Source: a virus. From it: a DNA stretch of 33,173 bases. The notes under the pieces were generated by a model. It saw only the letters and a list, made by a program, of their open reading frames with translations. It had not been told where the DNA came from and did not search any database. Shown here one piece after another: positions 1 to 33,173 of this stretch; positions within the stretch are counted from its first letter, which is position 1, and the number at the start of each line of letters is the position of its first letter. Location of the stretch: positions 1 to 33,173 of the IMG/VR virus record IMGVR_UViG_3300025168_007920; one strand, written 5' to 3'. A program made the position numbers and the translations under genes.

Positions 1-1268
1 TTTTGATATACATTACTTATCATAACACCATAATTTACACTTTGATTTTGTAATGTATCTTTCCAGTTGACAAACTTATTTTGTAGCATTCTTAATACAT
101 TAATAGCTTCTTTAAACTCTTCGTAATAAGATTCATTATGACCTTGTAAACATAAATCAAACAGTTTAGTTCCTCTATCATGATACCTTTTGTCTGTTTC
201 AGGCTGATTAACATAAAAATATTGATTAGTACATATTGCATTTGATATATCTCTATCAAAATAATCATAATCTTCATGCCATTCACCTGTTACATCACCA
301 CATTCAGCATAGCAAGTAGTGTATAATTTTCTTACATAATGTAACACAAGTATGAATGCTTCATTTAAACTAGGGCAATCAGTTACTTTAGTTTGTAACC
401 ACAAAGCTAAGTTATATGCACCTATATGTTTTACAGATTTAAAATGGAGAAGTTCTATATCTTCATTATAATATCTACTTCCACATTCTATGTGTCTTAT
501 AGTTCTAGATAAAGGTTCTGATTCGTATTCTCTTTTTCTAGCAGGTGTCAATTTAATGTTGTAACTAGCAAAATCACTACCACCATATTTATTTGTTAAC
601 GACCATATATTTTGCTCTATTGGATACATATTATCAGACTTTATAAAAGCTTCTTTTAGCATGTGTTCATTAAATAATGGAAGTCTATTTATCTTTTCAA
701 AGTCTTCAGGTTGATGATGAGGACTTCTATAGTTCCAAGAAGTTAAAAATCTTCTTATATGCCATATGAATCCTGTAAAATTATAGTTTGTTACAGATGC
801 TGTAATAGCTGTTTCCATACCAGCAAAGCACGCGTTACCATGACTAATATGTGGATGTTGTGCGTATACAAAGTCTTCTACAAGCTTACCATCTAATACA
901 CCCTGTTGTTTTGTATAAAACTTAAATACCCATTTATCAAAACCTGTGTTTATAACTCTAAGATAGTAATCACCAAGCCTAAATATCTTTCTACGCTTTA
1001 GTTTTACATCTTTAAACTTAAACCAGAACTCTATAGAGTCTACAGGTATTTTAATGCTGTTAGATTCATGCTCTTCTGTATGTTGTACAGCTTTTACAAG
1101 CTCACAAGTATCATCACCTAAGAGTGTATCAACAAACTTTGGTATGTCTTCTGGTGGTCTTGTAAATGAATCTTGGTTATAATCATCAAATTTATTTATT
1201 ACATCGTCTATTACAGCATTATCTCTTGTAAATAACCATGTAAATAATTCTATTAATTGTGTTCTCAC
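1..1268 (-). CDS. E2-like (ubiquitin-conjugating-fold) candidate, 3' part outside window
   Basis: The frame is open for 422 codons to the left edge, so the C-terminus is missing. It starts at a GTG at 1268 with AGAGGT about 7 bases upstream. After an N-terminal stretch of about 90 residues comes a beta-rich segment (about 93-120, FRLGDYYLRV then WVFKFYTK) followed by H138-P139-H140, then C147 in GNACFAG, then helices (about 150-178). This order of strands, an HPN-like motif, a Cys seven residues after the motif's last residue, and helices is the signature of E2/UBC-fold enzymes, in which the Cys carries ubiquitin as a thioester. A further 240 or more residues are unlike any domain I recognise and hold several Cys (262, 298, 319, 323, 346, 373). 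The preceding gene on the same strand encodes a beta-grasp, ubiquitin-like protein, which supports the reading. Catalytic activity is inferred; an inactive RWD-like fold or a chance motif is possible. Confidence 0.5.
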   Translation of the reverse strand, partial: MRTQLIELFTWLFTRDNAVIDDVINKFDDYNQDSFTRPPEDIPKFVDTLLGDDTCELVKAVQHTEEHESNSIKIPVDSIEFWFKFKDVKLKRRKIFRLGDYYLRVINTGFDKWVFKFYTKQQGVLDGKLVEDFVYAQHPHISHGNACFAGMETAITASVTNYNFTGFIWHIRRFLTSWNYRSPHHQPEDFEKINRLPLFNEHMLKEAFIKSDNMYPIEQNIWSLTNKYGGSDFASYNIKLTPARKREYESEPLSRTIRHIECGSRYYNEDIELLHFKSVKHIGAYNLALWLQTKVTDCPSLNEAFILVLHYVRKLYTTCYAECGDVTGEWHEDYDYFDRDISNAICTNQYFYVNQPETDKRYHDRGTKLFDLCLQGHNESYYEEFKEAINVLRMLQNKFVNWKDTLQNQSVNYGVMISNVYQ

Positions 1269-1296
1269 TTATCTTACCTCTACTTTCTCTTTATTT

Positions 1297-1386
1297 AAAA
1301 GAGAGCCTCACATATTCCTTTGCTTGGGTCTTCAGCATATTACATTAATAACCAAGACTTACAGGACCAGTTATTGGCTCTCTTTT
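1297..1386 (-). other. Long-range stem-loop in the spacer before the E2-like gene
   Basis: AAAAGAGAGCC at 1297-1307 is a perfect 11-bp inverted match to GGCTCTCTTTT at 1376-1386, enclosing about 68 bases. The enclosed bases contain competing smaller stems (AATAAC/GTTATT, GTCTT/AAGAC, CTTGG/CCAAG). In the direction of transcription the stem ends about 29 bases before the GTG at 1268. It has the seven-base closing stem of a tRNA but no T-loop, so it is not a tRNA. It may be an RNase III processing site, a structured leader or an inefficient terminator. Confidence 0.55.
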
Positions 1387-1405
1387 AATTGTTTATTACC
1401 TCTGT

Positions 1406-1648
1406 TTAGCCACTTTTATTAGCAGCGTTTGCTATGTTAATAGAATCTCCAACAGCTATTGGAGTATTTAACTCTATAGGTTTATCATTATTATTAGAGT
1501 CTTTAAACTGTATAACAACATTATTTATTGAGATGTTTTCTGCACTCAATACGTCTGCTAATGTTGCGTAGTCTGATACTAATAATGGCATAGGTCTACC
1601 TTTAGTAAAACTATCCATATAAAACCTATCGTTATTTTCTTCTGACAT
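1406..1648 (-). CDS. Small beta-grasp, ubiquitin/ThiS-like protein
   Basis: An 80-residue protein with ATG at 1648 and AAGGA upstream. The order of elements fits a beta-grasp fold of the ThiS/MoaD/ubiquitin type: an N-terminal strand pair (about 13-26), a helix TLADVLSAENI (29-39), a strand VVIQFKD (44-50), then ELNTPIAVGDSINIA (59-73) and a short tail ending in a single Gly (NAANKSG). In ThiS, MoaD and ubiquitin the last strand is followed by a C-terminal Gly-Gly that is adenylated by an E1 enzyme; the GD-x-I step before the last strand is typical of ThiS/MoaD. Only one terminal Gly is present here, which is odd but seen in some bacterial ubiquitin-like proteins. The next gene downstream encodes an E2-like protein, suggesting modifier and conjugating enzyme. 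Alternatives are a sulfur-carrier protein or an unrelated small virion protein. Confidence 0.5.
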   Translation of the reverse strand: MSEENNDRFYMDSFTKGRPMPLLVSDYATLADVLSAENISINNVVIQFKDSNNNDKPIELNTPIAVGDSINIANAANKSG

Positions 1649-1688
1649 GTCATTCCTTACTATGATGTTTATTTATTTAAGAGTGAGC

Positions 1689-1718
1689 CTGATAAGCAAC
1701 ATCATACTTACTTATCAG
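1689..1718 (-). other. Hairpin upstream of the beta-grasp gene
   Basis: CTGATAAG (1689-1696) and CTTATCAG (1711-1718) form a perfect 8-bp stem with a 14-base loop. On the minus strand it extends to about 12 bp with G-U pairs (GGGT against GCTC). It ends about 40 bases before the ATG at 1648 and is followed by CTCTTAAATAAA, close to the sequence after the stem at 1297-1386. Confidence 0.5.
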
Positions 1719-2007
1719 ACCCATTAGAGGCAAACTAGTTTGTTTACCTAATATTTTGATAACTCCTGCAACTTCCAGCCAGGCAATGTTAAGCACATCG
1801 TCATATATAAATCCCCGATAACGATGCCGGTTTATGTATATAAGAGAGTTTTTATACTGTTATCAATTATTTAAATAGACTACACGCAGGACATTCTCCT
1901 GTTACCTATGATTGTACAATAACAGCTCTTCTTACCGTCTGTCTTAAAGCCAATCTCACGCACCACCCATCTCTAGTATATCTCTAGAACCTCGTCTATT
2001 TAATTTT

Positions 2008-2065
2008 TGGCATACTTAAAGAGGGACCGTACGTTGTCCTTTAAACTCTACTGTTAGGTATGCCA
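2008..2065 (-). other. Nested hairpin after the radical SAM gene
   Basis: TGGCATAC (2008-2015) pairs with GTATGCCA (2058-2065), and inside it TTAAA-GAG-GGAC pairs with GTCC-TTTAA around CGTACGTT. It lies about 55-110 bases past the end of the radical SAM gene and could be a terminator-like or processing structure, although no clear T-tract follows. Confidence 0.5.
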
Positions 2066-2119
2066 GCCATATTTGATATATATTCTAAGCTCGGTTGCTG
2101 TTAACAGACGGGAGACTCA

Positions 2120-2980
2120 CTAGAATATATACCTAATTTCTTGCCAAGGTAACATATTGTTATGTAATTTAATAAAATACTCTTTTAATCCTGCTTTATA
2201 CTTATACGAGTATCTTATATTCCTACCACCAAACTGTGATAGTTTACTTTCTTGTTTACCTGGTGTCCATAAATACTCTTCGCCTTTTACATTGTTATCG
2301 ATGTTGTATTTATGCATTTTTACGTTATGAGTAAGAAATATACACTCACATTTAACGTATTCTTTAATATTATCGTCTACAATATCATCAACTAGCTTAA
2401 ACAACTTTTTATAGTCTTCCGTTGTTTCTTGATATGCTATTATAGGCGAGTAATTAATGTGTACATCATAACCTGCTTCATAAAAATCGTTTATTGCATG
2501 TATTCTATCTACAATACTTGATGTTCCAGGTTCTAATACACTTGATAGTTTTTGTGGCATAAGACTAAAGCGTATACGAACTTTACGCTCTGGGTTATAC
2601 TTTAACAAAGACTTGTTAACATATTTAGTCGCTGCTGTGCCCATTACTCTATCATTATCTTTAAAGTAATCAAACAACAACTCCCAATTATGGTATTTAG
2701 CATGTTTTACATAGTCTTCATTACAACTAAAATCATAAGTGTAATACTTACTGTGCGTTTGATTAGGCTGTTTAGGCCATTGTAAAGCCATAAGATGTTC
2801 ATCTATAGCATTTATTAACGCTTCTGTATTCGTAGCTATAGTTATACCTGATTTAATATGTCTACGCATATAACAATAACTACATCTATATAAACAACCA
2901 AAACCAAATGATGGTGTTATATAATCACTACTACGACCTGATGGACGTATTTTCATAGCCTTACGTTCTACGTATTTCAT
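2120..2980 (-). CDS. Radical SAM protein, spore photoproduct lyase-like
   Basis: A 286-residue protein with ATG at 2980 and AAGGAG upstream. The sequence GFGCLYRCSYCYMRR gives the radical SAM cluster motif C29-x3-C33-x2-C36, which binds a 4Fe-4S cluster and cleaves S-adenosylmethionine to a 5'-deoxyadenosyl radical. The surrounding residues (PSFGFGC before, CYMRRH after) and the later segments RIRFSLMPQ and YDVHINYSPII resemble the spore photoproduct lyase (SplB) and Rv2578c-like branch, whose founding member repairs UV thymine dimers. The cluster motif lies much nearer the N-terminus than in Bacillus SplB, so the N-terminal part is short. Likely roles are DNA photolesion repair or another radical reaction on nucleic acid; peptide modification is less likely. 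It is in the same leftward block as the beta-grasp and E2-like genes, but a functional link is unproven. Family membership is firm; the substrate is not. Confidence 0.8.
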   Translation of the reverse strand: MKYVERKAMKIRPSGRSSDYITPSFGFGCLYRCSYCYMRRHIKSGITIATNTEALINAIDEHLMALQWPKQPNQTHSKYYTYDFSCNEDYVKHAKYHNWELLFDYFKDNDRVMGTAATKYVNKSLLKYNPERKVRIRFSLMPQKLSSVLEPGTSSIVDRIHAINDFYEAGYDVHINYSPIIAYQETTEDYKKLFKLVDDIVDDNIKEYVKCECIFLTHNVKMHKYNIDNNVKGEEYLWTPGKQESKLSQFGGRNIRYSYKYKAGLKEYFIKLHNNMLPWQEIRYIF

Positions 2981-3175
2981 AATTCTCCTTAATTTAAAGA
3001 GCTGTGTTCACATATTTGGAAACTACATGTGCGGATGTTTGTTTTTGGAAGTGCAAACACAACTCTTGTAAGATTGATGATATAACAGGGGTCAAATAGG
3101 GCATAAATAGTCGAATGCAATCAAAGACTACGCATTATAAGGTAATGCTCCCCCGCTAATGCTTTAACATTTAGC
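2981..3175 (-). other. Structured spacer with a 12-bp long-range stem
   Basis: No gene is seen here. AAGAGCTGTGTT (2997-3008) and AACACAACTCTT (3056-3067) pair over 12 positions, with a single G-U on the minus-strand RNA. An inner stem CACAT/ATGTG lies within. The closing stem ends about 16 bases before the start codon of the radical SAM gene and just before its ribosome site. Further right, GCATTA/TAATGC forms a small hairpin (about 3132-3148). A role in translation control or mRNA processing is inferred. Confidence 0.55.
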
Positions 3176-3475
3176 TTAACCTATTATATCATCTAGTTCG
3201 TGTGATACTGGTTTAATATCTAATGGTGGTATTTCTTTAGTAACATATTTAGCTCTAAGATATACCCTATCAGGTTCATTATTTTCCTCTATATTAAACT
3301 TTGTACCAAATACTTCTTCTATAGGCTTTACATATTCTTTCCAAAGCCTATAATTGTATCTAAACAAGTTCCACTCCATAGCTGACTTATCTGTTAAGCT
3401 GCCATCTGTATCAAATTTGGTAAGCTTAGGAGGACTCGGTGGAAATCCTCCAGGCTTTCGTATGTGGCTACTCAC
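3176..3475 (-). CDS. Hypothetical protein, 99 aa
   Basis: The chosen start is GTG at 3475, which overlaps the stop of the preceding membrane peptide as GTGA and has AAGG about 8 bases upstream. A longer reading from 3544 would run through that peptide's gene in another frame and add a low-quality leader. The protein starts with a Pro-rich segment (KPGGFPPSPPKL, about 7-18) and continues with aromatic-rich helices (AMEWNLFRYNYRLWKEYV) and an acidic C-terminus. I recognise no family. It appears translationally coupled to two tiny membrane peptides upstream. Confidence 0.6.
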   Translation of the reverse strand: MSSHIRKPGGFPPSPPKLTKFDTDGSLTDKSAMEWNLFRYNYRLWKEYVKPIEEVFGTKFNIEENNEPDRVYLRAKYVTKEIPPLDIKPVSHELDDIIG

Positions 3476-3573
3476 AGGTAATACCTTAACATACTTATTA
3501 AACAATATGACCATAACGCGCCTACTATTATTATTGTAGACCACGCTAATTGTATTAATCTTTTATTTCTCAT
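3472..3573 (-). CDS. Tiny membrane peptide, 33 aa (second of two)
   Basis: ATG at 3573 overlaps the stop of the preceding peptide gene (ATGA), and AAAAGGAAC gives a ribosome site. The product is basic at the N-terminus (MRNKR) followed by one hydrophobic helix (about 9-28, LAWSTIIIVGALWSYCLISM) and a short tail. The stop overlaps the GTG of the next gene (GTGA). The tight coupling on both sides and the lone membrane helix make a real gene likely. A holin-like, antiholin or host-membrane-targeting role is possible but not shown. Confidence 0.55.
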   Translation of the reverse strand: MRNKRLIQLAWSTIIIVGALWSYCLISMLRYYL

Positions 3574-3671
3574 ACTGTTCCTTTTATTAATAATAAGATA
3601 ATATTTAATGCTAGGTACATTACTAATAACACAACTATGCATTCTATTAATACTGACATTACTACCTTCAT
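3570..3671 (-). CDS. Tiny membrane peptide, 33 aa (first of two)
   Basis: ATG at 3671 follows a strong ribosome site, AAGGAGATATA. The 33 residues are almost entirely one hydrophobic helix (SVLIECIVVLLVMYLALNII) with a single Lys near each end. It overlaps the next start by ATGA. With its neighbour it makes a pair of equal-length single-helix peptides. No family is recognised. Confidence 0.6.
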   Translation of the reverse strand: MKVVMSVLIECIVVLLVMYLALNIILLLIKGTV

Positions 3672-3691
3672 TTATATCTCCTTATAGTTAT

Positions 3692-3771
3692 GGACTTAGT
3701 AACAGCTACTACGTTAACCTAATAACTCAGCGTAGTGCTATCAATAGTAACTATTACTAACTGTTTTGTCC
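3692..3771 (-). other. Three-way-junction-like structure in spacer
   Basis: A closing stem is formed by GGAC (3692-3695) plus AACAG (3701-3705) against CTGTT (3761-3765) plus GTCC (3768-3771). Inside are two arms: ACTACG/CGTAGT (3708-3713 and 3731-3736) and ATAGT/ACTAT (3744-3754). It lies directly upstream of the first tiny membrane peptide, in the 107-base gap after the 195-aa gene. It is not a tRNA. Confidence 0.5.
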
Positions 3772-3778
3772 GTTTAAT

Positions 3779-4366
3779 TTACCATACACCATTATCTTTA
3801 TCAGGTTCAGATAGTCTATCATATTCAGCTTCATCAGCTCTCATTTTACCCTGAATTTGCTTATCTTTAGCCTTTTGTTCACGATGCCAATCATATTCTT
3901 CTTTAGCTACTGATGAACCAAGTATTTCCGCTTCTACTTGTAGTAGTTCATCTGTTTCATCAGCAGTATTTATAAAGTTAAACTCGCCTAAATCAATAGG
4001 TGCATCAGTTGATTCAAGTTTATCAATACGCTCTTCAATGTCTCTAATAAGAGATAGTTGATTGTTTATTCTATTAGATAGTACTTTATCTCTATCTTCA
4101 AACTTAATAGTTTTACGTTCTATATGTTTCTCAAGAATAGTTAACCATTCAGATGTATCTTTGATACGCTCATTAATACCTTTTAGCTTATTGAATATAA
4201 TAGTTAATACTGTTTTATTAAGCTTAGGTTTACGGTAAAACACTGACCGTCTTAATAGTTTAAAAGGCCATAATACTAGCCTAATTGGTAGCAATATGAT
4301 ACCTCTAATGGTATAGTATACTGCCTGTTTAATACTTCTATAATGTAATTTATTTGTACGTTTCAT
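3779..4366 (-). CDS. Membrane-anchored coiled-coil protein, 195 aa
   Basis: ATG at 4366 with AGGAATACC upstream. The N-terminus is strongly basic and hydrophobic (about 12-45: YYTIRGIILLPIRLVLWPFKLLRR), which reads as a membrane-associated or single-pass helix. Residues about 55-120 form a likely coiled coil (NERIKDTSEWLTILEKHIE, RDIEERIDKLE). The C-terminal third is acidic and charged (HREQKAKDKQ, DEAEYDRLSEPDKD). I know no family match. It is the second gene of the leftward block and is separated from the 90-aa gene by a terminator and a repeat region, so it may have its own promoter. Confidence 0.65.
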   Translation of the reverse strand: MKRTNKLHYRSIKQAVYYTIRGIILLPIRLVLWPFKLLRRSVFYRKPKLNKTVLTIIFNKLKGINERIKDTSEWLTILEKHIERKTIKFEDRDKVLSNRINNQLSLIRDIEERIDKLESTDAPIDLGEFNFINTADETDELLQVEAEILGSSVAKEEYDWHREQKAKDKQIQGKMRADEAEYDRLSEPDKDNGVW

Positions 4367-4380
4367 TGGTATTCCTATCT

Positions 4381-4441
4381 AGTACATAATGTACTGTTTA
4401 ATGTTGTTATGTGTAATAATATATAATAATAGTACTGTTTA
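4381..4441. promoter_or_regulatory. Operator-like palindrome and direct repeats
   Basis: AGTACAT-A-ATGTACT (4381-4395) is a perfect 7-bp inverted repeat just upstream of the 195-aa gene. The ten-base word GTACTGTTTA occurs at 4391-4400 and again at 4432-4441, 41 bases apart. Between them is a pure A/T run (ATAATATATAATAATA) that could supply a minus-strand -10 element. This arrangement suits a repressor-controlled promoter, but no regulator is identified in the window. Confidence 0.35.
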
Positions 4442-4461
4442 CTTACATATATTAAAAGATA

Positions 4462-4486
4462 AGAGAGGGATGATTTACCCCTCTCT
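4462..4486 (-). terminator. Rho-independent terminator after the 90-aa gene
   Basis: AGAGAGGG (4462-4469) and CCCTCTCT (4479-4486) form a perfect 8-bp stem with a 9-base loop, followed on the minus strand by TATCTTTTAAT. It starts 28 bases past the stop of the 90-aa gene. The T-run is short, so efficiency is uncertain. Confidence 0.6.
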
Positions 4487-4513
4487 ATCTTATATCTATA
4501 CCTTATGTCTATA

Positions 4514-4786
4514 CTAAGACTTAAAGAACTTGGTGACGTCTAGCTCTTTTCTTTCTGTTGGCGGGCCAACATACAAGAAATGAGAGTCACCGAATCTTTC
4601 AGGCTTAAACTCACTCACTTGCAGACCTTGTTCTTTTGCAAGTGCATTGAGTGCTTGAATATCTAACTTGGCGACGTTTAAGTCGTAGCAATTGAATCCA
4701 AGTCCCTTTTTGGATTCAGCTAATGCGTAGACTCCAGCCGAGTTAGGTATGAGCATTGACTGTAATAATTCCATAAATTGTTTCAT
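4514..4786 (-). CDS. Hypothetical protein, 90 aa, first leftward gene
   Basis: The start chosen is ATG at 4786, with AAAGGA 8 bases upstream; an upstream in-frame start at 4840 would add 18 residues without a ribosome site. The protein begins MKQFMELLQSM and contains a probable alpha/beta core (GVYALAES, LNALAKEQGLQVSEF, SHFLYVGPP). It has no recognisable family. It is more G+C-rich than its neighbours, is followed by its own terminator, and is preceded by more than 600 bases of structured non-coding DNA, so it is probably expressed as a single, highly expressed unit, perhaps early. That role is inferred from position only. Confidence 0.7.
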   Translation of the reverse strand: MKQFMELLQSMLIPNSAGVYALAESKKGLGFNCYDLNVAKLDIQALNALAKEQGLQVSEFKPERFGDSHFLYVGPPTERKELDVTKFFKS

Positions 4787-4878
4787 TGTTAATTCCTTTA
4801 ATTTATTAATTGTTATGGTTAATGCGATTACACATCGCAAGATGTGCGGGGGTCGCAGTGGACACGTTGATGATTTGC

Positions 4879-4999
4879 ATTCACGGCAAGAGTGGTGCCT
4901 TACCTTAGAGTAGAACTAAGGGCTTCGAAGACAAACAACGCGACTGATACTAACAGCAGACGTTGTTTTCAACGAAGCAAGGCACCCTATGCCGTGAAT
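4879..4999. ncRNA. 121-nt three-way-junction structured element
   Basis: Nested complementary segments define it. P1 is ATTCACGGCA (4879-4888) with TGCCGTGAAT (4990-4999), 10 bp. P2 is GGTGCCTT (4894-4901) with AAGGCACC (4979-4986), 8 bp. Inside P2, P3 is CCTTAG/CTAAGG (4903-4908, 4916-4921) with a 7-base loop, and P4 is GCTTCG/CGAAGC (4922-4927, 4973-4978), continued by a 10-bp stem with one bulge (4930-4940 with 4961-4970). All stems are perfect or nearly so and fit together without conflict, which is unlikely by chance. It lacks tRNA arms and a T-loop. It may act as RNA or as cruciform DNA; strand and function are unknown, so the ncRNA label is provisional. Confidence 0.5.
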
Positions 5000-5003
5000 T
5001 TCA

Positions 5004-5088
5004 ACGGGTACGGTGCACTATATCTCCCACAACCCCATTCTCGGGTAATTTTTTTGAAAATGTGTTTTTCAACCTAACCCGTATAGTG
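5004..5088. other. Interleaved complementary segments (pseudoknot-capable)
   Basis: ACGGGT (5004-5009) is complementary to ACCCGT (5077-5082), and CACTATA (5016-5022) to TATAGTG (5082-5088). The order a-b-a'-b' would give a pseudoknot or two alternative folds. A 7-bp hairpin (5054-5072) lies between them. Confidence 0.35.
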
Positions 5089-5264
5089 TATTTATCAACG
5101 TTTCACCACTTTACCGACGGAACATAAATTTTTTTTAATTTATTTTCGCAAAACACTTGCTTTTTAGGGGTAGAATAGCTTAAATTCGTAGTCCCTACTA
5201 GGCGCTACACTAGGTAGTATACCTGGTTTGTGGCCTACTGCAGGACTTACCCAATAAACTCTCA

Positions 5265-5315
5265 ATTAGATAAACATTAAGCTAGGCAAGTGACTTATCC
5301 TAGTTACTATCTAAT
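5265..5315. other. Nested hairpin before the rightward promoter
   Basis: ATTAGATA (5265-5272) pairs with TATCTAAT (5308-5315), and inside it CTAGG (5282-5286) pairs with CCTAG (5299-5303). It ends 8 bases before the predicted -35 box and could be an operator region or a transcript structure. Confidence 0.45.
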
Positions 5316-5322
5316 AAATTCC

Positions 5323-5359
5323 TTGGTTATTTACACTAGCTTTAGTATATTAAGTTGAT
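5323..5359 (+). promoter_or_regulatory. Sigma70-like promoter, repeat copy 1
   Basis: TTGGTT (5323-5328), a 17-base spacer and TATATT (5346-5351) form a fair sigma70-type promoter. The -10 box lies inside the 15-mer GTATATTAAGTTGAT (5345-5359), which recurs exactly at 10634-10648 before the portal gene. It would drive the rightward structural block. Confidence 0.5.
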
Positions 5360-5393
5360 AATTTATATGTAATTTAAACAAATTGGGGAATAA

Positions 5394-5963
5394 ATGAGCG
5401 ATTTAACAATGACTAATGCTGGAGTATCAGTAACACCAAATAGTGCTGGTTCTAGCATATCTACGGGCAAAAGAGATATTATAAGAGTTACTCCTACTTT
5501 AACAGATGTAGGCGCTATGACTGCTGGTGATGCGCTATTTTCAAGTGCAGAAATACCAGGTATAGTAAGGGAAGAAGGTGGATTTTCTAAAATAATTGCA
5601 GCTTTTGTAGTTTCTGAAGCAGGTTCACAAGCATTTAATGCGCATATAGTATTAACAGAAAAAGCAGTTACTTTGGGTACTCCTAATGCTACTGCTAATG
5701 TAGCTTTTGATGATTTAATTGCAGCTAATGTTATAGGAACTATGATGTCACAGGCTGGTGCAGACACTGATGGTGATTTAGATAACGCTAATATAGTACA
5801 ATTAGCTGGTTACGGTACTGATGCAAATCATGAATTTTCACTACCTATTCTTGTTAAAGCAGGAGAAGGTGATACTAAAATTTATTTTGGAGCAGTTCTG
5901 CAAGGTAGTTACAATGCGCAATATTCTGATAGTCTTCAATTTATATTTCATATAGAGCACTAA
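5394..5963 (+). CDS. Probable virion structural protein, 189 aa
   Basis: The first rightward gene; ATG follows GGGGAATAA. The product is rich in Ala, Thr, Ser and Gly, with strand-like segments and no charged clusters, for example RDIIRVTPTLTDVG, FSKIIAAFVVSEAG and ending LQFIFHIEH. This composition and its position next to the terminase/capsid block suggest a beta-rich virion component such as a decoration or fibre-attachment protein. No family is recognised. It is the gene nearest to the repeat promoter, so high late expression is likely. Confidence 0.6.
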   Translation: MSDLTMTNAGVSVTPNSAGSSISTGKRDIIRVTPTLTDVGAMTAGDALFSSAEIPGIVREEGGFSKIIAAFVVSEAGSQAFNAHIVLTEKAVTLGTPNATANVAFDDLIAANVIGTMMSQAGADTDGDLDNANIVQLAGYGTDANHEFSLPILVKAGEGDTKIYFGAVLQGSYNAQYSDSLQFIFHIEH

Positions 5964-6449
5964 ATGGCCGAATACAAACCTTACAAAGCTCCACAACATA
6001 TGCAAGACTACGCTGAAAAAGCTTTAGACCCATTTGGTAACTCTATGTTAGGGCAAAACTTAAATGATAAAGAAGTTAGATTAAAAGAGCAAACAGAGGC
6101 GAATGAAGAACAGGCGTATTGGAATAACTTTATAAATCAAGGTGGAAGTCAACAGGGTGAAGAAATTCCTAATCCAGATGTAATGGATAAAGTTTTAGGT
6201 AGTATAAACGATGATGGCTTTAATAAATATCTTCTTAAAACTGGTTTAGGGATGGGGATGAAAGGTTTGATGGGAAAACTTGGTCCTAAAGCAGCGACTC
6301 GTCTCGCTGGTTATTCTGTACCCTATGCAGGTCAAGCTATGATGCTTGCTGATGCAGTAGATTACTTTGGCTATCCTATTTATGACCATTTACCAGGAGG
6401 TGAGTATTTATCCTGGAGAAACACTGAAAAACAGCAAGGAGAAGAGTAA
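5964..6449 (+). CDS. Hypothetical protein, 161 aa
   Basis: It begins immediately after the previous stop (TAAATG), with only a weak ribosome site, so coupled translation is likely. The N-terminal half is charged and helical (EVRLKEQTEANEEQAYWNN). Residues about 85-135 are Gly/Met/Ala-rich and hydrophobic (GLGMGMKGLMGKLGP, YSVPYAGQAMMLADAVDYF), resembling a membrane-active or particle-internal segment. It overlaps the endolysin start as TAATG, so a lysis or internal-virion role can be considered, but no family is recognised. Confidence 0.6.
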   Translation: MAEYKPYKAPQHMQDYAEKALDPFGNSMLGQNLNDKEVRLKEQTEANEEQAYWNNFINQGGSQQGEEIPNPDVMDKVLGSINDDGFNKYLLKTGLGMGMKGLMGKLGPKAATRLAGYSVPYAGQAMMLADAVDYFGYPIYDHLPGGEYLSWRNTEKQQGEE

Positions 6450-6841
6450 TGTACAAATGGGGACCTAGAAGTATAAAGCATTTAGTCACACTAGACGAAA
6501 GGCTACAAAAGGTATTAAACGAAGTAATAAAGTATGTTGATTGTTCAATAATAGAGGGTCATAGAAGTGGTGAAAGACAAGACAGGTTATTTGAAGAAGG
6601 TCGTACAAAAGTTAAGTATCCGAACGGCCGTCATAATGCTAATCCAAGCAGGGCTGTTGATGTGGTCCCTTATCCTATTGATTGGGATGATAGGGAACGT
6701 TTTCATCTTTTTGCTGGTTTTGTTATTGGTACTGGTCAGTCTATGGGAATAAGACTAAGATGGGGTGGCGATTGGAACATGAACTTTGAAGTAGATGATA
6801 ATAACTTTGATGATTTTCCTCACTTTGAATTAGTTGATTAG
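6449..6841 (+). CDS. M15-family peptidase, probable endolysin
   Basis: A 130-residue single-domain protein like the L-alanyl-D-glutamate / D-Ala-D-Ala peptidases (M15) of phage T5 type, which cut peptidoglycan cross-links or stems at lysis. Visible features are SIIEGHRSGERQ (33-44), the zinc-binding region H62...D71 in the segment RHNANPSRAVDVVPYP, the conserved GIRLRWGGDWN (100-110) and the final zinc-ligand motif DDFPHFEL with H125. There is no signal peptide, so a holin or other membrane protein would be needed for release; single-helix proteins at 3472-3671 and 19009-19618 are candidates. It overlaps both neighbours by one base and lies upstream of the terminase genes. Confidence 0.85.
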   Translation: MYKWGPRSIKHLVTLDERLQKVLNEVIKYVDCSIIEGHRSGERQDRLFEEGRTKVKYPNGRHNANPSRAVDVVPYPIDWDDRERFHLFAGFVIGTGQSMGIRLRWGGDWNMNFEVDDNNFDDFPHFELVD

Positions 6842-7602
6842 TGTACACAGTAAATATAAACCATAAAGGCCAGAAAGAGGCTACAACATATACTGTATAC
6901 AGAAAAGAAGAAGCCGAAAAAGAAGGAATTAGGTATGTATACTGGAAAATGGTTCAGCCTGGGGGATATGCTTTATCTGATGACGACTATGTTGCTAAGT
7001 GCATTAATCGCAAAGAGTATCCATCTAATCATGACAAAGACAATGTATATCTCAGGTTCCCCTGGGGTTACACTTTTTTTAATCCTAAATATGCTTCTAA
7101 AAAATTAAACGTATCAGGTAGGAAAACTAACACAACAATGTCTGGCAAACCTATGCTAGAAGTTAAGTCTAAGCAAGATATGATGAAAAACCTTGCTAAA
7201 GCCTACTCTGTTACATGGGACTATAATCTTGCATTAGATATGGTTCTTGGTACATATACCCCTTCTGAATTTAAGAAGTGGAAACGAATGATGAAAACGG
7301 AGGTTTTTAGTAAAATGATAAAAGAAGAACTAGCAGATTTATTATCTGACCACGGATTAGATAAAACGTATACATTAGATTTATTTGCACAAGTTATAAC
7401 TATGGCTAAAGATAAAAAAGATGTTACAAATTTATTGCGTGCTGTAGAAAACTTACAAGGTATGCACGGTATGAAAGAAAAATCTTTAGTTAAAACAACT
7501 GAAAGTATTGAAGCTGTAAGTAATGTTAAACTTATAGATGAGCTTAGAGAAGAAGAAGATAAGCTTATAGCAACTAAAACAACAACAACTACAGAGGAGT
7601 AA
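6841..7602 (+). CDS. Putative terminase small subunit, 253 aa
   Basis: It starts with GTG overlapping the endolysin stop (TAGTG). The N-terminal part (1-95) is basic and aromatic (RYVYWKMVQPGGYALSDDDY, RFPWGYTFFN). The middle is helical and basic (SEFKKWKRMMKTEVFSKMI). Residues about 185-235 (KDVTNLLRAVENLQGMHGMK, then an SIEAVSNVKLIDELREEE segment) read like the C-terminal helices of phage terminase small subunits, which recognise the packaging site and recruit TerL. Position a short distance before TerL agrees. I do not see a classical helix-turn-helix, and the N-terminal domain is unfamiliar, so this is a moderate call. Confidence 0.5.
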   Translation: MYTVNINHKGQKEATTYTVYRKEEAEKEGIRYVYWKMVQPGGYALSDDDYVAKCINRKEYPSNHDKDNVYLRFPWGYTFFNPKYASKKLNVSGRKTNTTMSGKPMLEVKSKQDMMKNLAKAYSVTWDYNLALDMVLGTYTPSEFKKWKRMMKTEVFSKMIKEELADLLSDHGLDKTYTLDLFAQVITMAKDKKDVTNLLRAVENLQGMHGMKEKSLVKTTESIEAVSNVKLIDELREEEDKLIATKTTTTTEE

Positions 7603-7604
7603 CT

Positions 7605-7679
7605 ATGCCAAAAGGTAAAGGTACGTACGGAAATACTAAGGGTAGACCACCTAAAAAAAAGAAGAAAAAAAATAAGTAA
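7605..7679 (+). CDS. Tiny lysine-rich protein, 24 aa
   Basis: ATG at 7605 follows GAGGAG with good spacing, and the stop is joined to the next ATG (TAAATG). The product MPKGKGTYGNTKGRPP ends in a run of Lys, so it is strongly basic. Similar short GKGTYG...GRPPKKK peptides occur in other phage head modules as far as I recall, without a known role. DNA or RNA binding is plausible from charge alone. Confidence 0.6.
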   Translation: MPKGKGTYGNTKGRPPKKKKKKNK

Positions 7680-9137
7680 ATGCCAACAGATGAAGAACTG
7701 TTGATAGAAAAAGGCCAAGACGAAAGTCTTGGCTTTGGCACTTTAGGAAAGTTTGGTACAGGTGTTGGTCTTTTAGGTGCTTCTGCAGCAATGATGAGAG
7801 GTCAGACTCCTGGTGGCATTAGAAGAACCACAGCTGATTATGCTAGTAATAAATTACTAGGATTTTATTCTCAACCTACTTTAGGTGATTTTTATTCTCC
7901 TCAAGTAAGAAAAGCAAAAGCTTATGGAAAAGAACTCATTAAAACTGGTGGTAGAATAAGTAGAGATGCAGTTTTTAATTTAGCTAATTCAGAGTTTTAT
8001 AATAAGACAGGTATATCGCCAGTTGTTATGAGAGATATTGATAACATAGATAAAATAACAGATGAAACTTTAAAAAAATATATAGGACCAAAAGGAAGAG
8101 GTACAAAATATTTTTATAAACAAAATGCTAAAAATATAATAAGAAATTCTGAAAAAGATTTGTATTTTAAACTGACTAACGATAAGTCAAATGCTATTTT
8201 AAACAATAGTAAAGTGTCAAAAGAAGTAGACAATATAATAGGAAATGCTGTAAAACAGACTAATGCTAATCATTTTATAAAAAACGCAGAAAGTAGAGAA
8301 GTAGCTCAATTTTCTATAACAAGATGGGGTGCTTTGAATAAACAAAACCTTAATTTAGTAACACCCGAAGATATGAAATTTATAAGATATAAAACTGAAC
8401 ATATAGGCAACACTCTAAGAAATGCTCAGTTTGATAGAGGTATGTATAAAACTATGTTAGATTTAAAAAATAGTGGAGCTATAACTAGTTCTTACGGGTT
8501 TAATAATGCAAAAATTTATAATGCCGAAACAATTTTAGCTAATGCTGTAAAAAAAGGATTTATTGGCGGAGATGTTATGCAAAGAGGAAATACATTTATT
8601 TTTTCTTTGAGCCCTAAAGGAAAATCTAATTATGATTTTGGAGGTTTTAATGCTGTAGCTCAATGGGATGCAAAAAAACCTAAATTTATAAAATTAATGG
8701 CTACAGATGTTGGAGACGTAGATGCTTTTGGTCAGTCTATAAAAGCAACTAAAACTAGTGGTATAAAATATGTCCCACTAAAAAAAATTGAAATAAAAGA
8801 AGCTAAGATAAGAAAAGAGTTAACTGATGAAATCCCTAAGAAAAAACCTAAAACTTCCAATAAACCAGGTAAAGCAAGAACAGAAAGAAAGCCAGAAGAT
8901 ATTTTAAAAAGACAAAGCGTATTTAATCAAGAACAAAGACAAAAAATTTCAGATTTAAAATCAAAAAGAAAATCATTTAATGTAAGTTTTGCAAAAAAAA
9001 TACCAAAGTTAGGTAGAGCTTTACCTGGTGTTTTTTCAACATTGATGTTTGCTTCAGTGGCAAATGATATAGCTGGTTATGCTTTAGGACAAAAACCTTC
9101 TGAATGGTTATATAAACAAGCAAAAAAATTATTTTAA
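7680..9137 (+). CDS. Hypothetical protein, 485 aa, possible internal virion protein
   Basis: A long Lys/Asn-rich protein immediately before TerL. The N-terminus has a Gly/Ala-rich amphipathic stretch (about 19-40, FGTLGKFGTGVGLLGASAAM), and the C-terminus a second hydrophobic helix (RALPGVFSTLMFASVANDIA). The region about 370-430 is very basic (EIPKKKPKTSNKPGKARTER). Two membrane-active ends around a charged body would suit a protein ejected with the DNA, but I recognise no motif, and a toxin-like or enzyme fold cannot be excluded. It has no ribosome site of note beyond coupling to the 24-aa gene, and it overlaps TerL by TAATG. Confidence 0.55.
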   Translation: MPTDEELLIEKGQDESLGFGTLGKFGTGVGLLGASAAMMRGQTPGGIRRTTADYASNKLLGFYSQPTLGDFYSPQVRKAKAYGKELIKTGGRISRDAVFNLANSEFYNKTGISPVVMRDIDNIDKITDETLKKYIGPKGRGTKYFYKQNAKNIIRNSEKDLYFKLTNDKSNAILNNSKVSKEVDNIIGNAVKQTNANHFIKNAESREVAQFSITRWGALNKQNLNLVTPEDMKFIRYKTEHIGNTLRNAQFDRGMYKTMLDLKNSGAITSSYGFNNAKIYNAETILANAVKKGFIGGDVMQRGNTFIFSLSPKGKSNYDFGGFNAVAQWDAKKPKFIKLMATDVGDVDAFGQSIKATKTSGIKYVPLKKIEIKEAKIRKELTDEIPKKKPKTSNKPGKARTERKPEDILKRQSVFNQEQRQKISDLKSKRKSFNVSFAKKIPKLGRALPGVFSTLMFASVANDIAGYALGQKPSEWLYKQAKKLF

Positions 9138-10630
9138 TGGATTACGAAGAACAATACAGCCAATTACAAGCTTTAAAAAAATTACGTAATAATATGGCGC
9201 TGTTCGGAAGGCACTGCTTCCCTACAGCTTTAAGGAAGAGTACTCCTCCTTTTCATAACGATGTGTACTCTGCCCTTTCTAACGACGACAAAAGGAGGGT
9301 GTTAATTGCAGCTCCCCGTGGCACAGCCAAATCTACAGTTACCACCCTCATCTTCCCTTTATGGAGAGTAGCGTTTAAGAGGTCTGATGAAGATTTATTT
9401 ATTGTTATAATATCTGAGTCACAAACTCAGTCAATTAATTTTCTATCGCGTATTAAATATCATTTAACTCATTCACATAAGTTTAGTGACATATTTGGTG
9501 ATATGGGCCCTAATACAGCTAAAAGATGGACTAACAACGATATTGTACTTGCAAATGGTACAAGAATAATAGCTGTAGGTACAGGACAAAGAGTTAGAGG
9601 GTTTATTGAAGGTGACACTAGACCTAACCTTATTGTAGTAGACGATTTTGAGTCTGAGCTAAATGCATTCACTCCAGAAGCTAGAGCTAAGAATAGAAAG
9701 TGGGTTACAGAAGCTGTTATACCATCATTATCTGATGAAGGTAAAATAGCTATGATAGGTACTGTTATATCTGAAGATTGTTTTTTGTATTGGGCTAAAG
9801 AGTCGGATGCGTGGCATACACTATGGTATTCTATATGGGATGAAGAAGAAAAAAGTATATGGCCTGAAAGATTTCCTAAATCACGTATTAATGAGATAAA
9901 AAAAGAGTTTGCTTCTGTAGGTAACTTAAATGGATTTTATCAAGAGTATATGAATATAGCTCAATCTCCTGATATGGCTCCGTTCAAACCAGAATGGATA
10001 AAATTACATCATTATGATTATAAAAGAATAGACGGGCAAAATTGCCTAGTTAGGACTATAGATGGCAAAGAAGAGATTAAACCAGTTGAAATCTATTGTG
10101 GAGTTGACCCTGCTAGTAGCCTTGCTTCCACTGCTGACTTTTTTGCTGTTGCTACAATGGGTATTGATTGCGATAATAATAAGTATGTTATTGATATTTT
10201 CAGGGATAGGATTAGTCCTGCAGACCAGCCTCAAAAGCTTATTGATGTTTTTAAAAAGTATAGGCCTAGGAGAATGAAAATAGAGACTGTAGGTTATCAA
10301 GAAGCTTTAAGAACAGCTGTAAGAGAACTTATGTTAAAAGATAGCTTGTACATACCAGGATTAGAAAAGGGTGTTAAACCTAGAAATAGGAAAAGTGAGC
10401 GTTTATTATCATTAGTCCCTTTATTTGCTAAAGGCTCTTTTTATTTTAGACCACAAGACAATATACCTCAACAAGAGTTCTTAAGTTATCCTAGAGGAAA
10501 ACATGACGATGTTATGGATGCTATATGGACAGCATTAGATAAATCAAAGCCTTCTAGGCGTAAAGAATTTAATAAAGATGATAATAATTTTACTAAAGCA
10601 AAGAAAAAGCTTGATTGGATGACCCTTTAG
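9137..10630 (+). CDS. terL: Terminase large subunit
   Basis: The 497-residue packaging motor ATPase and nuclease. The ATPase domain has the Walker A-like APRGTAKST (59-67), Walker B LIVVDDFE (165-172) and a coupling motif at about 206-212 (MIGTVIS). The nuclease domain follows with D324 in YCGVDPASS, KIETVGYQEA (381-390) and the acidic pair in KHDDVMDAIW (455-464), the RNase H-like metal-binding residues. Length is normal for the family. It forms a pentamer at the portal vertex that translocates DNA into the prohead and cuts concatemers. Neighbours are the TerS candidate upstream and portal downstream. The packaging type (headful or cohesive ends) cannot be told from the sequence alone. Confidence 0.95.
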   Translation: MDYEEQYSQLQALKKLRNNMALFGRHCFPTALRKSTPPFHNDVYSALSNDDKRRVLIAAPRGTAKSTVTTLIFPLWRVAFKRSDEDLFIVIISESQTQSINFLSRIKYHLTHSHKFSDIFGDMGPNTAKRWTNNDIVLANGTRIIAVGTGQRVRGFIEGDTRPNLIVVDDFESELNAFTPEARAKNRKWVTEAVIPSLSDEGKIAMIGTVISEDCFLYWAKESDAWHTLWYSIWDEEEKSIWPERFPKSRINEIKKEFASVGNLNGFYQEYMNIAQSPDMAPFKPEWIKLHHYDYKRIDGQNCLVRTIDGKEEIKPVEIYCGVDPASSLASTADFFAVATMGIDCDNNKYVIDIFRDRISPADQPQKLIDVFKKYRPRRMKIETVGYQEALRTAVRELMLKDSLYIPGLEKGVKPRNRKSERLLSLVPLFAKGSFYFRPQDNIPQQEFLSYPRGKHDDVMDAIWTALDKSKPSRRKEFNKDDNNFTKAKKKLDWMTL

Positions 10631-10648
10631 GTTGTATATTAAGTTGAT
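10611..10648 (+). promoter_or_regulatory. Sigma70-like promoter, repeat copy 2
   Basis: TTGATT (10611-10616), an 18-base spacer and TATATT (10635-10640) lie across the end of terL and the 35-base gap before the portal gene. The 15-mer GTATATTAAGTTGAT (10634-10648) is identical to that at 5345-5359. Because the rest of the block lacks such gaps, a second promoter for portal, scaffold and capsid is a good explanation. Confidence 0.5.
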
Positions 10649-10665
10649 GAAAACTAGGCGGAATA

Positions 10666-12876
10666 TTGGCATATAACAGCGAAAAAAAGACTCCTGAAAT
10701 AGTTAATGAAACACTACAGCTCTTTAAAGACTATTCTAAAAAACGTGATTCTTGGGCTCAACAAGCTAAAGAAGATAAAGAGTTTCGTTTAGGTAGACAA
10801 TGGACTAAAGAGCAGTCTGAAACTTTAGAAGCTAGAGGTCAAGCTCCTATAGTTGTTAATCGTATACATCCTGCAGTAGAAACAGCAAAAGCTATGCTAA
10901 CTACTAATAGACCATCTTTTAGATGTGCTCCTAGAGAAGATTCTGATAGAAAGATAGCTAATGTAATGAGCGCATTACTTAGTTATATGTATGACATATC
11001 TGATGGTCGTACAGTTATAAGACAAGCTGTAGATGACTATTATGTTATGGGTTTAGGTTATATTAACGTATATCAAGACCCAATGAAGGATATGGGTAAG
11101 GGTGAAGTTTGTATGCACGATATAGACCCTTTAGATGTTTATGTAGACCCTAATAGTAGAAACAGATTTTTTGATGATGCGGAGAATATTATAGTTTCTA
11201 GACTATTTAGTAGAGACCAAGCTAAAAAACTTTATCCTAAATACAAAAAACAAATAGATGATGCTAGTAGTGAACAAGATTTTAATATGCCTGAAACAGG
11301 TAGAGATAACGAAAGTACTGTATTTTTTCCTGAAGATGTAGGTTTATTACATGAACAGAGTGAATATATTAGAGGTTACGAAAGATATTATAAGATAGAA
11401 GTCGAAAAGTTTAGAACTTACGAAACTTTTAGTGGTAAAGAAGAGTTGTTAGGTAAAGAAGAGTTTGATAACTATATTAAATTACCTGCATGGATAATAC
11501 AAGGTCAAGTTATAACAGACCCTAAACAAGCAGAGCAAATAATGGCTGAGCTCATGATGCAGTATGAAATGCAAAAAGAACAAGCTATGGGTATGCAACA
11601 ACAACAAATGGACGAAGCTGGTATGCCAGCTGATATGGAAATGCCTCCTGTTGATATACCAAAACCTGAAATGGAACAAGTTGATTTTCAAGATTTAATA
11701 TTAAAAAAGATTATTGAAGTAGTTAGAATTAAAGTATGTAGAATTAAACAATGTATAATTATGGGCGAAACATACTTATACTCTAGAATATTACCTATTG
11801 AACATTATCCTGTAGTTCCTATATGCAACTTACATACAAGAACACCTTATCCTACATCTGATGTAAGAATGGTTAAAGGGTTACAAGAGTATATAAATAA
11901 AACACGTTCTCTAATAATTGCTCACGCTACTACAAGTACTAATACTAAAATATTAGTTCCTGAAGGTAGTGTAGATATGAAAGACTTTGAAGAAAAATGG
12001 GCGCAACCTGGAGTAGCTATACCATACGACCCTACAGATGGAGCTCCAGTAACAGTTCAGCCTAGTCCGTTACCTAATGCACTTTATCAGAATGAAACTA
12101 CAGCTAAAAACGATATTGACCATCAATTAGGTTTATATGAAATGATGATGGGTAATTCACAAGCTGCTCCTCAAACTTATAAAGCTACTATATCTTTAGA
12201 TGAATTTGGTCAAAGAAAAATTAAATCTAAACTAACAGATATAGAACAAGCTTTAGTTAGGGTAGGTCAAGTTGCAATTCCTTTAATGCAACAATTATAT
12301 AGTATAGAAAAAACATTTAGACTTGTTAATCCAAACAATTCTATGAGTGAGTACGTTGTTAATAAAAGATTATATGACGATAAAACAGGTGAAATTCAAG
12401 TATTTAATGATATTACAGTAGGAAGCTACGATATAATAGTAGTAAGTGGTAGTACACTACCTACTAACAGATACGCTGAACTTGAATTTTATATGGATGC
12501 ATATTCTAAAGGGCTAATAGATAGGCAAGAAGTTCTTAAGAAAACTGAAGTATTTGATATAGAAGGTGTTATGCAACGTACTGATGAAATACAAAAATTA
12601 CAATCTATGGTAGAACAACAGAAAGAGCAGATTCAATCTTTAGAAGGAGATTTACAATCTAGAGATAGAGAAGCAGTCAACTTACGTAAAAAAGTAGAAG
12701 TTGAGAAGTTTAAAGGTGGACTTGACGGAGTGTCAAATAAAGCTAAAGCTGCTGGGACCTTGTTTGAAAGAAGATTAGACGACAATTTAGCTACTGTTAA
12801 GCGTCAGATTTCTGATGCTAGCAAAAAAGAAGGCTCACCCTCTGGTAGCAAAGAGGCAGCTAAAAATAGGAAATGA
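10666..12876 (+). CDS. Portal protein, P22 type
   Basis: A 736-residue protein, close in length to the P22 portal (725), forming the dodecameric ring through which DNA enters and leaves. Typical segments are the N-terminal DKEFRLGRQWTKEQ, VNRIHPAVETAKAMLTTNRP, the IDPLDVYVDPNSR segment and the wing/clip region around PVVPICNLHTRTPYPTSDVR. The start is TTG at 10666, with AGGCGG 6 bases upstream; no ATG near this position fits. Residues about 290-330 carry a Met/Gln-rich insert (QYEMQKEQAMGMQQQQMDEA), and the C-terminus has a coiled coil (about 640-690, QSMVEQQKEQIQSLEGDLQS) that could form a barrel extension. It overlaps the scaffold gene by ATGA. Confidence 0.9.
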   Translation: MAYNSEKKTPEIVNETLQLFKDYSKKRDSWAQQAKEDKEFRLGRQWTKEQSETLEARGQAPIVVNRIHPAVETAKAMLTTNRPSFRCAPREDSDRKIANVMSALLSYMYDISDGRTVIRQAVDDYYVMGLGYINVYQDPMKDMGKGEVCMHDIDPLDVYVDPNSRNRFFDDAENIIVSRLFSRDQAKKLYPKYKKQIDDASSEQDFNMPETGRDNESTVFFPEDVGLLHEQSEYIRGYERYYKIEVEKFRTYETFSGKEELLGKEEFDNYIKLPAWIIQGQVITDPKQAEQIMAELMMQYEMQKEQAMGMQQQQMDEAGMPADMEMPPVDIPKPEMEQVDFQDLILKKIIEVVRIKVCRIKQCIIMGETYLYSRILPIEHYPVVPICNLHTRTPYPTSDVRMVKGLQEYINKTRSLIIAHATTSTNTKILVPEGSVDMKDFEEKWAQPGVAIPYDPTDGAPVTVQPSPLPNALYQNETTAKNDIDHQLGLYEMMMGNSQAAPQTYKATISLDEFGQRKIKSKLTDIEQALVRVGQVAIPLMQQLYSIEKTFRLVNPNNSMSEYVVNKRLYDDKTGEIQVFNDITVGSYDIIVVSGSTLPTNRYAELEFYMDAYSKGLIDRQEVLKKTEVFDIEGVMQRTDEIQKLQSMVEQQKEQIQSLEGDLQSRDREAVNLRKKVEVEKFKGGLDGVSNKAKAAGTLFERRLDDNLATVKRQISDASKKEGSPSGSKEAAKNRK

Positions 12877-13787
12877 AAATGGACGCATTAGAGACTAACC
12901 AAACATCAGATACCCCTGCACAGGGCTCTGAACAATTATCGGTAGAAGAGGCGTTTTTCACTAGTGAAGAGCAACCAAAGGCAACAAGCGAATTAGTCGG
13001 GATTCCTGAAACACAGGATACTCCTGCTGGAGATGGTGTTAATCTAGATATTGAAAAGACTCAGAATGAAAATGATGATAGAAGATTTCAATATTGGCAA
13101 TCTGAAGCTGATAAAGCTAAGAATGAGATTGCAGATTTAAAAGCACAATTGACTCAACAACCACAACCACAGCAAGCACAACCTGCTCCTGCGGAACAAA
13201 AGGCTGTTGAAGAATTTCCTCCTGCTCCAGAAAAGCCAGAAACACCTATGGGATTTAACAGAGCGGAAGCTATGGAAGACCCCAACAGTGCTAGTGCTCA
13301 ATACTTAAATAAGTTAGACAACTGGAGAGACGATACAATACAGTATAATTCATTAAAAAATGAATACCAAACTGCATTAGTACATGAACAACTTCAAAAG
13401 CAAGAGACAGTTAGGCAAGATGAAATTAAAAAACAGCAAGCCTATCAGCAACAACAAAGTCAGATGAATGAAGTTCACCAAAGAGTTCAAGGTGAGTTTG
13501 GTTTATCTAACCAAGAAGCTACTGAATTTGTTCAAACAATGTCGAGACCAGATAGTTTAACTATAGATAATCTTGTTCAACTGTATAGAATGCAGAAAGG
13601 TTCTGGGCAGACAGTACAAACACAACCGACTGGCCCTAGCGATACGTTTAATCAACAAGCTAGAGCGCAGCAAGTTCCATCACCGATGGGTGTTTTACCT
13701 GCACAACAAAACGAATCTACAGCCTCTGCAGAGAATAATATTATGGATTCGATGATTAGTGGTTATAAAAAAAATAACCCTTGGTAA
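12873..13787 (+). CDS. Scaffolding protein
   Basis: A 304-residue acidic, Gln- and Pro-rich protein without a globular core: a charged N-terminus, a helical segment (YWQSEADKAKNEIADLKAQL, about 70-90), a Q/P/A-rich linker, a long helix rich in Gln (about 165-200), and a basic, short C-terminus (SMISGYKKNNPW) of the sort that binds coat protein. It lies between portal and capsid genes, the canonical place for the scaffold that directs prohead assembly and then leaves. The start overlaps the portal stop as ATGA. Confidence 0.8.
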   Translation: MKMDALETNQTSDTPAQGSEQLSVEEAFFTSEEQPKATSELVGIPETQDTPAGDGVNLDIEKTQNENDDRRFQYWQSEADKAKNEIADLKAQLTQQPQPQQAQPAPAEQKAVEEFPPAPEKPETPMGFNRAEAMEDPNSASAQYLNKLDNWRDDTIQYNSLKNEYQTALVHEQLQKQETVRQDEIKKQQAYQQQQSQMNEVHQRVQGEFGLSNQEATEFVQTMSRPDSLTIDNLVQLYRMQKGSGQTVQTQPTGPSDTFNQQARAQQVPSPMGVLPAQQNESTASAENNIMDSMISGYKKNNPW

Positions 13788-13838
13788 ATTAACAATATCC
13801 TACTCGAAGGTCTACGCGACAGCTGAGAGAGGAAACAA

Positions 13839-13850
13839 ATGAGGTATTAA
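13839..13850 (+). other. Three-codon mini-ORF before the capsid gene
   Basis: ATG-AGG-TAT-TAA follows the strong ribosome site AGAGAGGAAACAA and ends directly at the capsid ATG (TAAATG), in the same frame. The capsid start has its own GAGGT 6 bases upstream. The mini-ORF may feed ribosomes to the capsid start or be an accident. Confidence 0.3.
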
Positions 13851-15260
13851 ATGGCAAACGCAACGGTATACAGTTCTACTTTCGGTGAAGGTGGAAATGG
13901 CGTTAGTTTAGATAATACACGAAGAGTCTTTAATTTTGGAGATAGAGTTGCAGAACTTGCTCCACAACAAAGTCCATTCTTTGTTTATCTAAACAAAATC
14001 GCAAAAAAAGCCACAAATGACCCTGTTTTTAAATTTTTAGAACAGAGACATCAATGGCAAAGACGTAATTTTGAAATGCATACAACATTCACAGCAGGTG
14101 AAGAATATGCAGCAAACGAGGTATTAAATGCAGGGCAAGACTTTCATGTAACATGTAAGTATGATAGCTACGGTAAAATTGTAGCAGCAGCTCCTTGTAC
14201 GTTTTTATTACCTGGACAAATACTAGCATTAAAAGCTGATGATGGAGAAGTATATAACTTTAAAATTAATGAATCAGCATTAGTAACAACTAGCGCTTCT
14301 ACAGATGCAGCATCTGCTAACATAGCTCACGAAACTACTGATAATAAATCTAGTATCGCTGGAGAAATGTTACATGTTATTGGTAAGGTTGTGCCTAATG
14401 GTACAGTATTTACCGCTGGTAATAAAGGTCAAGTTGTTGGTTCAGCTTGGGCTGAAGGTTCTGACTCACCACTTGGTTGGGAAGATAAACTGTATGATAG
14501 AGAAGGTTATACTCAGATTTTTAAAACTGGTATGAACATTTTCTCTGGTACATCTCTTGCTACTGAGTATAGAGGTATTAAAAATGAGTTCCAAAGAATC
14601 TGGACAGATAAACTTATGGAACATAAGATGGATATAGAACAAGCTATGTTGTATGGTAGAGGTACTAATGAAGCAAGAGCTGGTGGTGATGATGGTAGCA
14701 CAGGTCAGTCTGGCGCTCCTGTTAGAACTTCTTGGGGTATTTTACCTTATACAGAAGCTTATGGCAAAGTATACAATATGAGTTATGCTTCATCTGGATA
14801 TGATGCTTTCTTAGATGCAATGGAAGATTTCTTTGCACCTGAAAGTGGAAACTCAGGTAATAAACTTGTGTTAGCTTCAAGAAAAGTAATCACTTACTTA
14901 AATAAATTAGGTAATGGTTCTTTTATGAACAACTCTGTAGGTTCATCTCAATATAAACTAGATGTTTCAACTATTCCTGGAGCATTTGGACATTCAGTAA
15001 CAATGGTAAATACTATATTTGGTAATTTACATTTTGTTGCTGAACCTTTATTAAGAGGACCTTGGGAAGATTACTGTGTTGCAGTTGACCTAAAAAATGT
15101 AAATTATAGACCACTTGTGGGTAATGGTATTAGTCGAGATACCTATATAGAAACTAATGTTCAAGACAACGGTGTAGATGGTCGACAAGACCAAGTAATC
15201 ACTGAAGCTGGCTTGGAAATTCAGTTACCTGAAACTCACGCAATTCTTAAGTTTTCTTAA
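13851..15260 (+). CDS. Major capsid protein, probable HK97 fold
   Basis: A 469-residue protein immediately after scaffold, the position of the main coat gene. The N-terminal region (VFNFGDRVAELAPQQSPFFVYLNKIAKKA) and the later EYRGIKNEFQRIWTDKLMEH and TSWGILPYTEAY segments resemble the SU10/DUF5309-like branch of HK97-fold coat proteins, which begin with a segment on stress-relieved oligomers near 'TPFF'. Residues about 120-150 (LLPGQILALKADDGEVYNF) look like an inserted beta domain. Hundreds of copies would form the icosahedral shell. The family assignment is tentative, the role is not. A strong ribosome site and few rare features agree with high expression. Confidence 0.85.
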   Translation: MANATVYSSTFGEGGNGVSLDNTRRVFNFGDRVAELAPQQSPFFVYLNKIAKKATNDPVFKFLEQRHQWQRRNFEMHTTFTAGEEYAANEVLNAGQDFHVTCKYDSYGKIVAAAPCTFLLPGQILALKADDGEVYNFKINESALVTTSASTDAASANIAHETTDNKSSIAGEMLHVIGKVVPNGTVFTAGNKGQVVGSAWAEGSDSPLGWEDKLYDREGYTQIFKTGMNIFSGTSLATEYRGIKNEFQRIWTDKLMEHKMDIEQAMLYGRGTNEARAGGDDGSTGQSGAPVRTSWGILPYTEAYGKVYNMSYASSGYDAFLDAMEDFFAPESGNSGNKLVLASRKVITYLNKLGNGSFMNNSVGSSQYKLDVSTIPGAFGHSVTMVNTIFGNLHFVAEPLLRGPWEDYCVAVDLKNVNYRPLVGNGISRDTYIETNVQDNGVDGRQDQVITEAGLEIQLPETHAILKFS

Positions 15261-15274
15261 GGAAGGAGTAAATT

Positions 15275-15808
15275 ATGGCTTGGACAGAAACAACTGAAGG
15301 TGGTTATACGGTTCTTACATCATCTGCTCTTACTTTAGGTGATAATGAGAATACGGCTAATCAATATATAGCTGTTACACCTGCAATTCCAACAGCAGAT
15401 TACCCTAATTGGGAAAATAGAAAAATGCCTTGTAAAGTACAAGTGACAGTTGCTGGTGGTGGTGCTGGAATTATTGATGTTAAATTACAGACATCATTAG
15501 GTAGCGCTACTACAGGTGATGCATTTTCTAACGGAGCTGCTGTTACCCCTTTATGGGCTGACGCTTCTCTTACAGATATGCCTGCAACTTGCTTAGTTAA
15601 CGCAACAACTAGCAATAGTGGACAAGTTGATGCTACGGATGTTCATGCTCCGTATGCTAGGCTTGCATTATGGCTAACTGCTGATACTGATATTGTAAAT
15701 GATACTGGTAGAGCTGTTGTCTCAATTGCATTCCCTAAAAAGGATGGTGTTGTAGGCAATGACTTAGGCGGAGATGGAACTACTGGAATAGGACCTGACC
15801 CATCATAG
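15275..15808 (+). CDS. Probable head decoration protein, 177 aa
   Basis: It follows the capsid gene by 14 bases with GGAAGGAG as ribosome site. The product is beta-rich with low charge, for example QYIAVTPAIPTADYPNW, KVQVTVAGGGAGIIDVKLQT and PYARLALWLTADTDIVND, and ends in a Gly/Asp-rich tail (NDLGGDGTTGIGPDPS). The adjacent terminator (15830-15851) closes the capsid transcript right behind it, which suggests it is expressed at capsid-like levels. A decoration or minor head protein is likely; no family is recognised. Confidence 0.6.
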   Translation: MAWTETTEGGYTVLTSSALTLGDNENTANQYIAVTPAIPTADYPNWENRKMPCKVQVTVAGGGAGIIDVKLQTSLGSATTGDAFSNGAAVTPLWADASLTDMPATCLVNATTSNSGQVDATDVHAPYARLALWLTADTDIVNDTGRAVVSIAFPKKDGVVGNDLGGDGTTGIGPDPS

Positions 15809-15829
15809 TGGTTAAGTAACTAATAAACT

Positions 15830-15851
15830 ATAGGGGCCTTCGGGCCCCTAT
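15830..15851 (+). terminator. UUCG-tetraloop terminator hairpin
   Basis: A perfect 9-bp stem ATAGGGGCC / GGCCCCTAT around a TTCG tetraloop, 21 bases past the decoration gene. The stem is GC-rich and exceptionally stable, but only AT-mixed bases follow rather than a T-run, so it may act as partial terminator or 3'-end protector of the capsid mRNA. Confidence 0.7.
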
Positions 15852-15868
15852 ATTAACAAGGAGATTAA

Positions 15869-16021
15869 ATGTTAAAAGAAAAACTAGAAAATTTACTAAA
15901 ACAAAAAGAGCAACTAGAGTTTGCTACAATTAAAGTCATAGGCGCTATAGAGCTAATCCAAGCAATGATAGCTGACGAAGAGAAAGTTGAAGATGAGCAA
16001 AAAAAAGATAGTGACAAGTAA
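15869..16021 (+). CDS. Small coiled-coil protein, 50 aa
   Basis: ATG at 15869 after AAGGAG, 17 bases past the terminator. The product is one helix (KEKLENLLKQKEQLEFATIK, then a hydrophobic IGAIELIQAMI) with an acidic/basic tail. Length and layout suggest a chaperone-like or head-associated small protein; no family is recognised. Confidence 0.6.
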   Translation: MLKEKLENLLKQKEQLEFATIKVIGAIELIQAMIADEEKVEDEQKKDSDK

Positions 16022-16106
16022 TGATATAGGAAATCCTTATCATTCTAATGTAAAACCAAGTGTTAGAAGAAAACACAATGAGAAAACAAAAACAAAAAGA
16101 AAGTAA
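15993..16106 (+). CDS. Tiny basic protein, 37 aa
   Basis: ATG at 15993 lies within the end of the preceding gene in another frame (29-base overlap). The product starts MSKKKIVTSNDIGNPYH and ends in Lys/Arg (RRKHNEKTKTKRK). It is basic enough to bind nucleic acid. Overlap on both sides makes it plausible as a coupled cistron, but the ribosome site is weak (GAAGA). Confidence 0.45.
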   Translation: MSKKKIVTSNDIGNPYHSNVKPSVRRKHNEKTKTKRK

Positions 16107-16194
16107 GAATGGAAAAGGAAGCGCTTACAGAGTTCCTGTAGGTGATAAACAATACAAGTATAACTACGATAGGATATTTAAAAAGAGAAAATGA
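16078..16194 (+). CDS. Tiny basic protein, 38 aa
   Basis: ATG at 16078 overlaps the previous gene by 29 bases, and its stop overlaps the next start as ATGA. The product starts MRKQKQKESKNGKG, contains AYRVPVGDKQYKYNYDRI and ends KKRK. Its tail-to-start overlap with the connector gene is the main reason to accept it. Confidence 0.5.
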   Translation: MRKQKQKESKNGKGSAYRVPVGDKQYKYNYDRIFKKRK

Positions 16195-16961
16195 TAGCAC
16201 CTATAGAAAAAATACAAGCCTTAACAACTGAAGATGTAGAAACTCTTTTCGGAGAAGATGTATTAAATTCATGCTTTGAAGAGTCATTTAAATTTGTTAA
16301 TAACTTAATTACAGACGAATCTTGTTACGAGGCTTTAAGTACTTCTGATTTAGAATCTGATAGGTACAAAACTGCAGACAAAAATGTAACAGTAGGAACT
16401 ACTTTAGGTTGGAATAACGATGATTATTTAAAAAATAGAAGGATACTATATGTAAATAGAAGACTAAGCGGTTCTACTTATATAGAGTCTTCTAAAATAT
16501 CTTCAAATACAGCTGCTACTAGCACTACTATAAACGGAAGTATTTTTTATGAAGATGACCCTTATACACCTAAATACTATGCTAGTAATGATGGTAAACT
16601 AGAAATACTACCCGCATCAACAGACGCACATGTTTTTTATATGACATATCCTAAATTTGGAATGGCTAATAAGTTTAACGAAACTCATGGATTAGCTGGT
16701 TCTAATTTTTCTAGTATACAAAAAGAAGCTGAACATACTTTATTTTATGGACTTCCTATACAAGCTAGAGAGCTAGTTTATATACAAATGGCATTAAATT
16801 TAATCCAATATTATATGTCTGATTTTGTTCACGAAGAAGAAGATACTGAGTTAAGTAATTTATTAGCTGCTCAAGTAGGTTCTTTAGATAGAGAAAGAAA
16901 AGAACATTTACAGTTTGTTGTAAGTACTTTTGGTAACAGCCAATTAGGAGAAATGAAGTGA
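16191..16961 (+). CDS. Head-tail connector candidate, 256 aa
   Basis: The start overlaps the preceding stop (ATGA). The N-terminal MIAPIEKIQALTTEDVETLF is helical, the centre is beta-like with Ser/Thr stretches (SSNTAATSTTINGSIFYEDD), and the C-terminus is helical again (RELVYIQMALNLIQYYMSD, RKEHLQFVVSTFG). Size, position after the capsid and a neighbouring adaptor-like gene fit a head-completion or connector protein. No residue-level family signature was found. Confidence 0.5.
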   Translation: MIAPIEKIQALTTEDVETLFGEDVLNSCFEESFKFVNNLITDESCYEALSTSDLESDRYKTADKNVTVGTTLGWNNDDYLKNRRILYVNRRLSGSTYIESSKISSNTAATSTTINGSIFYEDDPYTPKYYASNDGKLEILPASTDAHVFYMTYPKFGMANKFNETHGLAGSNFSSIQKEAEHTLFYGLPIQARELVYIQMALNLIQYYMSDFVHEEEDTELSNLLAAQVGSLDRERKEHLQFVVSTFGNSQLGEMK

Positions 16962-17701
16962 CAAAATTACAAATAAAAGAGTTATTAAAACAGCATCATC
17001 CTCATTTGTCTTCTACGCTTTCTGATATGTATTTAGAATTATCTGCTGATAAGATAGCACAAGAAACTGATATAGTAACTAAAACTTTACTTATAGATTC
17101 AGTAGCAGGAAAAAGATGGTATGATGTAGATACTACTGTTACAGAAATAGATAAAGTTTATTTTAATGACGTAAAGATTCCTAAGCTTGTTGGCGACCCT
17201 TTAATAGATGATGATGAGTTTGCAGGTCCTGAAGACACAGCTGATACAGCTTTAGTTACTCCATCTCCTAATGCAAGTAACAAAAGAATGTGGTCATTTA
17301 GTAAATATGATTCTTCTTCTAGCAGTTCTAAAACATATAGAATAGGCATACTAGAAAGAGTAAACAATTCAATTACAAGAGATGGTAGAACAAGTAATTT
17401 TCAATCCTGCTCTATTACAGGCACTAAAAATATTAGACTTTATGTTAAATCTACTACTAACAAGTTTACTAGTTCAGATGATGCTACTACAGCTACTGTA
17501 GGACCTTTAAGAGATATACCCGAACAGTTTCATGAAGTTATATTAAATGGTGCAATAGCTAGAGGTTATAAAGACCCGACTAATTTTAAAGGAGATATGT
17601 ATCAGTTTTTTAACACTGAATTTGATTTAGGAATAAAATCAATCAAAAAACATGCAAGAACAAAAACAGGGACTGGCTTTGTAAGGCCACAATCATTTTA
17701 A
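16958..17701 (+). CDS. Head-tail adaptor-like protein, 247 aa
   Basis: The start is GTG overlapping the previous stop (GTGA). The N-terminus KLQIKELLKQHHPHLSSTLS and later segments KVYFNDVKIPKLVG, RIGILERVNNSITRDG and DIPEQFHEVILNGAIARGYK read like phage adaptor proteins of the gp4/gp6-like kind that sit below the portal and connect the tail. The strand-rich middle and last helix fit that layout. Function is inferred from pattern and position. Confidence 0.55.
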   Translation: MTKLQIKELLKQHHPHLSSTLSDMYLELSADKIAQETDIVTKTLLIDSVAGKRWYDVDTTVTEIDKVYFNDVKIPKLVGDPLIDDDEFAGPEDTADTALVTPSPNASNKRMWSFSKYDSSSSSSKTYRIGILERVNNSITRDGRTSNFQSCSITGTKNIRLYVKSTTNKFTSSDDATTATVGPLRDIPEQFHEVILNGAIARGYKDPTNFKGDMYQFFNTEFDLGIKSIKKHARTKTGTGFVRPQSF

Positions 17702-17712
17702 TAGGAGAGTAA

Positions 17713-17892
17713 ATGGATTTAAAGGACATGGTAGTTAATTATATATTTAATGATGAGATGAAAGAAAAAATCATTACTAAGTTAAACGATAACGTAGACA
17801 TACCTATTATTTCAGAAAAAACAGAAGCAAAAATTATTACAGCAATATATGATTCTGTTGAAGAAGTAGTAAAAGAAGCTATAATGAAGTAA
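17713..17892 (+). CDS. Hypothetical protein, 59 aa
   Basis: ATG at 17713 follows AGGAGAG. The acidic helical product starts MDLKDMVVNYIFNDEMKEK and ends with a helix (IYDSVEEVVKEAIMK). It overlaps the next start by one base (TAATG). No family is recognised. Confidence 0.6.
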   Translation: MDLKDMVVNYIFNDEMKEKIITKLNDNVDIPIISEKTEAKIITAIYDSVEEVVKEAIMK

Positions 17893-18206
17893 TGATAGAG
17901 AAGCTATTTGTTTTACTTAATGATATAACTGATAAAGAGACTGGAGATATAGTTGAAAGAATTGGTATTGAAAGTACTAAAGAGTATAAAACAAAGCCTA
18001 AAAAATGCCCTTCTTGTGATAAAAAATCTATTGCAGGTTTGGAAATAATAGGAACTCATGATAGTTCTATACTTTGGCAATGCGTTAAGTGTGGTGATAG
18101 ATTTTTAAAATTAGGTAGAGTAAAAACCTTAGAACTTTTGGAGGGCGCGACTTCCGCTTGGACTAATCCTAATGATTGGGGTGAAACAGATAAAGAACTA
18201 AACTAA
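17892..18206 (+). CDS. Zinc-ribbon protein, 104 aa
   Basis: Two CxxC knuckles, C39-P-S-C42 and C64-V-K-C67, are separated by 21 residues and form a zinc ribbon (KKCPSCDKKS ... LWQCVKCGDRFLKLGR). The N-terminal 38 residues are mixed and the C-terminus ends in a short acidic tail (WGETDKELN). Such small ribbons bind nucleic acid or act as structural modules; this one lies between the connector genes and a metallophosphoesterase in a virion operon, so a virion or packaging role is possible. Confidence 0.7.
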   Translation: MIEKLFVLLNDITDKETGDIVERIGIESTKEYKTKPKKCPSCDKKSIAGLEIIGTHDSSILWQCVKCGDRFLKLGRVKTLELLEGATSAWTNPNDWGETDKELN

Positions 18207-18214
18207 GGAGATAT

Positions 18215-19003
18215 ATGTCAATAGACAAGGGTGTTTTAAAGCGCGTAATAGTCACACCAGACAAACATGCGCCTTTAGAAGATAAAGCAGCAATAAATGT
18301 AGTAAAAAAAGCAATAGAAATAATTAAGCCTGATGAGTATGTAGATTTAGGTGACTTAGGTGAATGGGGAAGTGTATCTCACTGGCAATGGAAAGCTAAG
18401 AAAAAACCGCCACTAGAGTACATTATACCAAGAGTTGAAAAAGATGTAAAAAGTGTTAACGAGCTTCTTGACAGTATAGATGAATCTTTAGATAAAGCTA
18501 ACTGCACAAAAAAATACTTGTGCGGAGGTAATCATGATGAGTGGATGAATATGTTTGTAAATGAACATCCTTACTTACCACAATATAAATTTCATGAAGC
18601 AACTAATTTAAAGGATAGAGGATACAAGTATTATCCAGCTGATTTAGAACCTAAAAAATGGTTAAAGATTGGTAAACTACATTATTATCATGGTCATCAC
18701 AAATCTGGTATGCACCATGCAAAAGCACATCTACAATTAGGTGCTAATGTAATTTACGGACACCATCATGGTTTACAGCAAGCTTCTGTAACTCACATAG
18801 ACGGACCTAAGTCTGCTTGGAGTTTAGGATGCTTAAAAGATATGAGTCCTGAAAAAAATAGATGGCTTGGTGGTAGAGCTATAAATTGGGCACATGCTTT
18901 TGCAGTAGTTGATTATTTTAGAGGAGGTTTATTTACTGTACATGTTGTACAAATAATAAATGGCAAAACCTCATTATGGGGGGAGCTAATAGATGGGAAC
19001 TAA
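18215..19003 (+). CDS. Calcineurin-like metallophosphoesterase
   Basis: The 262-residue protein has the family motifs in order: D16-K-H18 (DxH), G46-D47 in DLGDLGEW, GNHD (105-108), HGHH (159-162) and GHHH (182-185). These bind two metal ions and hydrolyse phosphate esters. The nucleic-acid-processing branch (Mre11/SbcD-like or phosphodiesterase) is possible, but there is no capping domain, and the substrate cannot be told. ATG follows AAGGAGATAT. It lies inside the virion gene block, so it may be packaged, act on DNA ends during packaging, or modify host metabolites. Confidence 0.85.
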   Translation: MSIDKGVLKRVIVTPDKHAPLEDKAAINVVKKAIEIIKPDEYVDLGDLGEWGSVSHWQWKAKKKPPLEYIIPRVEKDVKSVNELLDSIDESLDKANCTKKYLCGGNHDEWMNMFVNEHPYLPQYKFHEATNLKDRGYKYYPADLEPKKWLKIGKLHYYHGHHKSGMHHAKAHLQLGANVIYGHHHGLQQASVTHIDGPKSAWSLGCLKDMSPEKNRWLGGRAINWAHAFAVVDYFRGGLFTVHVVQIINGKTSLWGELIDGN

Positions 19004-19008
19004 ACTAG

Positions 19009-19380
19009 ATGGAAAACGAGTTAAAAGAGTTAGTAGGTCAGTACAGCTGGTTGTTTATAGCAGGAGCTGCAGTTCTTTTCTTTCGTTCGGCAATAGAAGG
19101 TGTAGTTGAAGGTTTAAAAGTATTCCTTGGTAATGACTTAAATACAGACGATGTCATTACCTTGGATGGAAGACCTGCTAGAGTTGTAAGAGTAGGTATA
19201 TTTAAAACAATATTCTTTGTATACAACATAGGGTGTGTTAAAAATAAACCTTACGTTAAAGGTGGTAGTAAAATGGCAATACAAAACGATAAACTAAAAG
19301 ACCATAGCATAGAAAAGCCATTACCTATGCTAGACTTAACCAAATGGGAAGCAGAATGCGAAAAGGAACAAAATGATTGA
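19009..19380 (+). CDS. Miniature MscS-like membrane protein, 123 aa
   Basis: One membrane helix near the N-terminus (about 12-26, YSWLFIAGAAVLFF) is followed by an amphipathic helix (about 27-40) and then a segment matching the beta-domain of MscS mechanosensitive channels: DDVITLDGRPARVVRVGIFK (47-66), TIFFVYN, a Gly-Gly turn and KMAIQNDKLKDHSI (88-101), the equivalent of the IPN-x-L motif. Known MscS proteins have three or more membrane helices; only one is present here. The tail is charged. It could assemble into an oligomer in the host membrane and might serve as holin-like or osmotic protector, or be a virion protein that reuses the fold. Similarity is by eye. Confidence 0.5.
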   Translation: MENELKELVGQYSWLFIAGAAVLFFRSAIEGVVEGLKVFLGNDLNTDDVITLDGRPARVVRVGIFKTIFFVYNIGCVKNKPYVKGGSKMAIQNDKLKDHSIEKPLPMLDLTKWEAECEKEQND

Positions 19381-19618
19381 TACAACAATTAACTTGGCTA
19401 ATATAGTAACTATTGCGACAGTAGCGGGTACTTTATTCTTTACTACAGGTACTTATACTGAAAAAATAGATAGTGTAAAAACTGACCAAGAAAAATCTGT
19501 AAAAAGAATTGCTAAGAATGAAAAAGACATTACTGACTTAAAGATAACTACTGCTAAAATAGAAACTAAAATAGATGAACGATTTGATAGAATCGAAGAT
19601 ATACTAATGGAGAAATAA
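19373..19618 (+). CDS. Membrane/coiled-coil protein, 81 aa, holin- or spanin-like
   Basis: It starts within the end of the preceding gene (8-base overlap). The N-terminal 26 residues form one hydrophobic helix (TINLANIVTIATVAGTLFFT), and residues about 30-80 form a charged coiled coil (EKIDSVKTDQEKSVKRIAKN, TTAKIETKIDERFDRIEDIL). This layout matches XhlA-like holins and inner-membrane spanins, which cooperate with endolysin at lysis. A direct lysis role is inferred. Confidence 0.55.
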   Translation: MIDTTINLANIVTIATVAGTLFFTTGTYTEKIDSVKTDQEKSVKRIAKNEKDITDLKITTAKIETKIDERFDRIEDILMEK

Positions 19619-19983
19619 TGTTTGGAAAATTATTTAATAAAGAAAAACCAAATTACGGATTGTTAGACGATATGATTAATAAGCCTATAATACCAGGGAA
19701 ATATTCTTATCAAGGACCATCTAATGCTAGAGCTTTTAATGACCAAGCTTTCTATCCAGAAGGAAGCCCTATACCAAATTATAATGCTAGAGGGGTTTAC
19801 GAAGTACCAACAGATGATGGTAATAGATATTACTTTGGTCAAGACCAAGCTTTTGATAGAAATACTGCTAAACAATTAACTCGAGCAGACGCATTAATTA
19901 GGTCACAAATGTATCCATCAGACTCTTTAACAACAGAAGAATTTAATAGGTTTAAAGGTCATAACCTTTTTCCGAAAAAATGA
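19618..19983 (+). CDS. Hypothetical protein, 121 aa
   Basis: ATG overlaps the previous stop (TAATG). The sequence is rich in Asn, Tyr, Pro and Gly (KYSYQGPSNARAFNDQAFYP, NARGVYEVPTDDGNRYYFGQ), with a helical C-terminal part (AKQLTRADALIRSQMYP). No membrane helix, signal or motif is visible. I do not recognise a family; a small virion or tail protein is possible from the surroundings. Confidence 0.6.
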   Translation: MFGKLFNKEKPNYGLLDDMINKPIIPGKYSYQGPSNARAFNDQAFYPEGSPIPNYNARGVYEVPTDDGNRYYFGQDQAFDRNTAKQLTRADALIRSQMYPSDSLTTEEFNRFKGHNLFPKK

Positions 19984-20168
19984 TAATACCTAAAATACTA
20001 ATTAATCAAGTTGCAACAAAATTAACTAAACATTTTAAGTTAGATAAAATAATGTCTTATGTATTTGATAAAAACGAATTAGATGCAAAGGTAGAAAACA
20101 TAGAAAAAAGATTAGAAATAATAGAAAACTTTAAATGTAATTATAAAAAGGAGGAAGACAATGGCTAG
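19980..20168 (+). CDS. Small coiled-coil protein, 62 aa
   Basis: It overlaps the previous gene (ATGA) and the next one by 8 bases. A short basic N-terminal helix (KILINQVATKLTKHFKL) is followed by a coiled coil (about 33-50, LDAKVENIEKRLEIIENF). No family is recognised; its length would suit a tail-assembly helper. Confidence 0.55.
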   Translation: MIIPKILINQVATKLTKHFKLDKIMSYVFDKNELDAKVENIEKRLEIIENFKCNYKKEEDNG

Positions 20169-20841
20169 GTCGTACGGAACAGCCACTTTAACATTAACGG
20201 TAACAGAAGCTATAACATTAAATAGTAAAGATGAAGGTCAAAGTCACGTTCATACAATAGCAAGTGTATCAGATATATATAGAAGAACCATGACAACAAA
20301 TACAAGTACTGATACTAATATAGCAACTTTTAGCTCTGCATTTGGCGTAGGTCAATTTGTAGCTGCTGATATGAGATATATTAGAATATCAAATCTTGAC
20401 AATACTAACCATGTTATTCTTACACTAACAAATAGTAATTCTGATGAAGTAGCTGTAAAATTAGATAAGGGACAATCTTTTATTATATGTCCTGATTTAA
20501 CTGGTGGTGTAGCAGATATATTTGACGCTAACCAAGAAGCTTTAACTTTTACAGATGCTACATGTGATTATAATAACGACCCAACAATTACTTGCGATGC
20601 AAGTGCTAAAATAGGGGTTGGTATGGGAGTTACAGGTACAGGTATACCTGCAGATTCTACTGTATCTAGTGTAAACACAGTAGGAGCAGTTACATCGTTT
20701 GAGTTAAGTGCGTCAACAACAAGTGGAGCAGTAACAAATGGTACTTTAACATTTACGCCTGGAGTACAAGATTTAACTTCAATATCAGCTAAAGCTGATA
20801 CTGCTAGTGTTGACATAGAATTGTATATGGCAATGGTATAA
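20161..20841 (+). CDS. Virion structural protein with beta module, 226 aa
   Basis: ATG follows AAAGGAGGAAG, a strong ribosome site. Residues 1-120 are beta-rich (ATLTLTVTEAITLNSKDEG, MRYIRISNLDNTNHVILTLT). Residues about 135-200 read as a small inserted or repeated beta module: TITCDASAKIGVGMGVTGTG, IPADSTVSSV, a Ser/Thr stretch and GTLTF, a pattern common in phage tail and decoration proteins. The C-terminus returns to the first fold. A tail or decoration role is inferred from composition and from position before the nozzle-like protein. Confidence 0.6.
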   Translation: MARSYGTATLTLTVTEAITLNSKDEGQSHVHTIASVSDIYRRTMTTNTSTDTNIATFSSAFGVGQFVAADMRYIRISNLDNTNHVILTLTNSNSDEVAVKLDKGQSFIICPDLTGGVADIFDANQEALTFTDATCDYNNDPTITCDASAKIGVGMGVTGTGIPADSTVSSVNTVGAVTSFELSASTTSGAVTNGTLTFTPGVQDLTSISAKADTASVDIELYMAMV

Positions 20842-20847
20842 GTCTTT

Positions 20848-23800
20848 ATGGCTATACAAGTAAAAGAGGTACATAAGTTTGATAAAGGTATACACGGTTC
20901 AGTATCTGAACTTGATATATCTCCTGAATCTGCTTCATTATCCTTAAATATAGACCCTAATTCTGAATATGGTGCTTTAAGAGGTATACAAGGTGATAAA
21001 ATATTGTCTGAAGATGGATGGGAAACACCAAGATATGCAAAATGGGGTATAACATTTTTTGGAGATGTAAATGGATTAATACCTAAAACAACTTTAGAAA
21101 AGAAATTATTCTTAATAAATGCTTATGATAAATCATTTTTACTTGTATTTACGTTTGATAACTCTAAAGTACAACTTAGATTTGGTGGTACTGGTACTGA
21201 TATTGTTGCTGATTTTGAAGTTGGCAATAACATAGGTATACATTCAGATTTATTTGACCATACAGCTGATGATGAATATACAATAGCAAATAGCGATAGC
21301 AGAAATTTTAATGTTATTCCTGTTTTACTTGAAGACAAACTAACAGATGCAAACAAAATAAAAGCTGGGCATATTGCTGATGCGGTAAAAATAGCTTTAA
21401 ATTATGCATACCCGTCTTCAACACTTCAAGCAGTTAGTGGTTATAGTTCTTATTTTTATTGTTATAGACCTTCTACATATGCTACTCAAGAAGAGTTAGA
21501 TGTTGATGGGACATTAAGTATACTAAGTAATTTTTATGGTGACATATCTATTCCTAGATTACCTATTGAATCATTTGATAATGGTGCTAATATTCCAGGA
21601 ACATCATTAGGACATACTTCTGGTTTATATTTACCTGATTCAGAATTGTACTCTACTAATTCTACATATTTTATTAAAGGAAGTGGTTTAGCTCAAATTC
21701 AAACTCTAGATGGAATAAATTCTGAAGAAACAACTGACTTTAACTTTTTAAAATTAAAGGCTTTTAATTCAAAAGATTCTTCTAATATTTTAGCTATTAC
21801 TAAAACTGCTCAAGTAAAACTTTTCCAAAACTTAGAAAAAAGTGGCTCTATTAGTAATTCTGATTTAGGTAGTATTTCAATTTCTTCAGAAAACTCATTA
21901 TCAATAGAACAAAGAAATAAAAATTTATACTTAGGTGCTGGTGATTATAGAGGAACTTCTTCTATGTGGATAGGGTTTATTGAAAGAAGTCAGATAGGAA
22001 AACAACTTAGCGGTTATTATTTAGAAGAAAATAATTTAAAGTCTATTTCTGATTCTATTGGAGCAAATAATTTTGACAATGTTGTGGTTCCAACATTGCA
22101 TCATGGATTAAATAATACAAATGGTGGTATAGCTGGAGCGGCAAGTTTATATGCCGATAATGCAGAAAGCGGCTCTAATGATGATTTATATAAGGATGAT
22201 ATAGTAAGTGGTGGTCACTTTAGAAGTGTTAATGGATGGATTAAACAATGCTTAAAGAATAATGACCCAACAGCAACAGGTAATTATGACCATTACAATG
22301 ATGTAAAAGAAGGAATGATATTTAGAGTTAATTTAGGTTATAATTATGTAGCATGTGATTACACAGGTAATCATGAACCTGCTAATGGAAAATCTGCTCA
22401 AGAATATTTATTTGCATTAAAAGAAATTGCAAAAGGAAAAATAAAACTTAGTTCTGAAAATAAGACAGATGAACCAAATATTGAACCATTTAGAGGAGGT
22501 TCAGGAGAAACATTGCATGATGGTGATTTATTTCAAGTAGTATATTCAAGTGGAGAAGATGAAGATATTAATTTGTCTGCTATTGACGATAGTAATATGT
22601 TTAGATTAGTTTATATAGGAACTTTACATGGTAAAGCAAAAACAGGAACTGCCCACCCTTCTTATGCTAACTCTACAGATGCTTATTGTGGTATACCTGC
22701 TTACGCGTACGCACACACAAATGATAACTTTAACTTAATAAGAATTAAAACTACTTCTAAATCAGATGCGAGTATAGCAGAATTACATGCTGATAAAGGT
22801 GGAATTTATACTGAAATAAAAGACACACATGGTTTAGGTATAAAATTTTCACCTAAAAGATTAGAAACTATTGATTTAAGGGTAGAATTAGGAGTTACTG
22901 ATTTTGAAATAAGTACAATGTCAGAGTGTAAAAGTTCTGATGGAGCTGGTGGTTTTGGTGGGGATATAGGTACTATTACAGAAAATAGTGTTCTTAGGAA
23001 TAAAAACTATTTTACAGGACATGGTAAGCTTTGGGTAGCAAACAAAAATGAACCTCTTAATTTATACCTAATTGATGTTACTAATTGGGATAATCAAAAT
23101 GTAAATAAACCAAGAATTAGTTTTAAAAAAATAAGTTTAGTATTTGACAGGATTCATAAAACTTTACTTTCTGATAATAACACTAATTACGGAAAAGGTT
23201 TAGTTAGACTTACTGAAACAGTTGATAGTGGAGAAGCAGATTTAGATAAAGAAAAAAGTTATTTTACAGGATATGAATGGAACCCTTTACCTGAAGGTCA
23301 ATATATTTCTTCTATCTGTGAAACATATTCACACTTACCTCATATGGGTGATGGAGCAGGTGGAGGAGCTGCTAATGGAGATGGTAAATGGAGAGTTTGG
23401 GTAGAGTACAAAAAAAACGAAGAATTAGCTCATATACGGTATGATTTATTCTTATTTAATTTTAGACCTCAACCTTGGGTTGGGTCTGGTAATGACAAAG
23501 GTGAAGGTATTACATCATCTAGCACTCAAGTTTATATGTTTGATAAAACTCCACCAAATCAAGAATGCCAAAAAGTTAAAATGCCTAGTCTTAAGACCAA
23601 TCAAGGTAATAAAACCATTTACTATCCTTTTGATAAAATGGTTATAACAAAAAAAGGTGCGCAAGGAACTAATGATTTAAGAATATCTGGACAAACATCT
23701 GATATGAATATAGATTACGGAAGTGATTATATAGGTCAGGCAAAAGGAAACACAGATACTTCTGAAAAATATTGTCATAACGACCATATACCTAATGATA

Positions 23801-26800
23801 GTGCATATTCTTTAAAATTTAGAAATCCTTCAGGAGAATTTAGAGGTTTGTATGCTCCTGATTTACAATATCAAAGTTGGACAGCTGGAGAGAGATATGC
23901 TCATAAAACAGCGACTCTTCCTTTAGGGCATAATATTGGTTGGCTTTTAGGTTCTCCTAGAGAATACACTCCAGTAAGACATACTTTGAACCCTTACTAT
24001 AGAAAATGGTATTTTACAGGCAATACTAGTAGTGGAACAGGTGTAAATCAAATACCTTATCCAGATGAAGAAAACTACAAAGCTTCTGGCAAAAAAACAT
24101 TAAATGCTCATGTTGTGTCTTCTTTTGGAAAATTAACTGGTAAATTTGTAAGACACGCAGGAACTTTGGTAGGAGGAAAAAGAGTATCAACAAATCTTCC
24201 ATTTAATGGTGAAAAGTGTTGGTGTGCTTATGAAGAAGGGGTATTAAAACATTTTGGTGATGAATATACTGTATTTAATATGCACGACAGTCCTGTTGCT
24301 ATAGAGTCGTATAATGGAACAGCTTATGAAGTGCAAGGTAAACCTGCTACTTCTGTTGGTAGCGAAACTGTAGAATTAGCTGATAATCCTGATGTAAATA
24401 GATATTATTACTCTGATACTGAAGCAGGGTTTATGGGAAGTAGGAGCGCAGATGATAATACTACTGCAGATGCGATAAATCATAGTAGCGTCCCTGCTAC
24501 AATGGGCTACAGTAAGTATAACCAATACAGATTTCATCACGCTAACAATGGAACTGCTGATTTAACAAATGATGATGGCAATGGTGAAAGTGAAAGTTAT
24601 ATTACTGGAAAAACATACGGTTATGGAGGGCAATATTTTGGAAAAGACAGTTTTGGTCACTATACAAATATAACACAAACATGGGCGTCTAATCAAGATT
24701 ATTTACTACAAGGAAGTAAACCAGAAGATGTAACTGTAAAATCAACCCATGATTTTCCTCAGCATGCCGAGTTTGAACATGTGAGAGGATTTGGATGGGG
24801 TGATGGAGCTCAGTTTAAAGAAAATAACGTAAGAAGTTCTAATGGTTTGTACTGGAGTGGTACTCCTTACCCAGCACAATCAGGCTCAAGCCCTACAGAA
24901 AGATTTTCTAAGCATGGAACTGGATATTTTACATATCAAGCAAATACTAATTCACTTATTACTACTGATACTAGCAAGTCAGGATTTTATAGTAGCGATA
25001 CAAATGTTGATAATGGTAGCACATTTATAGTGCCTGGTAAACAGTGGGACAACAGAAGAGTAGTTCACTGTTGGTCAGTAACGGCTTTAACAGATTCAAT
25101 TCATAATTATAGCTACAATACAGCAAGAGATGCAAATAATTTATTTGACCACAGAGAGTTTGGTCTTTGGAAAACTCCTAGATGTTCATTTAGAAAACTA
25201 GAAATTCCAGGATTTTTTGGAAATAATGCTAAAATAATGAATATAGATACTATAAGCTGGTCAGAAAGAAATGTAAATGAACCTAATCCAAATACAGATA
25301 GTACTAATGACAACACTTTTATGAAGTCTGGTTATTTAGTTCAATTTGCTTGTGAAGATGGAGATGTAAATGATACTGACACTTCTTCAACAGGGGTTGT
25401 TGTTTATGAAACAAAAACATCATCTTTTTATGCAACAAATTCAAGTAACCCTATTTTTGGAGATACCAATCCTTATGCAGCTCATTCTTTAGCAGCTACT
25501 GATGTTTTAAGAGCAGTACATAAAATAAGTGATTTATCTAAAATAGAAACTAGTATATTTAGGCAATTTATGCATTATAAAAATAACAAACTTATTACTA
25601 AAAATTTAGTACCTGGTTTAGCCGATACTTTAACATCAACTCAAACAAGTATTGAAAGAAGTAATGAAAACTTAAAACCTTTTAAAATATTACACGAAAG
25701 ATACTCTCCTTTAGTTTTATCTCATGGAGGTAGTGAAAGTAAAGAAGAAATTGGAATTTGGGTAAGAGCTCAATTTAATTCTCCAAATGAATCTTCTCAA
25801 GATGTTATAGACTTAGGTGGGTTTCCTTATTACAAATGTGACAAACTTTGGAATTATTGGTCTAAAATTAATAGCAAAGGTTTTGATAGAAGCACTAGTA
25901 ATTTCGACTCTGCTAATTATATAACAGAAGGTTGGGGAAGTACTTCTGGTTCAGGAACAGATGACCAATATCCTTTTAGTTATAGTAATATAAATTCTGA
26001 AAATCAACTAAAAACAAAAGATGGCGCACACATTAAAAATTCTAATGCTTCAATTTTAGAAAAAGAAGCCCAAATAGAAACAGATGGTGCTGCAGAGTTT
26101 CCAGAAGGTGGGGTTTTATATAAGTTTAGTTTATTATATGACGGGTTTCAAGAAAGCCCTTTAAATAAAAATGCTCTAGAAATAAATGTAACTGCTAATT
26201 CTTCTATGTTAAGATTAAAATTAACTGTTCCAAGTTTAGATTTTATGGGTATAAATGCTAGAGTTACTCATATAAATATTTATAGAAAAAATAAAACTGA
26301 AGATTTATACAGGCTAGTAAAATCTGTTAGTTTAGATTTATCAAAAGAAAATTGGGCAAATGATGGTAGTGAGTTTATTTTACGTTTTAATGATGAGCAA
26401 AGACTTTCTTCTTACGAAGGTTTAAATGGTATACCAGAGTCGCTAACTAACTTAACACCTAACTACAGACTGTCTTGTCAATTAAATGATTTTTTATTTG
26501 TAAGTGGATTACACCATCCTAATTTAGAAGACGGTGACCACTTACTATTAAGGTCTAAACAGGGTAGATTTTCTGTTTTTGATTGGTCAAATGACTTTTT
26601 AGATATACCTACTAAACCTGTAGCAATGGCTGGATTTGCAAATAGAGTATGGGTATTTGATAATAATAACATGTACAAAATAAACCCTACAGGGTTGTAT
26701 ATTGAGGACAAAACTGAGGGTATTGGTATCTTGAACTCAGAATCATTTATTGTTACCGATATGGGCATGTTTTGGTGCGATAGAAGTAACATATACAAGC

Positions 26801-28011
26801 ATGATGGTACAAAAATAAATCAAATAGGTACATCTATACTTAAAAATCATTCTCATCCTGAATGGCAAATTGGTTATTTAGACGCAGTAAATAAGTCTGA
26901 GATTTTAGGTTATACTCCCAAAATAGGTTATGATTCTATTAACCAATGTGTATACGTAACATTACAAGGTTTTAGTAAATCTCTACTAAGCTATAAGAAG
27001 TATGATAGTAGAATTTATTCTTATGATATAAAACAAGATAGATGGGATTACTATGATTCACCTGCTGTAAAATCTTTAACTACAGATAATAATGGTAGCG
27101 TTATTATGAGTGATGGATTTCAATTATACAATTACAGAAGGGATAAAAAGAATCCTAAAAAATTCTCTTGGGATAGCAAAACGTTTCAATTAGGTAGTTC
27201 AAATTATACTAAGTCATTAAAGACGTTAAAATTTACTGGTGACATATGTTTATGGAACTTTAATAATGGGGCTGAAAATAGAAACTTTATTTCAGATACA
27301 GGAGGTGATATAGTCTATGAAGAACCAGACTTTAAAACAACTAAAGATGGACATGTTTTAGAAACTAGTATTGCTTCAGAAACGGATGATTTAAAAGTTT
27401 ATGTAGATGGTATACTGCAAACTATGAGAATTAAGTCTAGAAACCCTGTTATTGGTTCTCCTATAGCAAACGATTCTACAGGAGAAATATATGCTTTAGA
27501 CCAAGCATTACCTTCTTTTGAGACGAAAAGTGGTACTTTAACTTATAAAGATTCTTTTTCTATAACTAATACATCCTGTCCTGAATTTTTAACTTGGCCT
27601 AATGGTCAATTTGAAAAAGTTACTTTAGAAGGTGAATTGTCTGAATTAATGCATATACATAAAGGTATGTACTTGTATTTTAAAGGTATTGATATTAATG
27701 GTATTACTCAAGAAGAAATAGTAAGAGTTAGAGATATAAAGTTTACTTGGGAACAATTAGAAGGTGGTAAAAACACTTTAAGTGGGCCTGTAGAAATAAG
27801 AACTTGGAGAGGCCAATTAGGAACAAAATCTTATAATTGGAGTAATTCTGAATTAATGCCTCCTCTTAATATAAACCCAATAAAAACAGCAAGCCCTACA
27901 CTTTTATTCCCAAGAGGAATAAAGGGGAAAACAGTTAAATTATCACTACAAAATCAAAAATCATTTATTGATTCTTTTGCTATATCTTATAGAGTAAAAA
28001 AGTTTAAATAA
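20848..28011 (+). CDS. Giant nozzle/stabilisation-like tail protein, 2387 aa
   Basis: At 2387 residues it is by far the largest complete gene. The N-terminus (HKFDKGIHGSVSELDISPES then LSLNIDPNSEYGALRGI) is like the start of tail-nozzle or packaged-DNA-stabilisation proteins of short-tailed marine phages. The last ~640 residues (about 1745-2387) look like a beta-propeller of the P22 gp10 / T7 gp12 kind (NARVTHINIYRKN, LNDFLFVSGLHHPNLEDGD, NRVWVFDNNNMYKINPTGLY, MFWCDRSNIYKHDGTKINQI). The ~1680 residues between are Gly/Asn/Tyr-rich, without motifs I know, and make up most of the protein. The usual size of such proteins is 450-800 residues, so this is a greatly enlarged version. ATG at 20848 has a poor ribosome site, and coupling to the gene just upstream is likely. 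Confidence 0.65.
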   Translation: MAIQVKEVHKFDKGIHGSVSELDISPESASLSLNIDPNSEYGALRGIQGDKILSEDGWETPRYAKWGITFFGDVNGLIPKTTLEKKLFLINAYDKSFLLVFTFDNSKVQLRFGGTGTDIVADFEVGNNIGIHSDLFDHTADDEYTIANSDSRNFNVIPVLLEDKLTDANKIKAGHIADAVKIALNYAYPSSTLQAVSGYSSYFYCYRPSTYATQEELDVDGTLSILSNFYGDISIPRLPIESFDNGANIPGTSLGHTSGLYLPDSELYSTNSTYFIKGSGLAQIQTLDGINSEETTDFNFLKLKAFNSKDSSNILAITKTAQVKLFQNLEKSGSISNSDLGSISISSENSLSIEQRNKNLYLGAGDYRGTSSMWIGFIERSQIGKQLSGYYLEENNLKSISDSIGANNFDNVVVPTLHHGLNNTNGGIAGAASLYADNAESGSNDDLYKDDIVSGGHFRSVNGWIKQCLKNNDPTATGNYDHYNDVKEGMIFRVNLGYNYVACDYTGNHEPANGKSAQEYLFALKEIAKGKIKLSSENKTDEPNIEPFRGGSGETLHDGDLFQVVYSSGEDEDINLSAIDDSNMFRLVYIGTLHGKAKTGTAHPSYANSTDAYCGIPAYAYAHTNDNFNLIRIKTTSKSDASIAELHADKGGIYTEIKDTHGLGIKFSPKRLETIDLRVELGVTDFEISTMSECKSSDGAGGFGGDIGTITENSVLRNKNYFTGHGKLWVANKNEPLNLYLIDVTNWDNQNVNKPRISFKKISLVFDRIHKTLLSDNNTNYGKGLVRLTETVDSGEADLDKEKSYFTGYEWNPLPEGQYISSICETYSHLPHMGDGAGGGAANGDGKWRVWVEYKKNEELAHIRYDLFLFNFRPQPWVGSGNDKGEGITSSSTQVYMFDKTPPNQECQKVKMPSLKTNQGNKTIYYPFDKMVITKKGAQGTNDLRISGQTSDMNIDYGSDYIGQAKGNTDTSEKYCHNDHIPNDSAYSLKFRNPSGEFRGLYAPDLQYQSWTAGERYAHKTATLPLGHNIGWLLGSPREYTPVRHTLNPYYRKWYFTGNTSSGTGVNQIPYPDEENYKASGKKTLNAHVVSSFGKLTGKFVRHAGTLVGGKRVSTNLPFNGEKCWCAYEEGVLKHFGDEYTVFNMHDSPVAIESYNGTAYEVQGKPATSVGSETVELADNPDVNRYYYSDTEAGFMGSRSADDNTTADAINHSSVPATMGYSKYNQYRFHHANNGTADLTNDDGNGESESYITGKTYGYGGQYFGKDSFGHYTNITQTWASNQDYLLQGSKPEDVTVKSTHDFPQHAEFEHVRGFGWGDGAQFKENNVRSSNGLYWSGTPYPAQSGSSPTERFSKHGTGYFTYQANTNSLITTDTSKSGFYSSDTNVDNGSTFIVPGKQWDNRRVVHCWSVTALTDSIHNYSYNTARDANNLFDHREFGLWKTPRCSFRKLEIPGFFGNNAKIMNIDTISWSERNVNEPNPNTDSTNDNTFMKSGYLVQFACEDGDVNDTDTSSTGVVVYETKTSSFYATNSSNPIFGDTNPYAAHSLAATDVLRAVHKISDLSKIETSIFRQFMHYKNNKLITKNLVPGLADTLTSTQTSIERSNENLKPFKILHERYSPLVLSHGGSESKEEIGIWVRAQFNSPNESSQDVIDLGGFPYYKCDKLWNYWSKINSKGFDRSTSNFDSANYITEGWGSTSGSGTDDQYPFSYSNINSENQLKTKDGAHIKNSNASILEKEAQIETDGAAEFPEGGVLYKFSLLYDGFQESPLNKNALEINVTANSSMLRLKLTVPSLDFMGINARVTHINIYRKNKTEDLYRLVKSVSLDLSKENWANDGSEFILRFNDEQRLSSYEGLNGIPESLTNLTPNYRLSCQLNDFLFVSGLHHPNLEDGDHLLLRSKQGRFSVFDWSNDFLDIPTKPVAMAGFANRVWVFDNNNMYKINPTGLYIEDKTEGIGILNSESFIVTDMGMFWCDRSNIYKHDGTKINQIGTSILKNHSHPEWQIGYLDAVNKSEILGYTPKIGYDSINQCVYVTLQGFSKSLLSYKKYDSRIYSYDIKQDRWDYYDSPAVKSLTTDNNGSVIMSDGFQLYNYRRDKKNPKKFSWDSKTFQLGSSNYTKSLKTLKFTGDICLWNFNNGAENRNFISDTGGDIVYEEPDFKTTKDGHVLETSIASETDDLKVYVDGILQTMRIKSRNPVIGSPIANDSTGEIYALDQALPSFETKSGTLTYKDSFSITNTSCPEFLTWPNGQFEKVTLEGELSELMHIHKGMYLYFKGIDINGITQEEIVRVRDIKFTWEQLEGGKNTLSGPVEIRTWRGQLGTKSYNWSNSELMPPLNINPIKTASPTLLFPRGIKGKTVKLSLQNQKSFIDSFAISYRVKKFK

Positions 28012-31000
28012 TGCCTAGAAATATTAGGACATACCAAAAGCTTATAAAGCCTTCAGAAGAACAGCTTGTAGATGCTGTTAATGAAATAATTGAAAGTGTC
28101 AATACTGTAAGTGCTTCTGCTGAAAGAGAGAACTATAAAGGTAAGCCTGGTGATGTAAAAGTAAATAAAGTTGCAAATAACAAATACGACTTTTATGTTA
28201 GAGGTGAAGATGGTTGGCATAGAGATACAAACTCATCTTACGGACCTGTAAACGACTCACAAACACAAACCGATACTCAACCTGTTATACTTAGTAATGG
28301 CACTATCGATAATCAATATCTTGGTTCTTCTAGAATATTGCTTAATCTAGATGCAAGTACTAGCATTACTGGTGTTGCTAACCCTAAAATAGAGATAACA
28401 GGTAACGGAACTTTATCTAGTACTGGTAAAACAACTATAGACTCTGCAGGAGATATAGAATTAAATGCTGATGGTGGTGATTTATTTATAAAAGACGATA
28501 CTTCTGAACTTGCCACTATAAACTCAAGTGGTTTAAAAATAAACAATATATCTGCCGCTGATAGTGATACAGATAAATTCTTAGTAAGTGATAGTGGTTT
28601 AGTTAAATACAGAACAGGTGCACAAATACTAACTGACCTTGGTATAACTGCAGACGAGATACTAGACTGGACTGCTGACCAAGGTAGTAACAATATACAT
28701 GCTAGTAACTTTGCAGATATTACAAGTACAGGTACTTTAGATATATCAGGTGGAACATTAACTACTTCAGCTGCTCAAAAGAAATCAATAGTTGAAGGTG
28801 TAGCGGCTAATACAGATATAGGCGCTTATGAATTTAGAGCACAAACTTTTCAATCTGATGCTACTACCCTTTCTGGAACAGCCCCTTTTACAGTAGCTTC
28901 TACAGTTAAAGTTGCAAATTTAAATGCAGATAAACTAGATGGTGCTGATTTAGTAGATGAAGATAATATGGCATCTAATAGTGCTGTTAAAGTACCTACA
29001 CAACAATCAGTTAAAGCATATGTAGATTCAGAGATTACAGGACTAGTAGACTCTGCACCAGGTGCTTTAGACACACTTAACGAACTTGCTGCTGCACTTA
29101 ATGATGATGCTAGTTTTTCTACTACAGTTACTAATAGTATAGCAACTAAGGTAGGATTAACAGGCAACGAAACAGTTGCAGGTGAGAAAATATTTTCAAG
29201 CACTTTAAGAGTAGGAGATGCAACAGAAGGTATTAGATTATTAAATATTTCATCAAATATAGCAGGAATATATGGAGTTGATACAGGTGGTTCGGCTTGG
29301 AACTCTATTCATATTAAAGCAGATGGTGAAGATGGGTTATTTATAGAAAAAGATACTAATAAGGTAGGTATAGGTACTACTAGCCCTGGTTCAACACTAC
29401 ATATTTCAGATGCAAGTAGTAGTGGAGTAACTTCTCTTAGTCTTAATAACAGAGTAAAAGTAAGAGGGGATGGAGTAGTATATTGGGGTTCTGGTGCTGC
29501 TCATGGTACTTTAAGTTGGGATAGTGGTAAAGCATTAATAAATTCTCAAGGAACAAATGATTTACAAATATCAGCAGGTGGTAATCATACAGACCATATT
29601 TATATTGATGGAGGTGGAAGCACTAATGATGGGTGTGTAGGTATAGGTACTAATAGTCCTGATGAGAAATTACACGTTGTAGGAGATTTAAAAGTAGTAG
29701 GTAATATATCAAGTGTAAGTGGAGGAGCATCTATTGGTGATAGTGCTGCTGATACATTTAGAACTACAGGGCATACATATTTAGCTACTGTAGGTAATAA
29801 TGTAGGTATAGGCAACACAAGTCCTAACCATTTATTACACGTTGGAGATGATGTTACTGCTACATTTGGGACTGCTCCTGATAAAGCAATACAATTATCA
29901 AGTTCTACAAATGACCACGAAATAGCATATATATTGTATGCAGGTGAGGGTACAAATAACATTAGAAGTAAATACTATGTAGATGATGCTACTAAGTATG
30001 TAGGTTGGGATTCTACTCATAGCACAGGGTGGCTTGGTTATGAATGGAAGATTGCAGGTACTCAGAAAATGGTTTTAAATACTTCAGGTAATTTAGGTAT
30101 AGGTACTGCAAGTCCTTCAGTAAAATTGCACGTTGATTCAGGCACATCAGATACAGTAGCAATATTTAAAAGTTCAGACAGTACAGCAAGAATACAAATA
30201 CAAGATGATGATACTACTAATCATATAGTATCAAATAACTCAACTTTATCATTAGGTGCTAATAACACAACACACGCAGGAAATTTAAATATAGACTCTA
30301 ATGGTAGAGTAGGTGTAGGTGTTACTGACCCTGATTCAAAAGTAGAAATTATTGGAGAAGGCGATAGTAGTAGTACAAAATCATTAGAGATTAAAGATAG
30401 TGGTGGAACTAATTTATTTTATGTAAGAGATGATGGTGTAGTAAGTGTAACTCATAATTATCTTTTTGTTCAAGCAGGAGGTATTTATTCTACTTATGCT
30501 ATAAGAGCAAGAGGTGGAATTACTGATGATGGTGGTGCTTTAGGATTAGGAAGTGATGGAAGTACAAACCATTTTATTATTACAAGTGGTAATATAACTA
30601 CAGGTGTATGGAATGGTACTGCAATAGCAAGTGCTTATTTAGATGCAGACACAGCACATCTTACTACTAACCAAACATTTACAGGACAAAAAACATTTAA
30701 CAAAGCATTTCCACAAGTTCAATTCACAGATGATAGCAATACCGATTATGTTGAATTAGGTTTAAGTGGTGACACATATTTTCATAAAACATCAGATGCA
30801 AATATTAATTTTGGTTGGAGAGATAATAATAATAATGAATTAATGACACTTGATACAGGTGGTCAAACACTTACAATAGGAGAAGCACCACAAACTACTT
30901 ATAAATTAAAAATAGGCGATAATGGTAGAATGAATATGCCTCAAAGAGGACTTGAGTTTGAAAATGCTCACGGGTATTTTAGTCCATTAGGCGATATGTT

Positions 31001-33173
31001 TTTACCTTTATATATTAATGTTACTCAAACAGATTTAATAAGATTTCAACCACCATTAACTTGGGAGTATTATAATTATGCTGCAAGTGCTTATGTAGAT
31101 GATATGAGTAATGTTGCTAATTTACAGAATATGCTTGATGGTAGGAGAGGAACAAGTTATTCAGTTTCTAATACAAAAAGAAAATTTAGATTTGTAATAA
31201 CAAGAGCAACTAGTTGGGCAGATGACCATTTATTTTATATAGAAAATACTTGGAGTTCTATTGGTTCTTGGTCATCAAGTGCTGCAGGAGGTGGAAGTTT
31301 AACACCTACTATGGTAGTAGAAAGATTAGATGGTAGTTTTGATGCAGATGATGATACTAATAATGATTGGAGTACCAATGCAGGTATTACTACTGATTGG
31401 CATACAACAGGAATTTGGAATGGTTTTGGAATGGGTATGTATTACTCAACAAGTATGCACAATACAGAAACTCATATAAGAATTACAGTAACTTTTCCTG
31501 AATATGCAGATGCAAGTAAAGAAATTAGTATTAAAAATATAGGAGCAATGTCCTCTTATTCAAGTCAAAATACTAATCAAGATGCTTTTGTTCAGGATTT
31601 TAACAGAAATTTAACAGGTAATGGTAGCATAAGTATACCAACAGGAGATAGTTATAAAATTAATGGAACAGCTGTTATAAGTGCTACTCAATTAGGCACA
31701 ACTGTAGTTGCTTCATCACTTACAAGTGTAGGTACAATAGGTACAGGGGTTTGGCAAGGTACTGCTATTGCTAGTGCTTACCTTGATTCAGATACTGCTC
31801 ATTTATCAGGTAATCAAACATTTACAGGAGTTAAAACTTTTGGAAATTATGTAAATATAGAAACTGCAACTGATGCTATACTAAATTTTAAAGCAACTGA
31901 TGATTCTTGGTGTTATATGCAGTTTTTACAAAATGATGGCGATAGAATAGCATATATAGGAACTGATGGCGACCAAGATAGACTGATTCTTAATGCTACT
32001 GAAAATGGTGCAGATGAGATAGAAATAAATACTACAACAGTAGATATAAATGCTAATGTAAAAATTAGTGGAACTCTTGATATGGAAGATAGCAACATTA
32101 CTGATGTAGGCGATATAGCATTAGATACAATCAGTTCAGATGCAGGTACATCAATAGGTGTAACATTAGGAACAGATGCAGGAGATGATTTTAATGTAGG
32201 TGGTGGTAAATTAGTTGTAGAAGGCGATACAGGTAATGTAGGTATTGGAACTGCAAGTCCTTCTGTTAAGTTAGATGTAGAAGAATCTTCAGTATCGGCT
32301 CTTATAGATATACATCAATCTGCTTCAAGTACAGGCACAGATTCAGGGATTAGATTTCAAAAAAATAGTAACTTAAAAGGTACTGTAGGCTATAATGCAG
32401 GTACTGATACAGTTAACTTAAATTATGGTGCATTTGACAATACTCATCTTAATATAGATAGTAGTGGTAATGTAGGTATAGGTACTACAAGTCCTACTGA
32501 ACCATTAGAAGTATGGAGTGCTAATTCAGAAGCATATCATTATCCTATTGTAGCAAGAAACCCTTATAATAGTGAAACTAATTTAGATTTTGGTGTAGGG
32601 ATTAAGTTGCAACTTGATGATGGAAGTGAAAGCAAATGGGCAGGTATGATTTATGAAGCAGATTCTGCTTATGGTAATTCAGGAGATTTAGCATTTTATA
32701 TAGATGGTGCTACTAATACTTCTCCAAGAATGAAATTACAACACGAAGGCGATTTAAATGTAACTCACACAGGTTGGCGAGGAATAGTTATAAATAATGG
32801 TTCTAATACTAATGGCTCACATTTAGAATTAAAAAATACAGAAAGAAGATTTCAAGTAGCAGTAAGAAGTAATGGATTTGATATTAGAGATGTAACTGCA
32901 AGTGATACATCAAGATTAAGTATAAGTAGTGGTGGAACTTTTAATTTTAACAACAATAATATTATTAATATGGGTGATGTTGAAGTTGATAAAGTATTAG
33001 GAGCTGAAGCTAATAATGTATTTACAACATACACTACAGGAGGTATTGCAAGTGAAGCAGAAAGTGGAGATACAATAGCTTTTAATTCAGTACAAAACAA
33101 TGTTGATTTTCAAGTAGATGGAGAAAATACTGTTAACTTATTTTATGTTGATGCTTCTGCTGATAAAGTAGGT
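28011..33173 (+). CDS. Tail fibre protein, 3' part outside window
   Basis: The frame is open for 1721 codons from ATG at 28011 (TAATG overlap with the previous stop) to the right edge. The N-terminus (MPRNIRTYQKLIKPSEEQLV, then a YKGKPGDVKVNKV and FYVRGEDGWH segment) is the virion-attachment part. The rest is Ser/Thr/Gly/Asp-rich beta repeats: at least seven motifs like GNVGIGTTSP followed by a Leu-His-Val step (near residues 452, 543, 597, 694, 766, 1409, 1487) and repeated 'G-N-x-T-x-x-G-x-K-x-F' units. A WGW-type segment near residues 1000-1200 may be a distinct domain. Such fibres bind host receptors; the receptor-binding tip and any chaperone lie beyond the edge. Confidence 0.85.
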   Translation, partial: MPRNIRTYQKLIKPSEEQLVDAVNEIIESVNTVSASAERENYKGKPGDVKVNKVANNKYDFYVRGEDGWHRDTNSSYGPVNDSQTQTDTQPVILSNGTIDNQYLGSSRILLNLDASTSITGVANPKIEITGNGTLSSTGKTTIDSAGDIELNADGGDLFIKDDTSELATINSSGLKINNISAADSDTDKFLVSDSGLVKYRTGAQILTDLGITADEILDWTADQGSNNIHASNFADITSTGTLDISGGTLTTSAAQKKSIVEGVAANTDIGAYEFRAQTFQSDATTLSGTAPFTVASTVKVANLNADKLDGADLVDEDNMASNSAVKVPTQQSVKAYVDSEITGLVDSAPGALDTLNELAAALNDDASFSTTVTNSIATKVGLTGNETVAGEKIFSSTLRVGDATEGIRLLNISSNIAGIYGVDTGGSAWNSIHIKADGEDGLFIEKDTNKVGIGTTSPGSTLHISDASSSGVTSLSLNNRVKVRGDGVVYWGSGAAHGTLSWDSGKALINSQGTNDLQISAGGNHTDHIYIDGGGSTNDGCVGIGTNSPDEKLHVVGDLKVVGNISSVSGGASIGDSAADTFRTTGHTYLATVGNNVGIGNTSPNHLLHVGDDVTATFGTAPDKAIQLSSSTNDHEIAYILYAGEGTNNIRSKYYVDDATKYVGWDSTHSTGWLGYEWKIAGTQKMVLNTSGNLGIGTASPSVKLHVDSGTSDTVAIFKSSDSTARIQIQDDDTTNHIVSNNSTLSLGANNTTHAGNLNIDSNGRVGVGVTDPDSKVEIIGEGDSSSTKSLEIKDSGGTNLFYVRDDGVVSVTHNYLFVQAGGIYSTYAIRARGGITDDGGALGLGSDGSTNHFIITSGNITTGVWNGTAIASAYLDADTAHLTTNQTFTGQKTFNKAFPQVQFTDDSNTDYVELGLSGDTYFHKTSDANINFGWRDNNNNELMTLDTGGQTLTIGEAPQTTYKLKIGDNGRMNMPQRGLEFENAHGYFSPLGDMFLPLYINVTQTDLIRFQPPLTWEYYNYAASAYVDDMSNVANLQNMLDGRRGTSYSVSNTKRKFRFVITRATSWADDHLFYIENTWSSIGSWSSSAAGGGSLTPTMVVERLDGSFDADDDTNNDWSTNAGITTDWHTTGIWNGFGMGMYYSTSMHNTETHIRITVTFPEYADASKEISIKNIGAMSSYSSQNTNQDAFVQDFNRNLTGNGSISIPTGDSYKINGTAVISATQLGTTVVASSLTSVGTIGTGVWQGTAIASAYLDSDTAHLSGNQTFTGVKTFGNYVNIETATDAILNFKATDDSWCYMQFLQNDGDRIAYIGTDGDQDRLILNATENGADEIEINTTTVDINANVKISGTLDMEDSNITDVGDIALDTISSDAGTSIGVTLGTDAGDDFNVGGGKLVVEGDTGNVGIGTASPSVKLDVEESSVSALIDIHQSASSTGTDSGIRFQKNSNLKGTVGYNAGTDTVNLNYGAFDNTHLNIDSSGNVGIGTTSPTEPLEVWSANSEAYHYPIVARNPYNSETNLDFGVGIKLQLDDGSESKWAGMIYEADSAYGNSGDLAFYIDGATNTSPRMKLQHEGDLNVTHTGWRGIVINNGSNTNGSHLELKNTERRFQVAVRSNGFDIRDVTASDTSRLSISSGGTFNFNNNNIINMGDVEVDKVLGAEANNVFTTYTTGGIASEAESGDTIAFNSVQNNVDFQVDGENTVNLFYVDASADKVG
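30588..30692 (+). repeat. Intragenic fibre repeat, copy 1
   Basis: It encodes GVWNGTAIASAYLDADTAHL then TTNQTFTGQKTF. The second copy, 381 codons later, matches at nearly every residue. An earlier, more distant relative (LTGNETVAGEKIF) is near residue 383. Confidence 0.7.
31731..31835 (+). repeat. Intragenic fibre repeat, copy 2
   Basis: It encodes GVWQGTAIASAYLDSDTAHL then SGNQTFTGVKTF. The close match to copy 1 suggests a module duplication of about 1143 bases in the fibre gene. Confidence 0.7.

Follow-up and report, generated by a model that had tools for sequence, protein, structure and literature searches.

A putative ubiquitin-like conjugation cassette in the replication operons of phages

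Bacterial ubiquitin-like conjugation is so far best known from anti-phage defense or mobile elements. We wondered whether bacterial viruses might encode such a pathway for their own use. The question is raised by two genes at the left end of the window, the whole 33,173-base IMG/VR record analyzed here, which is part of a larger phage genome (related contigs include several of ~52 kb). The original prediction read them as a modifier and an E2: two consecutive minus-strand genes, the first for an 80-aa beta-grasp protein ending in Gly, the second for a protein with an HPH...Cys signature. Both genes are present as it described them, each behind a plausible ribosome site.

The Ubl and the E2-like protein

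The gene of the ubiquitin-like modifier (Ubl, 80 aa; 1406..1648, minus strand) was defined from its ORF and translation, an AlphaFold2 model, and family conservation. It starts with ATG behind an AAGGA ribosome site and ends in Asn-Lys-Ser-Gly. The predicted beta-grasp fold was borne out by the model (pLDDT 88.4): its top match among solved structures is a ubiquitin-like domain (E=7.6e-4), and further matches are mostly beta-grasp proteins, including ubiquitin, SUMO, Caldiarchaeum ubiquitin, TtuB, ThiS, MTH1743, and a bacterial Ubl. On this model we confidently assign a beta-grasp ubiquitin-like fold. The terminal NKSG (1409..1420, minus strand) is the predicted activated and conjugated end, judging from the endings of relatives. 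The final Ser-Gly is invariant in a 32-member family; window-clade relatives end in K/E-S-G followed by 0-3 extra residues, and the SG or GG ends found across subtypes have 0-4 residues beyond them. The C-terminal Gly is thus positioned for activation. A Ubl-like match in Sinorhizobium phage phiM12 (E=6, within a longer unrelated CDS) was rejected as chance.

A 13-bp perfect inverted repeat with a U-rich 3' side lies between the two genes (1295..1388, minus strand). Its stem is conserved and its loop varies among close relatives; the folding z is only -1.85. The hairpin is a possible terminator or processing site that would set the Ubl level above that of the E2.

The E2-like (UBC-type) gene (3..1268, minus strand) is cut by the window edge, so that the window holds the first 422 of its 516 aa. 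It starts with GTG behind the ribosome site AGAGGTAAG; the full length was obtained by joining the window to contig L002, on which the gene end was found. His138-Pro139-His140 (849..857, minus strand) and, seven residues after it, Cys147 (828..830, minus strand), the predicted thioester-forming residue, are invariant in 58/58 distinct sequences; the original prediction had raised variability of Cys147 among homologues as a possible objection, and none was seen. The spacer is 6-7 residues long among relatives. When 43 E2 relatives were aligned, H138, P139, H140, and C147 were the sole invariant columns at a mean column identity of 20%, which places the HPH...C pattern beyond chance. The protein therefore carries the HPx motif and catalytic Cys of E2/UBC enzymes.

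The evidence on the fold is of a different kind. The E2 model (pLDDT 87.5) has the order meander strands, HPH, Cys, and two helices. Against the PDB it gave no match at E<=0.001; the highest probability among the 50 matches listed, only 0.23, belongs to ubiquitin-charged Ube2N (Ube2N~Ub), and the E1-E2 fusion Cap2 is also among them (probability 0.05). An alignment with UBE2N, although short of significance by its score, pairs HPH with HPN and Cys147 with the catalytic Cys. Hence the signature half of the E2/UBC claim stands firmly, whereas the fold half has only these weak matches to Ube2N and Cap2; on the model, a UBC fold is likely. Neither protein had a significant match in Pfam, PHROG, NCBIfam, or PADLOC, hmmsearch of either profile against PDB sequences returned coiled-coil or chance matches only, and a direct tblastn search with the E2 found no match among 50,697 phage records.

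The JAB and E1 genes and the conservation of the cassette

There is no E1 or JAB gene inside the window. The original prediction had them either left of the window or supplied by the host. We found L002 by scanning viral contigs with the E2: it is 99% identical to the window and extends past base 1. After the E2, L002 encodes in order a 287-aa JAB/JAMM protein, a 248-aa ThiF/E1 protein, a Sak4-like AAA_24 ATPase, a 205-aa protein, and a DnaB-type primase-helicase. The missing genes thus lie to the left, and host supply is unnecessary because the phage encodes both. The same succession of E2, JAB, and E1 is seen in L003, a 38%-identical relative.

The E1 matches Pfam ThiF above the cut-off (E=2.9e-17), which places it in the E1/ThiF superfamily, and by score it is closest to ThiF/MoeB models. 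Its invariant residues are G23 and G25 (GxG), D47, D49, K70, D108, R113, D131, R133, and C166; the GxG and the other eight are kept across four phage groups, and a C-x-K motif is found in 178/178 distinct E1s. In the JAB, the metal-site residues E27, H94, H96, S106, and D109 are invariant in 65/65 window-clade sequences, as in JAB/JAMM proteins, and the window phage's own JAB scores just below the Prok-JAB cut-off (E=8e-5; 22.9 against 25). The HxH..S..D pattern is missing from 21 JAB ORFs, all of them pieces truncated by contig ends or halves of split genes. In E2, JAB, and E1 alike, the residues that never vary are the ones catalysis would require.

How constant is this arrangement? An E1-based scan of viral contigs with a short-motif search gave at least 80 loci (E-values of the locus scans are relative to the candidate stretches). 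Among these, Ubl>E2>JAB>E1, all on the same strand, was the order in 45/45 window-clade loci reaching far enough upstream; where no Ubl or E2 was detected, the sequence mostly stops too near upstream. The conserved neighborhood by which the original prediction could be judged is therefore there: the Ubl-E2 pair always occurs together, followed by JAB and E1. The many near-duplicate contigs hold 37 distinct Ubl, 70 E2, 68 JAB, and 69 E1 sequences. Cassette genes are coupled: they overlap or nearly abut.

Comparison of the window phage with L008 gave a dN/dS of 0.16 for the Ubl, 0.18 for JAB, 0.15 for E1, and 0.24 for E2 codons 1-190, versus 0.54 for the rest of the E2. By these sequence comparisons all four cassette genes are under purifying selection and functional. 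At primase-helicase identities of 80-99.5%, the median identity was 85% for E1, 79% for the Ubl, 70% for JAB, and 46% for the E2, with only 33% for the E2 C-terminal part. Because this part is the fastest-evolving piece of the cassette, it may be a target recognizer: the pattern suggests that a large, fast-changing E2 C-terminal region chooses targets.

In sampled loci the cassette is followed by genes for the Sak4-like AAA_24 protein, the primase-helicase, and an HNH endonuclease, and in crAss-like phages it is flanked by DNA primase, UDG, resolvase, and exonuclease genes. Judged by its neighbors, the cassette sits inside replication/recombination operons. On its other side in the window it adjoins a gene (2120-2980, minus strand) for a radical SAM protein resembling spore photoproduct lyase (Pfam SPL, E=5e-22), which also stands beside the cassette in some relatives (L008, L010, and L061). 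Far from the cassette, two giant ORFs follow the structural genes (20848-28011, 2387 aa; 28011-33173, >1721 aa); the 2387-aa ORF matched no named family, and both are possibly large virion proteins.

A motif-limited scan of bacterial genomes with the window-clade E1 returned no relative, and one with the crAss-type E1 returned three short MAG contigs, which are probably binned phage pieces. These scans suggest that the cassette is absent from bacterial chromosomes.

Related cassettes in crAss-like phages and in a diverged subtype

The E1 and JAB also match Flavobacterium psychrophilum phages and Crassvirales, in which Ubl, E2-like, JAB, and ThiF genes lie near those for DNA primase and uracil-DNA glycosylase. 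A scan with the crAss-type E1 gave at least 80 viral contigs, and all four genes were present in the same order in 71/71 with enough upstream sequence. The complete loci include a record matching the cultured crAss001, and crAss001 itself is matched by E1. In hhalign comparisons, the window-clade and crAss-type proteins match over most of their length for E1 (E=1.7e-54) and JAB (2.9e-43), so that at the profile level the two cassettes are clearly homologous, if distant. The E2 profiles match weakly (E=0.023) with the Cys aligned, and homology between the Ubls of the two types was not detectable by hhalign. The window phage is not itself crAss-like; that reading was rejected, its terminase and portal being ~22-26% identical to assorted non-crAss phages.

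The crAss-type E2 motif is HSH...C. The crAss-type Ubls usually extend 100-200 aa beyond KSG, which suggests that the JAB matures them. In crAss-like phage cr106 (L091:3384-4587), an HNH endonuclease gene parts a Ubl ending in KKIKSGKF from its former C-terminal extension; the split falls exactly after KKIKSG plus two residues. L224 encodes an 83-aa Ubl almost without extension. The KSG junction thus behaves as a natural boundary.

In eight crAss-type loci (L166, L183, L194, L203, L184, L190, L224, and L232), the JAB gene is interrupted within or beside the JAMM motif, and in the first four of these Rfam group I introns lie at the split. Conserved sites are the typical location of group I introns. 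Homing-endonuclease-like ORFs were seen in some of the split loci.

Databases either label the E1 'thiamine biosynthesis protein (ThiF)', as in records of crAss-like phages (for example MH675552 and MT774391), or give the genes no name; in PHROG, all cassette genes are 'unknown'. The gene context suggests that the thiamine label is a misannotation.

A scan with the primase-helicase gave 511 relatives, of which 80 loci were examined. In broader members of the lineage, too, JAB and E1 genes occupy this position. The idea that some of them keep JAB and E1 without E2 and Ubl was rejected, as a diverged subtype B is present upstream: its Ubls end in TGG, VGG, or RGG, and its E2s mostly have HP[F/Y]...C. 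On the C-terminal side of the catalytic Cys, the subtype B E2s (L122-L159) share four more cysteines that never vary (C-xn-C-x2-4-C-x5-C) and may bind zinc or an Fe-S cluster.

At least one relative (L141, 44 kb) has no E1. A DUF932 gene occupies the cassette position in same-lineage phages without it (L141:3626-4423 and L114:63-860). The cassette is not strictly essential, since a few related phages lack it and have DUF932 instead; the swap may be informative.

A proposed pathway, its rivals, and its place among known systems

Taken together, these results make it probable that the genes amount to an entire, reversible pathway of ubiquitin-like conjugation encoded by the phage. The sequences themselves show which genes there are and in what order, that their catalytic-type residues never vary, that they are under purifying selection and lie in replication operons, and, by modeling, the beta-grasp fold; the enzyme activities, the transfer order, target choice by the E2 C-terminus, and the purpose are what we infer. 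The ThiF-family E1 would adenylate the C-terminal Gly of the Ubl and load the Ubl onto its own Cys166; the Ubl would be handed to Cys147 of the E2 and from there to amino groups of target proteins. No E3 was found, and the E2 C-terminal part would pick targets in place of a separate one. The JAB/JAMM protease would trim Ubl precursors that carry extra residues and would also remove the tag. Proteins would be tagged during the replication phase.

As to the targets, we lean slightly toward proteins at the phage or host replication/recombination machinery, then host proteins (defense proteins included) met during replication, with anything else trailing behind. The first is favored by the placement of the cassette in replication operons of phage groups with unrelated virion genes, the second by the fast E2 C-terminal part and the occasional loss of the cassette. 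On balance, we slightly favor a picture in which large phage lineages, cultured crAss-like gut phages among them, use a self-encoded cascade in replication, with a conserved Ubl/E1/JAB core and an exchangeable E2 recognition region that adapts to the host.

The strongest rival, which we regard as unlikely yet worth serious attention, is counter-defense: the pathway would mainly tag and disable host anti-phage proteins, or compete with CBASS Cap2/Cap3 or Bil. The low identity and raised dN/dS of the E2 C-terminal part are what a host-facing module should show, and the cassette is sometimes missing or replaced. However, two broad phage groups carry it almost without exception, inside their replication operons, and it is more constant than typical counter-defense genes; in PADLOC it matches nothing beyond E1 domains of a generic kind and, marginally, a JAB.

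We give little credence to a sulfur carrier of the ThiS/MoaD/TtuB kind, in which the E1 would thiocarboxylate the Ubl for tRNA or cofactor thiolation and the thiamine label would be near the truth. The E1's nearest models and the TtuB, ThiS, and MTH1743 matches of the Ubl would fit. Yet the cassette never lacks an E2-like protein with the conserved Cys and His motif, the invariant C-x-K motif of the E1 suits thioester transfer, and the annotated flanks contain no recognizable rhodanese, ThiG, MoaE, or TtuA-like gene; with an E2 present, we reject a role as sulfur carrier only. A role of Ubl and JAB in virion maturation, serving tail or capsid assembly like lambda I and K, is a shade less credible still: Ubl and JAB pairs are known from lambdoid tail clusters (PMC1779556), but the cassette lies in the early/replication block rather than the tail block and always includes the E1 and E2 that the lambda pair lacks. 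Least credible is a coincidental resemblance, the HPH...C protein being structural or nuclease-like; the want of a significant PDB fold or Pfam match would fit, but HPH and C are the sole invariants among 43 diverse sequences and the gene is fixed between the Ubl and the JAB-E1 pair in three subtypes.

If these genes do specify a complete, widely conserved conjugation pathway, protein tagging would extend to the viruses of bacteria, where it would probably accompany DNA replication. This can already be put to the test, because Bacteroides phages of the crAss-like kind, which form a major part of the human gut virome, have been cultured and carry the cassette. Research on how ubiquitin signaling arose would also gain natural and compact sets of E1, E2, Ubl, and DUB.

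The lambda I (Ubl) and K (JAB) genes resemble the cassette as a phage-encoded Ubl with C-terminal Gly plus a JAB (PMC1779556). That pair lies in a tail cluster without E1 or E2, whereas the present genes include both and lie in a replication block, so they are not a TAPI/TAPK-type pair.

CBASS type II (Cap2 plus the JAB Cap3) and Bil share E1-domain kinship and reaction logic with the phage cassette; in PADLOC, the phage E1 matches E1-E2 (1e-8) and BilD (4e-6). In CBASS, Cap2 is an E1-E2 fusion serving the bacterium, whereas the phage has separate E1 and E2 and a dedicated Ubl. No nucleotidyltransferase or effector was recognized in the cassette, and the flanking genes that were scanned or annotated include no CD-NTase; this and the separate E1 and E2 set it apart from CBASS type II; from Bil it has the BilD-type E1 domain only, with no BilA/B/C match in PADLOC.

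Members resembling JAB and ThiF also occur in the PRTRC plasmid system (NCBIfam TIGR03735-03738). Crass-type proteins of DAC15 gave weak scores with PRTRC_ThiF (4e-8; 32.8 versus a cut-off of 144.75) and PRTRC_A (0.009; 15.5 versus 101.8); no NCBIfam A/B/C/ThiF model is matched above cut-off, and the window-clade Ubl and E2 match no PRTRC model.

Crassvirales (Steigviridae) and Flavobacterium phage FpV have the same four genes in the same order (DAC15_88-91, ALN97163-ALN97166), deposited as hypothetical, ThiF, or metalloprotease proteins rather than as a conjugation system. We found no description of a phage E1-E2-Ubl-JAB cassette in the open-access literature, crAss001 and crAss-like genome papers included; preprints and subscription journals were outside this scope.

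Bacterial Ubl/E1/E2/JAB operons were described, along with the lambda tail Ubl/JAB pair, by Iyer et al. 2006 (PMC1779556), which in the part consulted lists no phage E1-E2 cassette. The closest likeness there is to the type 6d operons, which also have separate Ubl, JAB, E1-like, and E2-like genes and a predicted conjugation and deconjugation role. Type 6d operons have an extra alpha-helical protein and an E2 without the classical His before the Cys, whereas the phage E2 keeps HPH; and they are listed there from bacterial genomes, whereas the present cassette is carried by phages, within their replication operons.
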